Source: Chelatococcus asaccharovorans
GTDB taxonomy: Bacteria > Pseudomonadota > Alphaproteobacteria > Rhizobiales > Beijerinckiaceae
Direction: 5' to 3'
Length of the DNA: 64,000 nt
Assembly (NCBI RefSeq): GCF_003201475.1
Contig: NZ_QJJK01000007.1
Span: 1-64,000 of the forward strand
The position numbers and the translations under genes are program-made. The notes beneath the pieces were generated by a model, which worked only from the letters and a program-made list of their open reading frames with translations, did not search any database and was not told the origin of the DNA. Shown here in pieces: positions 1 to 64,000 of this stretch (the stretch's first letter is position 1; each line of letters begins with the position of its first letter).

Positions 1-1
1 C

Positions 2-100
2 TCCTGGATCGACGCCTACAACACCCGACGACCCCACTCGGCCCTCAACGGCATCCCGCCATTCCAGAGGCTGAACAACCTTCTTGGAAACGACAGCTAG
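2..100 (+). mobile_element. Transposase C-terminal fragment (IS481/IS3-like, DDE integrase core)
   Basis: The window opens inside a reading frame whose last 32 residues include YNTRRPHSALNGIPP, the typical tail of IS481/IS3-type DDE transposases, ending at a TAG at 98-100. Only the C-terminal end is visible, so whether the element is intact cannot be judged. It marks mobile DNA at the left of the island. No terminal inverted repeat was recognised downstream of the stop. Confidence 0.75.
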
Positions 101-185
101 CTAACCCGGATCGAGATTGATCGATCCGTCGTCAGAGGCCGGCGCGCCTCGCGCGCGACCGGCCGTCATCAACCGGAGAGACAAG

Positions 186-647
186 TTGAACCAGCAAATC
201 GTGGACACTATTGAAAATGGATTACGCGCGATGTGCGGAACAGCAACGGAGTACCAGCGTCTTGTAGACGCGGGACCCTTGTCGCACATCGTCATCAACG
301 ATTTCAAAGACAGGCTTCGCGCGCTTCCCAAAAAGGAGTGGCCGTCAGCAATCGAGATGCAGGCCCGAAATCGCGCTCATGAGATCCTCAGCTTCTATCT
401 GCCCGGAGACCTTTATCATACATCGCAAGAATTCCTTTGGACGATGATCTCAATGGAGTTCTACAAGGTGTTCAAACCGCTATTCGCGAGCAGTCGGCCA
501 ACTTGGTCACACATGGCGTTGGCGAAGAACACGTTCTTAGCCGAGACCGAGGTTATCTACACGCGGGTACTTGGGACCGAAGACCAGCGCGGCGATGACG
601 AAAAGAGACATAGCATCACTCGAGCGCACACCGACGTTTTACGATAA
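186..647 (+). CDS. Hypothetical protein
   Basis: Not recognised. The open frame extends back to a TTG at 117, but the TTG at 186 is preceded by a good Shine-Dalgarno (GGAGAG) and gives a protein of about 153 residues. The sequence is soluble and mixed helical, without a signal peptide or membrane segment. The 3' end overlaps the next gene, which suggests co-translation. It sits just after the transposase remnant, so horizontal acquisition is likely. Confidence 0.5.
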   Translation: MNQQIVDTIENGLRAMCGTATEYQRLVDAGPLSHIVINDFKDRLRALPKKEWPSAIEMQARNRAHEILSFYLPGDLYHTSQEFLWTMISMEFYKVFKPLFASSRPTWSHMALAKNTFLAETEVIYTRVLGTEDQRGDDEKRHSITRAHTDVLR

Positions 648-942
648 GCTTTGGCAGAGTGCTGGCCGTGGCGAGGCGTGGGCGCTGAAGGAACTAGTCG
701 ACGATTGGATCGACGGACGTGATACCGACGGCCTCGACCCTTCAAACTTCCTGCTTATGGTTCGCGCAGCAGCAAACCGGCGAGACGATTGGCATCAGGC
801 AGAAGGCGAAGAGGACGCGGAGGCCTTCCAGCCAATGACCCATTCTCTGATCCGCACACATCGCGCTCTCTTAGAGTGGTATCTTTCGCACCATATCGTC
901 GAGGCGCTTGAAGTATACTCGTGCCTAGATGACGCTGACTAA
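595..942 (+). CDS. Hypothetical protein overlapping the upstream gene
   Basis: Not recognised. The ATG at 595 gives 115 residues (a TTG 24 bases upstream is also possible). The product is acidic and probably helical (WALKELVDDWIDGRD, HRALLEWYLSHHIVEALEV). It overlaps the end of the 186-647 gene by 53 bases in another frame, an overlap typical of a coupled pair. A strong GC hairpin follows at 961-987. Small overlapping pairs like this in a genomic island may be effector/immunity or toxin/antitoxin, but no family assignment can be made. Confidence 0.5.
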   Translation: MTKRDIASLERTPTFYDKLWQSAGRGEAWALKELVDDWIDGRDTDGLDPSNFLLMVRAAANRRDDWHQAEGEEDAEAFQPMTHSLIRTHRALLEWYLSHHIVEALEVYSCLDDAD

Positions 943-960
943 TCAGCTGACACCATTGGG

Positions 961-987
961 CCGGGCCGCGCCTCGCGCGCGGCCCGG
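961..987 (+). terminator. GC-rich hairpin downstream of the 595-942 gene
   Basis: A perfect 11-bp stem (CCGGGCCGCGC / GCGCGGCCCGG) encloses a 5-nt loop 18 bases after the stop codon. There is no U-tract, so it may be a processing or pausing hairpin rather than a classical intrinsic terminator. A looser version of the same core (GGCGCGCCTCGCGCGCGACC) occurs near 140-160. Confidence 0.45.
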
Positions 988-1684
988 AGAATGGTTGAGC
1001 TTTACGGCTGACATGTGGCGCCAGATAAGGTGTCTGCCCGACGGGACCCAGATCCGGATCCGCATTGTGGATTGAGGTGGGACACTTGCTCCGGGCGGGT
1101 GTGTCGAGCGTGTCCCCGAAGATAAACCAATATCCTGCGCCGCATAAGGCGCCTCATGCTGTAAGCCTCTAGCGAGGCTGTAGAGACGCATGGCGCGTTT
1201 ATCAACGCCAGAAGCGGAACTGAGCCGATGCCGCTCCCTGGCCGTCCCTGGGCATCCTATGGGGTGTCCGCGAGGATGTGCGGGCGGGCGGACCCCGGCG
1301 GGTTAGGTTCTTCCCCCCACGGGTGGGTGCCGGGCTGAGGGGCAAGCGCACCTTTCGCACGTTTTCGGAAAATCGAAATTTCGAGTTTGCTTTGGGTCGC
1401 CCGGAACCTGGCCGTCTTCGCGGTGATCCTGCCCGAGGATGCTTATGAAAGTAGAAAAATCGTATTCGTCCGCAAACGAACCCGTAATAACTGCGTCCAA
1501 CTGCGTCCGATCGTGAGCAACTACGAGCAACTGCGGACCATTTACTTCAGTTGAAAGATTTTTTATTGTGCGATGCGCCTTTCCGCGCTACTTTTGACGT
1601 GCCGTCCGTAAGCTCCTGCGCGGACAGAGCACAGCGCCGGCGGCCGTCGCTCCCATCGGCGGCCGCCGTTCCAGATGGGACATC
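988..1684. other. Intergenic stretch without a supportable gene
   Basis: About 700 bases with no frame showing convincing coding character. It contains a small hairpin near 1161-1176 and a short direct-repeat patch near 1492-1535 (repeated AACTGCG units). It may hold decayed phage DNA ahead of the tail genes. Confidence 0.4.
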
Positions 1685-2152
1685 ATGAGCATATTTCAGA
1701 GCTTGAAACGCATCGCAGCAAGTAAAAAGCCAGCAGCATCTGCCGAGTTTGCGAAGCTGCTCGCCGAAGCTGCGTCCGAACGCGGCGATCTCGCCGTCGC
1801 GTTGGTTCGTGACATTGCGGAGGCCGACGCTAAGGTTGTCGCGGTAAATGCGAGCCTGCCCGATGGCTCGGATCCACTTGACACAGTCGAAGCGCGATCC
1901 CGCTGGATACCCTACCTCCCGAAGATCGTGACCGAGACGCGGCTTACGGCCTGGACGTTCTCAGATGAGACAGATCCGCTTCCTGATCAAATCGCCGGCG
2001 CCATCGAGGTCGACGCCACGGATCCCAACGCTGGTTGGTGGACTGACCCCGCGACGGTCGTCGGTGAGGCTGCGTCACGCCATCGAGGCATACCGCAGCA
2101 TCCCGGCACGCGGCGAGGGTTGCGCGCCGTCACCTCCGGCGCGTCGAGATAA
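1685..2152 (+). CDS. Hypothetical phage protein upstream of the tail genes
   Basis: Not recognised. The frame of 155 residues starts at ATG 1685. The N-terminal two thirds look like a normal soluble protein (FAKLLAEAASERGDLAVALV); the last 30 residues are basic and low-complexity, so the natural end may have been altered by a frameshift near 2060. Its position immediately ahead of small genes and a tape-measure gene suggests a phage structural or assembly role. Confidence 0.45.
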   Translation: MSIFQSLKRIAASKKPAASAEFAKLLAEAASERGDLAVALVRDIAEADAKVVAVNASLPDGSDPLDTVEARSRWIPYLPKIVTETRLTAWTFSDETDPLPDQIAGAIEVDATDPNAGWWTDPATVVGEAASRHRGIPQHPGTRRGLRAVTSGASR

Positions 2153-2163
2153 CCGACAGCGCT

Positions 2164-2409
2164 ATGCCGATCATCCCGACCTCGCTTGCGGCGGCTATTC
2201 GAGTGCCCGGCCTTCGCCCTGGACTGCCGGATGCATGGTCGTTCGAGGACCGCGGCTACGTCGAGCCGGCAGATGTCCTGCGCCGTCTCGATGAACTCGA
2301 GCGCGAGCGTCGTGTCGCAAAGCCGCTCACGCCGGAGCGACCGTCGCAGATCACGGTGCGCTTTGAGGCCGACGCTCCGTCCCCCACCGAGGTGGCTCTC
2401 GATGGTTGA
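2164..2409 (+). CDS. Small hypothetical phage tail-region protein
   Basis: Not recognised; 81 residues. The middle (VEPADVLRRLDELERERRV) is a charged helix. The stop overlaps the ATG of the next gene by 8 bases, implying translational coupling. Located two genes upstream of the tape-measure gene, where tail assembly or tail-completion proteins commonly lie, but no homology can be claimed by eye. Confidence 0.45.
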   Translation: MPIIPTSLAAAIRVPGLRPGLPDAWSFEDRGYVEPADVLRRLDELERERRVAKPLTPERPSQITVRFEADAPSPTEVALDG

Positions 2410-2773
2410 CCGCGAGTTCGTCGACCGGATTGCGGCGCTGGCTTCCCGGTATGGTGTCGAGATCAAACCGCTTCCTGGGGAGAGTGCTGAAACTTTCAAT
2501 CGGCGCGCCCTTGAGATACTCGCGGTCGCTGCGCCGCCCGCCGCCTCTGCGGAAACGGCCATGGCCGTGGCAATGGTCGGTGCAAATTTTCAGGACCTTG
2601 TCGGGCGCCTGGGGCAGCGGCTCGTCCTGGTCCCCGATGAGGTGGGCGGGGACGTCGCGACCCTCACCCGCATGCGCGACGCGCTCGCGCGGGCGCTCAA
2701 CGAGAGTGCGTCCGAGATGTCTGGTCTCGCGCACGCCATTAATGAACGGCTCGAAGCCGGCTCACTTAACTAA
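2402..2773 (+). CDS. Hypothetical phage protein preceding the tape measure gene
   Basis: A 123-residue soluble, helical protein starting at ATG 2402, inside the end of the upstream gene. It contains an Ala-rich central stretch and a C-terminal helix (LARALNESASEMSGLAHAI). By position it could be a tail assembly chaperone feeding the tape-measure protein, which begins 8 bases after its stop. This is a positional inference only. Confidence 0.5.
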   Translation: MVDREFVDRIAALASRYGVEIKPLPGESAETFNRRALEILAVAAPPAASAETAMAVAMVGANFQDLVGRLGQRLVLVPDEVGGDVATLTRMRDALARALNESASEMSGLAHAINERLEAGSLN

Positions 2774-2781
2774 GGTCCACC

Positions 2782-4677
2782 ATGGCAACGGTTACCTCCT
2801 CTCTTGTCCTGAAGCTGATCGACCAAATGAGCGGCCCCGCGAAGGGCGCCGCCGGGTCGCTCAAGGGTCTCGCCTCCGCTACGAAGAATCTCGAGAAGCT
2901 CGGAAAGATCACCGCTTTCCGTGAGGCCATGCGCTCCATGAAGGAGGCCTCATCGGCCTTCAAGCGGACGCAAGAACAAGTCCGGCGGCTGAAGACCGAG
3001 CTGGCTGGTACGGACAGTCCTTCGAGAAAGTTGCAGAGCGCGCTGAAGGCAGCCGAGCGCGCGGCCGCGAGTGCCAAGAAGGCGTTCATGGATCAGGGAC
3101 AGGCTGCGCGCCAGGCCCGGACCGCGCTCGAGCAGTCCGGCGGCTCGGTCCGCCGACTGGCCGGCGACGAGGCAAAGCTCCGCAACGCGATCGACCGCAC
3201 GAACGCCGCGCTCCAGCGCCGCGCGCAGCGCGCGGACGCGCTTCGCGGCCTTGGCGGCATGGGAGCCGCCGGCGCGCTCGTCGCGGGTTACCATGCCCGG
3301 CGTCTAGGACAAAAATCTATTGTGAGCGCTGCCGAATTCGATCTGGGTGTCAAACGTCAACGCTACGTTCAAGGCCTATCTGGTGAAGAGCAGGCGCCGC
3401 TCATCGAGCAAGCCAAGAGGATAGGGCAGGAAACGCAATTTACGAACCTCGATGTCGTCCGCGCACAGACCAAGGCTATGCAGGGTCTTGACGCTGCCGC
3501 GCCTGGCGTGCGGGCCGATATTGCTCAAGGTTTGATGGAGCACGTCAAAAACTATGCCATGATTATGGAGGCTGACCTCGAAACGTCTGCCGAAGCTGTC
3601 CGCTCCTATCTGCTGGCCACCCGCAAAGATATCTCCACCAAGGAGAAGGCTCTTAAGGAAGCCGGCAAGGCCGTCAACCAGATGGTCAAGATGGCCAAAA
3701 TGGGCGGCATGGACGATGAAGATGTCCAGCAGTTCTTCAAGTATTCGGCAGCATCTGCAACGACGCTAGGCCTGACGACAGACACGCTGATGTCGCTCGG
3801 AGCATTGGCCCGCCGCGGTGGTCTTCGCGGTGATGAGGCTGGCGTATTTGTTAGATCGGCTTCCGCCAAGATTGCCTCTCCGACCAAAAAGGGCCTGTCG
3901 GCGCTCAACGCGGCTGGCATCAACTACAGCGATTATGTGCGGATGCCAGACAAGCTCGATGTCGGCGGGCTCGAAGGCCAGTTTAAGATGAACATGGGCA
4001 TCGGCCTCGAAGACGGTGTCCGTAAGAAGCTCACGGACATCCTGGCCGACAAGGGGTTGCTGGGAGATCGGGGCAAGTTCATTGAGGCGGTCACCGGCGC
4101 GGTAGAGGAGCAGTTTCCCCGAACCAAAAAGGGGACGATGCGACCGGCCGATCGGGTCAATATCTCCAAAGTCGCCGACACTTTTTACAGGCTCTCCGCA
4201 CAGAGCGTCGATGCCGAGGGACTGCTCGATGCGGTGATGAGCAGCAACATGACGCTTGCCCAGCTCAATGCGTTCCTCACGGACAAGCAGGGCGGTCGTG
4301 GCGCCATAACCCAGTCGCAGTGGGATCAGTTCAAGGCCGCACGCCAGCAAATAAAGAATGCCGGTGACGATGAGGACATGGCCAAGAATATGGCCACGAA
4401 CATCATGTCCGGCCTGGGTGGCTCTCTCGAGAACCTGAAGGGGTCTGTCGAAAATCTAGTCACGTCGATCGGCACTGCGAACGAGGGCCTAAGCGTGACC
4501 GCGACGCCGAAGGTGGACACGTCATCAATCGACGCCGCGACAGCCAAGGCGCGCGAATTGAACGCAGAGCTGAGCCGGGCTGGATCTCTTGCGCAGGCGG
4601 CCGGCCGCGCTGCCCGCGATGGGCTGGCCCAGAAGCTGCGCGGCGTTCACGCCGACCCTGGAATTGAGGCGCGCTGA
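2782..4677 (+). CDS. Phage tail tape measure protein (TP901-like core)
   Basis: A 631-residue protein starting with MATVTSSLVLKLIDQMSGPA, the usual opening of Mu-like/TP901 tape measures, followed by a coiled-coil stretch (about residues 40-130), a short Gly/Ala segment near 150-165, and a conserved core in which AEFDLGVKRQ and TQFTNLDVVRAQTKAM match the TP901 tape-measure region. It sets tail length in siphophages and myophages. Tape-measure proteins are often longer than this, and no baseplate genes follow, so the module is incomplete. It differs from the tape-measure remnant at 13.5 kb. Confidence 0.85.
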   Translation: MATVTSSLVLKLIDQMSGPAKGAAGSLKGLASATKNLEKLGKITAFREAMRSMKEASSAFKRTQEQVRRLKTELAGTDSPSRKLQSALKAAERAAASAKKAFMDQGQAARQARTALEQSGGSVRRLAGDEAKLRNAIDRTNAALQRRAQRADALRGLGGMGAAGALVAGYHARRLGQKSIVSAAEFDLGVKRQRYVQGLSGEEQAPLIEQAKRIGQETQFTNLDVVRAQTKAMQGLDAAAPGVRADIAQGLMEHVKNYAMIMEADLETSAEAVRSYLLATRKDISTKEKALKEAGKAVNQMVKMAKMGGMDDEDVQQFFKYSAASATTLGLTTDTLMSLGALARRGGLRGDEAGVFVRSASAKIASPTKKGLSALNAAGINYSDYVRMPDKLDVGGLEGQFKMNMGIGLEDGVRKKLTDILADKGLLGDRGKFIEAVTGAVEEQFPRTKKGTMRPADRVNISKVADTFYRLSAQSVDAEGLLDAVMSSNMTLAQLNAFLTDKQGGRGAITQSQWDQFKAARQQIKNAGDDEDMAKNMATNIMSGLGGSLENLKGSVENLVTSIGTANEGLSVTATPKVDTSSIDAATAKARELNAELSRAGSLAQAAGRAARDGLAQKLRGVHADPGIEAR

Positions 4678-4701
4678 CGGAAGTCAAAGGAAGGAACTCA
4701 T

Positions 4702-5076
4702 ATGCACGATCATGACCAACCTGACACGACCGGGCTTCCGGTTGGCGCAATCGATATCGCCGCCTTGGCGCGACTGCCCAAGCCCGCGGATGCGGCGGCG
4801 GAACGTCGCCGCGCTATCGCAATCCATGACGTCGGCGCACAGGCGCGGCGTCTCGGGATCGCTGTTGATGTCACCTCGGCCCTCGAGCTAGGGGTCGATC
4901 CTCGTGGTCTTCGGCTGGCCGTTCTCGATGCTGCTGCCGCGCGGAGCGACGCCACTGCCGTCGTCGCCGCGCAGCCCGAAGCGCCGGCCGTCGCCGCCGG
5001 TCCAGCTAGACCCAAGCGCTCCGCGCTCGTCGAGATGGCGCGCCGCTCCGCCGATGCTGGGAACTCTGGCCGGTGA
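4702..5076 (+). CDS. Small Ala-rich phage protein, paralog of the next gene
   Basis: 124 residues, not firmly recognised. The block ERRRAIAIHDVGAQARRLGI followed by LGVDPRGLRLAVLDAAAA resembles the segment found at the C-terminus of phage prohead proteases, where a helix pair is followed by an Ala-rich tail. The next gene repeats the same plan (AAGIDIEAEVRAGTSAADLR). It lies 24 bases after the tape-measure gene with the same orientation. Function unknown; a detached head-maturation-type C-terminal domain is one possibility. Confidence 0.5.
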   Translation: MHDHDQPDTTGLPVGAIDIAALARLPKPADAAAERRRAIAIHDVGAQARRLGIAVDVTSALELGVDPRGLRLAVLDAAAARSDATAVVAAQPEAPAVAAGPARPKRSALVEMARRSADAGNSGR

Positions 5077-5140
5077 TCGCACCTCATCGCATCGCCGGCC
5101 AGTCCTTCAACCTTCCACCTCATCAACCCGGGGATCGCCG

Positions 5141-5458
5141 ATGACTTCCGATACCATTTCTGTTGCAGAAGCCCACGAACTCATTGCCATGGCGCCGGCG
5201 GCAGTTGCCGCCGGAATTGACATCGAAGCGGAGGTTCGCGCCGGCACGTCCGCCGCCGATCTGCGCGCCAGGCTTGCTGCAACCGGGATCTCCACCGGAG
5301 CGAAGACCGGTGAGGCCGCCATCGTGACCTTGGCGCGCTCCAGCGCCGCAGCTGCCGCAACCCGGCAGGGCTCTGACGGACAGGCTGGGAAATCACCGCT
5401 CGTCACGCTGGCGCAAGCGCGCGCTGATCGCGCCAACCGCGGCAGGGCTTCTCTCTGA
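5141..5458 (+). CDS. Small Ala-rich phage protein, paralog of the previous gene
   Basis: The ATG at 5141 gives 105 residues (the frame is open further upstream, where it overlaps the previous gene). It carries GIDIEAEVRAGTSAADLRARLAATGI, a compact helix pair like that of the 4702-5076 protein, and ends in an Arg-rich tail. The next gene starts about 10 bases after its stop with a shared GAGGAG ribosome site. Function unknown. Confidence 0.45.
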   Translation: MTSDTISVAEAHELIAMAPAAVAAGIDIEAEVRAGTSAADLRARLAATGISTGAKTGEAAIVTLARSSAAAAATRQGSDGQAGKSPLVTLAQARADRANRGRASL

Positions 5459-5467
5459 GGAGTGCGA

Positions 5468-5824
5468 ATGATGGAAAAGAAAACCAGGCGATCGACACCA
5501 CGCCGCCTGTATTACGGGCCCGAGAAAATGCGCGCCGCCTTTATGGCCGGCGCTGGCCGCTCGGGCACAGAGATCGCGACGGTGCTCGGCGGGACCAGCA
5601 GCCATAAGGTGCGCGCCATGCTGCGTAAGGCTGGCTTGAGCATGACCCGGCGCGGCGGTGACGACGCCATCCTTCAGACCCATCTGCGCCGGCGCGAATT
5701 GGCTTCGCTGGTTGCTGAAGCCGATCGCCGGGACTTCGATCCCGGCGATCTCGTCGCGGCTCTGGTCAGGGCCTGCATCGAGGATCCGGTGCTTATCGAC
5801 AACATCATCGACGACGCGGCTTAG
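5468..5824 (+). CDS. Helix-turn-helix-like hypothetical phage protein
   Basis: About 118 residues; start at ATG 5468 or 5471 behind GAGGAG. The middle (MRAAFMAGAGRSGTEIATVL then HKVRAMLRKAGL) looks like a resolvase/GcrA-type helix-turn-helix that senses a short DNA site. The C-terminus is acidic. It is the last gene of the plus-strand phage segment and converges with the minus-strand gene at 5846. A DNA-binding role is inferred from the pattern, not from an identified family. Confidence 0.5.
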   Translation: MMEKKTRRSTPRRLYYGPEKMRAAFMAGAGRSGTEIATVLGGTSSHKVRAMLRKAGLSMTRRGGDDAILQTHLRRRELASLVAEADRRDFDPGDLVAALVRACIEDPVLIDNIIDDAA

Positions 5825-5845
5825 CAGGCCTTCGCGGCGTTTGGC

Positions 5846-6190
5846 TTAGCGCAGAGACACATCCACGTCGGCACCTTCAAAGACATACTCGCCGAAATCA
5901 CTGGCTCTTGGCGAGAGGCCGTCCCACTCAATGCAAATCGTAACGCCGGATGTGTCTTTCTTTATCGAATAGATCGCCCCAAATTCGAGACGCGGCGTGA
6001 ACTCTTTCTCGGGCTCGCCGTTTCTGGTGATCGAACGGATACCGCGGATGGAAACCGTGGTCGGCGGCATATCCGGGGTATCGAAACCCGTTGAGAATTC
6101 TTCGACCGCGAAATGTACTTCGTCGCCTACGAGCCTGACCGCTTCAATCGGCGCGTCGTGGAAAAGGCGATGGTCGATTATCTCCGCCAC
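5846..6190 (-). CDS. Hypothetical protein of the immunity-like cluster
   Basis: 114 residues starting at GTG 6190, only 2 bases after the stop of the upstream gene (6193-6438), so the two are coupled. The sequence is acidic and beta-rich, with FAVEEFSTGFDTPDMPP and a WDGLSPRASDFGEYVFEG tail, without membrane segments. Small acidic proteins of this kind are frequent as immunity partners, but the family is not recognised. Confidence 0.5.
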   Translation of the reverse strand: MAEIIDHRLFHDAPIEAVRLVGDEVHFAVEEFSTGFDTPDMPPTTVSIRGIRSITRNGEPEKEFTPRLEFGAIYSIKKDTSGVTICIEWDGLSPRASDFGEYVFEGADVDVSLR

Positions 6191-6192
6191 TT

Positions 6193-6438
6193 CTACTCAA
6201 GCTCCATCAAAGCCAAAGCGCTCTTCAAGGCCTCGGCTGCGATTGGCGATAGTACGACGTCGCCACCTGCTGACAGATCCCGCAGCGTCTCAGCGGCCAG
6301 GCCATATTCCCGATGCGCGAGAAACTCGCGAGCTTGAGCGACCTGCAATTCGCACCGCAGCGTCTTACTACCGTCCAAAGCACAAGCGAGCAGCATCTCA
6401 AGCTCGTTCCATAGCTGATTGAGTTCCTTATCCGCCAT
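6193..6438 (-). CDS. Small helical protein, weakly MafI-like immunity candidate
   Basis: About 81 residues (ATG 6438; GTG 6444 is an alternative). The pattern AREFLAHREYGLAAETLRDL resembles the core of MafI-type immunity proteins, which carry a similar helix-turn (hand recognition only). It is co-transcribed with the 5846-6190 gene and lies 69 bases after the CdiI-like gene. No toxin is visible nearby. Confidence 0.5.
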   Translation of the reverse strand: MADKELNQLWNELEMLLACALDGSKTLRCELQVAQAREFLAHREYGLAAETLRDLSAGGDVVLSPIAAEALKSALALMELE

Positions 6439-6506
6439 TTTCACCCGCCGGCAGATTGACGCGACTGCCGTCCTTCCGACCGACTGTTTGCGAAGGAAGG
6501 CCCGTC

Positions 6507-6950
6507 CTAGCGTCCATTCTTGAACCGATCGTATCTGCTGCGCATGTCGTCGCGCAGAGACGCTGAGCCTTCCAGTCGGTTGATTTCTTCGAAATAACGT
6601 TGGGCGATTTGGTCGATCCGCTCACGCCAGCCGGAATGACGAGCCACTGTCTCCGGCGGCAGCGCCAACACTGCGGCGAGCAGGTCACCCTCATAGAAAG
6701 ATCCCCACGTCAGCGGATCGGCATCGAGCTTCTCCAATGCGAGCGGTACCAGATAGGGCAGCCCGACCTTCTGGCTGATCAACAGCCGCAATTCTCCGGC
6801 TGTGAGATCCCGGATGGGCTTTGTCCGCGCGGCGTGCACCCTTTGGACGACGGAACTGCCGAATGTCGGCTCTCCCCAGCGGTCGTTCTCCAGATCCTCG
6901 AGTGAGCGCGTCCGGTGATCGACGATGTGGGGCTTTTCCTTCCGTTTCAT
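6507..6950 (-). CDS. Contact-dependent growth inhibition immunity protein (CdiI-like)
   Basis: 147 residues from ATG 6950, chosen over an upstream in-frame start because AAAGGAGG lies directly before it. The signature is clear: RSLEDLENDRWGEP, then LTAGELRLLISQKVGLPYLV, LALEKLDADP and FYEGDLLAAVL, matching the CdiI family that neutralises the toxic tip of CdiA in the same cell. No CdiA/CdiB or rhs-type toxin is present in the window, so it is an orphan immunity gene. It heads a run of small minus-strand genes (6507 to 5846). Confidence 0.8.
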   Translation of the reverse strand: MKRKEKPHIVDHRTRSLEDLENDRWGEPTFGSSVVQRVHAARTKPIRDLTAGELRLLISQKVGLPYLVPLALEKLDADPLTWGSFYEGDLLAAVLALPPETVARHSGWRERIDQIAQRYFEEINRLEGSASLRDDMRSRYDRFKNGR

Positions 6951-6989
6951 CGAAGCCTCCTTTAGCGGCGGCGCCCACATCCAGCTTGC

Positions 6990-7244
6990 TCACTCGTGGT
7001 TGTCCGGTTGCGCGTCCGGCTTGATGGCTTCCGCGACGAGACCGCGGCTTCCATCGCGGAATTCTCGCTGACGAGCTGTAATGACTGCGCCGACCTCAAA
7101 TTTCCAATTTTCATTGACCGGTCGCGGACCTGCAATACGGTACATATCACGCCCAAGATGCTCTGCGGGAACAGGACGCCATACTTCCGTGCCTTCCTCC
7201 AGCAGCGGCATATAAATCGTCACGAACACAGGCCCCACCCGCAT
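6990..7244 (-). CDS. Conserved small hypothetical protein
   Basis: 84 residues. The sequence VTIYMPLLEEGTEVWRPVPA followed by MYRI, ENWKFEVGAVI fits a small conserved family of unknown function that often occurs near immunity-type genes. It is soluble, with no signal. It lies 39 bases upstream of the CdiI-like gene on the same strand and may share its transcript. Confidence 0.6.
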   Translation of the reverse strand: MRVGPVFVTIYMPLLEEGTEVWRPVPAEHLGRDMYRIAGPRPVNENWKFEVGAVITARQREFRDGSRGLVAEAIKPDAQPDNHE

Positions 7245-7300
7245 TCTCCCCGTTCAGCTCGGCTGGCTTGGTCCCCTGCGCTACTTCTCCAGGCGCTTGA

Positions 7301-7585
7301 TCACCCGTCGTTCTCAGCATTGAGCTGCTCGGGCTTCAGTCCCTCATCGGCACTCTGGCGCAGGCTGACGCCTTCGCCAAGCGCCGGGTCGCCGGCGGCG
7401 AGGAAGACGATGCCGTGCTTTTCGAGAGCCAGCACCATCATGGCGAGCGTCGCCCGCCGGGGGATCGCCGTATCGGCCTCGAAGGTTCGCACGGTCGATA
7501 TTCCGACCTGGGCGGTGTTGGCGAGGTCGGCCTGCGACCAGTTCAAAAGCGCCCTGGCGGCGCGGCATTGGGATGCTGTCATCAT
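7301..7585 (-). CDS. XRE-family transcriptional regulator (Cro/CI helix-turn-helix)
   Basis: 95 residues from ATG 7585 (tandem ATG codons; a GTG further upstream is less likely). The helix-turn-helix CRAARALLNWSQADLANTA plus GISTVRTFEADTAIPR is the classic single-domain XRE fold. The tail carries GIVFLAAGDPALGEGVSL, common in this subfamily. It lies upstream of and in line with the minus-strand immunity-like genes and could control them. The target operator was not identified. Confidence 0.8.
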   Translation of the reverse strand: MMTASQCRAARALLNWSQADLANTAQVGISTVRTFEADTAIPRRATLAMMVLALEKHGIVFLAAGDPALGEGVSLRQSADEGLKPEQLNAENDG

Positions 7586-7763
7586 CTGCGCACGATATGC
7601 GCATTGCGAAATAGTAGCCAGAACCAACGAAAAAAGATGGACCACGATCAGCTTCGTGGTTAACTTTTAGAAACAACGGAAAACGTTGCTTTGCTTCACC
7701 GCTGCCGCGGCCCCCTGTGCGCGGCAAACGCTTTCGCTCGCCCTGATGACCAAGAGGCCGCCT

Positions 7764-8207
7764 ATGTCGATATCGCTTCCCCCCAACGAGCCGCCGTCCG
7801 ATCCGTTCGACCTTCCGTCACTCTCCCGGTCCGAGCAGGCCGCGCTTGCCGCGCGCCTGCTGCCCCCAGCCGTCGCCGACGAGGTGACCGTGACCGCGCT
7901 TCTCGATCGCTACGCGTATTGGGACGATGCTGCCTTCGACGAGCCGATTGCCCAGGCGGCGCAACGGGCTCAAGAGAGCCCCGTGTTTTGTGTGATCGCC
8001 GATCGGAAAGAAGAAGTCATCAACCGGCTGGTTGCCACGCCGGCATTGTCGGTCGATGAACTGGCCGAGAAGCTGACCTACGCCCTGGATCTCCTTGGTG
8101 AGCAATGGACTGACCAGCGCGACTTCCGCCTGATCGAGAGCGCTGCCCGTGACGCAGCGCGGTTGCGGAAAGAGGAGCGGCGTCAGCCGTCTGCGGCTCT
8201 CATGTAG
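7764..8207 (+). CDS. Hypothetical protein
   Basis: About 147 residues from ATG 7764, which has AAGAGG at the right distance (ATG 7746 also possible). It is acidic and helical, with the central segment VTVTALLDRYAYWDDAAFDEP. No domain is recognised. A strong intrinsic terminator follows at 8257-8289, supporting that it is a real transcription unit, divergent from the XRE regulator. Confidence 0.55.
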   Translation: MSISLPPNEPPSDPFDLPSLSRSEQAALAARLLPPAVADEVTVTALLDRYAYWDDAAFDEPIAQAAQRAQESPVFCVIADRKEEVINRLVATPALSVDELAEKLTYALDLLGEQWTDQRDFRLIESAARDAARLRKEERRQPSAALM

Positions 8208-8256
8208 CGCGCCTTGCGGCGACCCTGCCGCAGTCACTTCCGGCGATCCTTTGATG

Positions 8257-8289
8257 GGCTCGGTCCGCCACGGCGGCCGGGCCTTTTTT
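8257..8289 (+). terminator. Intrinsic terminator
   Basis: GGCTCGG and CCGCC pair with GGCGG and CCGGGCC (one bulged T, one G-U) and are followed by TTTTTT at 8284-8289. It lies 50 bases after the stop of the 7764-8207 gene. Confidence 0.75.
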
Positions 8290-8603
8290 GCGCGCCGTGC
8301 CATCGCGCCCGGGCTGGACAGATTGTCGGCGACTGGGAAGGCTTTATCCAACTCTCATGAAGCGGAGCGAACACGACCGAATATCATCGGGCACCTCCAG
8401 ACGAGGCGCACGTCGAGAATACGTGCCGAATAGGTAAAGAAGATGAGTGCCGCTACCTGACGTTATCGGAAAGCGGGTGGTGTTGCGAAAAGCTCTCTGA
8501 GCTCAAGGATGTCATCGACGCGCGCGTTGCCCGCGGCAAGCAGAAGGCGCGCGGTGACAATTGCGATGGGATGGGAAGCCAGGCGAATGGTCCCCGCTCC
8601 AGG
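8290..8603. other. Intergenic stretch without a supportable gene
   Basis: Roughly 310 bases. Open frames here lack ribosome sites or plausible protein composition. Nothing else was seen. Confidence 0.35.
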
Positions 8604-8798
8604 ATGACGGAGAAGGAATTCGCTGCGCGGCTTGAGAAGAGGTGCGCCGAAGCGCGCGCAGCAGCTGCTCGAGGCGTCGCACCGCGGCCCGTAAACCCTA
8701 TCTTGCTAGAGTTGGTGCAGTCCATGGCGCGCCGGCAAGCGCCCATTGACGCTGGGCTTCCACCGGAAGAGGATAAGCGGAAGCGCCGTCGCTTTTAG
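8604..8798 (+). CDS. Small basic hypothetical protein
   Basis: 64 residues from the internal ATG (MTEKEFAARLEKRCAEA), preceded by an in-frame ATG at 8571. It is strongly helical and charged with a Lys/Arg-rich tail (DKRKRRRF). Not recognised; it may be a short DNA-binding or phage protein, or a spurious frame. Confidence 0.35.
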   Translation: MTEKEFAARLEKRCAEARAAAARGVAPRPVNPILLELVQSMARRQAPIDAGLPPEEDKRKRRRF

Positions 8799-8961
8799 CC
8801 GTTTCTTGATAAGTTATGCCGGCATCAACCAGTTCGGTCCGCAATCTAAAGAGGGGCTGATGATCAGAGCCGATATGGCAATGATTATCGACCCTCCGCT
8901 TTCGCACGGCTAAATAGGCTTAGGCAGCTTATCCTGCCGCGGTTTCGCAACAGAGAGAGTT

Positions 8962-9237
8962 ATGGACGACGAAGGCGATCGCACGGTTGGTGGGTATCGT
9001 CTCAAGCAAACCTGCTGGGCCTGCCCCGAGCAATACGATGTATTCCGGGGCGCTGAGCAAGTCGGCTATCTGCGACTGCGACACGGGCGGTTCGATGCAA
9101 GTGTTCCAGATGTGGATGGAGGCATCGTCTACGAGGCCATGCCGAAAGGTGATGGCCGGTTTGAGGACGACGAGAGAGACAGGTTCTTGCGCGAAGCCGT
9201 CGCCGCCATTGATGAGGCCCTAAGATTAAATCCATAG
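8962..9237 (+). CDS. Conserved small hypothetical protein (ACPEQYDVF family)
   Basis: 91 residues with a regular beta-rich plan: YRLKQTCWACPEQYDVF, QVGYLRLRHGRF, VYEAMPKGDGRFEDDERDRF. I recognise the layout as a small conserved family found next to immunity-type genes, but it has no assigned function. The WACPEQ motif pairs two cysteines three residues apart. It is monocistronic in appearance. Confidence 0.6.
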   Translation: MDDEGDRTVGGYRLKQTCWACPEQYDVFRGAEQVGYLRLRHGRFDASVPDVDGGIVYEAMPKGDGRFEDDERDRFLREAVAAIDEALRLNP

Positions 9238-9417
9238 CCTCGTCCCCCTTCGCCACACCGACTGAGATCGGTCTCATGATCGAATGGAGCTGGCGCATCG
9301 AGACCAAACGTCGATTATATGCGGCAGCTGGAGCGACGAGGCGCTACCGCGGCCGGGCTTTTCTGTGTGTCTGGCACCGCACCTAGCGCGCGAGATGTCT
9401 TAGGAGGGAAGGCCGTT

Positions 9418-9708
9418 TCACGCGTCCGAGTGCCACCGCAATCGCCGCGCATCCACACAATCAGCTCCCATGTGCTCAACGAAGGAAGCTCTCAAGCGTG
9501 GCAGCCATTTCTCTCTATAGGATAGCGGGGCGTCGGCCTCTCCTTCAGCTAAGAGAACCCATTCAGCGAACTGGGACGCTGTCACTGTACCCCAGGCTGG
9601 AATGAAATCCGTCACGTGCACATATTCGCCCGCCTGCAAGCTCCCACAGTGGCCCCACGAGCCACAGATTTGCTGCATGAGTGCATTGAAGCCAATTTTC
9701 TGCGTCAT
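9418..9708 (-). CDS. Small conserved hypothetical protein
   Basis: 96 residues. The block YVHVTDFIPAWGTVTASQFAEWVLLAEGE, continued by WLPRLRASFVEHMGADCVDA, looks like a genuine protein of an immunity-like small family. It has no signal or membrane segment. It is flanked by other small unlinked genes in both orientations. Confidence 0.55.
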   Translation of the reverse strand: MTQKIGFNALMQQICGSWGHCGSLQAGEYVHVTDFIPAWGTVTASQFAEWVLLAEGEADAPLSYREKWLPRLRASFVEHMGADCVDARRLRWHSDA

Positions 9709-10029
9709 GATAGTGTGCGCTGCGATTGAGGCGTGATGCCAGCTCGCGCGTCATCAAATTACAGAGCCACGCAAACATCCGCAATAGAGGCATCAGCGGG
9801 CCTGGCCTTGCGACTGGGCATGTAGCGCCGCGCATCTTCTCTAGCAATGGTCGAATGGCGGCCACCGTTGTATGGCTCACCCCTAGCTCTGCTTCAATGC
9901 ATATTCCACTGCTCCGGCTTCTCTCAGAGCTAGCCCTCGTTCAGCGCGCGCTCTGCGTCCGGATCGAGATGGCGGTGGCTTCCGCATATAGAGCTACCAT
10001 TGGGTCCCCTTGTCCCTGTAAGAAAAAGT
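9709..10029. other. Intergenic stretch without a supportable gene
   Basis: About 320 bases between divergent genes. Longer frames are opposite-strand shadows or lack initiation signals. Promoters for both neighbours must lie here, but no strong -35/-10 match was seen. Confidence 0.35.
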
Positions 10030-10683
10030 ATGGAAACACCCGATACACCCGGCTACGCCTTGATGGATCCGCGCGAGCGGGCGGCTGAGGCGCCTTACAC
10101 ATTCTTTCTGCCCAGCTCAGTCGAGTTGGCTGCGATCTCACCCGGCGACCTGGTCAAACTGATTTTCGAGCATGCGCCACCATCCGAAAACATCGAGCGA
10201 ATGTGGGTGACGGTCGAGGAGGTGCAAGGTGAGGCGTTGCAAGGAAAACTCGCGAACGAGCCGTACGAAGAGGCTTCATCCGTCCATCTCGGTGATAGCG
10301 TTGCGTTCGAACGGTATCAGGTCGTGGATATCATATGGAGGGATCCGGCAGGGAAACCCCAGCCAGAAGAGAGGCGGGAATTCTGGGACCGTTGCCTTGT
10401 AGATGCTTGCGTTCTCGATGGAAGTGAGCCTGTCGAGTATCTGTGCCGTGAGGAACCAAATATGGGCCGGGAAGGCGACAGTTTTCCCGATAGCGGCTGG
10501 CGCATACGAGGACGCTTTGGGGACGCCAGCGATGAGGAGGTCCAGGCGCGCAAGGCCCAGTACGTTGCACTGGGTGCTGTCCTCAACGCAGACGATAGCT
10601 GGCTGCATCTCATCGATGCCCCGATCGGGTCTCGGCTCATGCGCGACTTTGAGAGCGGAGATTATGTCGAGGTGGAAGAGTAA
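10030..10683 (+). CDS. Imm33/DUF2185-type immunity protein with DUF2314-like N-terminus
   Basis: 217 residues from ATG 10030. The N-terminal half (YTFFLPSSVELAAISPGDLVK, then ERMWVTVEEVQGEALQGKLA) resembles DUF2314. The second half (CLVDACVLDGSEPVEYLCRE, DSGWRIRGRFGDASDEE, AVLNADDSWLHLIDAP) is the DUF2185/Imm33 domain of polymorphic-toxin immunity proteins. It is a cytoplasmic protein with no signal peptide. No toxin gene adjoins it, so it appears orphaned like the CdiI-like gene at 6.5-6.95 kb. Confidence 0.8.
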   Translation: METPDTPGYALMDPRERAAEAPYTFFLPSSVELAAISPGDLVKLIFEHAPPSENIERMWVTVEEVQGEALQGKLANEPYEEASSVHLGDSVAFERYQVVDIIWRDPAGKPQPEERREFWDRCLVDACVLDGSEPVEYLCREEPNMGREGDSFPDSGWRIRGRFGDASDEEVQARKAQYVALGAVLNADDSWLHLIDAPIGSRLMRDFESGDYVEVEE

Positions 10684-10704
10684 TCCGGATGCCGCTCGAC
10701 ACTC

Positions 10705-11100
10705 TTATGACGGATTGTCGAGGCCTTGTCCCCAGGCCGCATCGAGGGAGTTCCACGCACGCAGGCTCATCGGGCCGAGCCATTGGTGGAAGGATGAAAG
10801 CTCGACGGCGGAATTGAGGGCGTGGTTCTGCAAGCCTTCCAGAAACCCCGCGGCCGCGGCGTTCTGAACATAGGGATCGCCGTCCGCAAGCCAGCGCTCG
10901 ACGACGGCAAAGATAGCCGGCATCAGGTCTGTGTCTCCTCGTTCCAACTTGCCGGCTACGTGATGCGCCAAGCCGCCAAGCGCAATATAGAGAGGCGGTT
11001 CAGGATCATCGGCCCATTCCTCCTGGAACAGGCGCCATTGCGGCTCGAGGCTGGGGTCTGCCGCGATCAGCAACAGTATCATGTCGGATCGCGTGATCAT
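10705..11100 (-). CDS. DUF7674-like helical protein (immunity-type candidate)
   Basis: 131 residues. The layout YIALGGLAHHVAGKLERGD, IFAVVERWLADGDPYVQNAA, GFLEGLQNH and FHQWLGPMSLRAWNSLDAAW fits the DUF7674 helical-repeat family seen among immunity-like proteins (recognition by eye). Its start overlaps the stop of the upstream nucleotidyltransferase gene by 4 bases (ATGA), so the two form an operon. Confidence 0.65.
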   Translation of the reverse strand: MITRSDMILLLIAADPSLEPQWRLFQEEWADDPEPPLYIALGGLAHHVAGKLERGDTDLMPAIFAVVERWLADGDPYVQNAAAAGFLEGLQNHALNSAVELSSFHQWLGPMSLRAWNSLDAAWGQGLDNPS

Positions 11101-11891
11101 CGTCCGAACCTCTCGACAGCCTCCCGAAAGAACGCTTCCGCCTCACGCTTCGCGCTCTCGTCGATGGGCACCGGCCCGGTCTCGAATACCTCGCGCGCGG
11201 CGTCAAACACCCTGTCGATGAAGGCGGCGATGGGCTCGGGCACCGGCCCGAGACCCATCTCCCGGGTAATCGCCTTACGGGCGAGCAGATCCCCGACCAG
11301 TGCGGCAAGCTCCGCCGGCGGCTCGCCTTCGGCCATCAGCGTCGGAAAGTGCATCGGGGGTACCGCGGCCTCCTGGTGCAGCCGGAGCCAGCGCAGAGCC
11401 ATGGCTGGCCGCAGGGCATAGAAGACCTTTTTGAGCGCGACCTCCTTGCCGTCGCCGAAATAGGTCCGCCGCTGGCGCTCGCCGAGGTGCAGGTAGTGCC
11501 GGCCGATCAACTCGCGCCGCGCCAGGCGCCTGGCCAAGGCGAGGAACGTGTCTCGGAACCATGGATCGGCGCCGTAGACGACCGGCGACGTCAGCCATTC
11601 GATGATAACGGCGTTGCCCTTGAGCATGAGCGTCAGCGCCTTGCCGAGATCCCAGCCATTGACGTCGAGGTCGCCCTCGAGCGGCGTCTCGATGACATCG
11701 CGATCAGGCCAGGGCGTCAGATAGCGCGCGATCGGCCGGATGAAGACGAAGCGGCAATCATAGTCGCTGTCGGGCGACGGAAAGCCCCACGCCCGGCTGC
11801 CGCTCTCGATGGCGAGCGGGATGGTGACACCGTGCTCGCGCCGGATCGCGTCCAGGCGCGCGTCGATCAGCGCGACGGTCGCGGGGTCCAT
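11097..11891 (-). CDS. RlaP-type nucleotidyltransferase domain protein
   Basis: 264 residues from ATG 11891. The N-terminal catalytic signature AIESGSRAWGFPSPDSDYDCR carries the G-S and D-x-D of polymerase-beta-type nucleotidyltransferases; the rest (RRTYFGDGKEVALKKVFYALRPAMALRWL) matches the RlaP/YcgL-like family often encoded in phages and mobile DNA. The reaction is unassigned; it may transfer a nucleotide to RNA or protein. It overlaps the DUF7674-like gene by 4 bases. An upstream in-frame GTG/ATG extension is possible but lacks conserved sequence. Confidence 0.75.
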   Translation of the reverse strand: MDPATVALIDARLDAIRREHGVTIPLAIESGSRAWGFPSPDSDYDCRFVFIRPIARYLTPWPDRDVIETPLEGDLDVNGWDLGKALTLMLKGNAVIIEWLTSPVVYGADPWFRDTFLALARRLARRELIGRHYLHLGERQRRTYFGDGKEVALKKVFYALRPAMALRWLRLHQEAAVPPMHFPTLMAEGEPPAELAALVGDLLARKAITREMGLGPVPEPIAAFIDRVFDAAREVFETGPVPIDESAKREAEAFFREAVERFGR

Positions 11892-11945
11892 GCTGGCGGG
11901 GATGGCGCGTGAATGGCCATTGTCCGAAGAGAGACCGCACATCGC

Positions 11946-12824
11946 TCATAGGTCCGGAAATCTGTAGCCAACAGCCACCAGGGACTGCTGCTGTTTGGGT
12001 GAGAGCGGACCAACAAAACCATCTGGGATAAGCTTGAAGCCGAATTCGCGCGGCGTGCCGTTCTTTCTAATAAATCGGGGCGAAAGCGCTTGCAAATAGG
12101 CCGGTTGAACTACTTTGAAATTGTCCTCGTCTATCGCCTGAAAAATCGCGCTCGCAACACAGTCGGCAATCTGTAAGCCAGGCTCGTTCTTCGGCCGGTC
12201 GCTTGTAATCCCGTCGATATCAACGACGGGCCAAGTGATCTGGCGCTTGTTGTTGAAAGGGGTGGACGATAATCGAGCGAGCTTCAATTTGTGAAGATAG
12301 GCCTGCGTCTGAGAGTACGCGAAATTCGCGCGGTGGGCAAAAATGATTTTGATTGGAAGAGGTGGGATATTGGATGTACGACATTTCCGGAGGCACGCTT
12401 CGCTTGCGCTCTCCAAGAGATACCGGAACATGTGATTGTAGAACCAGTTATAGTTCTGTGGGCGAACACGGCCTCTTACAACGTGAAAGTTCTTCATTTC
12501 TACGCGACGGTTTTTGTATCCCTTCATGTTGCGTTTATTCGACACAATAGCGACTAGACCGACCTCCATCGCTCCAATAGCCTGGATCGCTTGCTTTTGA
12601 TGGTCAGCCTTCAAATCTCGGAAATGCAGTTCGTCATCTGGGGCTAGCCCGAGCGGGCGTTTGACTTCGGCAAAGCCTGAGGTGAGAGCCACCTTACGAT
12701 TGGCGCTGACTAAGATGCCCGCCATAACGAAGTATTCTGATGCCCCACCCGGATCGATGGGCCTGACCTTGTCAAGACCTTCATCGCCAGCCTCGTCGAT
12801 GAACAAATAGAACCCATGCCGCAT
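11946..12824 (-). CDS. DUF3800 domain protein
   Basis: 292 residues from ATG 12824; the frame runs upstream but the conserved domain begins at MRHGFYLFIDEAGDEG, the hallmark of DUF3800. Further motifs are ELHFRDLKADHQKQAI and, near the C-terminus, GLQIADCVASAIFQAID, matching the RNase-H-like fold with acidic active-site residues (D and E in IDEAGDEG, D in QIADC). DUF3800 genes are scattered through phages and genomic islands and are suspected nucleases or defence components. The domain looks complete. Confidence 0.8.
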   Translation of the reverse strand: MRHGFYLFIDEAGDEGLDKVRPIDPGGASEYFVMAGILVSANRKVALTSGFAEVKRPLGLAPDDELHFRDLKADHQKQAIQAIGAMEVGLVAIVSNKRNMKGYKNRRVEMKNFHVVRGRVRPQNYNWFYNHMFRYLLESASEACLRKCRTSNIPPLPIKIIFAHRANFAYSQTQAYLHKLKLARLSSTPFNNKRQITWPVVDIDGITSDRPKNEPGLQIADCVASAIFQAIDEDNFKVVQPAYLQALSPRFIRKNGTPREFGFKLIPDGFVGPLSPKQQQSLVAVGYRFPDL

Positions 12825-12864
12825 AGTCTGCCCCCCGGCAAATCGACGACACACAACGCGAACT

Positions 12865-13218
12865 ATGCCAGATTGGGCTAGACTAGGAAACAAGCCTGCC
12901 GTGATCACTTGGCTGCACCGCGAGCACCTGAGCCAGGACGAGCGCGACCGGCTGATCGTAGCGTATGCGGAGGCGCTGGCGGAGCGGGAGGCTGGTGAAA
13001 AGGCGACCGGTGGAAACGGCGTTTCCACCGGTCGATCTAGCCGGCGCTCAAATGCCGGCAACCAGCCTGGCGTTGCAAAGCAAGCCGCCAAGGCGCTCGG
13101 CGTATCGAAGCGCCGCGTCAAAGAGGCCGTCATGCCCGCGTTGACGAAGGATCGAGAAGGGAACCGCTTAGGGAAAAATGCGGTGCACTCCGTTCACCGA
13201 GACCACCGGGGCAACTCC
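12865..13218 (+). pseudogene. Remnant of a DNA-binding-like hypothetical protein
   Basis: The frame starts near 12865 and gives about 118 plausible residues: WLHREHLSQDERDRLIVAYA and GNQPGVAKQAAKALGVSKRR resemble the helix-turn-helix region of ParB-like or phage replication proteins. Beyond about 13200 the same open frame becomes antisense to a DUF4145 fragment and later enters a tape-measure fragment, so the long 378-residue frame is not one protein. The N-terminus may also be missing, since the DUF3800 start lies only 40 bases away. Confidence 0.5.
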
Positions 13219-13404
13219 TTAAGGAGTGGCCTTACGTCCTCTATGCTCCGCGATTTGATGCGGGAGGTCGAAAACGATTTTGACCAACATGGAGAGATAC
13301 TCCACTACGGCGTGTGCATCTGCCGCATTCGTTCCTTGCGCTCCAGGTTCGGGATGAGCATTTTCATTTCCGAGCACACGAACTTCATGTGCCCATTCCA
13401 CCAT
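13219..13404 (-). pseudogene. DUF4145 C-terminal fragment
   Basis: On the minus strand the frame reads MVEWAHEVRVLGNENAHPEP followed by ADAHAVVEYLSMLVKIVFDL, matching the DUF4145 pattern (WAH-x-x-R-x-x-GN-x-x-AH, then a helix ending in FDLP). Only the last third or so of a typical domain is present; the frame is open a little further upstream (to about 13455) but meets a stop. DUF4145 proteins are common in defence and toxin contexts; this copy is broken. Confidence 0.6.
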
Positions 13405-13439
13405 GATGGGCGGAAGGATAAGGCGATCTTTGATGCGAA

Positions 13440-13626
13440 TGCTGAGCTGGCGTCATTTGCGGAAACCGCCAAGCGGATCAACCTGTCCACCGACCAGTTT
13501 CAGGGCCTGCGGTATGCCGGTGGCCTAAATGGGATCGGCGGCAAGGATTTTGACAAGGGCATCCAGGACTTCGTCGAAAAGCTGAACGATGCCCGACATC
13601 AGGAAACGGATCTCGGAAAGGGGAGC
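13440..13626 (+). pseudogene. Phage tape-measure protein fragment
   Basis: The plus frame reads LASFAETAKRINLSTDQFQG, then LRYAGGLNGIGGKDFDKGIQ and DFVEKLNDARHQETDLGKG, typical of one segment of lambda-like tail-length tape-measure proteins (a helix pair around LSxxQxQxLRYA). There is no start and no continuation, so it is a relic. It differs from the TP901-type gene at 2782-4677, which shows that a second tail module contributed DNA. Confidence 0.6.
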
Positions 13627-13701
13627 AGGAACCCGGTGTTCAAGACGCAGCGCCTTAACGACGGAGCGTCGCCCGTCACCGCGGATAGGAGGATAGGCCC
13701 T

Positions 13702-14001
13702 ATGCCCAAGCGGAGGACTGAGAACGTCGAGGACCCCGACAATCCCGAGTGGACCGACGCGATGTTCGCGCGCTCCAAGCCTGCGAGCGCGCTGCCGCCG
13801 GAGATCCGGAGCGCCTTTCCAAAGACCCTGCGTGCGCGCCGGCTAAGCAAGAGGACGACGGAGACCGTCATGTTCCACCTCGATAAGGAGGTCCTGGATT
13901 TCTATCGCACCGGCGAAGAGGACTGGCAAACCCGGATCAATGATGCGCTTATCGAGGCCATGCGCGCTGCAAAGAATGGCAGCCGGTCTAGCGGATCGTG
14001 A
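13702..14001 (+). CDS. brnA: BrnA family antitoxin (orphan)
   Basis: 99 residues from ATG 13702, chosen because AGGAGG lies 8 bases upstream; the frame is open further back but into unrelated fragments. DNPEWTDAMFARSKPASALP is the BrnA N-terminal signature and VMFHLDKEVLDFYRTGEEDWQTRIN is the C-terminal ribbon-helix-helix that binds operator DNA and the BrnT toxin. The brnT gene normally sits directly upstream; here that place is taken by tape-measure and DUF4145 fragments, so the antitoxin is orphaned. Confidence 0.8.
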   Translation: MPKRRTENVEDPDNPEWTDAMFARSKPASALPPEIRSAFPKTLRARRLSKRTTETVMFHLDKEVLDFYRTGEEDWQTRINDALIEAMRAAKNGSRSSGS

Positions 14002-14003
14002 TT

Positions 14004-14579
14004 TCAATCGATATCGGCCATGTCCTTTGCTCCCCGCATTCTCCTCCTGCTGCCCCTGTCCGAACCAGCGTGGCTCGAGCCCTTCGTCGAAGCATGCCTC
14101 AATGACAAGGTCCGACTAATCGCGGTCGTCGGCGAGGGTGGCCGCATCTCCTCCACCTGGCCCTGAAGCTCGATCACCTTTTCGGTATAGTTTAGCAACA
14201 GGCCGCGCATGGAGGCCGGGTCATTCAGAATGGCGGCAGGATCGACACCGCCTTTTGCCCGGCGCTCGCACTCGATGAAATACTGTCTCGCGCGCTTCCC
14301 TTGCTCATTCCGTTCGACCATCGCCAACTCTTTGGCCATATCCAACGTTATTGCGTACTCGATCCGGGGGGCACCTTTTTCGGAGTTTTCCGAAAAAGAA
14401 ACGAAATCAGTGCCTTCGACAAACCCATATTGCTTCACGCGGTCCTTACTCCATGTCGAGAAATGGTCTCGGTTCGCAATAAATCGGTGCAGATCGCGAG
14501 CATGCACGGTCTGCACCGTGGCTGCGCCAATGGCACCTTCTGTCACGACAGGAAATTGGCTATCACTCATGTCGGTCAT
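14004..14579 (-). CDS. AntA/AntB antirepressor, 3'-truncated
   Basis: Start ATG 14579 follows GGGAGGGG and overlaps the stop of the P63C frame. The AntA/AntB fold is clear: TVHARDLHRFIANRDHFSTW, QYGFVEGTDFVSFSE, YAITLDMAKELAMVERNEQG, ARQYFIECER. It is the DNA-binding or protein-binding antirepressor domain used by phages to lift lysogeny. After about residue 145 (VIELQGQVEEM) the sequence turns into Arg/Ser-rich reading that is antisense to the DUF7684-like fragment; the usual KilAC-type C-terminal domain is missing. Confidence 0.8.
   Translation of the reverse strand: MTDMSDSQFPVVTEGAIGAATVQTVHARDLHRFIANRDHFSTWSKDRVKQYGFVEGTDFVSFSENSEKGAPRIEYAITLDMAKELAMVERNEQGKRARQYFIECERRAKGGVDPAAILNDPASMRGLLLNYTEKVIELQGQVEEMRPPSPTTAISRTLSLRHASTKGSSHAGSDRGSRRRMRGAKDMADID
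14020..14166 (+). pseudogene. Truncated DUF7684-like small protein
   Basis: 48 residues starting 18 bases after the brnA stop. PAWLEPFVEACLNDKVRLIA followed by VVGEG matches the N-terminal half of DUF7684-type small proteins, after which the sequence becomes antisense to the antirepressor gene and stops. The break lies near 14140. It was too short to be listed as an open frame by length filters. Confidence 0.45.
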
Positions 14580-15476
14580 CACTGCACCCCTCCCTGTGGA
14601 TAGATCATGGAGAGCTGCTGGCCGGGTTTGCAGAACGCCTGGGTGCAGCGCGCCTCGAAGTCTCTGTAGTCCACTGACGACTTCGCGAGGGTCGTTACCG
14701 CGTCGATCTGCTTTTCCAAGAGACGCAGGCCGGCATCGTCGGTGAGCCACTGATGGAGCTTCTCGGACTTTTTCCGCGCCCGGATCTCTTCGACGATCTC
14801 GCTGGGCACGACCGCCTTATAGATCCATGTTTCTGTGATCTTGCCGACGATGCTCGGCAGGGCACGATGCTGGTTCCCATAGTGGAAGCCGAACAACTTG
14901 CATATCGCCTGATAGTAGGTGGGATGGAACCGGCGGTCCCAGTCTCTCGCCTCTTCGCGAATGAGTTTCGATATAAGGTCCTGCAGGGCATTCGGTTCGC
15001 GAGCGTACTGATAGCCCGTGGCTTCGTCGATGAGAGCAACGAGGCCGACGCCGATAAGGGCTGAACCGAGGTGCACGCAGCGCTGACCGATGTGTTCCTG
15101 ATGCTTTGTCAGTTTCCCTTGCCCATGGGCTACGATGCCAGCCTTGATGATCGACCGCAGTACCTCATGATCGACCCAATTGGCGGTACCACCGCTGGGC
15201 ATGTCAACTTCAAAAACGGCCACTCCGATTTCGCCTTTATTTTCAGAGGGGTTAAGGCCGATTTTTGGCGCAGAAACGCTCAAAACGGCCACTCCGCGTT
15301 TTTTCAGTGAACCCAAGGGTTTTAACCATCTGCCGCTGGATGAACCCGCGACGGCCATCTTCCAGCACGGCACATTCGAAGGCGAGCTCGGGACCGAGCT
15401 TCACGGTGCCATAATGGGTGGCTTTCAGCCGGCCCTTGTCTTTTGAGCCCTTCTGGCTCACGTTCTTTGTAGTCAT
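14579..15476 (-). pseudogene. Phage P63C-domain protein split by a frameshift in an A5 run
   Basis: Two frames together make the P63C family. The N-terminal part (15476 to 15252) has KATHYGTVKLGPELAFECAV and FIQRQMVKTLGF. The C-terminal part has GVAVFEVDMPSGGTANWVDH, GLVALIDEATGYQYAREPNA and the P63C core WDRRFHPTYYQAICKLFGF. They join at five As (forward T5, 15263-15267): removing one A restores AKIGLNPSENKG. So it is a one-base insertion, a sequencing error, or a slippage-dependent gene. It lies between the KilA-N cassette and the antirepressor on the minus strand. Confidence 0.75.
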
Positions 15477-15721
15477 AGCTGGCCCTCCAACGGCCGATCT
15501 GTGGCGAGGCCCTGGCTTCCAACCGGGTCCGAAATCGACGACGACGGGGAGAGGGTTCCAATCTGCGCCCCGTCGTCGTTTCCAGAGGCAGAAGCCTCAG
15601 CCCGCGCATGTCTTTCCCGGATGGATCTGACGATCTCCGCATTGCGCGATGAGTTCGGGAGCGACGCGGTAAAGGTAGGGGTTGCCAAGTTCGTCAACGC
15701 CATCATCGTCGACGCAGACAA
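15473..15721 (-). CDS. Small hypothetical phage protein (uncertain frame)
   Basis: 82 residues from a TTG at 15721 (ATG at 15706 possible). It contains SRNAEIVRSIRERHARAEAS and its stop overlaps the next ATG (15476) as ATGA. A competing frame begins at ATG 15734, overlapping the KilA-N stop as ATGA, and encodes 45 residues beginning MSERIVCVDDDG, ending at 15597. Only one is likely to be real; the coupling argument favours the 45-residue frame for initiation and the 82-residue frame for the downstream junction. Confidence 0.35.
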   Translation of the reverse strand: MSASTMMALTNLATPTFTASLPNSSRNAEIVRSIRERHARAEASASGNDDGAQIGTLSPSSSISDPVGSQGLATDRPLEGQL

Positions 15722-15730
15722 TACGCTCGC

Positions 15731-16546
15731 TCATGGCTGTACTCGCTCCACCTCACCGACGAGACGGAGCCGACCTTGGCCGCGGCGTTCGCTTATTTTC
15801 TGTTGGACGATCAGCAGCCCGCCATTCTCAAGCCAGTTGGAGGCCTTGTCGGGATCGAAAAGCCTTGCTTTTGAGAGGCCAAGCTCTCCGCACCCGTTGT
15901 CTGCTATGCGGCAGCCCATCTTTTCAAGGCGGTTGCCGAACCACGAAGCCGCGTTCTTCAGGGGAGGGAACTTGTTGTCCCGCCAGATTTGCCCGGCAGT
16001 GCGGCCGCGCCTCAAGATGTAGTTTTGAGCCGCCATCTCGGAGCGCACCAGCGCTTGGATGTCGACCTGAGCGGGTGCTAGCGAATTTTCGATCACTGTG
16101 ACCTTGTGCGCGAGCATTCGCAGGATACCGAAAGATCGGGTTATCTCATCGGCCAGCTCGGCTGAGATGCCCGGCTGGCGGCGGCCCTCCATCCTCTCCC
16201 GGACAACCGAATTGCACCACATGTGGAATTCAGGGGAGAGGTACTTGGCGTACGCTAAGGCGATCTGCCAGTGGGCCATGGTACCGCCGTTGTGGCGGCC
16301 GCGTGTTCCCTTCCAAATACCCTCCACGGGGGCATTTAGAACCATCGCGACATGATCAAGGAATTCGCGGTGCGCTGCGTCTTTCTTCCAGTCGTCGGGG
16401 CGTCGGCCGTCAACCGATCCTGCCGCCTTCCACATATCGGTAAGCGACAGCATCTCGTTTTTGTCGCGGATCACCTCGCCATTGTAGACAAGCCTGGCGG
16501 GGAGGTCGCGAGCGCCGTCGTTCGGCGAAGTCAGTTCGCTCGTCAT
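15731..16546 (-). CDS. KilA-N domain protein
   Basis: 271 residues from ATG 16546 (ATG 16588 is an upstream alternative). The KilA-N fold runs over the first 120 residues: LVYNGEVIRDKNEMLSLTDM, WKAAGSVDGRRPDDWKKDA, and GGTMAHWQIALAYAKYLSPE, which bind DNA in phage proteins. The C-terminal part (about residues 175-240) has YILRRGRTAGQIWRD and ASWFGNRLEKMGCRI, probably a second, winged-helix-like domain. It lies upstream of P63C and AntA/AntB in one minus-strand cassette of early phage regulatory genes. Confidence 0.8.
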   Translation of the reverse strand: MTSELTSPNDGARDLPARLVYNGEVIRDKNEMLSLTDMWKAAGSVDGRRPDDWKKDAAHREFLDHVAMVLNAPVEGIWKGTRGRHNGGTMAHWQIALAYAKYLSPEFHMWCNSVVRERMEGRRQPGISAELADEITRSFGILRMLAHKVTVIENSLAPAQVDIQALVRSEMAAQNYILRRGRTAGQIWRDNKFPPLKNAASWFGNRLEKMGCRIADNGCGELGLSKARLFDPDKASNWLENGGLLIVQQKISERRGQGRLRLVGEVERVQP

Positions 16547-16669
16547 CTCAAAACCTACGTGTTGTGGGTGGGGCGGCCGGTACTTCAACGGCCTTGAATG
16601 GTCCGATAGCGGTAGTGCGGCGGATTTCTCCCGTTGAGAGAAATCAGCTTTGATAAGCGGCGGGTTGGA

Positions 16670-17014
16670 TCAGTCCTCGACTTGCCAGTTCGCGCCGACA
16701 TGGGTGAGCACCGACGCGGCTCGGGTCGAGGGTTTCGGAACCTCTGTCCAACTTTTGTCAGCGGGCCAATGGAAGTCGCCGGCGCGAGTTTTCTTGATCA
16801 ACAGCATGCGCTCGGTCGAGCCATGCCGTTCCATCGCAAGCAGCTTGAGTTCACTGAACAGCCACTCAGCATATGCATCTAGAAGGGCCTCGCGCTCATC
16901 GGCCGACGCCTCATAGCCCCCTGATGCGCTGTCGAGTGGGACGTTGACAGCGAAGGCCATTGTCGCGGCTCCGGCTAAGCTGGAGGCCGCCTGTCTCCTG
17001 GTCAGTTTTGCCAT
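16670..17014 (-). CDS. Hypothetical protein with a twin-arginine-like N-terminus
   Basis: 114 residues from ATG 17014. The N-terminus MAKLTRRQAASSLAGAATMA looks like a short Tat-type signal, followed by a soluble, charged region (EREALLDAYAEWLFSELKLL). In phage regions such proteins occur as small exported or membrane-anchored products of unknown role. It starts 8 bases after the stop of the upstream gene, consistent with an operon. Confidence 0.55.
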   Translation of the reverse strand: MAKLTRRQAASSLAGAATMAFAVNVPLDSASGGYEASADEREALLDAYAEWLFSELKLLAMERHGSTERMLLIKKTRAGDFHWPADKSWTEVPKPSTRAASVLTHVGANWQVED

Positions 17015-17021
17015 CTCATCC

Positions 17022-17345
17022 TCACGCCGCAAGCCGGTCGATCTGATCGCGCAGGGCCTCCCGGCGCCGGTTATCGGCGGCGGTAAAAGTGTCTGCGAAA
17101 TCGAGAACCTCGATCTCGCGATGAAGCCTGATGACCTCTGCCTTGCGGGCTTCCGGCTTCACGAGAGCGGCACGGGCCTTCTCACGCCCCCGGCGCCATG
17201 CCTCGCGAAGCGCCCAGGCGAAGCATTTCCTGCCGATGCTGGCGAAGGGGACGGCTGGAAAACGGTAAACCTCTCGAAAAATGGCCCATGCTGCGCGCAT
17301 GATGGCGGCACGATCGAGTGATGTGTTATGGACATAGGTAGCCAT
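17022..17345 (-). CDS. Hypothetical phage-region protein
   Basis: 107 residues from ATG 17345. Opens MATYVHNTSLDRAAIMRAAW, followed by an aromatic stretch (WAIFREVYRFPAVPFASIGR) and an Arg/Glu-rich C-terminal helix. The opening is a pattern I associate with small genes of phage early regions, but no function is known. It is the first gene of the minus-strand cassette that runs down to the antirepressor and diverges from the ribbon-helix-helix gene at 17436. Confidence 0.55.
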   Translation of the reverse strand: MATYVHNTSLDRAAIMRAAWAIFREVYRFPAVPFASIGRKCFAWALREAWRRGREKARAALVKPEARKAEVIRLHREIEVLDFADTFTAADNRRREALRDQIDRLAA

Positions 17346-17435
17346 TCGCGATCTCCCAAGGATCTGCGTTTCGGTTAGAGCCAGGGCAAGAGGACCAGTC
17401 TTGCCTTGGCTCGCTTTTTGGTTTAGCAAAAACTC

Positions 17436-17636
17436 ATGAACGAGTCAATATCGGATAAACCAAAAAAGAGAGGGCGGCCAGCGACTGGCCGCGACCCTAT
17501 GATCGGGTTGCGTTCCTCTCCCGATTTTACCGCTGCGATCGACAAGGCCGCGGCCGCAGAATCTGACAATCCCTCTCGATCGGAAATGATCCGGCGAATT
17601 GTGGCAGAGTGGCTCAGGCAGAAGGGTTTCCTCTAA
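17436..17636 (+). CDS. Ribbon-helix-helix (CopG-like) regulator
   Basis: 66 residues. The N-terminus is basic (PKKRGRPATGRDP, an AT-hook-like GRP). The C-terminal ribbon-helix-helix reads MIGLRSSPDFTAAIDKAAAA then SRSEMIRRIVAEWLR. It is divergent from the phage minus-strand cassette across a 90-base gap and is placed to repress it. Single RHH proteins of this size act as dimers on operator DNA. Confidence 0.7.
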   Translation: MNESISDKPKKRGRPATGRDPMIGLRSSPDFTAAIDKAAAAESDNPSRSEMIRRIVAEWLRQKGFL

Positions 17637-17689
17637 CCCACGATCGGCCGCCTCATTCGCACCCACGAAGGAGCTGCAGGCTTAATTGC

Positions 17690-18004
17690 CTATGAGCCGC
17701 AGCGGTAAATGTCGCCAGTGATCGTCGTCATCGGCCCGGGCGTCGTTAACTTCGGCCCCGGCGTCAACACATCAGTGCCGCCCAACTCGGCCGCCTTGTT
17801 CTTCATGCGGATAGTGATTTCCTCAAGAGGTTTGATTGCGTCCAAGCCGCCAAGCGCCAGCGTCTCCTGGGTAATGAACGTGCAACCCTTGACGAGTTCG
17901 GGGTTTGACAGAAAGCGAACGCGCTCACTACCCGGCTTTACACTGACACAACCTGCAACGCAGAACGCCAGCGCACCCGCTACCACAACGACAAACACTC
18001 GCAT
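17690..18004 (-). CDS. DUF4156-like lipoprotein
   Basis: 104 residues from ATG 18004. A hydrophobic leader ends in the lipobox LAFCVAGC, so the mature protein starts with a lipidated Cys at about residue 19. The rest (VKGCTFITQETLALGGLDAI then MKNKAAELGGTDVLTPGP) fits the DUF4156 family of small cell-envelope lipoproteins. Its start overlaps the stop of the PIN gene. It is a plausible cargo gene. Confidence 0.65.
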   Translation of the reverse strand: MRVFVVVVAGALAFCVAGCVSVKPGSERVRFLSNPELVKGCTFITQETLALGGLDAIKPLEEITIRMKNKAAELGGTDVLTPGPKLTTPGPMTTITGDIYRCGS

Positions 18005-18669
18005 CAACGCCTTCCCGATTTTGAAGGGATCGCAGGGGAATTGTGGTTATTTTGCGCGCGCTCCAATGCCTCTAAGTCTGCGTTAAGGGCGTCCAAATCC
18101 TCATCTAAAAGCTCTTCGTTGGGATCACTACCGGATGAATCGCCCTCAAGCGTGGAGCCCGCAATCAACTCTAGCAGAGGCAGCGACGGCCCATCGGCGT
18201 GGGGCGTACAGATCTTCAGCTTTATGCCATCCGCCCGATCAATAAACCCATCGAGGCTCAAGAGCTTATCGTCGAACGTATGCATCTCCTCGACGTTGGT
18301 TATGGCCGCAGTGGCCAAATGCGCCGCATCAGGTGGTTTGAGCTTCGAGTATCCTGCGAGCATAAGTTCTCTAGCTCTTTCACCCGAGAAACGATCAAGG
18401 TTGGCCAGGATTACAAAATCGTTTTCAAAGTATTCTGCAATTAGATCGGGGCTATCAGATCTCACGCGTGGGTGTTTGCAAACCTCAACCAACGAGAGAG
18501 CGGAAGTGACAATCTCAATGCTGCCAGTGGCTGCTTGGTGAATAACAGCCTTGCACATTGTTGCGCGGTCTTGGACTATCCGCCCGTTCTCATCAGCTAT
18601 CCTTTCGTTTTGGAGTAAATCGATCCAGGTGCACGCATCCCAGTAAACGCGCTTAGGAGAGTTTGCCAT
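18004..18669 (-). CDS. PIN-domain protein (VapC-like nuclease fold)
   Basis: 221 residues from ATG 18669 (an in-frame start upstream lies within the preceding gene). PIN hallmarks are VYWDACTWIDLL (first acidic residue), VTSALSLVEVCKH (conserved Glu in the second helix) and KPPDAAHLATAAITNVEEMH with TFDDKLL (last acidic residues). PIN proteins are mostly Mg-dependent RNases in toxin-antitoxin or rRNA-processing roles. It carries an unusual acidic C-terminal tail (about 60 residues, EELLDEDLDALNADLEAL) beyond the normal 130-150-residue domain. It overlaps the upstream partner gene by 17 bases. Confidence 0.75.
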   Translation of the reverse strand: MANSPKRVYWDACTWIDLLQNERIADENGRIVQDRATMCKAVIHQAATGSIEIVTSALSLVEVCKHPRVRSDSPDLIAEYFENDFVILANLDRFSGERARELMLAGYSKLKPPDAAHLATAAITNVEEMHTFDDKLLSLDGFIDRADGIKLKICTPHADGPSLPLLELIAGSTLEGDSSGSDPNEELLDEDLDALNADLEALERAQNNHNSPAIPSKSGRR

Positions 18670-19510
18670 TATGCATCCTCTCCAGATAGTCCTCGCTAAG
18701 CAATCCGCCTGTGAAGCGCTCGTCCACGACATCGTCCAAGGTTGGGAGCTCGAAACGCCCTCTTAAAAAGCGGATTTCTTGGGCGTCCATCCGGCTAATT
18801 CGGCCTAAGGTCTTATAATAAATAGTGCCAAATAGCTGAACGCGGCAGCTACTCCAAATATCTCCTACTTGCCTAGCCTCTACGGCCTCCAGCGCACGAC
18901 CTGCCACGCGGCAGTTGATATCATCGCCCGTGAGGCGATGACGAACTTTCAGAATTGGGTGTCCCCATCCATCCCGGTCGAACCCGTGAGCCACAGCCTC
19001 GATGGAGCCAATTTCCCTATATGGCTTAGCCTGTGGCTTAAGGATTGCTTTCACGTTGGCCGCTGCCGAAGTGGCGTTATCTCTGTTCAGGGTGGTGGGT
19101 GGCAGACCGAGGCCATATTCAACGGCTGTCTCGGAAAGCCCGTTCGTTACGCGTTCAAAAAAACGCTCTGCTCGCGCGAGCGCCTTCTCACTAAAAAAAG
19201 GCGGCCGCTTGCTGCTAGTTTGCAGCGCATTCAAGCCGTTTGCGGCATGTGTGATCACCACTTTTGCGCGATGATCCACATTCATGGCAAATTGTCGTGG
19301 GAAGGCCCCCGCTTCGAGGGCAAGGGGGCTGTTCATACTTGCACTCACAATGCGCCATTCAATGGCCGAAGACCCATCCTCTGCGACGGCCTGCTCAACT
19401 CCTCGTAGGATTTCAAAATAGTCGCGGACCTGGTCAAGGAGGTCATCAACGGTTGGCGCATCGGTATCCACCCCCCGCCCCAAGATCTTAAGCTTGATGG
19501 TCCTCGTCAT
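18653..19510 (-). CDS. Hypothetical partner of the PIN-domain gene
   Basis: 285 residues from ATG 19510, which has GGA nine bases upstream; ATG 19519 or a start at 19540 is also possible. The sequence begins MTRTIKLKILGRGVD, continues with DLLDQVRDYFEILRGVEQ and IEWRIVSASMNSPLALEA, and ends LSEDYLERMHNGKLS; I do not recognise the family. Its 3' end overlaps the PIN start, so the two are translated together. The antitoxin, activator or target-recognition role is untested; it is larger than any classical VapB. Confidence 0.55.
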   Translation of the reverse strand: MTRTIKLKILGRGVDTDAPTVDDLLDQVRDYFEILRGVEQAVAEDGSSAIEWRIVSASMNSPLALEAGAFPRQFAMNVDHRAKVVITHAANGLNALQTSSKRPPFFSEKALARAERFFERVTNGLSETAVEYGLGLPPTTLNRDNATSAAANVKAILKPQAKPYREIGSIEAVAHGFDRDGWGHPILKVRHRLTGDDINCRVAGRALEAVEARQVGDIWSSCRVQLFGTIYYKTLGRISRMDAQEIRFLRGRFELPTLDDVVDERFTGGLLSEDYLERMHNGKLS

Positions 19511-19835
19511 GACGCTCATTCCAATGTGGCGCTCAGTCAATCGCTATTGTTTGTGTTGCGGCAGTTTGACCGTGTGCGGACGACAATAACAAATTCCTTG
19601 TCAAGCTGTTTCAACGCCGAACTGCGACCCTGGCCATTGTCGTACCGGATGCAAACATTCGCAAGGTGACGAGACCGAGGATCTTCTAAACACGGCTTCA
19701 CCTGCGGCCGTCGGCACGATTGCCCAATACCTCCCCATTTCCGGCGATCCTAGCGGTGCTGGGCTACGCTAACAAGGTGCTGATGCGTACGATCGCCGTC
19801 CCCGGCTCTCAAGAGGCCGTGCCTGTAGTTTAAAG
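19511..19835. other. Intergenic stretch without a supportable gene
   Basis: About 325 bases between the divergent PIN-operon and toxin-antitoxin genes. Apart from the promoter at its right end nothing was seen. Confidence 0.35.
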
Positions 19836-19864
19836 TTGACAGCTGCCCATATGATAACTATAAG
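19836..19864 (+). promoter_or_regulatory. Sigma-70-like promoter of the toxin-antitoxin pair
   Basis: TTGACA (19836-19841), a 17-nt spacer and TATAAG (19859-19864). The start point would fall at or next to the ATG at 19871, giving a leaderless or nearly leaderless toxin mRNA; no Shine-Dalgarno is visible. Confidence 0.65.
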
Positions 19865-19870
19865 CTACAC

Positions 19871-20173
19871 ATGACGAACGAAGTCCGCCTGACCTCTGAA
19901 TTTTCCGAATGGCTCGACGGCCTTAAGGATCAAAGGGCGGCCGCGCTTGTGGCATCCAGGATCGAACGCTTGGGATATGGCTTAGTCGGCGATGCCAAGG
20001 TTTTCGAGGGGATTGGTGAGCTTCGGATCGACTATGGTCCCGGCTACCGGGTCTATTTCTGCCGCCGTGGCGGGATAATCTACATCCTACTGTGCGGCGG
20101 GACGAAGCGGACGCAGGAGAGGGATATCAAGCGGGCCAAGAAGATGGCGCAGGAGATCGGCCATGACCATTGA
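19871..20173 (+). CDS. RelE/ParE superfamily toxin (addiction-module killer, COG3657-like)
   Basis: 100 residues. The plan LTSEFSEWLDGLKDQRAAAL, IERLGYGLVGDAKVFEGIGE, LRIDYGPGYRVYF, GTKRTQERDIKRAKKMAQEI is that of the COG3657-type toxins, which probably cleave mRNA on the ribosome or affect gyrase. In this family the toxin gene precedes the antidote. It overlaps the antitoxin gene by 11 bases, so the two are coupled. Confidence 0.85.
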   Translation: MTNEVRLTSEFSEWLDGLKDQRAAALVASRIERLGYGLVGDAKVFEGIGELRIDYGPGYRVYFCRRGGIIYILLCGGTKRTQERDIKRAKKMAQEIGHDH

Positions 20174-20462
20174 GACCACACCTTTCGACGCGGCCAAGTA
20201 TCTGGGCGACCCGGAATCGCAGGCTGTTTTCCTCCGTGATGCCCTGGAAACCGGGGATGCGGGATATATCGCCCATGCTCTCGGCGTGATCGTTCGCGCC
20301 CGTGGCATGTCGCAGGTTGCCCGTGATGCGGGTCTGAGCCGGGAAGCGCTGTACAAAGCCCTATCGCCAACAGGGAACCCGACGCTTTCCACCTTACTGG
20401 GCGTGACGAAGGCGCTGAACATCCGTCTTGAGGCTTCAGCCATCCCCACGAATGAAAAGTAA
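20163..20462 (+). CDS. Addiction-module antidote (COG3636-like, HTH)
   Basis: 99 residues. FDAAKYLGDPESQAVFLRDA is the conserved N-terminal stretch, followed by the helix-turn-helix RGMSQVARDAGLSREALYKA and NPTLSTLLGVTKALNIRLEA. The protein neutralises its toxin and represses the shared promoter. It starts inside the end of the toxin gene. The usual role in this setting is stabilisation of the island. Confidence 0.85.
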   Translation: MTIETTPFDAAKYLGDPESQAVFLRDALETGDAGYIAHALGVIVRARGMSQVARDAGLSREALYKALSPTGNPTLSTLLGVTKALNIRLEASAIPTNEK

Positions 20463-20603
20463 GCGCCGTGATGCGGAGTTGTGATCGCGACATGTTCCGC
20501 GAGAAGCATCTGGTCACGACGCAATTGGTCGTCGAAATGATGATCGACTCCTAGATTCCTCCCTGCCATAATCCCGCCCAATTTGACTTCGGGGGAGGGC
20601 GCT

Positions 20604-20792
20604 ATGAGGTATCTTTTCGCCGTTCTTGGCATTGTGTCGATCGTCGTCGGGTTCATAACGACGTCAACGATCCGCAGCGATATTCAAGTCCAGATCGTAC
20701 TGACGTGTCTCATCGGCGGGTTCATCCTGATCGGCATCGCGGTCATCATTTCGCGCATCGAAAGCTTTATCGCCCGCATAACGGTGAAGTGA
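20604..20792 (+). CDS. Small membrane protein with two transmembrane helices
   Basis: 62 residues from ATG 20604, preceded by GGGGGAG. Two hydrophobic segments (YLFAVLGIVSIVVGFI; IVLTCLIGGFILIGIAVII) flank a short loop, followed by a short basic tail. It lies directly before the next membrane protein gene (1 base gap), so the two may form one unit. Function unknown. Confidence 0.6.
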   Translation: MRYLFAVLGIVSIVVGFITTSTIRSDIQVQIVLTCLIGGFILIGIAVIISRIESFIARITVK

Positions 20793-20793
20793 A

Positions 20794-21126
20794 ATGGAGC
20801 TCGTTATCGCACTGGCACTATGGCTCGGCCTTTCCATACTGGCTGGCCATTTCGCAGAAAAGCGCGGAAGAGAGAAGGCCTTATGGATAATGTTCGCGCT
20901 TGTGCTTTCCCCGATCCTAGCGCTGGCGATCCTCGCCGTTCTCCCTGACCTTACGCCGCAAGAGCCTCTGAGGCTTCGGATCGCTATCGACGAGCCGCCG
21001 GGGAACTCCACGATGGAATGTCCTCGCTGTGCGGAAACAATAAAGCGCGCGGCAAAAATCTGCCGGTTCTGTGGTTTCGAGCTTGGGCCAGCTCCAAACG
21101 GTGAACGCTCAGCCACTGTTACCTAA
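20794..21126 (+). CDS. Membrane protein with C-terminal zinc ribbon
   Basis: 110 residues. Two transmembrane stretches (LVIALALWLGLSILAGHFAE; ALWIMFALVLSPILALAILA) precede a C-terminal zinc ribbon with two CxxC pairs (CPRCAETIKRAAKICRFCGF). Similar small proteins anchor a ribbon to the inner face of the membrane in superinfection and stress loci. Co-directional with the preceding gene and upstream of the KAP NTPase; no clear function. Confidence 0.65.
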   Translation: MELVIALALWLGLSILAGHFAEKRGREKALWIMFALVLSPILALAILAVLPDLTPQEPLRLRIAIDEPPGNSTMECPRCAETIKRAAKICRFCGFELGPAPNGERSATVT

Positions 21127-21273
21127 GGGCGTTCGATAAAAGTATCTTGGGCCCGATCCCCGCTCTTTCACAGTTGTTTCTGCGGTTCTCATTTGCGGGG
21201 AGGCAGTTAGCGGCTGGGTTAAAGCTTTTGTTTTGATGCAAAAATGCTCATTAGAAGCGAAGGGGTATCTAAT

Positions 21274-22728
21274 ATGACTTGTGAGGAAAATGATATTTGG
21301 AAAGATGACCTCTTTGATAGAAAGGCCGATGCCACGTTTCTACTGGGACTACTTATTAATCGTCGACATTTAAGTACCTATTCCCGCGATTCGGCTTTCG
21401 TTTTGAATGTTGACGCAGACTGGGGCGCTGGGAAGACGTTTTTCCTTAAAAGATTTCATCAGAATCTAGAAAAACTAAAGTTTCTATCTTGCTACATTAA
21501 CACGTGGGAGGATGATTTCGCCGATGATCCTCTAGTTCCCATAATATCGTCGATCGATAAGGTCATAAAACCTCATATCGGTCGTAAACTGGGGGTAAAA
21601 AACGCGTGGGTTAAAGCAAAACAGGCTGGGGCGACTCTCGCGGTGGACCTGTTTGCCGCAACGGCAAAGCGCGCTTTTAGTAGTATTACAGGCGCTGCGA
21701 CAGAAGAGATTATAGACAGTGCCAGAGATCGTTTTAATGAGGGCTCAACACAGATGCCCACTGAAAACAACATTCGAGACGCGGAGCGCGCGACAACAAA
21801 TATGGTTGGAAAATCGATTGATGCTTATGCCGAGAAATTAGTTAAATCGTTCGAGCAAAAGAAAAAGTCGGTATCGGTTTTTCGTGAAAACATTGAATTA
21901 ACAATTGACTGTGTTTACAAGAAAACTGCATTGGATGATCGCCCTCTATTCGTCTTAATTGATGAATTAGATCGATGCCGCCCCGACTACGCCATTCGAA
22001 CACTCGAACGAATTAAGCATCTATTTAGTGTAAAAAACGTTGTTTTTGTCATAGCAACTAATAATGATCAGCTTAGGCATTCTGTTTGCGCTGTTTATGG
22101 AGAAAATTTTGATTCATTGCACTATTTATCAAGATTTTTTACATCGGTTTACTATTTTGACGAGCCGGAATTGCATGATTTTGTCGATGGAATATTTTAT
22201 CGATTCTCCAAAACAGTAAAAGATTCTCTTTATTCGCCCATTGATAATGCGTCCGAGTTCATTGCGACCGGTTGCGAATATTATCGTCTATCTCTTAGAC
22301 AGTGCGAGCGATTGATGCTGATTATCGAGGTCATTGCGATCAGTAGAGGGAGAGAGAACCCTCCGATTGAGCTCGGATATTTGGTTCCGCTCGTGGCGCT
22401 ATTTGTGCTAGGCAGCCGGCTCCAGGATTCGGACCTAGTCGCAAGAGCCTTTCAACGCAAAGGACAGTGGGAAATACCGTCGAGATTAGGAAGAATTAAC
22501 GTGGCCGTGCTCGCTGAGGAAATCAGTCGCGAGATCCATGCTGGTATAATTGGAGTGGAGGATAGCAAATCTTCCGGTGAAAATATTGAATGGCTTAAGG
22601 GCGCAATCGGACGAGAGCAGCAATTTTATGCGCGATCAGGAGTATCCGGTAATTTCCATTCTGCGATGCATGGCTACCCGGCATTGGTCAGGAAAGCTGG
22701 AAGGGTAACATCTGGTCAGAATCACTAA
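21274..22728 (+). CDS. KAP family P-loop NTPase
   Basis: 484 residues from ATG 21274 behind AAGGGG. Walker A is DADWGAGKT (residues 47-55); Walker B is PLFVLIDELDRCRPDYA, the KAP signature, and VVFVIATNND is the sensor-like segment. KAP NTPases are membrane-associated ATPases, several of which act in phage defence, and often have membrane insertions between the Walker motifs; here only one Ala/Gly-rich stretch (about residues 110-150) could serve. The gene is markedly more AT-rich than its surroundings, pointing to transfer from a distant donor. Confidence 0.85.
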   Translation: MTCEENDIWKDDLFDRKADATFLLGLLINRRHLSTYSRDSAFVLNVDADWGAGKTFFLKRFHQNLEKLKFLSCYINTWEDDFADDPLVPIISSIDKVIKPHIGRKLGVKNAWVKAKQAGATLAVDLFAATAKRAFSSITGAATEEIIDSARDRFNEGSTQMPTENNIRDAERATTNMVGKSIDAYAEKLVKSFEQKKKSVSVFRENIELTIDCVYKKTALDDRPLFVLIDELDRCRPDYAIRTLERIKHLFSVKNVVFVIATNNDQLRHSVCAVYGENFDSLHYLSRFFTSVYYFDEPELHDFVDGIFYRFSKTVKDSLYSPIDNASEFIATGCEYYRLSLRQCERLMLIIEVIAISRGRENPPIELGYLVPLVALFVLGSRLQDSDLVARAFQRKGQWEIPSRLGRINVAVLAEEISREIHAGIIGVEDSKSSGENIEWLKGAIGREQQFYARSGVSGNFHSAMHGYPALVRKAGRVTSGQNH

Positions 22729-22872
22729 GGATACGCTTAACATCACCCGCCATCCCGAGCGCCACTAACCTAACCACCAGAACCCGCATACTCGCCTCCC
22801 GCCTATTGTTGGCCGGAGCATAGAGGATGGGCCCGACACGCGACAACCGCTTGATACGGCGTGATTGGCACC

Positions 22873-23607
22873 CTATCGCCAGTCGGGGCCATCATAGTCG
22901 TCAGGGGGGTCAATGGTTTCCCACCTTGCTGCGATTTCGTGACAAGACTCCGCGACGTGCTGCCGAAAGCGAATATGTGACGAGCTCGCCCTAAGGACCT
23001 CTCCTCCAGCTAAATCAATTGCCAAGCAAAGTCGCGGAAGCGGCTCCATCTGACCTCCCTCAAGCGCCCAAAAGAGAAGTCCGGTCATGGCGTTGAGCCG
23101 ATCCTTGACTGGCCCGCGATCAGCAGAAAACGCATAAAGAAGGACAATGCCCCCAGAATTGACCGTCCCGCCAGTTTCTGACGAAACGGCTGCATCCATT
23201 GTAACTTTGAGGCGGACGCCGCTTTGATGTAGCCTAAGTGGTGACGGCGCTGGGGAAATTTGCAATTTCGACAACGCCGTCGACTGGACTGTTTCGATGA
23301 ATGCACGAACGGCTCTCTCGCACCGTAGAGCCTCGTCACGGGCGTATCCAGTTTCCCGCCGAGCCTTTGTACTCAACCGGTCCGCGAGGAGCTCCAACCC
23401 ACTTCGGTCAAATTCGGGCTTGGAAAGCGCGGCTTGCAGTGACTTTCGGATCTGAGCGTAGGCTGCAATTTCCACTTTCTTGGGAAACTTTGCTGCGCGT
23501 ATGATCCGCGTGCGCTGAAGAGCGTTTTCAGTCGCCAGATATTCAGAAATATGGTTCACCGTGAACTCGGGGCTGGGATGAAACCCGTAGTTTGGAGTAT
23601 CGGCCAT
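22873..23607 (-). CDS. Hypothetical protein
   Basis: 244 residues from ATG 23607, preceded by AAGGTG at nine bases. Opens MADTPNYGFHPSPEFTVNHI then EYLATENALQRTRIIRAAKF; the middle is charged and the C-terminal half is beta-rich. Function not recognised. The ATG shares its A and T with the start of the divergent gene at 23606 (see findings). Confidence 0.6.
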   Translation of the reverse strand: MADTPNYGFHPSPEFTVNHISEYLATENALQRTRIIRAAKFPKKVEIAAYAQIRKSLQAALSKPEFDRSGLELLADRLSTKARRETGYARDEALRCERAVRAFIETVQSTALSKLQISPAPSPLRLHQSGVRLKVTMDAAVSSETGGTVNSGGIVLLYAFSADRGPVKDRLNAMTGLLFWALEGGQMEPLPRLCLAIDLAGGEVLRASSSHIRFRQHVAESCHEIAARWETIDPPDDYDGPDWR

Positions 23608-23839
23608 GGACGACATCACCTTGATGGCAAAACTTGCGTCTGGTGAAACCGTATACGTCTCTCCTGTCCACAGCCAGACCTATGCCGAGTATGTTGACAG
23701 AGATAATTTGGGCGGGGCGTCCGGCTATTTCATCAGTTGTCAGCGCGGCGCCGACTTCGAGGTTTTGGCCAAGGCTACGAGCCTCGATTCAGCTCGCACC
23801 CTGTTCGGGATGATAGTCGCGACGAAACGCCATGCTTAA
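23606..23839 (+). CDS. Small hypothetical protein
   Basis: 77 residues, acidic and soluble (MDDITLMAKLASGETVYVSP; GASGYFISCQRGADFEVLAK). The ATG is at 23606 with GGAG about 8 bases upstream, inside the start of the minus-strand gene. It sits where a tape-measure gene would be expected for the downstream minus-strand tail module. Function unknown. Confidence 0.55.
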   Translation: MDDITLMAKLASGETVYVSPVHSQTYAEYVDRDNLGGASGYFISCQRGADFEVLAKATSLDSARTLFGMIVATKRHA

Positions 23840-23852
23840 GCGTATGGCCGGT

Positions 23853-24601
23853 TTATCTTTTCGGCCTGCGCTTCTCGTAGAAACCTAGCAATGCGCGATC
23901 CATGCGCCCAATGAACTGAAGAAAGTCAGCCCTCTCTTCGAGGTCATCGATCTGCATCAGTTCGCAGTAAGCGTGGATCTCAGAGACTGAGATCGGCCTG
24001 GCCCCAGCCATGTGGATCTGTCGCGAGCCTGACAAGGCGGTGAACGCCTCGAAGACCCAGAGGAGATGATCCCAGACCGTGACCTTGCGATCGAGGGCGG
24101 GCGTTGGATGCCCAGCCTCCGCACCATCTCGCAACCATTCTTCATGCGCTCCCCATTCGAGATCCCAGAGGAGCGCCTCGGTTAGTTTTTTGCGGCGATT
24201 TCTGTCGCTTCCCGGCGGAAATTGGCCAGGTTGTTCGCGTCCTGGCGGATCGCAGTGAACACCTCAGGCATTGCCAAGAGGAATGCGACCACGTTCTCAG
24301 CAGTGAATGGAACCGGCTGCCCCTTGGACGTAATGCCTTCCCAGCCGATGATGACAGTTGCAGCGTAAACCTCAGCCAAAATCCGATTGGCCGTTTCGTC
24401 GGGGAGCGTGCCAGTCTCGATCTTGCGTGCGAGGGGCTTCATCCTGGCGGACAGCAGCTGGCCAAATCGCTTGTTCGCACCGCCGGCACGGTGGATCGTG
24501 AAGCGACGCCCATCGTCGTACTCGATGGTTACGCCTTGGCCGTTCTCAAGATTTTCATCCAAAGAGTAGGCGTCGAAGCCGTCGAATTCGAAAGTGCTCA
24601 T
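23853..24601 (-). CDS. Tail assembly chaperone fusion made by -1 frameshift (gpGT-like)
   Basis: The upstream gene ends at TAA 24182. Slipping back one base at A-AAA-AAC (24191-24185) removes that stop and joins 138 or so residues to 110 more: LTEALLWDLEW, then LRDGAEAGHPTPALDRKVTV and WDHLLWVFEAFTALSG. This reproduces the lambda G/GT arrangement, in which the short chaperone and its extended form coat the tape measure before tube assembly. The combined product is about 249 residues. The downstream part has no good start of its own. Confidence 0.7.
24182..24601 (-). CDS. Tail assembly chaperone, short form (gpG-like)
   Basis: 139 residues from ATG 24601, overlapping the end of the preceding gene by 4 bases. 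Sequence: TIEYDDGRRFTIHRAGGANK, LARKIETGTLPDETANRILA, VYAATVIIGWEGITSKGQPV, VVAFLLAMPEVFTAIRQDA, ANFRREATEIAAKN. This matches the small phage chaperone family that follows the tail tube in siphophages. The last codons GCA AAA AAC TAA supply the slip site used for the long form. Confidence 0.8.
   Translation of the reverse strand: MSTFEFDGFDAYSLDENLENGQGVTIEYDDGRRFTIHRAGGANKRFGQLLSARMKPLARKIETGTLPDETANRILAEVYAATVIIGWEGITSKGQPVPFTAENVVAFLLAMPEVFTAIRQDANNLANFRREATEIAAKN
24185..24191 (-). promoter_or_regulatory. -1 ribosomal slippery heptamer A-AAA-AAC
   Basis: Read on the minus strand, GCA AAA AAC TAA provides a textbook X-XXY-YYZ heptamer directly before the stop codon of the short chaperone. 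The -1 frame is open for 110 codons. No clear downstream pseudoknot could be judged by eye. Confidence 0.7.
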
Positions 24602-24801
24602 GCATCCTCGCTTAGAGCTTTGGGGAAGGGTTTGGCGGGCTTTAGCGCAGGCTTGGCTTTCACCGCACGCGCCAGGCCCTTCGCTTTGAGGGAAAGGGCG
24701 AAATCAGCATCCAGAGATGGTGTTTCGCCCTTGAGGAATGTCCGTCTGCGGCCTTCTGGGTAGGCGTCGAAGGTCTGGATTATCTCGACCGTCTCAGCCA
24801 T
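24598..24801 (-). CDS. Small phage tail-region protein
   Basis: 67 residues from ATG 24801 (GTG 24804 possible). It overlaps the tail tube stop and, at the other end, the chaperone start by 4 bases. Opens MAETVEIIQTFDAYPEGRRR, then TFLKGETPSLDADFALSLKA, ending in a Lys/Ala/Pro-rich tail. Its position between tube and chaperone is conserved in this class of phages but the role is unknown. Confidence 0.6.
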   Translation of the reverse strand: MAETVEIIQTFDAYPEGRRRTFLKGETPSLDADFALSLKAKGLARAVKAKPALKPAKPFPKALSEDA

Positions 24802-25742
24802 CACGAGACACCGCGGGTGACGCTCATGGTCGCGCCGAAGGCCGGCGAGCCGGAGGCGTCATAGATGGCCTGGAAGTCGATCGGCAGCATGACGTCCTGG
24901 TCATTGCCGCCGGCCATCGGATCGCCGTTTAGCAGCTTGATGCGGGGCAGAGTCACCGTGTATTTCGAGCCGGTGTCGGCCCCGACCGTGAAGGCGAGGT
25001 CGATGTCGTCGTGGTTGAGGATCGCGTTGTAGAGCGCGAGGCTCTCGAAATAGGCCTCCATCCGGCCCGTGAAGACGCAGCGGCCAAGCCCGATGCCCGC
25101 GAGGTCGATGTTGCCGACTTCCGGCTGAGCGCGAAGGTTATTCTCGATCTGCAGCGAGAGCGAGCGAATGCGCGGGGAGGGGCTGACACCGCCGATTGCG
25201 AGCGACGCGAAATCCGACGACGCATTGAGAACCGGGTTTGCATTCGGCGCCGCATACGTCGCGCTGGCGAGCGCCGTAGTGCCGGCCGAACCGCCGAGGC
25301 CCATGATGTTCACCGAGCCGGTGACGATCTGCTGTGCGGTGATGTCGAGTGACATGCCGCCGATCAGGCAGCCGCGATAGCGAAGGAAGCTGTCGGTTGC
25401 GCCCTGCTCGAAGGTCTTCTCGAACGAAAACGCATGACGCGTGACGCCGTTCTTCAAGACGTTGGTTGCCCAAGTGCCGCCAAGCACGCCCTCGAGCAGA
25501 TCGTCGAGCGTCGCATAGGACAACTCGAAATTGATCGAGCCCGACACCTGCCGGCCAACCTGGATGACGTCGGAGACGTTGCGATCCGGCCGGATCTCAT
25601 TCGAGGTCGTGGTCTGCTTCTGGTACTGGAGCTGCTCACCCGTGTAGCGCAGGGTTTTCCAGGCAGGAGAGGCCGGGGTCGTGCCCTCCGTCACCTCCTT
25701 CACATAGGCCATGCGGGTGCTGCTTGAATCTGCGAAAGCCAT
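24801..25742 (-). CDS. Phage tail tube protein (major tail protein)
   Basis: 313 residues. The N-terminus MAFADSSSTRMAYVKEVTEG, then TPASPAWKTLRYTGEQL and VIQVGRQVSGSINFELSYAT, matches the phage tail tube family that polymerises into the hollow tube of siphophages. The C-terminal region MLPIDFQAIYDASGSPAFGA is also typical. It is intact, with overlapping small genes downstream in the usual order, so this module was recently functional or came from a recently active prophage. Confidence 0.85.
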   Translation of the reverse strand: MAFADSSSTRMAYVKEVTEGTTPASPAWKTLRYTGEQLQYQKQTTTSNEIRPDRNVSDVIQVGRQVSGSINFELSYATLDDLLEGVLGGTWATNVLKNGVTRHAFSFEKTFEQGATDSFLRYRGCLIGGMSLDITAQQIVTGSVNIMGLGGSAGTTALASATYAAPNANPVLNASSDFASLAIGGVSPSPRIRSLSLQIENNLRAQPEVGNIDLAGIGLGRCVFTGRMEAYFESLALYNAILNHDDIDLAFTVGADTGSKYTVTLPRIKLLNGDPMAGGNDQDVMLPIDFQAIYDASGSPAFGATMSVTRGVS

Positions 25743-25763
25743 GTTCAGGCTCCTTCAATGAAA

Positions 25764-25785
25764 GAAGCCCGCCAACACGGCGGGC
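25764..25785 (-). terminator. Intrinsic terminator-like hairpin upstream of the tail tube gene
   Basis: GCCCGCC and GGCGGGC form a 7-bp stem with a 5-nt loop; on the minus strand it is followed by TTCTTTC. It lies between the tail terminator remnant and the tail tube gene and would separate their expression. Confidence 0.55.
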
Positions 25786-25810
25786 GGTGCTTCGGAAGCG
25801 GCGGCTTCCG

Positions 25811-26131
25811 TCAGAAAAGCTCGTCTCGTTGAAACGGGATGGACATTGAGACCGAGATCCATGGGGCTTCCTCGCGGATCGCGCTCATTGATGGGACGCG
25901 GCAGAGCACGCCGCCGAAACGGGCGTTGCGGAAGACGTCGGCCGCGGCATCGGCAAGCAGGCGAAGGGCCTGCGTGCCAGCGCCGCCCGGGCAGAAGATC
26001 TCGACGAAGATCGCGCCGGCGTGGCGATGCACGTTGCTGCCGGGGGCGCCCTCAGAGACTTGCCGGGCCTCGCCATCACGGATGGTCAGACGGCACCAGC
26101 CCACCGTCGCGAGGGGGAGTAACCATGCCAC
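25811..26131 (-). pseudogene. Phage tail terminator-like protein (DUF4128), 5'-truncated
   Basis: The C-terminal 90 residues are typical (TIRDGEARQVSEGAPGSNVH, GAIFVEIFCPGGAGTQALRL, WISVSMSIPFQRDELF). The usual N-terminal third is absent: upstream of about 26100 the frame runs into the ribosome site and start of the plus-strand gene at 26125 and the first residues are antisense. The tail terminator caps the tube and joins tail to head. The truncation marks a recombination junction. Confidence 0.65.
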
Positions 26132-27105
26132 TCACACAGCACCGGTTCGCGCAGTACTGCGCTTATATCGCCAAGAATGCATCAGCATGGGCAGGGGACA
26201 CGCTGGATTGCGAAGGCGATGTTGCGCCGGAAATAGTAGCGCGCTTTACAGATGAGCTGCGCGAGCGCGCCGATCGGATCGATCAGCGCGCCGGGCGGCA
26301 GGCGCCAGCGGCAACAGTTCCCGCGCCGGTCTACAAAGCTGTCGAACAAATCCTCGACGAGAACAGCGCGTGGATCGCGCGGCCAAGCGATGAGGTTACA
26401 AAACGCGTCGGGCTCGCCGCGACCATCGCCGCGCACACTATACTTGAAAAGGAGCGTGCAGAACTTGCACCACCTCCTGGCGCGACAGCGATGGAGGCCT
26501 TGAAAGCGGCAATCGAAGGCGAGTGCGACGGTCTGGCGATCGACGATGCGCAGGCGACCACCATCCTCGCCTATGTCGCCAAGGCGGAACGCGCCGAGGA
26601 TGCGCAGCCCTTCGCATGGTGGGCCGAGACGGGAACGGCGGGCACAGGCGATGACTGCAACAAGCTGTTCTTCATGCGCGAACTCGCTGTTGACCATGTG
26701 CGCAGGCATGGCGGTCACGTTGTCACGGTGTATCGAGGCCTACCCAACGCCGGGCCCGCAATGCCGACCGCCCGCGCGTTTGCCATCGTCGGGGCCATCT
26801 GCGAGCGCAGCTTCCATCCCATGGGGATGGCAGAGTTATCGGGAGAGCTTCACGGTGTATCCCTCGCCGAGATGATCGAGGCGAAGCGGGTCATAGAAGC
26901 CGAGAATGACAAGCCCCCACTAGGCGGCACTCGCACGATCCATTGCGTTCCCGACGATCGCCTGATCGCGGCGGCCTATGCCCTCGCGAATTATGAGCCG
27001 AGCCACGGTGCCTTGGTCTCCGAACCGGATGGCGACGGCCTGGTCAAGGCACTTGCGATCGTTCGGCTCACCACCGCGCCACGCATGGGAGGTGACCGTG
27101 GGTGA
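26125..27105 (+). CDS. Hypothetical phage-type protein
   Basis: 326 residues from ATG 26125 behind GAGGGGGAG. Sequence features: an N-terminal helical region (HRFAQYCAYIAKNASAWAGD), several conserved-looking Ala-rich helices, and a C-terminal half with CVPDDRLIAAAYALANYEPS. Not recognised; large uncharacterised proteins like this often precede DUF5131 genes in temperate phages of alphaproteobacteria. The stop overlaps the next start by 8 bases. Confidence 0.6.
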   Translation: MPLTQHRFAQYCAYIAKNASAWAGDTLDCEGDVAPEIVARFTDELRERADRIDQRAGRQAPAATVPAPVYKAVEQILDENSAWIARPSDEVTKRVGLAATIAAHTILEKERAELAPPPGATAMEALKAAIEGECDGLAIDDAQATTILAYVAKAERAEDAQPFAWWAETGTAGTGDDCNKLFFMRELAVDHVRRHGGHVVTVYRGLPNAGPAMPTARAFAIVGAICERSFHPMGMAELSGELHGVSLAEMIEAKRVIEAENDKPPLGGTRTIHCVPDDRLIAAAYALANYEPSHGALVSEPDGDGLVKALAIVRLTTAPRMGGDRG

Positions 27106-28228
27106 CCGCACCGGCATTCAATGGACGGACGCCTCCTGGAATCCAATCGTCGGCTGTTCGATCGTATCGCCTGGCTGCACCAATTGCTACGCCATGAAGA
27201 TGGCGGCGCGGATCGAGAGCATCGACGCAGCCGCCGCCATGGGTCGCTACAACCAGGCCGCCGCCGGCTTCCTCGACTATGGCACCGAGCAGCAGCGCGC
27301 GGACGCCTTGCAGCTGCTCGAGCCCCGCACCCACTATGCCGGCACGACCACGCGGGTGAAGGACAAGACCGTCTGGACCGGCAAGATGGCGCTGGCGCCC
27401 GATACTATCCTGACCCAGCCGCTGCGCTGGAAGCGGCCCCGCAGGGTTTTCGTGAATTCCATGGGCGATCTCTTTCACGAGAGCGTGCCGGACGAATGGA
27501 TCGATCGCGTCTTCGCCGTCATGGCGCTGGCGCCGCAGCACAGTTTTCAGGTGCTGACGAAGCGGTCGGCGCGGATGCGGGACTACGTCAACGGAAAGAA
27601 ATTCTCAGTGCCGATACTCGGCGCGATGCCTCTGGAACGCGTCCACCTGGAGGCCGCCGCACACTTCGAAGGCGATGGCGGATTTTGGGACGAGATCAAA
27701 AAGGCTGGCAATGTCTATAGCCTCTACTGCTCGGTCCCGTGGCCGCTTCCCAACGTTTGGCTTGGCGTGTCGGCCGAGGATCAGCGCCGGTGGGACGAGC
27801 GAATTCCCGACTTGAAAGAAACGCCTGCCGCCGAGCGCTTCGTCAGCGCCGAGCCGCTGCTCGGACCGATCGTCGGTGACATGGCAGGGCTAGACTGGAT
27901 CATCGTCGGCGGCGAGAGCGGCCCCGGCTCCCGCCCGATGCATCCCGATTGGGCCCGTTCAATCCGCGATCAATGCGCAGCGGCTGGCGTCCCATTCTTC
28001 TTCAAGCAATGGGGCGATTGGTGCGATGAGCGCCAAGCGACCGCGCAGGGATGCGCGCCTGGCGCCGACATGTTCGGCGCTGATGGGATGCCCCGTGGAG
28101 ACAGATGGCACTTCTATGACGGCGACGATGTCATCGGCGGCGCGGCAATCCGCATCGGCAAGCGCGCCGCCGGGCGGCTGCTCGACGGCATCGAGCACAA
28201 TGCCATGCCGGAGCGAGCCCATGGCTAG
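27098..28228 (+). CDS. Phage Gp37/Gp68 family protein (DUF5131)
   Basis: 376 residues from GTG 27098, which follows GGGAGG and overlaps the previous stop. The signature WTDASWNPIVGCSIVSPGCT then NCYAMKMA holds a C-x6-C-x2-C cluster similar to that of radical-SAM-like proteins. Further motifs are RVFVNSMGDLFHESVPDEWI, PNVWLGVSAEDQRRWDERIP and WIIVGGESGPGSRPMHPDWA, all hallmarks of the family. The biochemical activity is not established; it is found in many phages and islands. Confidence 0.85.
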   Translation: MGDRTGIQWTDASWNPIVGCSIVSPGCTNCYAMKMAARIESIDAAAAMGRYNQAAAGFLDYGTEQQRADALQLLEPRTHYAGTTTRVKDKTVWTGKMALAPDTILTQPLRWKRPRRVFVNSMGDLFHESVPDEWIDRVFAVMALAPQHSFQVLTKRSARMRDYVNGKKFSVPILGAMPLERVHLEAAAHFEGDGGFWDEIKKAGNVYSLYCSVPWPLPNVWLGVSAEDQRRWDERIPDLKETPAAERFVSAEPLLGPIVGDMAGLDWIIVGGESGPGSRPMHPDWARSIRDQCAAAGVPFFFKQWGDWCDERQATAQGCAPGADMFGADGMPRGDRWHFYDGDDVIGGAAIRIGKRAAGRLLDGIEHNAMPERAHG

Positions 28229-28361
28229 TCTCTCACTGCCGCAGCCACTCCGGCGGGATAGGCCGGTCACCCCAGAAGGCCAGCCAAGCCTCTTCGGCGG
28301 CAAGTGCGGCCTCAACCGCTGTCAGGCCAACGCCTCGGCCGGCTCCATCCTGGAGAAATAA
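28221..28361 (+). CDS. Small hypothetical protein overlapping the DUF5131 stop
   Basis: 46 residues from ATG 28221, overlapping the DUF5131 stop. Pro- and Arg-rich N-terminus, then TPEGQPSLFGGKCGLNRCQA. Too short for family recognition and lacking strong support; it fills the gap before the AlpA-like gene. Confidence 0.3.
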   Translation: MASLSLPQPLRRDRPVTPEGQPSLFGGKCGLNRCQANASAGSILEK

Positions 28362-28362
28362 A

Positions 28363-28605
28363 ATGCCAGGCGAAGCCCGGCGCAATGTGCTCCCGCAATC
28401 TCTTCCACCTCGCGGCCTCTCACGTGGAGAAGCCGCGGCTTACATCGGCGTATCGCCTTCTCTGTTCGATGAGATGGTCGAAGACGGGCGAATGCCGCAA
28501 CCCAAGAGGATCAATGCCAGAACCGTATGGGACCGCAGAAGGCTTGACGAAGCCTTCGATGGATTGCCTGATAAGAACGAACGTGCCTATGATTTTTCGG
28601 TCTAA
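28363..28605 (+). CDS. AlpA/excisionase-like DNA-binding protein
   Basis: 80 residues. SRGEAAAYIGVSPSLFDEMV followed by DGRMPQPKRINARTVWDRRR is a MerR/AlpA-type winged helix seen in prophage excisionases and regulators. It sits 18 bases upstream of the integrase on the same strand, the usual place for a recombination directionality factor. GGAG precedes the ATG. Confidence 0.7.
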   Translation: MPGEARRNVLPQSLPPRGLSRGEAAAYIGVSPSLFDEMVEDGRMPQPKRINARTVWDRRRLDEAFDGLPDKNERAYDFSV

Positions 28606-28623
28606 GGCTGGCCGAGGCCACCG

Positions 28624-29757
28624 ATGAAGATCGCCTTTCCGTATGTCTACAAGGACACGGATCGCCACAAAAATGACCGCTATTATTATTGGCGGGGCAA
28701 GGGGCATCCTAAGATCCGCATTAGAGCCGTGCCCGGGACAAGCGAGTTCGCGACGGCATGTGAAGCTGCGGCTGCGGCATGCGCGGCTGCCCCTGATCGG
28801 TCGCAGCCAGCCTCCGAACGGACAAAGGCGCCCATCACGAACACCTATAAGTGGCTGTGCATGCAGTACTTCGCGTCAGCGGAGTACGCCCAGTTGGACG
28901 CGAGCACCTGCCGAGTGAGGCGCCAGATCCTGGAGAAGACATGGGACGAGCAAATATCTTCTAAGGACGACATGAGGTTCGGAGATGTGCCCCTCGGTAA
29001 ATTCACCGCGAAAGCCGTGGGCGTCCTCCGCGATCGGAAGGCTGGTTTCCCGGAAGCGGCCAATGGCCGGGTGAAGGCGATCCGCCAGGTATTCAAGTGG
29101 GCTGGCAAACCGGAGAACGACTATGTCCGAGGAAACCCGGCACGCGATATCGAGTACCTGAGATCCAAAGGCGACGGGTTTCACACGTGGAGCATTGACG
29201 AGGTTCGGACCTTCGCAACGCGGCATCCCATTGGCACGAAGGCCCATTTGGCCTTGGGTCTTCTGCTCTTCACGGGTGTGCGCCGATCTGACGTTGTGAA
29301 GCTTGGCCGTCAAATGATCCGGTCGGATGGTTGGCTCTATTTCACCGAGTCCAAGGGAGTTGGGCTTAAGCCAAAGGTCCGGCAGTTACCGCTCTTGCCG
29401 GTGATGAAACAGATCATCGAGAAAAGCTCTCTGGGGAACCTCACGTTCCTGGTGACGGAATTCGACAAGCCATTCACTGCGAACGGATTCGGTAATTGGT
29501 TTCGCAAGCGCTGCGATGAAGCTGGCCTTACGCACTGCTCCGCTCACGGGCTCCGAAAAGCCGGCGCGACGATCGCCGCGAACAACGGGGCGACCGAACA
29601 TCAGCTCATGGCGATCTTCGGATGGGAGAGCCCGAAGCAAGCTGCGCTGTACACCCGGAAGGCGAATCGCAGGCAGCTTGCGGGGGCCGCCATGCACTTC
29701 ATTGACCTCGGAGATCTTGCTGGCGTCGATGACGTCGAAGGCGATGACGAGGGCTAG
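28624..29757 (+). CDS. Tyrosine recombinase / phage integrase
   Basis: 377 residues. An N-terminal core-binding region (about residues 70-175) precedes the catalytic domain: R in FTGVRRSDVVKLG, then HGLRKAGATIAANN (H-x-x-R), W in FGWESPKQAALYT and the nucleophilic Tyr in LYTRK. A Trp replaces the second catalytic His, a common variant. The gene ends about 95 bases from tRNA-Phe, with its 3' end toward the tRNA 3' end, as expected for an element integrated there. It defines the right boundary of the island. Confidence 0.9.
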   Translation: MKIAFPYVYKDTDRHKNDRYYYWRGKGHPKIRIRAVPGTSEFATACEAAAAACAAAPDRSQPASERTKAPITNTYKWLCMQYFASAEYAQLDASTCRVRRQILEKTWDEQISSKDDMRFGDVPLGKFTAKAVGVLRDRKAGFPEAANGRVKAIRQVFKWAGKPENDYVRGNPARDIEYLRSKGDGFHTWSIDEVRTFATRHPIGTKAHLALGLLLFTGVRRSDVVKLGRQMIRSDGWLYFTESKGVGLKPKVRQLPLLPVMKQIIEKSSLGNLTFLVTEFDKPFTANGFGNWFRKRCDEAGLTHCSAHGLRKAGATIAANNGATEHQLMAIFGWESPKQAALYTRKANRRQLAGAAMHFIDLGDLAGVDDVEGDDEG

Positions 29758-29852
29758 ATCAGGAACACTCTTTCCCACCGCAAAAGGCCATTGTGCCCAG
29801 TGAGAAAGAATCCTCGGAAAAACCCAACGATTTCAATGGCCTTTGAGAGTGA

Positions 29853-29928
29853 TGGTGCCCGGGGGCGGAATCGAACCACCGACACTGCGATTTTCAGTCG
29901 CATGCTCTACCAACTGAGCTACCCGGGC
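29853..29928 (-). tRNA. tRNA-Phe (GAA), CCA encoded
   Basis: A 76-nt cloverleaf on the minus strand: acceptor stem GCCCGGG with CCCGGGC, D-arm AGCTCAGTTGGTAGAGC, anticodon stem GCGAC/GTCGC-type around loop TGAAAAT (anticodon GAA), T-loop GGTTCGATTCC, and CCA in the gene. The integrase lies just beyond its 3' end, so the 3' half is the probable att site. Confidence 0.95.
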
Positions 29929-30592
29929 GTTTCTGCTGGCTCGAACGGGTCGAAATGCAGAACGTAGGCGCCTTATAGAGAGGCTCTTGCGCTCTGTCCA
30001 GAGGCAGAATTCGATCTGCACACAGACTCGTGCCGCGTTGTTATTGTAGGAGAAACATCGGCTGATGACAGGCAGACGGATCGGCGTTCCGTTGGGGCTC
30101 CTGCAAGCCGGCCGGGCCTTAATCCGGCGGCGCGATGCTGGCAGGTCCGGCCTGCCGGAGGCCCGCGAAAGGGAGTGGCATCGCGGCGCGGCGCGGCGGC
30201 GGCACCCGCGCGGTGCCCTGTGCCCAGCGTCTGGCGTAAATCCGACTTGTATGAAACCGTCTGATATCTTCCAAATATTTGCATTCGCTATCTTATTTTG
30301 CAGGGGCAAATCCGCGCCAGACGGACTGGCCCAGGGCCCTTGTCTGTGGCGACAGGCGAACTGGGGTCGCCGACGGTGCCTGCCGCCGTTCGACAGGCTG
30401 GCCCGCCGTCGGGTCTGCGAGTGTTGCGAGGTCGCGAAGCGCGGCGCGCCGAGGCGGCCGCGGGGTGGGCTGTGCACAGCTTGGTCCCTGCAATTTTTAT
30501 GGCGGGCAGAGGGATCCGATCGCGCTGTCCGTGCATTAACTATCCGCGGTGCGCGCATCAAGGGGCTTGCGCGCGCCAAGGAAACTTACGCT
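29929..30592. other. Intergenic stretch upstream of the glycosyltransferase
   Basis: About 660 bases. Long open frames here are present on both strands without ribosome sites and reflect high GC. No gene is supported. The promoter of the glycosyltransferase is probably near the right end. Confidence 0.4.
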
Positions 30593-31783
30593 ATGAGCCC
30601 AGTTATCTCCCCTTCTACGCCCGCGGATCGTTCGTCGCCTGCGTATTTGCCGCGTCCTGTGCACAACTCCGACCATGCCGCAGTTAGACCCCTCAGGATC
30701 GCGCAGATTGCGCCGCTGGCCGAATGTTGCCCGCCGCGGCTCTATGGCGGTACGGAACGGATCGTGTCCTTCCTCACGGAGGAACTGGTCAGGCAAGGTC
30801 ATGATGTGACCCTGTTTGCCAGTGGGGACTCGCGCACGAACGCAACGCTCGTGCCCTGTACGGACATGGCCTTGCGCCTGAATCCGGCGGTCCGAGATCC
30901 CATTCCCTATCACATGATCATGCTCGATCAGGTGCGGCGACGCGCGGATGACTTCGACATCCTCCATTTCCATGTCGACGTGCTGCACGCCCCGTTGATC
31001 CATGCCTTTGCCGACCGCACGGTGACGACATTGCATGGACGGCTCGACCTGCCCGATCTCGTTCCCTTCTACCGGGCCTTCCCCGATATCCCGCTCGTCT
31101 CGATCTCCGATGCCCAGCGCCGGCCGATGCCGCCGGTGAACTGGGTCGGCACGGTTCCGCACGGCGTGCCGGCGGATTTGCTGCCGTTCGTTCCCGCGCC
31201 TGCCGGCGACTATCTCGCTTTCCTCGGGCGTATATCGCCGGAGAAGCGGCCGGACCGCGCCATTGCGATCGCCGCGCGCGCGGGACTGCCCCTCAAGATC
31301 GCCGCCAAGGTGGATAAAGTCGATCAGGCCTATTGGGATGAAGTCATCGCGCCCCTGGTTGCGGCCCATGCGAATGTTACTTTCATCGGCGAAATCAACG
31401 ACCAGCAGAAGCCGGCGTTTCTCGGCAATGCGCGGGCGCTGCTCTTCCCCATCGATTGGCCTGAACCATTCGGTCTTGTGATGATTGAGGCGATGGCCTG
31501 CGGCACGCCGGTCATTGCTTTTTGCAGCGGCTCCGTGCCGGAGGTGATTGACGACGGTGTGAGTGGGTTTATCGTGCATGACATGGACGCGGCCGTAGAG
31601 GCTGTGGGGCGCGCGGGCCACCTGGACCGCGCCCAGGTGCGCGAAACGTTCATGCGTCGCTTCACAGTGGACCATATGGCCCGCGCTTACGTGTCGATCT
31701 ACCGGCGCCTCGCAGCGAGCCGTTGCACGGAGGCGGACCGGCCGCTTGCGGACAGCGATGCGCCGCTGCAGGTCGTTGCCTGA
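30593..31783 (+). CDS. Glycosyltransferase family 4
   Basis: 396 residues from ATG 30593; the frame is open upstream but only this start opens the fold. LYGGTERIVSFLTEELVRQG is the acceptor-binding loop of GT4 enzymes; YLAFLGRISPEKRPDRAIAI begins the donor domain, and FPIDWPEPFGLVMIEAMACG holds the E-x7-E retaining motif. It probably transfers a sugar from a nucleotide donor to a glycan or small acceptor in the cytoplasm. It is followed 95 bases later by the debranching-type enzyme; together they suggest glycan or storage-glucan metabolism. Confidence 0.85.
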   Translation: MSPVISPSTPADRSSPAYLPRPVHNSDHAAVRPLRIAQIAPLAECCPPRLYGGTERIVSFLTEELVRQGHDVTLFASGDSRTNATLVPCTDMALRLNPAVRDPIPYHMIMLDQVRRRADDFDILHFHVDVLHAPLIHAFADRTVTTLHGRLDLPDLVPFYRAFPDIPLVSISDAQRRPMPPVNWVGTVPHGVPADLLPFVPAPAGDYLAFLGRISPEKRPDRAIAIAARAGLPLKIAAKVDKVDQAYWDEVIAPLVAAHANVTFIGEINDQQKPAFLGNARALLFPIDWPEPFGLVMIEAMACGTPVIAFCSGSVPEVIDDGVSGFIVHDMDAAVEAVGRAGHLDRAQVRETFMRRFTVDHMARAYVSIYRRLAASRCTEADRPLADSDAPLQVVA

Positions 31784-31878
31784 CGGGGACGCCGCGGCGT
31801 TCCTGGTCGAGCCGCCGCATGAGGTCGGTAGCGATGCAGGCGGCGGGTCGGAGTGCGTGACGACAGCGGAAGAGGGCT

Positions 31879-34131
31879 ATGCAGACAAGGACCGCCGAGA
31901 CAGTGGCGCATGCGCCGGCGCCATTGAGCGCGGGCGACGCACCGCTCGCCCAGTTCTTCATTCCGGCGGCAGCATCGCTCCAGGAGCGCCGCCCGCGAAT
32001 CCTGAAGCACGGCGACACCTTTGCTGTCTTTGATCACAACGGCGACGCCCTGGCGGGGCCCGGGAGTCCCGAAGGCCTTTATCACCGCGACACGCGCCAC
32101 CTCTCTCACTTCTATCTCACCATCGGCGGCGTCCGGCCCATGCTGTTGTCCTCGAACTCGCGCGACGACAATGCATCGCTGACCTGCGATCTGACCAATC
32201 CCGATCTCTACGACGCGGCCGGGAGGCTTGTCCTCGCGCATGATCTCATCCATATCAGGCGGTCGCGCTTCCTGTGGAACGGTGCCTGTTTCGAACGTCT
32301 ATCCGTCCGCAACTTCGACGAGAGCCGCCGGAGCGTGCGCATCGAAATCGCCTTTGCGGCCGATTTTGCCGATATTTTCGAGGTCCGCGGCACGCGGCGG
32401 GAGCGGCGCGGCAGCGACCATCAGGCCGAGATCACCCCCCATTCTGTGACGCTCGCCTATACCGGGCTCGATGGCCGGCGGCGGGACACCGCGCTTCATT
32501 TCGATCCGGCCCCGGTTGCGTTGACAGCATCGCAGGCGGTCTTCGCGTTCTCGCTCGCGCCACGGGAAGCGCAACTCGCCTTCCTCGAAATCCACTGCGA
32601 TGGTGAGCGCCACCGGCAGACGGCGGACAACAGCGAACCGCCGTACCAGAAGCGGGAAACCCGCCGCGCCTTCTTCGTGGCCCTGCGCGACGCGCGCCGG
32701 GCTCTCAGGATCTCGTCGTCGCGCGCCGCCACGGTCGCGACCTCGAACGAGATCTGCAACGAAGCGGTGCGTCGCGGCGTCTCCGATCTCTATATGCTGG
32801 TGACCAACACACCCGAGGGACCCTATCCCTATGCGGGGATTCCCTGGTTCAGCACGGTGTTCGGACGCGATGCGCTGATCACCGCCCTTGAGATGCTGTG
32901 GCTCGATCCAACCATCGCCCGGGGGGTACTCCGCCATCTCGCCGCCAATCAGGCGACACAATACGACCCCGTCGCGGATGCCGAGCCTGGCAAAATCCTG
33001 CATGAATTGCGCCAGGGCGAGATGGCGGAACTCGGTGAAGTGCCGTTCCGGCGGTACTACGGCAGCGTCGATTCTACGCCGCTGTTCGTGATGCTGGCCG
33101 GTGCCTATCTCGCGCGCACCGGCGATGTCGCGATCCTGACCAAGCTCTGGCCGCATATCGACGCGGCGCTCAAGTGGATCGAGACCGACGGTGACCGCGA
33201 TGGCGACGGCTTCGTCGAATATGGCCGGCGAACCGCCGACGGGCTGATCAACCAGGGCTGGAAGGACAGCCACGATTCCATCTTCCACGCTGACGGGAGC
33301 CTGGCATCCGGCCCCATCGCGCTGGTCGAGGTGCAGGCCTATGTCTACGGCGCCTGGCGGGCCGCGGCACATATCGCGCAGGCGCTCGGCTACGGGCGCC
33401 GGGCGCAGGAATTCGACGAGAAGGCGCGCATTCTGCGCAAGCGGTTCGATGAAAGCTTCTTCGACGAGGATCTTGCGACCTATGTGCTCGCTCTCGACGG
33501 GCATAAGCAGCCCTGCCGTGTCCGCGCCTCAAATGCCGGCCATGCGCTCTTCACAGGCATCGCCTTGCCCGAACGGGCGCCCGTCGTCGTCGAGACCCTG
33601 ATGGCGCGCTCGTCGTTTTCGGGCTGGGGGGTGCGTACGGTCGCCACCACCGAGGCGCGCTACAACCCCATGAGCTATCACAACGGCTCGGTCTGGCCGC
33701 ACGACAACGCGATCATCGCGGCAGGTTTTGCCCGCTACGGGTTCAGGCATCAAGCCGCCCGGGTTTTCGAGGGGCTGTTTTCCAGCTCTCTCTACATCGA
33801 TCAGCGGCGGCTGCCCGAATTGTTCTGTGGCTTTCCGCGCCAGCGCAGCCGCGGTCCGACGTTCTATCCCGTCGCCTGCATTCCCCAGGCCTGGGCGGCG
33901 GCAGCACCTTTGTCGCTGATCCAGTCGTGCCTCGGGCTTGGCTTCAATATGGCCGACCACGAGACGATTTTTGACGAGCCGGTGCTGCCCGACTTCCTCG
34001 ACGAGATCACGCTCCATCGCCTCGCGGTGGGCGGCGGCTCGGTCGACGTCGCCCTGCGCCGGGCGGGCCATCAGGTCGTGGTCAATGTGCTGTCCCGGCG
34101 CGGCGACGTGCGCGTGCTGACGCGTAATTGA
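31879..34131 (+). CDS. Amylo-alpha-1,6-glucosidase / glycogen debranching-type enzyme
   Basis: 750 residues. The N-terminal glycogen-debranching domain (GDE_N_bis) begins LKHGDTFAVFDHNGDALAGP and EGLYHRDTRHLSHFYL; the C-terminal (alpha/alpha)6 barrel has YAGIPWFSTVFGRDALITAL, DGLINQGWKDSHDSIFHADG, and YHNGSVWPHDNAIIAAGFAR. Acid residues in GRDAL and WKDSHDS are in the usual catalytic positions. It probably removes alpha-1,6 branches from a glucan or glucosylates in reverse. It is in line with the GT4 gene. Confidence 0.85.
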   Translation: MQTRTAETVAHAPAPLSAGDAPLAQFFIPAAASLQERRPRILKHGDTFAVFDHNGDALAGPGSPEGLYHRDTRHLSHFYLTIGGVRPMLLSSNSRDDNASLTCDLTNPDLYDAAGRLVLAHDLIHIRRSRFLWNGACFERLSVRNFDESRRSVRIEIAFAADFADIFEVRGTRRERRGSDHQAEITPHSVTLAYTGLDGRRRDTALHFDPAPVALTASQAVFAFSLAPREAQLAFLEIHCDGERHRQTADNSEPPYQKRETRRAFFVALRDARRALRISSSRAATVATSNEICNEAVRRGVSDLYMLVTNTPEGPYPYAGIPWFSTVFGRDALITALEMLWLDPTIARGVLRHLAANQATQYDPVADAEPGKILHELRQGEMAELGEVPFRRYYGSVDSTPLFVMLAGAYLARTGDVAILTKLWPHIDAALKWIETDGDRDGDGFVEYGRRTADGLINQGWKDSHDSIFHADGSLASGPIALVEVQAYVYGAWRAAAHIAQALGYGRRAQEFDEKARILRKRFDESFFDEDLATYVLALDGHKQPCRVRASNAGHALFTGIALPERAPVVVETLMARSSFSGWGVRTVATTEARYNPMSYHNGSVWPHDNAIIAAGFARYGFRHQAARVFEGLFSSSLYIDQRRLPELFCGFPRQRSRGPTFYPVACIPQAWAAAAPLSLIQSCLGLGFNMADHETIFDEPVLPDFLDEITLHRLAVGGGSVDVALRRAGHQVVVNVLSRRGDVRVLTRN

Positions 34132-34377
34132 GCCGTAGCACGCGTCTGGAATCTTCTCTGCACCGGACAACGTAAGACTATAGTATATGGAAGCGCTTGG
34201 ATCCGGCCGAGTAATCCCGAATGAAACGGCCGGATTTCGTTGCGCGTGAAACTGAAGGCCGGAATTCAGGGCCTGTTTTGCGAGCAATTGCCGCATGTTG
34301 GGTCTTTGGAGACTTTCCGAATTGACACGGGGCCGTGAGTAGACTGTGTAGCCTGCATCAGATACAGGCTCCGATAG

Positions 34378-35931
<1,554 letters not shown>

Positions 35932-35967
35932 GGAGGCCTCGGCGGGCCGGGCGCGCGCTGTGGCTTC

Positions 35968-36192
35968 CCCCACCCCTTACCCCTCCCCGCAAGGGGGAGG
36001 GGCGCGTTCGGCGTCGAGATTCCTGGAAAACGCGTCGGCGCTCCAAAGCGTCCTGATACCCCAAAGTTCAACGGAAAAGCTCCACGCTGCCGTCGCCCCT
36101 CCCCAACGCGAGTCGGGCTTGCGCGACTTGCGCAGATGCCTGCGGATCTTGGACAGGTCCAAGATCCGTGGGGGAGGGGTAAGGGGTGGGGG
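35968..36192. repeat. Intergenic inverted repeat between converging genes
   Basis: A 22-nt arm (CCCCCACCCCTTACCCCTCCCC, 35968-35989, written here as its C-rich half) returns exactly as its reverse complement at 36171-36192. Inside, CGGATCTTGGAC and GTCCAAGATCCG (36143-36168) make a 12-bp hairpin with a 2-nt loop. It lies between the converging CoA-transferase and aldolase genes and may terminate both. Confidence 0.7.
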
Positions 36193-36223
36193 TAAACCGA
36201 CGACGCGACCAATTGCCGAACTC

Positions 36224-36994
36224 TCAACCTTTGTAGGCTTTGACGAGCGCGTCCGTCTGCCGCGCCAGGATGCCGGCATCGATGCCGACGGCCACGAAGT
36301 CGAAGCCGGCGGCGATGACGTCGCGGCAGTCAGCCTCGGCGGGGGAGAGAAAGCCGGCGGCCTTGCCGGCCGCCTTGATGCGCCGTCCCCCGTCCAGGAT
36401 GGCGCTCCAGATCTCCGGTTCGCGCCATTTCCCCGCCTTCCCGAAATCGGCGGATAGATCACCCGGGCCGATGAACAGGCCATCCACCCCGGGAATGGCG
36501 GCGATCTCCTCGATGGCATCGAGCCCGCGCCGGGTCTCGACCTGTAAGAGCACGCAGATCTCGTCCGCAGCGCGGCCGAAATAGTCAGGGACGCGTCCAT
36601 AGCGGTTGGCGCGGGTGAGGCCGCTGAGGCCACGGATGCCCTGCGGGGGATAGCGTGTGGCCTCGACCGCGCGGCGGGCCTCTTCGGCCGACTGCACATA
36701 GGGGAAAAGCAACGTGCGCGCGCCCATGTCGAGCACCCGCTTCACCATGACCGGCTCGTTCCACGGCACGCGGACGACCGGTTCGGCCGTGCCGCCTTCC
36801 GCCGCGCGCAGGTGATGCGTGACGTCCGGCAGATCGTTCGGGCTGTGTTCCATATCGATGAGCAGCCAGTCGAAACCCGCGCCGGCGGCGATTTCCGTCG
36901 AGACGGGGCTCGCCGTCGTCAGCCAGAAACCGATCAGCGGGTTGTCCGCCTGCAGTCTGGCCTTGAAGGAATTGGCGGGGAGATCGGTTCGCAT
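36224..36994 (-). CDS. HpcH/HpaI-family aldolase
   Basis: 256 residues from ATG 36994, behind AGGAC. FDWLLIDMEHSPNDLPDV, PVVRVPWNEPVMVKRVLDMG and QVETRRGLDAIEEIAAIPGV with GLFIGPGDLSADFG are the class II pyruvate-aldolase signatures; the Glu and Asp in the last two form the metal site. Such enzymes cleave 4-hydroxy-2-oxo acids to pyruvate and an aldehyde. The substrate cannot be set; there is no neighbouring catabolic gene. Confidence 0.85.
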   Translation of the reverse strand: MRTDLPANSFKARLQADNPLIGFWLTTASPVSTEIAAGAGFDWLLIDMEHSPNDLPDVTHHLRAAEGGTAEPVVRVPWNEPVMVKRVLDMGARTLLFPYVQSAEEARRAVEATRYPPQGIRGLSGLTRANRYGRVPDYFGRAADEICVLLQVETRRGLDAIEEIAAIPGVDGLFIGPGDLSADFGKAGKWREPEIWSAILDGGRRIKAAGKAAGFLSPAEADCRDVIAAGFDFVAVGIDAGILARQTDALVKAYKG

Positions 36995-37108
36995 CACTTG
37001 TCCTGTTCGTTTCCTCGTCATGTCGACCGCCGCAGGATCAACCTAAAGACGGGCAGGGGCAAGGGCGCTTGCTTGCGAGAAAGGGGGCGTGCCGACGAGC
37101 AGAGCCTG

Positions 37109-38032
37109 CTAAGCCTCGGCCTTCACTGCGCGGTGCGGCAGGCAATGATCGCGCAGGTGGTCGGCCAGCAGCAGATAGTCGCGCCGCCGGGCCGCACCCG
37201 TGCGCCAGACGAGCGCAAGGCTGCGCTTGGCGCGCGCATCCGCACAGGGCAGAAGGCGCAGGCGTGCGCCACGGGTCGCGCCCGCCTCCACGGCGATATC
37301 GGGCAAAAGCGTCACGCCCATGCCGAATTCGACCATCTGCACCAGCGTCATGATACTGGCCGCGCGCACGTCGCCCGCTTCGGGCAGATCGCGCAGGCCG
37401 ATGGCGGCGATGACATGCTCGCGCAGGCAGTGGCCCGCTTCCAGCAGCAGTAACGTTTCGCTTCTGAGTTCACCGAGCTCGACGGTTTCGCGATTGGCGA
37501 AGGGGTGGTCGAGCGGGACCGCGAGATGGAACGGGTCGTCGCCGAGGATTTCGCAGTCTAGCCCCTCCAAGGGGTAGGGTGCGGCAATGAGCGCGGCGTC
37601 GAGTCCGCCGCTGCGCAAGGCTTCGAGGAGCGAGCGTGTCAGTCCTTCCCGGACGAAGAGATGCAGCTCAGGATAAGTGGCCCGCAGGCTCGGTATCACC
37701 TTTGGCAGGATGAACGGGGCGACGGAGGGAATAACCCCAAGGCGCAGCGGTGTGGTCAGCGGCCGCACCGCCTCCGCGACATGTTCCGGCAATTCCTCGA
37801 CGAGGCCGATGATCGCCTTGGCGCGCCGGGTGACGGCCTCGCCGGCCGGCAGCAGCTGGATGGCCCGCGCCGATCGATCGACGAGATCGGTGCCGAGCTC
37901 GGCTTCCAAGGCGCGTATCGCGGCGCTCAGGGTCGATTGGGTAACCCCGACCCGCTCCGCGGCACGCGAGAAGGATCTGGTTTCGGCCAGCGCCACGAGA
38001 TAGTGCAGCTGGCGGAAGCTCACGTTCAACAC
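37109..38032 (-). CDS. oxyR: LysR-type peroxide regulator OxyR
   Basis: 307 residues. N-terminal winged helix FRQLHYLVALAETRSFSRAA then ERVGVTQSTLSAAIRALEAE; C-terminal periplasmic-binding-like effector domain. The peroxide-sensing Cys of OxyR is present in LLLEAGHCLREHV, but the second Cys usually found nine residues later (GFC in E. coli) is missing; the only other C-terminal Cys is in RLLPCADARAKR. It diverges from ahpC over a 220-base gap, the normal arrangement for OxyR control of peroxide detoxification. Confidence 0.85.
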   Translation of the reverse strand: MLNVSFRQLHYLVALAETRSFSRAAERVGVTQSTLSAAIRALEAELGTDLVDRSARAIQLLPAGEAVTRRAKAIIGLVEELPEHVAEAVRPLTTPLRLGVIPSVAPFILPKVIPSLRATYPELHLFVREGLTRSLLEALRSGGLDAALIAAPYPLEGLDCEILGDDPFHLAVPLDHPFANRETVELGELRSETLLLLEAGHCLREHVIAAIGLRDLPEAGDVRAASIMTLVQMVEFGMGVTLLPDIAVEAGATRGARLRLLPCADARAKRSLALVWRTGAARRRDYLLLADHLRDHCLPHRAVKAEA

Positions 38033-38091
38033 GCTCTGCTCGATCAGTTTAGGGTTCGGCCATCATGCGCAAACGCAACCTGTCCGAACGG

Positions 38092-38119
38092 CGATAACAC
38101 CTATCGATATGGCCGATAG
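38092..38119. promoter_or_regulatory. Candidate OxyR operator between oxyR and ahpC
   Basis: CGATA (38092-38096), a 5-nt spacer, TATCG (38102-38106), then CTATCG with a 7-nt spacer to CGATAG (38101-38119). The interlocked dyads lie mid-way between the divergent genes. The ATAG/CTAT-like halves resemble OxyR sites but the spacing does not match the E. coli consensus exactly. Confidence 0.5.
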
Positions 38120-38252
38120 CTCGCATTTGCACAATCGGTTTGATTGCACTGCACCAGAGGGGCTATCCCACTACCCGCTGGGGGAATCATGGTCGTGCAT
38201 TTCGAAGCTGCGACATGGGCCCGCAATCAATCGGCTACGAGGAGTTCAGCGC

Positions 38253-38807
38253 ATGCTTGGTATCGGCGACAAGCTTCCCACATTCCAGGTCACCGGCGTG
38301 AAGCCCGGCTTCAACAATCACGAGGAAGGCGGCGTCTCGGCCTTCGAGCCAATCACCGAGGCGAGCTTCCCGGGCAAGTGGAAGATCATTTTCTTCTACC
38401 CGAAGGATTTCACCTTCGTCTGCCCGACCGAGATCGCCGAATTCGCCCGCCTTGCCGATGAGTTCACCGACCGCGACGCGGTAGTTCTCGGCGGCTCCAC
38501 GGACAATGAATTCGTCAAGCTCGCCTGGCGCCGCGACCACAAGGACCTGAACAAGCTGCCGATCTGGTCCTTCGCCGACACCAACGGCTCGCTCGTCGAC
38601 GGCCTCGGCGTGCGCTCGCCCGACGGCGTCGCCTATCGCTACACTTTCATTGTCGACCCCGACAATGTCATCCAGCATGTCTATGCGACCAACCTGAACG
38701 TCGGCCGCGCGCCGAAGGATACGCTCCGCGTGCTCGATGCGCTGCAGACGGACGAACTCTGCCCCTGCAACCGCGAGGTCGGCGGCGAGACGCTGAAGGC
38801 GGCGTGA
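38253..38807 (+). CDS. ahpC: Peroxiredoxin AhpC (AhpD-dependent type)
   Basis: 184 residues from ATG 38253, behind [23 protein letters not shown] contains the peroxidatic Cys57, and [12 protein letters not shown] near the C-terminus holds Cys170 and Cys172, a CPC tail like the three-cysteine AhpC of mycobacteria, which is reduced by AhpD. The enzyme reduces organic hydroperoxides and H2O2 in the cytoplasm. It heads an ahpC-ahpD unit opposite oxyR. Confidence 0.95.
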
Positions 38808-38831
38808 TTTCACGACCGATGTAATGCGTAT

Positions 38832-38862
38832 GGCGGTCTCCACTCTGGAGGCCGCCACTTTT
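38832..38862 (+). terminator. Terminator-like hairpin after ahpC
   Basis: GGCGGTCTCCA and TGGAGGCCGCC pair over 11 bp (one G-U) around a CTC loop, followed by ACTTTT. Confidence 0.6.
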
Positions 38863-38867
38863 CTGTC

Positions 38868-38890
38868 CCGGCCGCGTTGCCGGTTTTTTT
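38868..38890 (+). terminator. Second terminator-like hairpin before ahpD
   Basis: CCGGC and GCCGG form a 5-bp stem with a 6-nt loop, followed by seven Ts. It sits only about 12 bases upstream of the ahpD start, so ahpD must rely on read-through. Confidence 0.5.
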
Positions 38891-38904
38891 ATGTCGAGGG
38901 TATG

Positions 38905-39432
38905 ATGTCGATTGATACGCTCAAATCCCAGATCCCGGATTTCGCCAAGGACGTCCGCCTCAACCTGTCATCGATGGGCGGCGACGAAAGCCTGACGCCT
39001 GCGCAGAAATACGGCCTCTTCGTCGCCTGCGGCATCGCCTCCCGGAACGCGGTCGTTCGCAAGGCGCTCGTCGCCGAGGCCGCGGCGCATCTGGACGAGG
39101 CGACCATGGCGGCGGCAAAGGCTGCGGCCGCGATCATGGGCATGAACAACGTCTATTATCGCTTCGTGCATCTGGCCGGGAACAAGGACTACAAGACCTT
39201 GCCGGCGAAGCTCCGCATGAATGTCATCGGCAATCCGGGCGTGCCGAAGCTCGATTTCGAGCTGTGGTCGCTGGCCGTTTCCGCCATCAACGGCTGCGGC
39301 ATGTGCATCGACGCCCATGAGGACGTGCTGCGCAAGGGCGGCGTGACGACGGAGGCGATCCAGACGGCCGTGCGTTTCGCCGCGATCATCCAGTCCGCAG
39401 CCCTCGCGGTGGAAGCGGCCGACGTCGCCTGA
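38905..39432 (+). CDS. ahpD: Alkyl hydroperoxide reductase D (AhpD)
   Basis: 175 residues from ATG 38905 (a tandem ATG at 38902 is also possible). The catalytic CxxC with following His reads [13 protein letters not shown] (Cys131, Cys134, His138), and Glu119 in LDFEL is the proton relay of this fold. AhpD passes electrons from a lipoylated protein to AhpC. The AhpC/AhpD pairing, with a CPC-tail AhpC, is as in mycobacteria and several alphaproteobacteria. Confidence 0.95.
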
Positions 39433-39448
39433 CGCGGCTTTTTGGTGC

Positions 39449-39478
39449 GGTGCCTCGCGCCCAATGACGTGAGGCACC
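39449..39478. terminator. Bidirectional hairpin between converging ahpD and hydrolase genes
   Basis: GGTGCCTC and GAGGCACC (8 bp) flank a 14-nt loop between the two stop codons. A T-run (TTTTT, just left of it) serves the minus strand after the hydrolase gene. Confidence 0.5.
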
Positions 39479-39484
39479 CTTCGA

Positions 39485-40600
39485 TCAAGGCTGAAGTGCC
39501 GCCGCACCCGCGACCGGCTTCGGGTATGGCAGGTCGTCGACAAGCTTCGCGCCCGCTTTACCCTCCGCGAAGATCGGCGCCAGGTCGATCGTCAGATAGT
39601 TGAGGCGGTTGTTGTAGTCGGCGATCATCAGGCGGTTGTTGGTGAGATCCTTCAACACCACCCACTGGGTGTAGTCCGAGACCAGCTTGCCATCGGGCAT
39701 GCGGGACTGCGCGATGCCGACGGGAATGTCGACGTTGTTGAGGATATGCGCGACGGTCTGGACCGCCTCGGCCGCGGTTTTCGGCTCCGTCACGCCGTGA
39801 CGCAGCATCGTGGCGCGCACGAAACGCGACGGCGGCGTGTAATCGCCCGGCAGCCCGAGGAGCCCGCCGCCCTGGCCGAGCTCGGTCACGTTCACAGCCC
39901 CGACCTGACGTGCCGGCACGCCGACGGTCGACAGGTTGAGATAGTTGCGGACATTGTTGATGTGCCAGTCATAGGTCGGCGCGTTCGTGAGCACATGCGC
40001 GAGGTTGTCGTGGATCTTGACCTCGCCCTTGACATATTCCACGACCATTCCCGCGCCGCTGCGATCGACGAAGACGAAGTGGATGGTCGCCGGCGTGGGG
40101 CCGGTCGGCAGGCTATCGTCGGCCCAGACCTTCATGGTCTTCACAGCTTCGCGCAACGCATCGACGGTGGCGAAATTGCCCAGCGCCCAGCTGCCGAAGG
40201 TCAGGACCGACTGGTACTCCTTGTCCTGTGCGGTAACCGTCTGATACTGCGTGAATCCCGGCAGGAAATTGCCGCTCATCGACAGGCCTTCCGAATTCTG
40301 GCCGTCGAGCAGGGCGCCGCCCGGGATGATGCCGGCACTCACGCCCACAACGCCGTAGCGCGTGGTGACGGACTTCGCCGGCAAACCTGTGTCCTTCGGA
40401 GCGGTCAGCGTCAGCGCGGTGCCCTTCGGCTGGCTGACGAGCGTCCATTTCATATCGAACGCCCATTCCATGGTTCGTCCGGCGATCACGCTCTTGTCGG
40501 CTGCGACGATATCGACGGCCGTGCAAGCGATTGCCGTATTCACAAGGGCCGTATTCATGGCAGCGATTAATGCAATCGTCGTAGCGACTGTACGGAACAT
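39485..40600 (-). CDS. Linear amide C-N hydrolase, choloylglycine-hydrolase-like (Ntn), secreted
   Basis: 371 residues. A signal peptide ends at AIA, exposing Cys26 in CTAVDIVAADKSVIAGRTME, the N-terminal nucleophile of the choloylglycine hydrolase/penicillin V acylase group. SDYTQWVVLKDLTNNRLMIA and NAPTYDWHINNVRNYLNLS are further family motifs. The enzyme probably hydrolyses amide bonds of acyl amides (such as bile salts, N-acyl-homoserine lactones or penicillin V) in the periplasm. The substrate is not evident. It converges with ahpD. Confidence 0.85.
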   Translation of the reverse strand: MFRTVATTIALIAAMNTALVNTAIACTAVDIVAADKSVIAGRTMEWAFDMKWTLVSQPKGTALTLTAPKDTGLPAKSVTTRYGVVGVSAGIIPGGALLDGQNSEGLSMSGNFLPGFTQYQTVTAQDKEYQSVLTFGSWALGNFATVDALREAVKTMKVWADDSLPTGPTPATIHFVFVDRSGAGMVVEYVKGEVKIHDNLAHVLTNAPTYDWHINNVRNYLNLSTVGVPARQVGAVNVTELGQGGGLLGLPGDYTPPSRFVRATMLRHGVTEPKTAAEAVQTVAHILNNVDIPVGIAQSRMPDGKLVSDYTQWVVLKDLTNNRLMIADYNNRLNYLTIDLAPIFAEGKAGAKLVDDLPYPKPVAGAAALQP

Positions 40601-40827
40601 GTTCTGTCCTTTGTTGGGCCGTTCGGCTGTCCGTTCTTATCCGACACAAGTATTAAGATTAATGCGCGTATGGAGGACAAAAGGACTTTGCCGATAGACG
40701 TCGCGGTCGTTGCACAGACCTGGACCGCGAGACAAGATAGACGCGCTGAATGTTTAACCCGTAGCCAAAAAGGCAGGCGCTTGCTTTTAAGGTTAGCGCG
40801 GCCGGAGCGCAGTATCATTGCGGGAGA

Positions 40828-42390
40828 TCAAGAGACCGCACGGGCCTCGGAGCGGCCGTATCGGGCAAGCCAGCCGGCGAGCTTTTCGCGCATGGCCGTA
40901 TCGGCCTCGAGCAGCAGTTTCGTCCGGCGGTTCAGGATGTCATCAGGGCTGCGGGCCCATTCATGCGTGACGAGGTATTCGACCTCGCGCGCATAAAGGC
41001 CGGCCCCGAAATGCTCGCCGAGGTCGGCGAGGGAGCGCGCGTCGCCGACCAATGTCGTGGCGAGCGACCCGTAGCTATGCACATAGCGGGACGCGAGATC
41101 GGCCGGCAGCCAGGGATGGCGGCCCGCAAAGTCGCGTGCGAAAGCCGTGATGCTGGCGCCGCCGAGATCGCCGCCGGGCAGGGGGGCCGCATGCGTCCAG
41201 CCCTTGGTCGGAGCCTGCAGGAGGGGCGCAAGTTTTTCAAGCGCATGTTCGGCGAGCCGGCGGTAGGTCGTCAGCTTGCCGCCGAACACCGACAGCAGAG
41301 GCGCAGTTCCATCGGTGCCGCCCGAGAGATCGAACACATAGTCGCGCGTGACCGTCGAGGGGTTGTTGGGGGACGTGTTCTGCGCCGCATCGTCATAGAG
41401 CGGCCGCACGCCGGAATAGCTCCATACGACGTCTTCCGGCCTGACAGGCTTTGCGAAATAGCGGCTGACCGACAAGCAGAGATAGGTCGTCTCGGCGGGT
41501 GAAATGGCCGCGACGGAAGGGTCGCCGTCATAGGCCACGTCCGTGGTTCCGATCAGCGTGTAGGCGCCCTGGTAGGGGATGACGAAGACGATGCGCTCGT
41601 CCGGGTTCTGCAGGATATAGGCGTGGTCGCCGTCATAGAGCCGTGGGACGACGATGTGGCTGCCCTGGACAAGCCGCAGGTGATCCTGGGAGTTCGAATG
41701 CAGCACATGCTGAAGCACATCGGTGACCCAGGGGCCGGCGGCGTTCACCAGCGCGCGCGCGCGGATCGTGCGGGATTGTCCGTCCTCCCCCGTGAGCGTC
41801 GCATGCCAGAGCGCGCCCTCGCGCCGCGCGGCAGTGCAGGCCGTTCGGGTCAGGATTTCGGCGCCGCGGGCGGCGGCGTCCATGGCATTCAGCACCACGA
41901 GGCGGGAATCATCAACGGCGCAGTCGGAATAGACGAAGCCCTTGGTCAGCTCTTGCTTCAGCGGCGCGCCTTCGGCGCCGTGCCGCAGGTCGACCCCATG
42001 CGAGCCCGGCAGGCGCGAGCGTTTGGCGAGGTGGTCGTAGAGAAAGAGACCGATGCGGATCATCCAGGCCGGCCGCAGCGTGGCATTGTGGGGCAGCACG
42101 AAGCGCAGCGGCCGCACGATATGGGGGGCGATGCCCAGCAGCACCTCGCGCTCCGCCAGCGCCTCGCGCACCAGCCGAAATTCGTATTGCTCGAGATAGC
42201 GCAGGCCGCCATGGATGAGCTTGCTGGACGCCGACGACGTGGCGGAGGCGAGATCCCTGCTTTCGCAAAGGATGACCTTCAGTCCGCGACCAACCGCGTC
42301 GCGCGCAATACCCACGCCATTGACGCCGCCGCCGATGACCAGAAGGTCGCAGGAACCCTCCGGCGCTGCTGTCTCTCCCCGCGTGGACAC
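40828..42390 (-). CDS. glpD: Aerobic glycerol-3-phosphate dehydrogenase
   Basis: 520 residues. VIGGGVNGVGIARDAVGRGL is the FAD-binding GxGxxG, SSASSKLIHGGLRYLEQYEF the second FAD contact, and VNAAGPWVTDVLQHV and LSVFGGKLTTYRRLAEHALE further GlpD motifs. It oxidises sn-glycerol-3-phosphate to dihydroxyacetone phosphate at the membrane, passing electrons to quinone. There is no glpF/glpK or glpR next to it. Confidence 0.95.
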   Translation of the reverse strand: MSTRGETAAPEGSCDLLVIGGGVNGVGIARDAVGRGLKVILCESRDLASATSSASSKLIHGGLRYLEQYEFRLVREALAEREVLLGIAPHIVRPLRFVLPHNATLRPAWMIRIGLFLYDHLAKRSRLPGSHGVDLRHGAEGAPLKQELTKGFVYSDCAVDDSRLVVLNAMDAAARGAEILTRTACTAARREGALWHATLTGEDGQSRTIRARALVNAAGPWVTDVLQHVLHSNSQDHLRLVQGSHIVVPRLYDGDHAYILQNPDERIVFVIPYQGAYTLIGTTDVAYDGDPSVAAISPAETTYLCLSVSRYFAKPVRPEDVVWSYSGVRPLYDDAAQNTSPNNPSTVTRDYVFDLSGGTDGTAPLLSVFGGKLTTYRRLAEHALEKLAPLLQAPTKGWTHAAPLPGGDLGGASITAFARDFAGRHPWLPADLASRYVHSYGSLATTLVGDARSLADLGEHFGAGLYAREVEYLVTHEWARSPDDILNRRTKLLLEADTAMREKLAGWLARYGRSEARAVS

Positions 42391-42479
42391 CTTGTCTCCA
42401 GCCGTAGCCCGACCAACGCCGGTAAGCTATGGCGCGGGCCGGCGGATATCAAACGGAAAACGATGAAGCGGTCGGGCCC

Positions 42480-42959
42480 TCAGCCGGCAACGATCTCGAT
42501 CGGCGCGGTCAGGTCGAAGAACAGGTTGTCGCGGCCGTCGCCGGTCTGGGCCATGACGGTCGCGAATTGCGACGGCGCTTCAAGCGCCGTGACGCTCCGG
42601 TGCCAGACGTTGCGCTTGTAGGTGATGCCTTCGCGCTTCTCGCTGATGAAAGCCCGCGTCGATGCGATATCCGGGAAGCCGTCGGCGCCCGTATCACACA
42701 CGACGATGAGGCAGCGTCCGCCTTCCGTCGGGAGGAAGCTTTGCGCCGAGAACGGATGCCGCTCGAGCCGGTCGATCACGACAGGCAACGCATTTGCGGT
42801 TTCGATGCGCAGCAGGCTGAGCATCGGCACCGGGGCGTCGTCCGTGCGGTCGAAGGCGCCGGGCACGGGCTGCAACTTGACCTCGCCCTTGTGTGAGAGA
42901 ACTTCGCCATAAGGCGCAAAGGCTTCAGCAGTCAGCGGTACGGCTTTGAAACGTTGCAT
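42480..42959 (-). CDS. allA: Ureidoglycolate lyase
   Basis: 159 residues. VPLTAEAFAPYGEVLSHKGE opens the AllA cupin; RLERHPFSAQSFLPTEGGRC, KRNVWHRSVTALEAPSQFAT are the conserved core with metal-binding His. The enzyme splits ureidoglycolate to glyoxylate and urea, a step of purine (allantoin) catabolism. No other allantoin gene lies in the window. Confidence 0.9.
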   Translation of the reverse strand: MQRFKAVPLTAEAFAPYGEVLSHKGEVKLQPVPGAFDRTDDAPVPMLSLLRIETANALPVVIDRLERHPFSAQSFLPTEGGRCLIVVCDTGADGFPDIASTRAFISEKREGITYKRNVWHRSVTALEAPSQFATVMAQTGDGRDNLFFDLTAPIEIVAG

Positions 42960-43074
42960 GGGAGCTCCAAGGGGTAGAAGAAGCTTTTTTTAGACCCGTG
43001 AGGCCCTGGCGAATAGAGGGCGATCTGCGGAGGCTTTTCGGATGACCGGCATGCGCGAGGTATATGGCGCGGAC

Positions 43075-43212
43075 CCCTCCCCTTCAGGGGAGGGCGCCGC
43101 CGCAGGCGCCGGGTGGGGCCTGCTCGCTGTGATAACTCCAAAGCACAAGGCTTGGCCGCTGAAACCCACCCGACCTCGCTCTCGCGAGGCCACCCTCCCC
43201 TGAAGGGGAGGG
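43075..43212. repeat. Inverted repeat of two 20-nt hairpins
   Basis: CCCTCCCCTTCAGGGGAGGG (43075-43094) and its exact reverse complement (43193-43212) flank about 98 bases. Each arm is itself a 9-bp hairpin with a 2-nt loop. The intervening DNA contains a second GC palindrome (around GGCGCCGCCGCAGGCGCC). It sits in the 342-base gap between the SDR gene and allA, and the rest of that gap shows nothing. Confidence 0.7.
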
Positions 43213-43300
43213 ATCCGCGTGCCGAAGTTGTGAAGCCTGCTCGACACGATTGACGCAAAGCGCCGGGGTGGTGTCCAAAATTGCGCGTGCTGTTCCGGCC

Positions 43301-44068
43301 TCACAGCACGGAGGCCATGCCCCCGTCCACGAAAATCAGCTGGCCGTTGACATAGCTCGATGCCGGTGCGGCGAGATAGACGACGGTGCTGATCAGCTCG
43401 TCCGGCCGCCCCCAGCGGCGCGCGGGGGTTCGTGCCTTCACCCAGGCGTCGAAAGTCGGATTGTCGATGAGAGCCTGGTTCATGTCGGTGATCATGTAGC
43501 CGGGGCCGATGGCATTGGCCTGGATGCCGTGCTCGCCCCATTCGGCGGCCATGCCGCGCGTCAGCATCTTGATGCCACCCTTGGCGACCGTATAGGGCGT
43601 CACGGTGGCGCGGGCGAGTTCGCTCGTCAGCGAGCCGATATTGATGACCTTGCCGCGTCCGCGCGGGATCATCCGCTTGGCCGCCTCCCGCCCGATGATG
43701 AAGGCGCTGGTGAGGTTCGTCTCGATGACCTTGCGCCATTCGTCGCTCGACAACTCGACGATCGGCTTGCGCAGCTGGATGCCGGCATTGTTGACGAGGA
43801 TGTCGACGGCGACACCCGCCGCGTCGAGCTTGGCGAAGGCGGCCTTGATGGCGTCCTCGTCGGTGACGTCGAAGGGCGCCTCATACACGGTGAAGCCCTC
43901 CGCGCGCATTTCGTCGGCAGCGGATTTGAGGCGCGCGGCATCGACGCCGTTGAGCACGATCGTAGCCCCCGCTTCGGCGAGGCCCTGCGCCATGGCGCGG
44001 CCGAGGCCACGCGAGGAGCCGGTGACGAGGGCGGTCTGCCCGGTGAGGTCGAACAGGTTCTTGGCCAT
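43301..44068 (-). CDS. SDR oxidoreductase, gluconate 5-dehydrogenase-like
   Basis: 255 residues. LVTGSSRGLGRAMAQGLAEA is the NAD(P)-binding TGxxxGxG, VDILVNNAGIQLRKPIVE holds NNAG, and GSLTSELARATVTPYTVAKG gives the catalytic Ser, Tyr and Lys. Similar to IdnO-type 5-keto-gluconate reductases. It lies 11 bases downstream of the enolase-superfamily gene on the same strand, so the two act in one sugar-acid pathway. Confidence 0.85.
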   Translation of the reverse strand: MAKNLFDLTGQTALVTGSSRGLGRAMAQGLAEAGATIVLNGVDAARLKSAADEMRAEGFTVYEAPFDVTDEDAIKAAFAKLDAAGVAVDILVNNAGIQLRKPIVELSSDEWRKVIETNLTSAFIIGREAAKRMIPRGRGKVINIGSLTSELARATVTPYTVAKGGIKMLTRGMAAEWGEHGIQANAIGPGYMITDMNQALIDNPTFDAWVKARTPARRWGRPDELISTVVYLAAPASSYVNGQLIFVDGGMASVL

Positions 44069-44079
44069 GAATGGGCTCC

Positions 44080-45285
44080 TCAGACGTCCGAACGGCGGAC
44101 GGTCAGGTCGGTGCGGTCGAAGACGGCGGGCAGAAGGTCGAGGCCGAGGCCGGGCCCTTCCATCGGATAGACATAGCCGTCCTTGATGGTCGGTGTCACG
44201 GTGACAAGCTCCTTGTACCAGCCCGTATAGAACGCGCGGACCGATTCCTGGATCAGCGTGTTGGGCTGGCTGAAGGAGGTGTGCACCGCCGCCGCGAAGC
44301 CGACCGGCCCGATGCAGTCATGCGGCGCGAAGGGGCGGTGCCAGGTCTCGGCGAGCGCGGCGATCTTGCGCCCCTCCGTCAAGCCGCCGGACCAGCAGAG
44401 ATCGACCATCACCACATGGGTGGCGTCGCGATCGAGCATGTCCTTGTAAGGCCAGCGCGAGCCGAGCGTCTCGCTGGCGCAGACCCAGACATCCGTGGAT
44501 CGGGCATATTCACTGAGCGCCTGCGGCGAGTTCATGCGGATCGGATCCTCGAACCACATGGGCTTGTAGGGCTCCAGCGCCTTGGCGATCTGCTTGGCGG
44601 TCGGCAGGTTCCACAGCGAATGGAACTCCACCATGATGTCGATCGCGTCGCCGACCGCCCTGCGGATCTTCTCGAAGGGCTCGATGGCCGTCTTCAGCTG
44701 CGCCGCGGTGATGTAGAGACCCTGGTTCTCGATGGCATGCGGATCAAACGGCCAGATCTTCATGGCGGTAATGCCGTTCTCGAGCAGGTTCTCGGCGAGC
44801 GCGCCGGCGTCCGTCATGAAGGCTTCGAGGTCCTCATAGGGACCGGCGGCCTCGCTCTGGCCGAAGTTCCAGTTCGAGACCGGCTTGATGTTGTTGGAGC
44901 GGACATAGCCGTAGCCGGCGCAGGTGTTGTAGATGCGCAGCTTGTCGCGGCAGAGCCCGCCGAGCATCTGGTGGACGGGAAGGTTGCAGACCTTGCCGAA
45001 CAGGTCCCACAGCGCGATGTCGATGGCAGAGGCCGCGCGATATTCGACACCGGTCGAGGATTGCGCCATCGGCAGGTTCACCATGTCGCGGTGGATCGCC
45101 TCGATATGCAGGGGATTGCGGCCGAGGAGGCGGCCCGCGAGCGTGTCATGGATATGGGCCTCGACGGCGCCCGCGCCGTAGAAGGTTTCACCGAGCCCGA
45201 TCAGCCCGGAATCGGTATGAACGCGCACCCAGAGGACATTGGCAAATTCCTCCGTGCGCAGGGTCTCGATGGACGTGATCTTCAT
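44080..45285 (-). CDS. Enolase-superfamily enzyme (mandelate racemase/muconate-lactonising-type)
   Basis: 401 residues. MKITSIETLRTEEFANVLWV is the N-terminal capping domain; the barrel carries ITAMKIWPFD (K-x-x acid/base region), IMVEFHSLWNLPTAKQIA, YKPMWFEDPIRM and CASETLGSRW (metal-binding Glu residues) and FAPHDCIGPVGFA (His). It is probably a sugar-acid dehydratase. Together with the SDR gene it suggests degradation of an aldonate or uronate. Confidence 0.85.
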   Translation of the reverse strand: MKITSIETLRTEEFANVLWVRVHTDSGLIGLGETFYGAGAVEAHIHDTLAGRLLGRNPLHIEAIHRDMVNLPMAQSSTGVEYRAASAIDIALWDLFGKVCNLPVHQMLGGLCRDKLRIYNTCAGYGYVRSNNIKPVSNWNFGQSEAAGPYEDLEAFMTDAGALAENLLENGITAMKIWPFDPHAIENQGLYITAAQLKTAIEPFEKIRRAVGDAIDIMVEFHSLWNLPTAKQIAKALEPYKPMWFEDPIRMNSPQALSEYARSTDVWVCASETLGSRWPYKDMLDRDATHVVMVDLCWSGGLTEGRKIAALAETWHRPFAPHDCIGPVGFAAAVHTSFSQPNTLIQESVRAFYTGWYKELVTVTPTIKDGYVYPMEGPGLGLDLLPAVFDRTDLTVRRSDV

Positions 45286-45859
45286 CGGTCGGTTTCCTCC
45301 TGAAACGTCTTTTGTCCCTGCCAGACGGTCCGATCGGTTTCTGGCGGAGATGAACCTTGTCTACTGACTTTAGTGATATGCCGCGCGACTGCGAGCCGTG
45401 GTGGCGCGCGGCCGCACTGCTTGCGCGCCGCGGAGCATCGAGAGGAGGCTCGGTGGAATTCCACGCGGGGCATGCGCGGCGCTGTCGTGCTCCATGGCAA
45501 CGGGCCCCGGCGCGACGCCAGAGGCGCTCCGGACGCGCGGGTCATCGCGCTCGCATAGGAAAGGGCTCAATTGGAAACGCATTGACATTGCCGATGATCG
45601 CGCCATGCCGTGGCAGGTGCCAGGGCTGTCAAGAGCTGAGGCCATAGCCACCGCAGCCTTCCACCCGACCGAACCACATCGGTCATAGTTATATTTCCGT
45701 TTGTAAAATATTACAACATGTTTTAAAATGCAGTTGCAACGGGGACGAATAACGCCCGTTCCGGCCGCTTCTTGTCGGAGGCTTCGACAAGCGGTCGTTC
45801 AAGCTCAACGAAGATCCCAGCCGCTTGACCGCGGATGGGGAGGGACAGGGAAACGCTTG
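45286..45859. promoter_or_regulatory. Divergent intergenic region with candidate GntR operator (45701-45716)
   Basis: The 574-base gap between the enolase-type gene (minus) and the GntR gene (plus) holds TTGTAAAATATTACAA at 45701-45716: half-sites TTGTAA and TTACAA with a 4-nt centre, fitting FadR-type GntR sites. The rest shows no gene. Confidence 0.55.
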
Positions 45860-46639
45860 ATGGCGCAGACACGCAGCCAGTCCACGCTCACGGCGGTCGA
45901 TACTGCCGAGCCTGCTGCGCCGCGTCGCCGCAATCGCGTGAACCTGTTTGATCTTGCCTATGAGCGGCTCGAGGATCTCATCGTCAATTGCGAGCTCAAG
46001 CCCGGGCGGTTCCTGGCGATCCAGGATCTTCAGGACATCAGCGGCTTCGGGCGCACCCCGGTGCATCAGGCGGTCAGTCGTCTCGCTGCGGATACGCTGG
46101 TTATCGTCCGGCCGCGCCACGGCGTGCAGATCGCGCCCATCGATCTCGCCCGCGAACGTGTGTTGCTCCGGCTGCGTCGCGATCTCGAGCGTTTCGTCAT
46201 CAGGCTCGCCACCGAGAAATCGGGACCTTCCCACCGCAACCAGCTGCTCCACCTCGCGCGTGCCCTGCGGGAGCATCGCGAGACCCTGACGCTGAGCGAG
46301 TTCAACACCTTCGATCGCCGCATCGACCAGCTCATCCTCGCCGCGGCGGGAGAGCCATTTCTGGAACATACCCTGCGTCCGCTGCACACGTTGTTCCGGC
46401 GCATCGGCTGGATCTTCCACAACCGGATTGCCTCGGACCAGAATTTCGGCGCGACCGTCGACAGCCATCTCGCCATCCTCGATGCGATCGCCGGCCGGCA
46501 GGTGGATGAGGCGGTGGCCGCGTCAGACGCCCTGATGGATTTCGTCGACAGCATGTTCGACATCATGGAGCGGGAGGTCGATCCCTCCCTGCTCGATTGC
46601 AACCTCGCACCTTTCGTATCGCCTGCTTCAACCCGATGA
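45860..46639 (+). CDS. GntR-family transcriptional regulator (FCD domain)
   Basis: 259 residues from ATG 45860. Winged helix: LAYERLEDLIVNCELKPGRF, ISGFGRTPVHQAVSRLAADT. The C-terminal helical FCD domain has the metal-site residues in DRRIDQLILAAAGEPFLE and DSHLAILDAIAGRQVDEAVA. It lies between the divergent sugar-acid genes and the dehydrogenase/ABC operon and probably senses their substrate. Confidence 0.85.
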   Translation: MAQTRSQSTLTAVDTAEPAAPRRRNRVNLFDLAYERLEDLIVNCELKPGRFLAIQDLQDISGFGRTPVHQAVSRLAADTLVIVRPRHGVQIAPIDLARERVLLRLRRDLERFVIRLATEKSGPSHRNQLLHLARALREHRETLTLSEFNTFDRRIDQLILAAAGEPFLEHTLRPLHTLFRRIGWIFHNRIASDQNFGATVDSHLAILDAIAGRQVDEAVAASDALMDFVDSMFDIMEREVDPSLLDCNLAPFVSPASTR

Positions 46640-46693
46640 ACCCACAAAAGGGGCAGATGCGTCAGTCATCTGTCGCAAGTTCGGATCCTGCTC

Positions 46694-47680
46694 ATGCGCA
46701 TCGTCTTTCATGGTGAAAATGCAGCATCCTTCAGCCACGGCTTCGCCGATCTGGTTGGAGAGGCTGACATCACCGTTCTGCCCGATATCCTCGCGAGCGA
46801 GGCCGATCGCGCCGCTTATGCGGCTGCGGATGTCGTGGTCGGCACACGCTTCAACACGTCGCTTCCACGCCCTGCAGGCTTGAAGCTCTTTCACGTGCCG
46901 GGGGCCGGCTACGACGCGGTTGATCTCGGCGCATTGCCGGCCTCAGCCACCGTCTGCAACTGCTTCGGCCATGAGCAGGCCATTGCCGAATATGTGATGG
47001 CGGGCATTCTCGCGCGTCATGTGCCGCTCGCCGATGCCGATGCCAAGCTCCGTAAGAAGGACTGGTCCTATTGGGCGGGAGCGCCGGAGCGCGTCCACGA
47101 CGAATTGGCGGAGAAGACCATCGGGCTCCTCGGTTTCGGCCATATCGGCAAGGCGATCGCTGTACGGGCAAAGGCCTTCGAAATGAAGGTCGACGTCGCC
47201 AACCGCTCGCCTGTGCCGGCGTCGGAACGGGTGGACAGGTCCTTTACGCTGGACCAGCTTGATGAATTCTGGGGATCGGCTGATTTCATCGTCGTGTCGG
47301 TGCCGCTGACCGCTGAAACCACAGGGATTGTTGGTAAAGAAGCCTTCGATGCGATGCGTCCCTCCGCAGTCGTTTTCAATGTGGGGCGTGGCCCCACCAT
47401 AGACGAGACCGCGCTCTACGCGGCTTTGCGGGACAACAAAATCGCCGGTGCGGTGATCGACACATGGTATGTCTATCCGTCCCCAGACAAACCTGATGTG
47501 CTGCCGTCAATTCTACCTTTTCATGAATTGCCGAATGTTGTCATGACCCCGCATATGTCCGGGTGGACGAGCGGGACCATTCGCCGGAGACAAAAGACCA
47601 TCGCCGACAATGTCCTGAGCCGTGCAGCCGGGCGGCCCTGCACAAATGTCGTGCGTGAAGGGGGGAGCGCTGATTCATAG
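46694..47680 (+). CDS. D-isomer specific 2-hydroxyacid dehydrogenase
   Basis: 328 residues. Rossmann loop IGLLGFGHIGKAIAVRAKAF; catalytic Arg in FNVGRGPTIDETALYAALRD, Asp/Glu in VIDTWYVYP and His in MTPHMSGWTSGTIRRRQ. It interconverts a 2-hydroxy acid and its 2-oxo acid with NAD(P). It starts 54 bases after the GntR gene and precedes the ABC transporter; likely substrate is the product of the divergent pathway. Confidence 0.85.
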   Translation: MRIVFHGENAASFSHGFADLVGEADITVLPDILASEADRAAYAAADVVVGTRFNTSLPRPAGLKLFHVPGAGYDAVDLGALPASATVCNCFGHEQAIAEYVMAGILARHVPLADADAKLRKKDWSYWAGAPERVHDELAEKTIGLLGFGHIGKAIAVRAKAFEMKVDVANRSPVPASERVDRSFTLDQLDEFWGSADFIVVSVPLTAETTGIVGKEAFDAMRPSAVVFNVGRGPTIDETALYAALRDNKIAGAVIDTWYVYPSPDKPDVLPSILPFHELPNVVMTPHMSGWTSGTIRRRQKTIADNVLSRAAGRPCTNVVREGGSADS

Positions 47681-47762
47681 AGGCAAAACGCATTCCCCGG
47701 GATCCAACGAAGAACCCAGGTTGACGAACGAAGCGGAACATCCGCGTATAGGGAGAGATTTT

Positions 47763-48569
47763 ATGGTGTCTTTCAGAACTTTCAAATATGCGATCGCGGC
47801 GCTTGCGCTCGGCGCCGCTGCCGTCGGCGCGACGAGCCAGGCCTCTGCCCAGACCGTCCAGGACATCGTCAAGCGCGGCAAGGCGCGCATCGGCGTGCTG
47901 ATCGGCGCTCCGCCCTATGGTTCGGTTGACGCTCAGGGCAACGCGGTTGGTTATGACGCGGATGTCACGGCGATCGTCGGCAAATATCTCGGCGTGCCCG
48001 TCGAAGTCGTGCAGCTGACGCCGCCGTCGCGTATTCCGGCGCTTGAATCCGGCAAGGTGGACTTCCTCATCGCAACGCTGGCCCCGACGCCGGAGCGTGC
48101 GAAATCCGTGCTGTTCACGATCCCCTACAGCATTTTCCAGCCGGGCATCTACGCGCACAAGAACGCGAACATCACCAAGTGGGAAGATCTCAAGGGCAAG
48201 AAGGTCGGCGTCAATCGCGGATCGAGCGTGGAGCACGAGCTGACGAGCCGCGAGAAGGACCTCAATCTGCAGATCATGCGCTTCGAGGATGACGCCACGG
48301 TCATGATGGCGCTGTTCACCGGCCAGGTCGACGCGATCGCCGGTCCGGATGCGCAGGCCAACGCAGCCATGAAGGCGCGCAACGTCACCGACTACGAGCA
48401 AAAGTTCATCTTTGCCCGGCAGCCGAATTCGATGACGGTGCGCAAGGACCAGACAGACCTGCGCGACTGGCTCAACAACGTGATCTACTACATCAAGCTG
48501 AACGGTGAGCTCGATGCCGTGTCCCGCAAGTGGGTCGGCTCCCCGCTGCCCGAGCTGCCGGTGTTCTAG
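47763..48569 (+). CDS. Polar amino-acid-type ABC transporter substrate-binding protein
   Basis: 268 residues from ATG 47763 (AGGGAGAG upstream). Signal peptide ends near QASAQT. RIGVLIGAPPYGSVDAQGNA, GYDADVTAIVGKYLGVPVEV and KVGVNRGSSVEHELTSREKD are SBP family 3 signatures. The periplasmic receptor of the permeases downstream. Its TAG stop overlaps the first CTAG of the repeat array (see 48566-48999). Confidence 0.9.
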   Translation: MVSFRTFKYAIAALALGAAAVGATSQASAQTVQDIVKRGKARIGVLIGAPPYGSVDAQGNAVGYDADVTAIVGKYLGVPVEVVQLTPPSRIPALESGKVDFLIATLAPTPERAKSVLFTIPYSIFQPGIYAHKNANITKWEDLKGKKVGVNRGSSVEHELTSREKDLNLQIMRFEDDATVMMALFTGQVDAIAGPDAQANAAMKARNVTDYEQKFIFARQPNSMTVRKDQTDLRDWLNNVIYYIKLNGELDAVSRKWVGSPLPELPVF

Positions 48570-48672
48570 AGCATTTCTGGTGAACTCCGGTTCACCAGAA
48601 ATGCTGCAGGTCTTTGTTTCTACGCATTTTCTTCACGCGAACCGGTGTCCACTTCGCTCGAAAATGCTCTAG
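48566..48672. repeat. Rhizobiales-type palindromic repeat, copy 1
   Basis: Outer arms CTAGAGCATTT and AAATGCTCTAG bound the 107-nt element; the internal hairpin AGCATTTCTGGTGAAC (48569-48584) pairs with its complement 48589-48604. A homologous copy in opposite orientation lies at 57770-57872. The left end overlaps the SBP stop codon. Confidence 0.8.
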
Positions 48673-48999
48673 TGTCCCGAATCCGAAATTCGTATCATTT
48701 CCGGGAGGCGTCGTTCGAATTTCGGATTCAATCAGGACACTAGTGGAGCGAATTTGACATTTGAGTCCCGCCTGACATCAAGCTCCAGATCAAATGTCAA
48801 ATTCAAAAGCTCCACTAGAACCAATAACTTGCTAGTGGTTTTCTTGACTCCGACATTTGCTCCGAGGCCGGTATCAGGCGGATGCAAATGTCGGAGTCGA
48901 ACCACTAGCAGGCTAATGATTCTCGCGTGGTTTTCGGATTTGAAATTCGCTCATCACCCTCGACCCATTCTGTGACGAATTTCAAATCCACCACGCGAG
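48669..48999. repeat. Array of four double-hairpin palindromic units
   Basis: Each unit has an outer arm of 9-10 nt, an inner arm of 13-15 nt and a 23-27-nt loop. Unit 1: CTAGTGTCC...GGACACTAG, inner AATCCGAAATTCG. Unit 2: CTAGTGGAGC...GCTCCACTAG, inner AATTTGACATTTG. Unit 3: CTAGTGGTT...AACCACTAG, inner GACTCCGACATTTGC. Unit 4: CTCGCGTGG...CCACGCGAG, inner GGATTTGAAATTCG. Units 1 and 2 share a CTAG (48740-48743); units 2-3 and 3-4 are each separated by 13 nt. The 5-6-nt A-rich gap is on the right in units 1 and 2, and T-rich on the left in 3 and 4, so 3 and 4 are inverted. Confidence 0.85.
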
Positions 49000-49132
49000 G
49001 ACAACTGCCATCGACGACCGCTCCGCCTGCGCTGAACAAGCACAGGCGGGGCATTCCAGCCGGTAGGCTTTCGCTCCAGCCGCCTGCCGCCCGCACTGCG
49101 CGCGTTGACGACGAGAGGCCAGTGGCGAAACG

Positions 49133-49834
49133 ATGCAGTATCAATTTCAATTCAACAGTGTTCTGGCCGAATCCGGCTTCATCATGCAGGGCATCCTGCT
49201 GACGATCTATTTGTCGATTGGCTCGATCATCCTCGGATCGATCATCGCGATCCTGTTCTCGGCGCTGCGCGCCAACGGTCCACGCTGGGTCGGCGGCCTC
49301 GTCGACGTCTATGTTGAATTGCTGCGCAACACACCCTTTCTGGTGCAGTTGTTCATCATATTCTTCGGGCTGCCCTCGATCGGCATACGCCTTACGGCCG
49401 ACCAGGCTGCCCTGCTCGCCATGACGCTGAATCTCGCGGCCTATTCCACCGAGATCATCCGCGCCGGCGTCGATTCGATCCACCGCTCGCAGATCGAGGC
49501 GGGCCTCTCGCTCGCTATGACCAAGCGCCAGATCTTCCAGCACGTCATCATCGTGCCGGCGATCGCCAAGGTCTGGCCGGCGCTGTCCAGCCAGTTCGTC
49601 CTGATGCTGCTCGCCTCCTCGATCTGCTCCTTCATTTCGGTGCAGGAACTCTCGGGCGTCACCGCCATCATCGAGCAGCGCACGTTCCGCAGCTTCGAGA
49701 GCTACATCGTCGCCACGCTCCTCTATCTCGTGCTCGCCCTGACCTTGAAGGTCGGGCTCCTCGGCCTCGGGCGGCTCATCTTCCCCCGCGTGTCCGGGCT
49801 CTCCCGTGTCCAGGTCAAGGGAGAGGCAGCATGA
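49133..49834 (+). CDS. Amino-acid ABC transporter permease (HAAT/PAAT type), first
   Basis: 233 residues. Inner-membrane permease with the EAA-type motif RSQIEAGLSLAMTKRQIFQH and YVELLRNTPFLVQLFIIFFG, conserved in the HisQM/GlnP group. It overlaps the second permease by 4 bases (ATGA). The SBP gene ends 564 bases upstream; the gap is occupied by the hairpin array. Confidence 0.9.
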   Translation: MQYQFQFNSVLAESGFIMQGILLTIYLSIGSIILGSIIAILFSALRANGPRWVGGLVDVYVELLRNTPFLVQLFIIFFGLPSIGIRLTADQAALLAMTLNLAAYSTEIIRAGVDSIHRSQIEAGLSLAMTKRQIFQHVIIVPAIAKVWPALSSQFVLMLLASSICSFISVQELSGVTAIIEQRTFRSFESYIVATLLYLVLALTLKVGLLGLGRLIFPRVSGLSRVQVKGEAA

Positions 49835-50487
49835 TCGAGTCCTTTGGCTGGCCTGAATTCATGTTCCTCGTCCGGGCGACCGGCTGGACATTGGTTCTGA
49901 CGGTGGTCGCCTTCCTCTTCGGCAGCATCGTCGGCGGCGCCTTCGCGATCATGCGCCTGGCGCAGAGCCGCATCCTACGCAACGTCGCATCGGTCTACAT
50001 CCTGGTCATCCAGTCCGTTCCGGTGCTGATGGTGCTGTTCCTGTCCTATTACGGGCTCTCGCTGGCAGGCTTCGACATTCCTCCGCTGATCGCCGCCTCG
50101 CTCTCCCTCGGCATCTATGTCAGTGCCTATCTCGCCGAGATCTGGCGCGGGTCGATCGAGGCCGTGCCCTTCCAGCAATGGGAGGCGTCCTCGTCGCTCG
50201 CCATGACGCGCGGCCAGCAGTATCGTTACGTGATCCTGCCCCAGGCGCTCAGGATCTCCGTGCCGCCAACGGTCGGTTTCCTCGTGCAGCTCGTCAAGAA
50301 CACCTCGATCGTATCGGTCGTCGGTTTCGTCGATCTGGCACGCGCTGGCCAGCTCATCAACAATGCGACGTTCCAGCCGTTTCAGGTCTTTGGCTCGGTG
50401 GCGGTGATCTATTTCCTGATCTGCTTCCCGCTGTCGCGTCTCAGCAAACATCTTGAGAAGGTGCTCCATGTCGGCCGTACACATTGA
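49831..50487 (+). CDS. Amino-acid ABC transporter permease, second
   Basis: 218 residues. MIESFGWPEFMFLVRATGWT is a typical start; EAVPFQQWEASSSLAMTRGQ is the loop that contacts the ATPase. Two homologous permeases in tandem make the heterodimeric channel. The gene overlaps the ATPase gene by 20 bases. Confidence 0.9.
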   Translation: MIESFGWPEFMFLVRATGWTLVLTVVAFLFGSIVGGAFAIMRLAQSRILRNVASVYILVIQSVPVLMVLFLSYYGLSLAGFDIPPLIAASLSLGIYVSAYLAEIWRGSIEAVPFQQWEASSSLAMTRGQQYRYVILPQALRISVPPTVGFLVQLVKNTSIVSVVGFVDLARAGQLINNATFQPFQVFGSVAVIYFLICFPLSRLSKHLEKVLHVGRTH

Positions 50488-51199
50488 GAACGTCCATAAG
50501 AGCTTCGGCAAACTCGAGGTCCTGAAGGGAGTTTCGCTGACGGTTGAGGCGGGGCAGGTGGTGGCCATCATCGGTCGCAGCGGTTCCGGCAAGTCGACCC
50601 TGCTGCGTTGCATCAACGGGCTCGAGACCATCCAGTCCGGGCGCATCGAGGTGGTTGGCCACACCGTCACCTATACCGACGAGAAGTTGCGGGCTCTGCG
50701 CAAGGACGTCGGCATCGTCTTCCAGAGCTACAATCTGTTCCCGCATCTCACCGTCGGCCAGAACATCATGCTCGCGCCCCGCATCACCAAGGGCGTGCCG
50801 AAGGAGGAGGCGAGGGCACAGGCCGAGAAGGTCCTGGCGCAGGTGGGGCTCTCGGAGAAGTTCGATGTCTATCCGGACAACCTGTCCGGTGGCCAGCAGC
50901 AGCGCGTGGCGATCGCCCGCTCGCTCGCCATGCAGCCGAAGGTCATGCTGTTCGACGAGGTGACCTCGGCGCTCGATCCCGAACTCACCGGCGAGGTGCT
51001 CTTGGTCATGGAGGAACTGGCCCGCGGCGGCATGACCATGCTGCTCGTGACGCATGAAATGAACTTCGCGCGCAGCGTCGCCGATTTCACCGTCTTCATG
51101 CATCAGGGCAAGGTCTGGGAAATGGGGCCGTCGGAAGAGCTGTTCTCCCACCCGAAAACCCCCGAACTCGCCGCTTTCGTGAAGAGCACCCTGAAATAG
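50468..51199 (+). CDS. Amino-acid ABC transporter ATP-binding protein
   Basis: 243 residues from ATG 50468. Walker A GRSGSGKSTLL, signature LSGGQQQRVAIARSLA, Walker B VMLFDEVTSALDPE and H-loop LVTHEM. GlnQ/HisP-type ATPase of the importer; it closes the operon. Confidence 0.9.
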   Translation: MSAVHIENVHKSFGKLEVLKGVSLTVEAGQVVAIIGRSGSGKSTLLRCINGLETIQSGRIEVVGHTVTYTDEKLRALRKDVGIVFQSYNLFPHLTVGQNIMLAPRITKGVPKEEARAQAEKVLAQVGLSEKFDVYPDNLSGGQQQRVAIARSLAMQPKVMLFDEVTSALDPELTGEVLLVMEELARGGMTMLLVTHEMNFARSVADFTVFMHQGKVWEMGPSEELFSHPKTPELAAFVKSTLK

Positions 51200-51379
51200 G
51201 CCGGCACAGATGCCGGCAGAGCGATTTCAAGGGCGCGCTGCCGGCTCTCCCCCCACCCGCCGCCTCACGGAAGCCCCGCGGTTGCCTGCACTTTGCATGT
51301 TTTCGCAAATCCCGGTCCAATTGACGGACGGGATGTGGTAAACTTGCCGGCAAAGCAGGACCAAAGACGGGAGGAATGC

Positions 51380-51625
51380 ATGGCGACCATCATTTCCGTG
51401 ACGGAGAAAGCCTCGGGGCACCGCGTTCTGGTCAATGCGGACCACATCCTCATGGTCCGGGCGATTTCCCACGGTGGCTGCAACGTCTATCTCGACAGTG
51501 CCAGCATCCACGCCCCCGATATCCTCACCGTCGCTGACGACATGGACGATCTCGTCCGTCGCTGGCACGCGGACACGCGGACGCAGGGCGAGGCGACGAT
51601 CCAGCCTGTGCATACGCCGCATTAG
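51380..51625 (+). CDS. Small hypothetical protein
   Basis: 81 residues from ATG 51380, behind GGGAGGA. A beta-rich sequence (SVTEKASGHRVLVNADHILM then VYLDSASIHAPDILTVADDM) with a distant likeness to FlbD-type small proteins. No function is assigned. It is separate from the ABC operon. Confidence 0.5.
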   Translation: MATIISVTEKASGHRVLVNADHILMVRAISHGGCNVYLDSASIHAPDILTVADDMDDLVRRWHADTRTQGEATIQPVHTPH

Positions 51626-52175
51626 GGCCAATCGCCATTCGGCGTGCTCAGATGTCATGGCCGGGGCTTGTCCCGGCCATCCCTGGGGGGCTGGGCGGTT
51701 GAATGCGTAGCTTTTCTACATAAAATGCGCGTAGATCGTGAATGTTCGGCCCGAGAAAGAATTGGCGCCGGAAGGGGGGAGCTTCCGGCGCCTCGTAGGC
51801 ATGGCCTACGACTCCGGCCCGTCGCCCGCCGGGGGAGCGGAGGGCAAACGTGGCGACAGAGCTCGTCGTCACAACATCCTTGGCGAATAGCAGTTTTTCG
51901 GCCAGTTGCGATAAAAATTTCGCTCATTGCCCCGATTTTGCCTGTGAGGAACTTCCTTATCAACCACCTGTGGAAAAGTTACGGTATTTAATTACCTAAA
52001 AGGTATTTCAATACCCAGGGTGATTTCATCGGGATGTTCACTCCGGCGTTCACCCCCGGGGCCGCATCTCAAGCTCGGCCCCTCTCTGGTCCGAGAATGC
52101 GTCGAGGATAAGGCGGGCGCATATCGCCTTCTCCGGCGCGAGCCCGACCGGGCGGCGATTCGCCGCCGATCGCCG
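51626..52175. other. Intergenic stretch carrying three hairpins
   Basis: 550 bases without a gene between the small hypothetical gene and hmuV. Hairpins: ATGGCCGGG/CCCGGCCAT at 51657-51680 (9 bp, a repeat type common in the order); GGCGCCGGAAG/CTTCCGGCGCC at 51764-51792; TCGTAGGC/GCCTACGA at 51793-51811. The latter two abut. Confidence 0.6.
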
Positions 52176-52985
52176 TCAGGGGGCGCTTTGCCGCGCTTGT
52201 GGCAGAACAAAGGGCATCGGCGCCGCGGGGATGGCGCGAATGGCGAGGCGAACGCCAAACGTCTCGGCCAGCAGACGATCCGTCAGCACCTCAGCAGGGG
52301 GTCCGTGTGCGACCTGGCGACCGGACTTAAGCACGATCAGCTCATCCGCATAGGCGGCCGCCAGATTGAGGTCGTGCAGGATGGCGAAGACCGCCGCGCC
52401 TTCGGTGGCGAGACGCCGCGCCGTCTCGAGGACGGCGATCTGGTGTTCGAGATCAAGGCCCGACACCGGTTCGTCGAGAAACAGCACCTGGCGGGGCTCG
52501 TGAATGCGCCCGGCCGCGAGCTGGCACAATACGCGCGCGAACTGCACGCGCTGCTGCTCGCCGCCGGACAAGGTGGGAAACTGCCGTTCGGCCAGATGGG
52601 CCACGTCGGCCTGTTCCAGGGCCGTGGCGATTCTGGCCTGGGCGGAACGACCGGCAACAGGGCTGCCGGCGCCATCGAGGCCGAGCGCGACGACCTCGTA
52701 GACCGTGAAGGGAAAGGCGAGGGTTCCCGATTGCGGCAGCACCGCCCGCTTGGCGGCGAGCTGCCAGTGCGGCAGGTCGCGCAGGGGGACGCCGCTGTAG
52801 GCGATGCTGCCCGATGTCGGCGCGAGTTCCCCGACAAGCAGGCGCAGAAGCGTGGACTTGCCTGCGCCGTTCGGGCCGAGCACGACGGTGATGCGTCCCG
52901 GCGGCAGCACAAGCGAAATATCGTCCAGGATGGTGGTGCGGCGGGTCGCGAAGCCAATGCCGCGGGCTTCGACGAGCGGGATCAT
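52176..52985 (-). CDS. hmuV: Heme ABC transporter ATP-binding protein
   Basis: 269 residues from ATG 52985, overlapping the hmuU stop (ATGA). Walker A VVLGPNGAGKSTLLRLLVGE, signature LSGGEQQRVQFARVL, Walker B VLFLDEPVSGLDLEHQI and H-loop AILHDLNLAAAYADELIVL, all HmuV-like. It energises heme import through HmuU in the inner membrane. Confidence 0.95.
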   Translation of the reverse strand: MIPLVEARGIGFATRRTTILDDISLVLPPGRITVVLGPNGAGKSTLLRLLVGELAPTSGSIAYSGVPLRDLPHWQLAAKRAVLPQSGTLAFPFTVYEVVALGLDGAGSPVAGRSAQARIATALEQADVAHLAERQFPTLSGGEQQRVQFARVLCQLAAGRIHEPRQVLFLDEPVSGLDLEHQIAVLETARRLATEGAAVFAILHDLNLAAAYADELIVLKSGRQVAHGPPAEVLTDRLLAETFGVRLAIRAIPAAPMPFVLPQARQSAP

Positions 52986-54112
52986 GTGACCATTCTCCTG
53001 CGCGCAAGCAGGAGCCACAGAAAGAAGGGCGCGCCGATGGCCGCCGTCAGAATGCCGATGGGGAGTTCCGCGGGGGCGACGATCAGGCGGGCGAGAATGT
53101 CGGATCCGAGGAGCAGTGCCGCGCCCAGCAGGGCGCTCGCGGGCAGAAGGACCTTGTGGTTCGCGCCGATGGCAAGCCGCAGGAGATGCGGCACGACGAT
53201 GCCGACGAAGCCGATGACGCCGGCGGCGGCGACCGCAGCGCCGACGGCGAGCGCCACGACGACGATCACAATGCGCTTGATGCGTTCCACCGGCAGGCCA
53301 AGGTGGAAGGCCTCGGCCTCGCCGAGCGACAGGGCGTTGAGGCTGCGTCCGAGGAAGGACAGCGCGATGGCCATCGGGATGAAGGCCGGCAGGATCGTCG
53401 CAACCTTCGTCCAGGTGGCGCCGCCGAGGCTCCCGAGCGACCAGAAGGTGAGATCACGCAACTGCTGGTCGTTGCTCATAAAGGTGAGAAGCCCCGTAAT
53501 GGCGCCCGCCATGGCGCCGAGGGCGACGCCCGCGAGCAGGAGTGTGGCGATCGACGTCCGCCCCGAGCCGGATGAGAGCCCATAGAGCACCGACGTGAAC
53601 AGCAGGCCGCCGAAGAAGGCGGCGATCGGCAGGGCAGCAAAGGGCAGGACAGCAAAGGGCAGATACGGCAACAGGCGTTCGCCGAGCACGATGACGGTGG
53701 CTGCCGCCAGCGCCGCTCCGCTTGAGACGCCGACGAGGCCGGGATCGGCGAGCGGATTGCGGAACAGCCCCTGCATCAAGGCCCCGGAGACCGCGAGCGT
53801 CGCGCCGACTATCAGGCCAAGCAAGGTGCGTGGGAGGCGGATATTGAGGATGACCAGGCTGTCGCGTGCGGCGTCCGCATCGACGGGCAGGCCTGTCACG
53901 GAGGTCCAGAGGGCGGCAAGGGTTCTGCCGGGTGGAATGGGGACGGCACCGAGGCCGAGCGACAGCACGCTGGTGGCCGCGACAATGAGCATGAGCAGGC
54001 CAAACACGAACGCCGTTCGTCTGCGCCGCCGCTGCAATGCGGCAGCCAGCGTCACGCCCACGCCGGCCGTAGCAGCCCGCGCCGGCGATGCACCCATCGG
54101 CCTGGAATCCAT
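52982..54112 (-). CDS. hmuU: Heme ABC transporter permease (FecCD family)
   Basis: 376 residues from ATG 54112 (a GTG at 54127 is an alternative start). The fold has many membrane segments: RRRTAFVFGLLMLIVAATSV, NIRLPRTLLGLIVGATLAVS, GALMQGLFRNPLADPGLVGV, typical of heme/siderophore permeases. It is part of the hemP-hmuT-hmuU-hmuV unit. Confidence 0.95.
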   Translation of the reverse strand: MDSRPMGASPARAATAGVGVTLAAALQRRRRRTAFVFGLLMLIVAATSVLSLGLGAVPIPPGRTLAALWTSVTGLPVDADAARDSLVILNIRLPRTLLGLIVGATLAVSGALMQGLFRNPLADPGLVGVSSGAALAAATVIVLGERLLPYLPFAVLPFAALPIAAFFGGLLFTSVLYGLSSGSGRTSIATLLLAGVALGAMAGAITGLLTFMSNDQQLRDLTFWSLGSLGGATWTKVATILPAFIPMAIALSFLGRSLNALSLGEAEAFHLGLPVERIKRIVIVVVALAVGAAVAAAGVIGFVGIVVPHLLRLAIGANHKVLLPASALLGAALLLGSDILARLIVAPAELPIGILTAAIGAPFFLWLLLARRRMVT

Positions 54113-54213
54113 CGTCACGCCATTCACCTCGCGTCGCGATGCGGAAGCACGCTGGCATCCGCCCGCCCGCCGTTACCCCCCGCCGTTGTCCCCGCCGTTG
54201 CCCAGATGTGGGA

Positions 54214-55158
54214 TTATCGGCCGGCCGCGGCGGGCAGATGCTCGCTCGCGGAGAGAGCCTTCACCGCCGGCAGGTCCGGATAGAAGGCCTGCATCAGATA
54301 GGCAACCGCTTCGGGTGTGCGCGGGCCGAAGCCGAGGAGCCAGTGACCATCGGCCGTGACGAGGCGCCGCGCAGCGCCGGCGGGCGTCGCAGACAGTGCC
54401 GCATTGGCGAAAACCGTATCCGGGTCTGCGTGCAGACCCTCGCGCGCCATCATGACGACGACGTCCGGGGCGGCGGTGATGATGGCCTCGTCGGTCATCG
54501 CCTTGTAGCCGCTGAAGCCGGCGCCGACATTCGTGGCCCCGGCCAGGGCGATCATGCCGTCGGCTGCCGTGCCTGTGCCGGCGATGAGCGGCCGGCCGTT
54601 CTGCATCGCGAGGACGAAGAGCGCCTTGACGGGCTTGGTCACCGTTTCCCGGGCCTTGGCCACGGCCGCAAAGCGCGTCTCGACATCGCTCGCCAGCCGG
54701 GCGGCCGCTGCCTCGCTGCCGGTGGCCCGGCCAATGGCGTGGATCTTCTCGATGATTCCGGCCGCCGTCGGCGTGTCGGGAATCGTCACCAGGCGAACGC
54801 CGGCTTCCTCCAGGAGCTTGAGGGCCGCCGGCGGCCCGGACCCGGCCGAGACGAGCACGCTATCGGGTGACAGCGACAGCACGCCCTCGGCGGACAACTG
54901 GCGCATATAGCCGACGTTGGGTTTGTCTTTCAGCGCGGACGGCGGATAGAGGCTCGTGGTGTCGATCCCGACGATCCGCCCCTCGGCGCCGAGCGCATAG
55001 AGAGTTTCCGTCACGGCGCCGCCGACGGCGACAATGCGTTGTGGCGACGCGTCCTGGGCAAGCAAGGCCATCGGCCGGAGGGCGATGAACAGCGCGGACA
55101 GACCGGTAACGTGCAGCAGGGACCGTCGGGACAACGGCGGAGCGATGATATCTGTCAT
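54214..55158 (-). CDS. hmuT: Heme-binding periplasmic protein
   Basis: 314 residues. A twin-arginine type signal (PPLSRRSLLHVTG) precedes the mature domain: PQRIVAVGGAVTETLYALGA, IVGIDTTSLYPPSALKDKPN carries the heme-ligating Tyr and YMRQLSAEGVLSLSPDSVL follows. It hands heme to HmuU. Export by Tat rather than Sec is read from the motif. Confidence 0.9.
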   Translation of the reverse strand: MTDIIAPPLSRRSLLHVTGLSALFIALRPMALLAQDASPQRIVAVGGAVTETLYALGAEGRIVGIDTTSLYPPSALKDKPNVGYMRQLSAEGVLSLSPDSVLVSAGSGPPAALKLLEEAGVRLVTIPDTPTAAGIIEKIHAIGRATGSEAAAARLASDVETRFAAVAKARETVTKPVKALFVLAMQNGRPLIAGTGTAADGMIALAGATNVGAGFSGYKAMTDEAIITAAPDVVVMMAREGLHADPDTVFANAALSATPAGAARRLVTADGHWLLGFGPRTPEAVAYLMQAFYPDLPAVKALSASEHLPAAAGR

Positions 55159-55337
55159 TTCGTCAGGATCAGTTTGTCATTGGCTGTGATGCGCAGGCGA
55201 TAGCGTTCGCCGTTGTGCACGATAACCAGCTCGCGCTTGTCGCCGAAGAGCTGTTGGGCGTTCACGGTCGGCTCTTCCGCGGGGCGTCTTGCGGAGGCCG
55301 GCGGCGCCGGCGGAGAGGTGTCGTGCGGACTTGTCAT
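55155..55337 (-). CDS. hemP: Hemin uptake protein HemP
   Basis: 60 residues. VNAQQLFGDKRELVIVHNGE then RYRLRITANDKLILTK is the HemP signature. The stop overlaps the hmuT start by 4 bases. HemP is needed for heme use in rhizobia and often helps expression of the receptor. Confidence 0.9.
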   Translation of the reverse strand: MTSPHDTSPPAPPASARRPAEEPTVNAQQLFGDKRELVIVHNGERYRLRITANDKLILTK

Positions 55338-55386
55338 GATTTTGAACTGTTCAAATGTGAAAGTAAAGTCGGGCGACGTTAAAGTG

Positions 55387-55411
55387 CTAGTTTAGAAGAA
55401 GCTTAAACTAG
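55387..55411. promoter_or_regulatory. Irr-type (ICE-like) box between hemP and the receptor gene
   Basis: CTAGTTTA (55387-55394), GAAGAAGCT spacer, TAAACTAG (55404-55411): a dyad with TTTAGAA on the left arm, resembling the iron-control element bound by Irr/RirA-type regulators in rhizobia. It sits between the divergent hemP and receptor genes. Confidence 0.55.
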
Positions 55412-55569
55412 GTCGAACGCCAATATTGACACCTCTAAAATAGGTATTTACGAAACGCAAACGTCGCATGCATCAGGCATTCGACGTTCTGACGCCAGCC
55501 AGCCTCCAGGTCCGCCTTTTTGGGACCTCGCCAGCCAGCACATTCAACACGTTTTTCAAGGACGTTGCG

Positions 55570-57696
55570 ATGTTTCGTGCGATGAGGCTGCAGGCTTTGG
55601 CCTTTATATCCCTTTCAGCCATGATGGCGGCGCAGGCTGAGGCGCAAGCGCCCGCGAATCAGCCGCAGCCGGCCATGACTGAGGCAATGGACGTGGTGAC
55701 GCTCGATGCGATCACCATCACCGCCACCAAGACCGAGGAGACGGTGGTCGACACGCTGGCCGGCGCCAGCGTCGTGACGCGCGCCGACATGGACCGCTTC
55801 CAGGCGTCCACGGTCTCCGACGCGCTCATCGGTGTCCCCGGCGTCGTGGCACCCATGGCGGTCAACGATCCCGGCCAGTCGATCAACATCCGCGGTCTGC
55901 AGGATTTCGGCCGCGTCAACGTGCTGGTCGACGGGGCGCGGCAGAACTTCCAGATTTCCGGCCATAACGCGAACGGCACGTTCTATCTGGATCCCGAACT
56001 CATCGGACAGATCGACGTGGTGCGCGGCCCGGTCTCGACGATCTACGGTTCGGGCGCCATCGGCGGCGTCGCGGCGTTCCAGACACGCACCATCAATGAC
56101 ATCCTCAAGCCCGACGAGAAGTTCGGGATGGAGCAGAAGATCGGCTTCGGCACGAACGGCGCGGGCTTTCTCAACAGCACGTCCGGGGCGGTCCGCCTCG
56201 GAACGAATGCCGATCTGTTCGGCCAGTTCGTCTATCGCAACACCAATTCCTACAAGGACGGCAACGGCGACAAGATCCCCGACACCGGCAGCGAGCTGGT
56301 TGCGGGTCTCGTGAAGTTCAATATCCGTCCCGCCGATGGCCACCAGATCAGCGCCACGGCCATGCGGCAGAACTATGATTACGACAACAACGGCACCAGT
56401 GGCGCCGGCACACGCTGGAGCAACGAGGTCGAGACCGGGACCTATACGCTCGGCTATACCTTCAGCCGCCCCGATGTGCCGTGGCTCGATCTCAGCATCA
56501 AGGGCTATTATACCGAGACGAAGCTTCAGCAGACCACCATTGCGCCGAACACGACCTATTCCGCGCTGGGGGTGGAGGCGGGCGACAGGCTCTCCGACCG
56601 CATCCGTACCCTTGGCTTCGACGTCAACAACACGTCGCGCTTCTCGACGGGCCCGGTCGATCATGCGCTGACCTACGGCTTCGACAGTTCCTGGGACCGG
56701 GTGAAGACGGTCGACAACGCCGGCGGCTATGTCGGCGCGCTGACGCCCTCCGGCAATCGCCGTCTCTCCGGCGGCTTCATTCAGGACGAGGTGAAATACA
56801 ACAACTGGCTCCGGGTGCTCGGCGCCTTGCGCTACGACAATTACAAGCTGGACGGCGGCGGCTATGAATCCGACGGCAGCCGCTGGTCGCCGAAGGTCAC
56901 GGTCGGCGTCACGCCGGTCAAGGGCATCGAGCTCTACGGCACCTATGCCGAAGGCTACCGGGCCCCGTCGATCACCGAGACGCTGATTGCCGGCACTCAC
57001 CCTTTCCCGGCCTTCAACATCCTGCCCAATCCGAACCTCAAGCCGGAAGTGGCGCGGAACATCGAAGCGGGCGTGAACGTCAAGTACAACGACGTCCTGA
57101 AGGACGGCGACACCTTCCGGGCCAAGGCCAACGTCTTCCGCAACAAGATCGACGACTACATCGACATGGAGGAGGTCGGCAGCCCCTATCTGGTGCCCTA
57201 CATTCCCGGCATGCCGGCGAGTGTCTGCGCACGGGCGCCGCAGTACTGCATGTCGATATACTCGTACCAGTATGTCAATATCGCCCAGGCCAAGATCACC
57301 GGTGTCGAGGTCGAGGCCGCCTACGACTGGAAGTGGGGCTTCATGACGGTGGCCGGCACGGTTCTCAACGGCAAGAACGAGGTGACCGGCGGTCCGCTCA
57401 ATACGGTTTCCCCGAACCGGGTCTCCTCGACGCTGGGCTTCCGCTTCCTCGACGACAAGCTGACGGTCGGCGGACGCCTGACGCTGGTGGACAGCACGAA
57501 GAAGACGGTGACCAACCCGGAAGCCGGCTACGGCCTCGTCGATCTCTTCGCCTCCTACCAGTACAACGACGACATTCGCGGCGACGTGGTCATCCAGAAC
57601 CTGTTCGATCGCCAGTACACCCAGTACCTGAATTCCGAGGCGAGCGCCGGCCTGACCGCCAAGTTCGCGCTGACGGTACGCTTCGCCAGCAAATAG
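55570..57696 (+). CDS. hmuR: TonB-dependent heme receptor
   Basis: 708 residues from ATG 55570 (AAGGACG upstream). Signal ends near MAAQAEAQA; plug domain with VVTRADMDRFQASTVSDALI and GVVAPMAVNDPGQSINIRGL; barrel motifs EGYRAPSITE and LPNPNLKPEVARN match the FRAP/NPNL heme-receptor box. Ends in a C-terminal aromatic/hydrophobic strand (FALTVRFASK). It takes up heme or hemoproteins across the outer membrane. Confidence 0.95.
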   Translation: MFRAMRLQALAFISLSAMMAAQAEAQAPANQPQPAMTEAMDVVTLDAITITATKTEETVVDTLAGASVVTRADMDRFQASTVSDALIGVPGVVAPMAVNDPGQSINIRGLQDFGRVNVLVDGARQNFQISGHNANGTFYLDPELIGQIDVVRGPVSTIYGSGAIGGVAAFQTRTINDILKPDEKFGMEQKIGFGTNGAGFLNSTSGAVRLGTNADLFGQFVYRNTNSYKDGNGDKIPDTGSELVAGLVKFNIRPADGHQISATAMRQNYDYDNNGTSGAGTRWSNEVETGTYTLGYTFSRPDVPWLDLSIKGYYTETKLQQTTIAPNTTYSALGVEAGDRLSDRIRTLGFDVNNTSRFSTGPVDHALTYGFDSSWDRVKTVDNAGGYVGALTPSGNRRLSGGFIQDEVKYNNWLRVLGALRYDNYKLDGGGYESDGSRWSPKVTVGVTPVKGIELYGTYAEGYRAPSITETLIAGTHPFPAFNILPNPNLKPEVARNIEAGVNVKYNDVLKDGDTFRAKANVFRNKIDDYIDMEEVGSPYLVPYIPGMPASVCARAPQYCMSIYSYQYVNIAQAKITGVEVEAAYDWKWGFMTVAGTVLNGKNEVTGGPLNTVSPNRVSSTLGFRFLDDKLTVGGRLTLVDSTKKTVTNPEAGYGLVDLFASYQYNDDIRGDVVIQNLFDRQYTQYLNSEASAGLTAKFALTVRFASK

Positions 57697-57769
57697 CGCG
57701 AACCGGGATCACGGGTGGGGGAGATCGCCCCTCCACCTGGTGACCTCCACCGGTTGATCTGCCATGCTC

Positions 57770-57872
57770 GAAAGCATTTTCAAGCGAGGCGGAAACCGGT
57801 TCGCGTCAAGAAACTGCGTAAAAACAAATATTTAGGGTAGTTCCGGTGAGCCGGATTTCACCGGAATTGCTT
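57770..57872. repeat. Rhizobiales-type palindromic repeat, copy 2
   Basis: Related to the element at 48566-48672 but inverted: AGCATTTTCAAGCGAGGCGG, ACCGGTTCGCGTCAAGAA and the hairpin TTCCGGTGA/TCACCGGAA. Compared with copy 1 the stem TCTGGTGAA has become TCCGGTGA with the partner strand changed to match. It lies between the receptor and the IsdG-like gene. Confidence 0.75.
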
Positions 57873-57910
57873 TAGCGGCGAAGGCCTTTAATCAGCAAGG
57901 GACGTGAGAC

Positions 57911-58243
57911 ATGTTTATCGCAATGAACCGCTTCAAGGTCGCTCTCGGATCCGAGGACGCATTTGAAAACGTCTGGCTTTCGCGCGAGACGCATCTTGAA
58001 GATCTGCCGGGCTTCGTAGAGTTCCATCTTCTCCGCGGCCCGCGCAGCGAGGATCACGTGCTCTACTCCTCGCACACCATCTGGCGCACGAAGGCTGACT
58101 TCGAGGCCTGGACGAAGTCGGAGGCCTTCCGTCTCGCCCATAAGGGGGCCGGTTCGAGCGGCGCAATTTACATCGGCCATCCGCAGTTCGAAGGCTTCGA
58201 GGTCATCCAGACCGTGACGGCGAACGGCGCAGCCGCGGCCTGA
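57911..58243 (+). CDS. Antibiotic-biosynthesis-monooxygenase-fold protein, IsdG/HmoA-like
   Basis: 110 residues. FIAMNRFKVALGSEDAFEN opens the ABM fold; the IsdG triad positions are occupied: Asn6, Trp67 (KADFEAW) and His77 (FRLAHKG). Such enzymes open the heme ring and release iron. The position, next to the heme receptor and uptake operon, supports heme degradation as its role. The HmuQ/HmuD type in Bradyrhizobium is comparable. Confidence 0.8.
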   Translation: MFIAMNRFKVALGSEDAFENVWLSRETHLEDLPGFVEFHLLRGPRSEDHVLYSSHTIWRTKADFEAWTKSEAFRLAHKGAGSSGAIYIGHPQFEGFEVIQTVTANGAAAA

Positions 58244-58324
58244 CAAAACGTCCGATGGCCTCATCGAGCGGTTGACGATAGGTTTGCCAACGATGGGCGG
58301 CTTACGGGCGGAGAATTGTCGGCA

Positions 58325-58933
58325 ATGAATGAAGCGACGCGGGACGGCTTCCGGGTCGCGGCGATCGTCTATGACGCACGCGGCGCGGCGGATGAGATCC
58401 TCGCCGCGCTGGCATCGCGCCTGCGTGAACGGGGCGTCGCTATCGCGGGGCTCATCCAGCACAATCGCGGGGGCGGGCCGGCGCAGGAGCCTTCGCTGGA
58501 GCCGACACAGATGGTCGCGGAGGACCTGGCGAGCGGGCGTTTGATAGGCATCTCGCAGTCGCGCGGCGCGGCGGCCGCCGGTTGTCGCCTGGACAGCCAG
58601 GGGCTCGCGGAAGCGGCGGCACTGGCCGCGCAGTCCCTGCCGAAGGCCAGCTTCGCCATTCTCTCCAAATTCGGCAAGGCCGAAGTCGATGGTGGGGGGC
58701 TGCGCGCGGAATTCATCACGGCCTTGTCGCACGGCATTCCTCTGGTCACCTCCGTTCCGGCAAGCCGGCTAGCAGACTGGGAGGCTTTCCTCGGCAGTCC
58801 CTGGCACAATGCCGGCGATGTTCCGGCGGCAGCGGGCGCGCGCGCGGCTCTTGTCGAGGCGCTCCTGGCCTGGAGCCTTGATCAGGTCGAGCGCCCATCC
58901 GGCGCCTCGCTTCCCAGCGGCTCCACAGGATGA
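58325..58933 (+). CDS. DUF2478 protein
   Basis: 202 residues from ATG 58325 (TTG 58316 possible). VAAIVYDARGAADEILAAL, GVAIAGLIQHNRGGG and AEAAALAAQSLPKASFAILS match the DUF2478 family, which is often linked to molybdate and molybdenum cofactor genes. The stop overlaps mobA by 4 bases. Confidence 0.8.
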   Translation: MNEATRDGFRVAAIVYDARGAADEILAALASRLRERGVAIAGLIQHNRGGGPAQEPSLEPTQMVAEDLASGRLIGISQSRGAAAAGCRLDSQGLAEAAALAAQSLPKASFAILSKFGKAEVDGGGLRAEFITALSHGIPLVTSVPASRLADWEAFLGSPWHNAGDVPAAAGARAALVEALLAWSLDQVERPSGASLPSGSTG

Positions 58934-59556
58934 TCCCGCCGACAACGCCCCCGACGGTGGGCCTTGTGCTGGCAGGTGGCGCGAGCCGCCGCATGGGCAC
59001 CGACAAGGCAACGCTGGCGATTGCCGGCAAGCCCCTGGTCGCGCATGTCCTCAAGCGCCTCGTCCCGCAATGTGTCGAGGTCGCCATCAATGCCGGCAAC
59101 GACACAAGGCCATTCGCAGGCCTCGGCCATCCCATCGTGCAAGACCCCATCCCGGGGCAGGCCGGGCCGCTTGCGGGCATCCTCGCGGGGCTCTCGTGGT
59201 GCGCGACCGCCCATCCCGACGTGGCGTGGATGGTGAGCAGTGCCGTCGACACGCCCTTCCTGCCGCGCGATCTGGTGGCCAGGCTGCATCATGAGCGTGC
59301 CGAGGCCGGCGCGGATCTCGCCTGTGCCGCTTCGGGAGGCCGCAGGCACCATACGGCGGCGCTGTGGCCGGTCGCGCTTGCGGCGGCCCTGTATGAGGCT
59401 GTGGCGACCGAAGGGATTCGCGCCGTGGCCGGTTTCACCGATCGCTATCGGATCGCCGTGGTTGAATGGCCGTCCGAACCGCTCGACCCGTTCTTCAACA
59501 TCAATACGCCTGCCGATCGTGACGCGGCCGAGCGGCTTTCAGCCGGTGCCGGATAG
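58930..59556 (+). CDS. mobA: Molybdenum cofactor guanylyltransferase
   Basis: 208 residues. GLVLAGGASRRMGTDKATLA holds the GTP/nucleotide-binding loop, VAINAGNDTRPFAGLGHPIV and PIPGQAGPLAGILAGLSWC the molybdopterin part. MobA adds GMP to Mo-molybdopterin to make the bis-MGD cofactor. It overlaps DUF2478, suggesting a coupled function in Mo enzyme maturation. Confidence 0.95.
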   Translation: MIPPTTPPTVGLVLAGGASRRMGTDKATLAIAGKPLVAHVLKRLVPQCVEVAINAGNDTRPFAGLGHPIVQDPIPGQAGPLAGILAGLSWCATAHPDVAWMVSSAVDTPFLPRDLVARLHHERAEAGADLACAASGGRRHHTAALWPVALAAALYEAVATEGIRAVAGFTDRYRIAVVEWPSEPLDPFFNINTPADRDAAERLSAGAG

Positions 59557-59588
59557 GGGCCGTTTCGTTCCCGCGCCACGTGGGTTTT

Positions 59589-59819
59589 TCAGGTGGAAGT
59601 AGCGCGCTCGATGGTGAACACGAGCACGTTGTCCCGGCGCTCCTGCGACACCAGGCGATCGCCACGTTGTTGCAGGAGATGGGGAATGTCGATCGCGGCC
59701 ATCGGATCGGTGCAGGACACCACGATCCGCGTGCCGGGATCAGCCGCCTGCAGGGCTTTGCGCGTATGCAGCACGGGCAGGGGGCATTTCAGGCCACGCA
59801 GGTCGAGTTCGATCGCCAT
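59589..59819 (-). CDS. tusA: Sulfurtransferase TusA family
   Basis: 76 residues from ATG 59819; the frame extends upstream but without family sequence. MAIELDLRGLKCPLPVLHTR contains the CPxP active Cys12, and DPMAAIDIPHLLQQRG is conserved. The protein relays sulfur. It lies 84 bases after the glycerophosphodiesterase gene in the same orientation, convergent with mobA. Confidence 0.9.
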   Translation of the reverse strand: MAIELDLRGLKCPLPVLHTRKALQAADPGTRIVVSCTDPMAAIDIPHLLQQRGDRLVSQERRDNVLVFTIERATST

Positions 59820-59902
59820 TTCACAGAGTCCGGAGCGCGGGTTCCGCGTGCAAGCGCCTGTTGTCATCCATCGACGCTTGGTGCCGGAAGCGTCGCCGGC
59901 GG

Positions 59903-60643
59903 TCAAGCCTGTGGTCTGAGGGTGATCGCCAGATCCGGCCGGTCGGTGGTGAAAGCCGAGACGCCAGCGGCGAAGGCGCGGCTGATGGCCGCCTCGTCAT
60001 GGGCCGCGAAGACACCGAAGCGCACGCCTTCCTCTTCACAGATCGCCAGATCGTCGTCCGCCATTTGGGAGACGCGCAGCGCGAGTTCGCCGATGCCGGC
60101 GGCGCGAACCTTGCGTGCGAGGGCACGGATGTCGCGGCCGTGGGTGGTGAAATACGATTCCTTGACGAGAAAGATCAGCGGCCGTCCGGGGGCAAGGCGC
60201 GCCAGTTCCACCAGCGTCTCGAGGTCGAAGGACGTAAAGGTCGTGCGGTCCAAAAGGCCGCGCGCGGAAAGCTCCGCCACCACCTCGCCTTCGAGACCGG
60301 GATAACGGCTTCCGTCGGCGCGGTTCTTCAGTTCGACGCGGAGCTTGAGCGGGCTCGGGCCGAGGATGTCGAGGACCTCACCGAGGGAAGGGATGGTCTC
60401 GCCGTCGGTGCCGATGAGGCGGACCCTGTTGAGTGTGTTCCACGCGAGATCGGCGATCGCGCCGTCACCCTCAGCCGTGCGGCCGAGAGTGGCGTCGTGG
60501 TGCACCAGGAGCACGCCGTCACTGCTGCGGTGAATGTCGAACTCGACGAATTCGACCGGCAGGCCGGACGACTGGCGAAAGGCGAGGCGGCTGTTCTCGG
60601 GCCAGCATTGCGCACCACCGCGGTGCGAGGCGATCTCTGTCAT
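59903..60643 (-). CDS. Glycerophosphodiester phosphodiesterase family
   Basis: 246 residues. IASHRGGAQCWPENSRLAFR begins the TIM barrel with the catalytic HRG; FVEFDIHRSSDGVLLVHHDA supplies the E-x-D and HD. No signal peptide, so it is cytoplasmic (UgpQ-like). The products are glycerol-3-phosphate and an alcohol. It is divergent from the RpiR gene across a 150-base gap. Confidence 0.9.
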   Translation of the reverse strand: MTEIASHRGGAQCWPENSRLAFRQSSGLPVEFVEFDIHRSSDGVLLVHHDATLGRTAEGDGAIADLAWNTLNRVRLIGTDGETIPSLGEVLDILGPSPLKLRVELKNRADGSRYPGLEGEVVAELSARGLLDRTTFTSFDLETLVELARLAPGRPLIFLVKESYFTTHGRDIRALARKVRAAGIGELALRVSQMADDDLAICEEEGVRFGVFAAHDEAAISRAFAAGVSAFTTDRPDLAITLRPQA

Positions 60644-60703
60644 GGAATTCGGTTCCCGAGGCTATGGGCCAATCTCGATGTCACCCGCCCTATCACGGGT
60701 TTG

Positions 60704-60748
60704 TGCAAGTTTTATTGCGTTGCTGGATTGAGCGCAATAAAACTTGCA
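60704..60748. promoter_or_regulatory. 16-bp inverted repeat, candidate RpiR operator
   Basis: TGCAAGTTTTATTGCG (60704-60719) and its exact complement (60733-60748), 13 nt apart, between the glycerophosphodiesterase and the RpiR gene. Confidence 0.6.
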
Positions 60749-60792
60749 TGGCGCGCGGCACTTCGTCTACCGTCATGATCAAGGGAGGGCGT

Positions 60793-61632
60793 ATGAGCCT
60801 GACAGAGATCATCGCTGCGCAGCAGGGCAAGTTGTCGGAGGCAGACCGGCGGCTGGTCGATGTCCTGCTGGCCGACAAGGCCGCGGGCAGCTTTCTGCCG
60901 GCGCATCTGGTTGCACGCAAGGCCGGGGTCCATGCCTCGACGGCGGGCCGGCTCGCCCGCAAGCTCGGTTTTTCCTCCTATCGCGACATGCGCGGCGCAT
61001 TGCAGGATACGATCCTGGCGGATCTCGACGCCTCGGTGCGCGTGCGTCGGCGTTTGAAGCGCGCGGAGGGCCACTCGCTGCTCGCCTCGGTGGTCGAGGG
61101 CGAGATCAGCGCATTGGCCGCGCTACCGTCTCAGGTGTCCGATGCCGATATCGTCCATGCGGCCGGGATGCTGCGCGATGCCGACAGTATTCTGGCCTTT
61201 GGAGAGGGGCATGCCAGCAGTCTCGCCGAGATTTTCGTGCGCAGGCTGGTGCGCTCCGGCTATGAGGCGCGCCATGTTGGCCACGCCGACTGGCAGGCTG
61301 CGGATGCGCTCTTGAGCCTGACCGCTGAGGACATTGTCGTCGCCTTCGTCTTCCGGCACGCGAGCCCCGGCGCGTCGCGGGTCGTGAACTATGCCAAGAG
61401 CGTGGGCGCGACCACGCTTCTCGTGACGGATCGCCACGCGGGCATGCCGGCCTGCGACACCAAGCTCGTCGCGGCCCGCGGCAACGAGGGCGAGTTCCAT
61501 TCGCTCTCGGTGCCGATGGCGATCTGCAACACGCTGATCCTCGAATTGTCGCGGACGGATCACGGTCGCTCGCTCGCGAAGCTTGCGAAGGTCGATATGT
61601 TGCAGCGCATGTTCCGGGAAAGACCTGATTAA
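60793..61632 (+). CDS. MurR/RpiR-family transcriptional regulator
   Basis: 279 residues from ATG 60793 (GGGAGGG upstream). N-terminal HTH: LTEIIAAQQGKLSEADRRL, HLVARKAGVHASTAGRLARK; SIS domain from about residue 120 (DADSILAFGEGHASSLAEIF, DIVVAFVFRHASPGASRVVN), which binds phosphosugars. It precedes a peptide-type ABC gene set and lies opposite glycerophosphodiesterase. Confidence 0.9.
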   Translation: MSLTEIIAAQQGKLSEADRRLVDVLLADKAAGSFLPAHLVARKAGVHASTAGRLARKLGFSSYRDMRGALQDTILADLDASVRVRRRLKRAEGHSLLASVVEGEISALAALPSQVSDADIVHAAGMLRDADSILAFGEGHASSLAEIFVRRLVRSGYEARHVGHADWQAADALLSLTAEDIVVAFVFRHASPGASRVVNYAKSVGATTLLVTDRHAGMPACDTKLVAARGNEGEFHSLSVPMAICNTLILELSRTDHGRSLAKLAKVDMLQRMFRERPD

Positions 61633-61701
61633 GCGTGCCGTGTAATCGGCGTCGCCCGCGTATTCAAAAAGCCTCGCGAGAGGGGCGATTGACTGGGAGG
61701 A

Positions 61702-63312
61702 ATGAAGATGAACTCGAGGCTCTCCGTAACGACATCATGGGCTGCTCTTGCGGCTGTCCTCGTTGTGCTGCCAAGCCTGTCGGCGACGGCGGCCGACCGG
61801 CCCGACGTGACCGTCGCGGTCAATGAGCTGGCGCGCGCACTCGACCCCGGCGAGCGCACCGGCAATGTCGACGTGCGCGTCTATTACTCGATCTTCGATA
61901 CGCTGATCCGGCGTGATTTCGCCCATCCGACGGCCGATGGCGGCGCGAAGCTCGTGCCGGGCCTGGCGGAGAGCTGGTCCTGGACCACGCCGACGACCTT
62001 CGACGTCAAGCTCAGGCAGGGTGTCAAATGCCACGACGGCAGCCCCTTCAACGCCAATGACGTACTGGCGACCTTCTCGCCGGACCGCCTATGGGGAGAA
62101 AAGCCCTACTATCCCGACGGCCGCGTTTACTTCGGAAATTTGACCGGCGTCGATAAGCTCGACGACTTTACGGTGCGATTTACTGTCGCCCAGCACGATC
62201 CGATCATGGCGCATCGTCTGTCGAGCTACATGTCCTTCGTCATTTGCGACGAGCCATGGAACGCCTTCAAGAAGGACGGCGTCGCGGCCAAGGTCTGGAT
62301 GGACGAGGCCGCGAAGGCTCTGCGTTGGAAACCGGTCGGCACCGGTCCCTATAAGTTCTCCGAATATCAGAGAAACGATCGCATCAAGCTCGTCGCCTTT
62401 GATGAGTATTACGAGGGTGCCCCCGCCGCGAAGTCGATCACCTTCCGCTCTGTGCCCGAAGTCGCAGCGCGCGTCGCCGGGCTCGTTGCCGGGGATTTCG
62501 ACATTGCCGTCGAGATCCCGCCGGATCAGTGGGAGAGCCTCAAGAAGTACAATGACATCGTGCTGAAGACCGAGCCGCTGGAAAACAGCCACGTACTTCA
62601 GTTCAACACGAACGATCCCGTGCTTGCGGACAAGAAGCTGCGCCATGCGATGAGCCTTGCCATCGACCGCAAGGCGCTGATCGACGCGCTGTGGAAGGGC
62701 GAGACCTACGCGCCGAACGGCCATCAGCTTCCGAGCTTCGGAGCGATGTATGTCAAGGACAACCCGGGCTACGACTACAACCCTGAACTTGCCAAGAAGC
62801 TCGTAGCTGAAAGTGGCTACAAGGGTCAGGAAATTTCCTACCGCCTGATTCCGAATTACTATCTCTATAATGTCGAGGCGGCGCAGATCATCCAGGAGAT
62901 GTGGCGCGCCGTAGGCATCAATGCCCGGATCGATTTCGTCGAAAGCTTCAACGAGGTGCGCAAGCCCGGCGCCCAGGTCTTCGCCTGGTCGAACACCTAC
63001 CGCGTCCCTGACCCGACGGGCTCGATCCTCGCGCTCTGGGGGCCCGACACCGAGAACCAGACGGGCTGGAAGTTCTACGGGGCGAGCGAGGCCTTCAACA
63101 CCGCGGCGCGCGAGTTGCAGGCCGAAAGCGACGAGGCCAAGCGCAAGGCCATTTTCGCCAGGCTGCTGACGGCGTTCCAGGACGACATGCCGATGACCAT
63201 GCTTTACAATCCGGTCACGGGCTATGCCATGAAGAAGACGATCAACTGGACACCCTATAGCCAGTATTACATGGACTTCCGCCCGTCGAACTTCTCGATC
63301 GCCGCGAAGTGA
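61702..63312 (+). CDS. Peptide-family (family 5) ABC transporter substrate-binding protein
   Basis: 536 residues. Signal peptide ends at SATAADRP. LVPGLAESWSWTTPTTFDVK, VKCHDGSPFNANDVLATFS, and LRHAMSLAIDRKALIDALWK are family 5 motifs. The periplasmic receptor of an oligopeptide/nickel/glycan-type importer; the substrate is not evident. The RpiR regulator lies immediately upstream. Confidence 0.9.
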   Translation: MKMNSRLSVTTSWAALAAVLVVLPSLSATAADRPDVTVAVNELARALDPGERTGNVDVRVYYSIFDTLIRRDFAHPTADGGAKLVPGLAESWSWTTPTTFDVKLRQGVKCHDGSPFNANDVLATFSPDRLWGEKPYYPDGRVYFGNLTGVDKLDDFTVRFTVAQHDPIMAHRLSSYMSFVICDEPWNAFKKDGVAAKVWMDEAAKALRWKPVGTGPYKFSEYQRNDRIKLVAFDEYYEGAPAAKSITFRSVPEVAARVAGLVAGDFDIAVEIPPDQWESLKKYNDIVLKTEPLENSHVLQFNTNDPVLADKKLRHAMSLAIDRKALIDALWKGETYAPNGHQLPSFGAMYVKDNPGYDYNPELAKKLVAESGYKGQEISYRLIPNYYLYNVEAAQIIQEMWRAVGINARIDFVESFNEVRKPGAQVFAWSNTYRVPDPTGSILALWGPDTENQTGWKFYGASEAFNTAARELQAESDEAKRKAIFARLLTAFQDDMPMTMLYNPVTGYAMKKTINWTPYSQYYMDFRPSNFSIAAK

Positions 63313-63317
63313 CCGGC

Positions 63318-64000
63318 ATGACCATTGCGGAACCGGGGGAGGGCAAGAACACCCTCCTCGCGGTCGAGGATCTGACCGTCGGCTTCCGCACGGCGCGGGG
63401 CTATGCCGACGTCCTCCACGCGGTCTCCTTCCGCGTGGAGCAAGGCCGCACCACCTGCGTCGTCGGCGAAAGCGGCAGCGGCAAGAGCGTGACCTGCCAG
63501 GCCATTCTCGGCCTTGTGCCGCGCAACGGCCGCCGTACCGGCGGGCGCATCCTGTTCGCGGGGATGGATCTTGCGGCGGCCGACGAGGCCACGCTGGAGC
63601 GCATCCGCGGGCGCGGCATCGGCATGGTCTTTCAGGATCCGCTGGGGTCGCTCAACCCGCTCCACACGGTCGGGGCGCAGCTGCGCGAGACCTTGCGCCT
63701 GCACACCGACCTTTCCGAACTCCAGCGCCAGAAGCGGGCGCTGGATCTTCTCGCCATGGTCGGTATCCCGGAACCGGAGCAGCGGCTTGCCTCCTATGTC
63801 CACCAGTTTTCCGGCGGCATGGCGCAGCGCATCATGATTGCGATGGCTTTGGCCTGCGAGCCGCAACTGCTCATCGCCGACGAGCCGACGACGGCCCTCG
63901 ATGTCACGATCCAGGCGCAGATCCTGGACCTCCTGAACCGTCTCAAGGCCGAGCTTGGCATGGCGATCCTGTTCATCACCCACGACCTCGGCGTGGTCGC
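63318..64000 (+). CDS. Oligopeptide-type ABC transporter ATP-binding protein (cut by window end)
   Basis: At least 227 residues from ATG 63318, 6 bases after the SBP stop. Walker [22 protein letters not shown]-loop [20 protein letters not shown], signature [20 protein letters not shown] and Walker [21 protein letters not shown]. It is OppD/DppD-like, and the reading frame continues beyond the window. The permease genes must lie further right. Confidence 0.9.

Follow-up and report, generated by a model that had tools for sequence, protein, structure and literature searches.

How did five palindromes come to stand end to end within 434 bases, between two presumed transporter genes? The window analyzed here is a stretch of 64,000 nucleotides from Chelatococcus asaccharovorans (contig NZ_QJJK01000007.1, positions 1 to 64,000). 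The repeat block at 48566-48999 is intergenic, with what we take to be a binding-protein gene on its left and a presumed permease gene, starting at 49133, on its right. The original prediction described four of the five palindromes as alike in layout and different in sequence, and proposed either a family of mobile palindromes or a structured RNA array. As a whole, the chain is best explained as a nest of short non-coding mobile elements at CTAG, to which we assign a probability of about 0.85. The features are as follows, the strand of a hairpin being that on which its bulge lies at the 3′ side.

47763..48569, plus strand: upstream gene, presumably for the binding protein of an ABC transporter (judged from its sequence); its TAG stop (48567-48569) lies inside the first CTAG of the repeat block
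48566..48672, plus strand: E0, a distinct repeat of 107 bp that holds two stem-loops and begins and ends with CTAG, that stop codon lying in the left CTAG
48669..48999, minus strand: member of subfamily 1+4, a composite of unit 1, a linker, and unit 4 that runs opposite to 2+3 and is interrupted by 48744-48908
48669..48743, plus strand: unit 1, putative B-type hairpin of 1+4; bulge AATCA at 48730-48734; GANTC at 48679 and 48725
48740..48908, plus strand: the mobile unit, 2+3, a composite whose 169 bp include the CTAG at either end
48740..48743, plus strand: target copy 1, the CTAG to the left of the inserted 2+3; an uninterrupted copy on contig C5 has one CTAG where the window has two
48740..48818, plus strand: unit 2, hairpin A, with an outer arm of 10 and an inner arm of 15; its bulge, AAAA at 48805-48808, faces the linker; 87.1 bits
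48819..48831, plus strand: 13-nt linker AACCAATAACTTG of 2+3, flanked by CTAG on either side
48832..48908, minus strand: unit 3, hairpin B, inverted; its bulge, TTCTT at 48841-48845, faces the linker; GANTC at 48846 and 48894; 87.0 bits
48905..48908, plus strand: target copy 2, the CTAG to the right of the inserted 2+3, on the same basis as the CTAG at 48740
48909..48921, minus strand: 13-nt linker of 1+4, CAGGCTAATGATT, resembling by eye the reverse complement of the 2+3 linker
48922..48999, minus strand: unit 4, putative A-type hairpin of 1+4; feet CTCG/CGAG; bulge at 48932-48935; 72.1 bits
49133..49834, plus strand: downstream gene, presumably for an ABC transporter permease (judged from its sequence); the gene order is the same in the congener G002

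Palindromes of the block

An inverted-repeat search agrees with the original prediction on the five palindromes and the positions of their arms, the fifth palindrome being 48566-48672. The inner arms (48679-48692/48716-48729, 48750-48764/48790-48804, 48846-48860/48884-48898, and 48936-48949/48976-48989) are all 100% complementary. Outer arms were found by the same search at 48669-48680/48732-48743 (92%) and at 48740-48749/48809-48818 and 48922-48931/48990-48999 (both 100%), and the outer arm of unit 3 (48832-48840/48900-48908) is visible in the predicted fold. Predicted fold energies lie 5.9 to 10.0 s.d. below those of shuffled sequences in seven of seven foldings, with 0 of 200 shuffles as good in each. 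The terminator scan, which takes loops of 3-8 only and is therefore blind to these hairpins, returned nothing. The description of the A-rich gap is also correct: units 1 and 2 have it 3′, units 3 and 4 have it 5′. Boundaries marked by CTAG, which had been proposed for most of the chain, occur at six positions in the block (48566, 48669, 48740, 48815, 48832, and 48905), and unit 4 departs from them with the feet CTCG/CGAG. The likeness in layout holds for the arms and folds of the four units; the mobile unit, by contrast, is a pair of hairpins and not the single palindrome. What had been overlooked is that units 2 and 3 are one element nested in another, 1+4.

Copies, empty sites, and nesting

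Searching the genome of the organism itself (7.25 Mb in 40 contigs) with 48660-49003 as the query yielded at least 43 near-full copies of 48740-48908 at 94-100% identity, the window copy included; this count is a lower bound because 40 of 134 candidates were scored. Each comprises hairpin A, the 13-nt linker, and the inverted hairpin B. CTAG is present at both ends in 27 of 31 distinct 2+3 sites, the remaining four being one base off at one end and none carrying GTAG, and the flanks are unrelated among the 31 sites. Counted without its CTAG target copy, the mobile element is 165 bp long, and a CTAG stands at either end. A covariance model was built from 23 hairpins and applied to the same genome, where the best 150 of 2006 candidates were scored and all 150 places were filled. 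In the regions read, most hairpins are A/B pairs of opposite orientation with starts 90-92 bp apart; most of the 20 regions with apparently unpaired hairpins contain a weaker partner, and three loci (L122, L138, and L139) are deleted or truncated copies. The copy at L122:3042-3155 has lost the B hairpin and kept the linker and the far foot, and at L139:3190-3540 a tandem repeat with a short palindrome (TTGAAGTCGGGCTTGCCCGACTTCAA) adjoins the truncated element. A covariance-model search had been suggested as a check; the units are unique neither to this locus nor to this genome.

The whole block is absent in three of three congeners (G001, G002, and G003), which keep the genes. Where the window has GTGTTCTAG followed by the repeats, two congeners have GTGTTCTAACACC and one has GTGTTCTGACC, and the upstream gene ends with TAA in two and with TGA in one. 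For 12 other insertions in the same genome, the flanks were joined at one CTAG and used as queries against the congeners. Three of the 12 matched across the junction, in eight alignments that each have a four-base slot without the insert; for the remaining nine, no clear junction-spanning match was obtained in the congeners. The four bases differ from CTAG in all eight orthologous slots (two CTAT, one TTAT, two CTGA, and three others, at 76-88% identity). The CTAG target duplication, suggested as something to look for at empty sites, is directly seen solely at a paralogous site on contig C5 of the same genome.

This paralogous site (C5:305332-305487) is an uninterrupted 1+4 copy, in which adjoining stretches match units 1 and 4 at 88% and 85%. 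Its order is unit 1, CTAG, CAAGCTGATGATT, CTCG, and unit 4, with a single CTAG in the place of CTAG-[2+3]-CTAG in the window, and its linker is CAAGCTGATGATT where that of the window 1+4 is CAGGCTAATGATT. The 2+3 copy therefore interrupts an older 1+4 copy at its internal CTAG, and this older copy in turn abuts the unrelated repeat E0. By eye, 1+4 appears to be the same kind of element as 2+3 running in the opposite direction, with unit 1 B-like and unit 4 A-like, and such an arrangement would account for the inversion of units 3 and 4 relative to units 1 and 2. Three points speak against this reading: the right foot of 1+4 is CGAG instead of CTAG, the covariance model gives only a weak minus-strand match at unit 1 (26.4 bits, against 54.6 bits for the C5 counterpart), and unit 1 on its own strand is unlisted despite its presence in the model alignment.

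A second nest of the same design, 2+3 inside a subfamily X, is found at locus L068. Trinucleotide frequencies predict 80 occurrences of CTAG in the window, where 49 are found, and each 2+3 copy carries four CTAGs and each E0 two; because the word is otherwise scarce, the elements insert into each other. At least 6 of the 31 2+3 sites abut or lie within another repeat (L001, L013, L015, L009, and two copies at C1:807629-808070 that flank one E0), hairpins and E0 copies have a common edge at C16:977, C11:71088, and C1:132161, and tandem arrays sharing CTAG are present on contig C23 and, judging by spacing, in Brucella daejeonensis (G067). As the elements themselves carry the target word, chains are expected without any array function. 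The array on C23 (L065:796-1440) consists of four 2+3-type copies sharing CTAG, of which the first is truncated, and runs to the contig end; the sequence beside it looks like the end of a presumed IS3-type transposase gene. E0 occurs in at least 40 places in the genome at 85-100% identity (40 of 122 candidates scored) as well as in other genomes, and its similarity to units 1-4 is limited to CTAG. E0 is possibly RIME-like, of the kind of repeat represented in Rhizobiales by RIME (Osteras 1995) and Bru-RS (Halling and Bricker 1994). The left flank of locus L004 contains a further family of dispersed palindromes (AGCAAGTCCG..CGGACTTGCT), which the congeners match many times.

Relatives in other genomes and the pairing of arms

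The spread of the family in Alphaproteobacteria is patchy. All 80 loci listed by a linker-pattern scan are alphaproteobacterial according to their record titles; most belong to Hyphomicrobiales, and the list also includes Sphingomonas, Novosphingobium, a Rhodobacteraceae MAG, and a Telmatospirillum MAG. In viral contigs, the linker pattern had no match. At least 22 of 385 genomes in a class-wide sample (12 candidates scored per genome) and 3 of 60 relatives match, the source genome being included in both counts. All 12 hosts tested contain the outer-arm pattern, and none contains its reversed control.

The architecture is kept in other genera. Among 151 testable hairpin halves, 145 reached the cut-off of the bulge test, as did 0 of 453 shuffled hairpins, and a bulge of 3-5 nt faces the linker in 141 of the 145; three lack a bulge and one bears it on the outer side. 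Accordingly, the outer arms are continuous and the inner side is interrupted. In REP elements, the bulge and the foot tetranucleotide are reported as recognition marks (PMC8266576), and the bulge could here let an enzyme tell inside from outside. The linker slot is kept in plasmid copies of other genera, one of which has one base more. Hairpin B additionally contains GANTC at the base of its inner stem (48846 and 48894 in the window), with at least one site in 51 of 64 unique hairpins and a shuffle mean of 0.31; in hairpin A, the motif is hardly raised (30 of 69 have one; mean 0.43 vs 0.32 shuffled).

The prediction that a change in one arm is matched in the other was examined in two sets. The first comprises 23 hairpins from the same genome and from plasmids of Martelella, Ochrobactrum, Rhizobium, Aminobacter, and Agrobacterium. 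In this set, 94.1% of 527 cells are paired, 15 of 24 pairs have changed on both sides, and the covariation score is 0.423, compared with 0.142 in shuffles, 0 of 500 of which reach 0.423. The second set was obtained by scanning named genomes with the linker pattern, which fixes the linker-side feet and leaves the inner arms free. The scan gave 80 loci out of at least 109 stretches; of the 148 hairpins scored, 130 were kept, and four below score 14, those without a linker-side bulge, and exact duplicates were left out. The 130 unique hairpins hold 3250 cells, of which 3196 are Watson-Crick, 17 G-T, 17 A-C, and 20 other, so that 98.9% are paired, against 85.4% in shuffles. An excess of compensatory changes over shuffles thus bears out the matched arms, and the constraint acts on DNA and not on RNA, as G-T is no commoner than A-C. 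Together with the dispersed copies, their exact ends, and the paralogous and orthologous empty sites, these compensatory changes, far above shuffles, support the proposed family of mobile palindromes; the proposed structured RNA array finds no support.

Within the 31 2+3 copies of the source genome, by contrast, stem changes are one-sided in 44 cases and two-sided in 2, and substitutions per site per copy amount to 0.016 in stems and 0.059 elsewhere. The simplest reading is that inserted copies decay freely, and that only lineages with matched arms would keep moving. If only copies with well-matched arms move, the arms would evolve pairwise in the moving lineage, and resident copies would decay one arm at a time.

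Mode of movement and known repeat families

An enzyme supplied in trans that would recognize the outward CTAG-TGG-NNY-GA arm together with the hairpin is the favored mover, and a YTAR-specific DDE transposase is its main rival. Searches for the gene were as follows. Profile searches found no Y1_Tnp in the source genome or in the genomes G022 and G025, and no DDE_3 (IS630 type) in the source genome. Y1_Tnp is present in 3 of 23 element-bearing genomes searched and in 5 of 14 control genomes. The matches listed of an outer-arm pattern search include no longer element that shares these ends, and no transposase was among 25 listed of 79 matched Pfam families near the copies (66 of 213 ORF translations scanned); a transposase gene adjoining some copy is possible. 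Three candidates were rejected. A DDE_3 mover is discounted by the absence of the gene from the source genome, and a RAYT by the absence of a Y1 gene from that genome and from 20 of 23 hosts. A long insertion sequence between A and B, suggested as an autonomous parent by hairpins near contig ends of G025, was dropped because those contig ends that were read break off within a copy of the 169-bp repeat. A strand-bias test used 60 stretches of 10 kb from contigs C1, C2, C3, C5, and C6, with element orientations from the covariance-model list. Of the 53 elements on these five contigs, 22 are on the plus and 31 on the minus strand, and no replication-strand bias was seen, the test being weak. GC skew keeps a single sign throughout C6 (9 of 9 negative) and in 9 of 10 stretches of C2, and the orientations there are 6/7 and 4/3.

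The strongest alternative, which is compatible with the nest and which we place somewhat below even odds, is a classical MITE derived from a DDE insertion sequence and duplicating a 4-bp CTAG (YTAR) target, with the outer 24 nt as terminal inverted repeats and the hairpins as by-products. CTAG at both ends with TG...CA just inside, outer arms of A and B that are alike (76% over 29 nt) and bulge-free, and the failure of the weak test to show an orientation bias relative to GC skew, as expected for double-stranded movement, are all consistent with it, as is the target duplication at the paralogous C5 site, although none of the eight orthologous four-base slots is CTAG. However, the hairpins, the linker slot, and the side of the bulge are kept in other genera, and movement by terminal repeats would need none of these; furthermore, no parent element was among the outer-arm matches listed, and DDE_3, the sole DDE family searched, is absent from the source genome.

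A different explanation of the paired arms, which we consider unlikely, is that arm-to-arm copying by fold-back or template-switch repair, and not selection among copies, keeps them identical. It could draw on three B hairpins from three records (L184, L215, and L228) that are bulge-less, perfect or nearly perfect palindromes, and on two-sided changes that far outnumber G-T cells between lineages. Such copying should nevertheless erase the bulge, which survives in 141 of 145 hairpins, and the one-sided changes persist in resident copies by 44 to 2.

Movement as folded single strands by a RAYT (Y1 HUH) transposase, as in a REPIN or an IS200/IS605-like element, is distinctly improbable. REPINs and REPs, as described in PMC3116915 and PMC8266576, share with the present element the inverted hairpin pair as the unit, a tetranucleotide foot, a bulge, and tandem clusters, and two inverted hairpins as the moving unit are indeed what we find; the foot is CTAG and not GTAG, the weak test revealed no orientation bias, and the distribution of Y1_Tnp (none in the source genome, G022, or G025; 3 of 23 hosts against 5 of 14 controls) argues against such an enzyme.

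A cis-acting structured RNA between two operon genes, with stems kept by transcript selection, is very improbable, and largely refuted as the reason for the paired arms: the predicted folds are very stable, the block lies between genes that we take to be for a binding protein and a permease, and a diverged Aminobacter copy occupies a similar slot, but selection on RNA should favor G-U over A-C and the stems show no such preference (17 each of 3250), no Rfam family reaches the gathering score in the block, the copies are dispersed, and the block is missing in congeners that keep the genes. The Aminobacter copy (plasmid pSR3, L061:1501-1670) lies between a substrate-binding gene and ehuC, an operon slot like that of the window. 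The hairpins between the two transporter genes may also change expression.

The element can be set beside the known repeats. It resembles REPINs and GTAG REPs, as described in PMC3116915, PMC3733652, and PMC8266576, in that an inverted hairpin pair moves as a unit with a foot tetranucleotide, a bulge, and clusters. It differs from these in its CTAG foot and in hairpins of ~78 nt, compared with REPs of 20-40 bp there, and from a REPIN with its RAYT in the lack of a Y1 gene in 20 of 23 hosts. The Caulobacter CcrM-associated intergenic repeats (CIR; Chen and Shapiro 2003, via PMC2229807 and PMC10969869) are likewise alphaproteobacterial and have two long stem-loops with a linker, TA at the termini, and GANTC in one arm, here hairpin B. 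By description, CIR is ~110 bp and the present element 165-169 bp; GANTC is at a terminal loop in CIR and at the inner-stem base here; and the target is CTAG here, with no target duplication known for CIR. Bacterial MITEs such as RUP, Correia/NEMIS, and ERIC (PMC2229807) are similarly short, non-coding, and dispersed, with TA termini and target duplication; these are described as folding end to end, whereas the present element folds as two arms and has no known parent insertion sequence. No description of CTAG-ended two-hairpin repeats was found among the papers listed, most subscription papers being outside the search, so that an earlier description is possible; the word CTAG does not occur in the available part of PMC3733652. 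The literature around this subject also includes PMC1273637, PMC2267715, and PMC2245857. We group the element with the two-arm mobile repeats, as a variant that differs from CIR by description. A tentative and rather doubtful extension is that it represents a class of CTAG-foot, two-hairpin mobile DNA in Alphaproteobacteria, with REPIN-like movement by a non-Y1 enzyme, the bulge as the mark of inside and outside, and arms matched by a DNA mobility step.

In this family, short bacterial repeats offer a natural instance of spread without the usually invoked RAYT gene; the copies are numerous and nearly identical, their ends are exact, empty sites exist, and one structural rule, the bulge towards the linker, is sharp. 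The chained palindromes have a simple explanation, since the element itself carries its target word. Furthermore, GANTC in one hairpin ties the element to the question raised by CIR, namely, why alphaproteobacterial repeats carry a cell-cycle methylation site.
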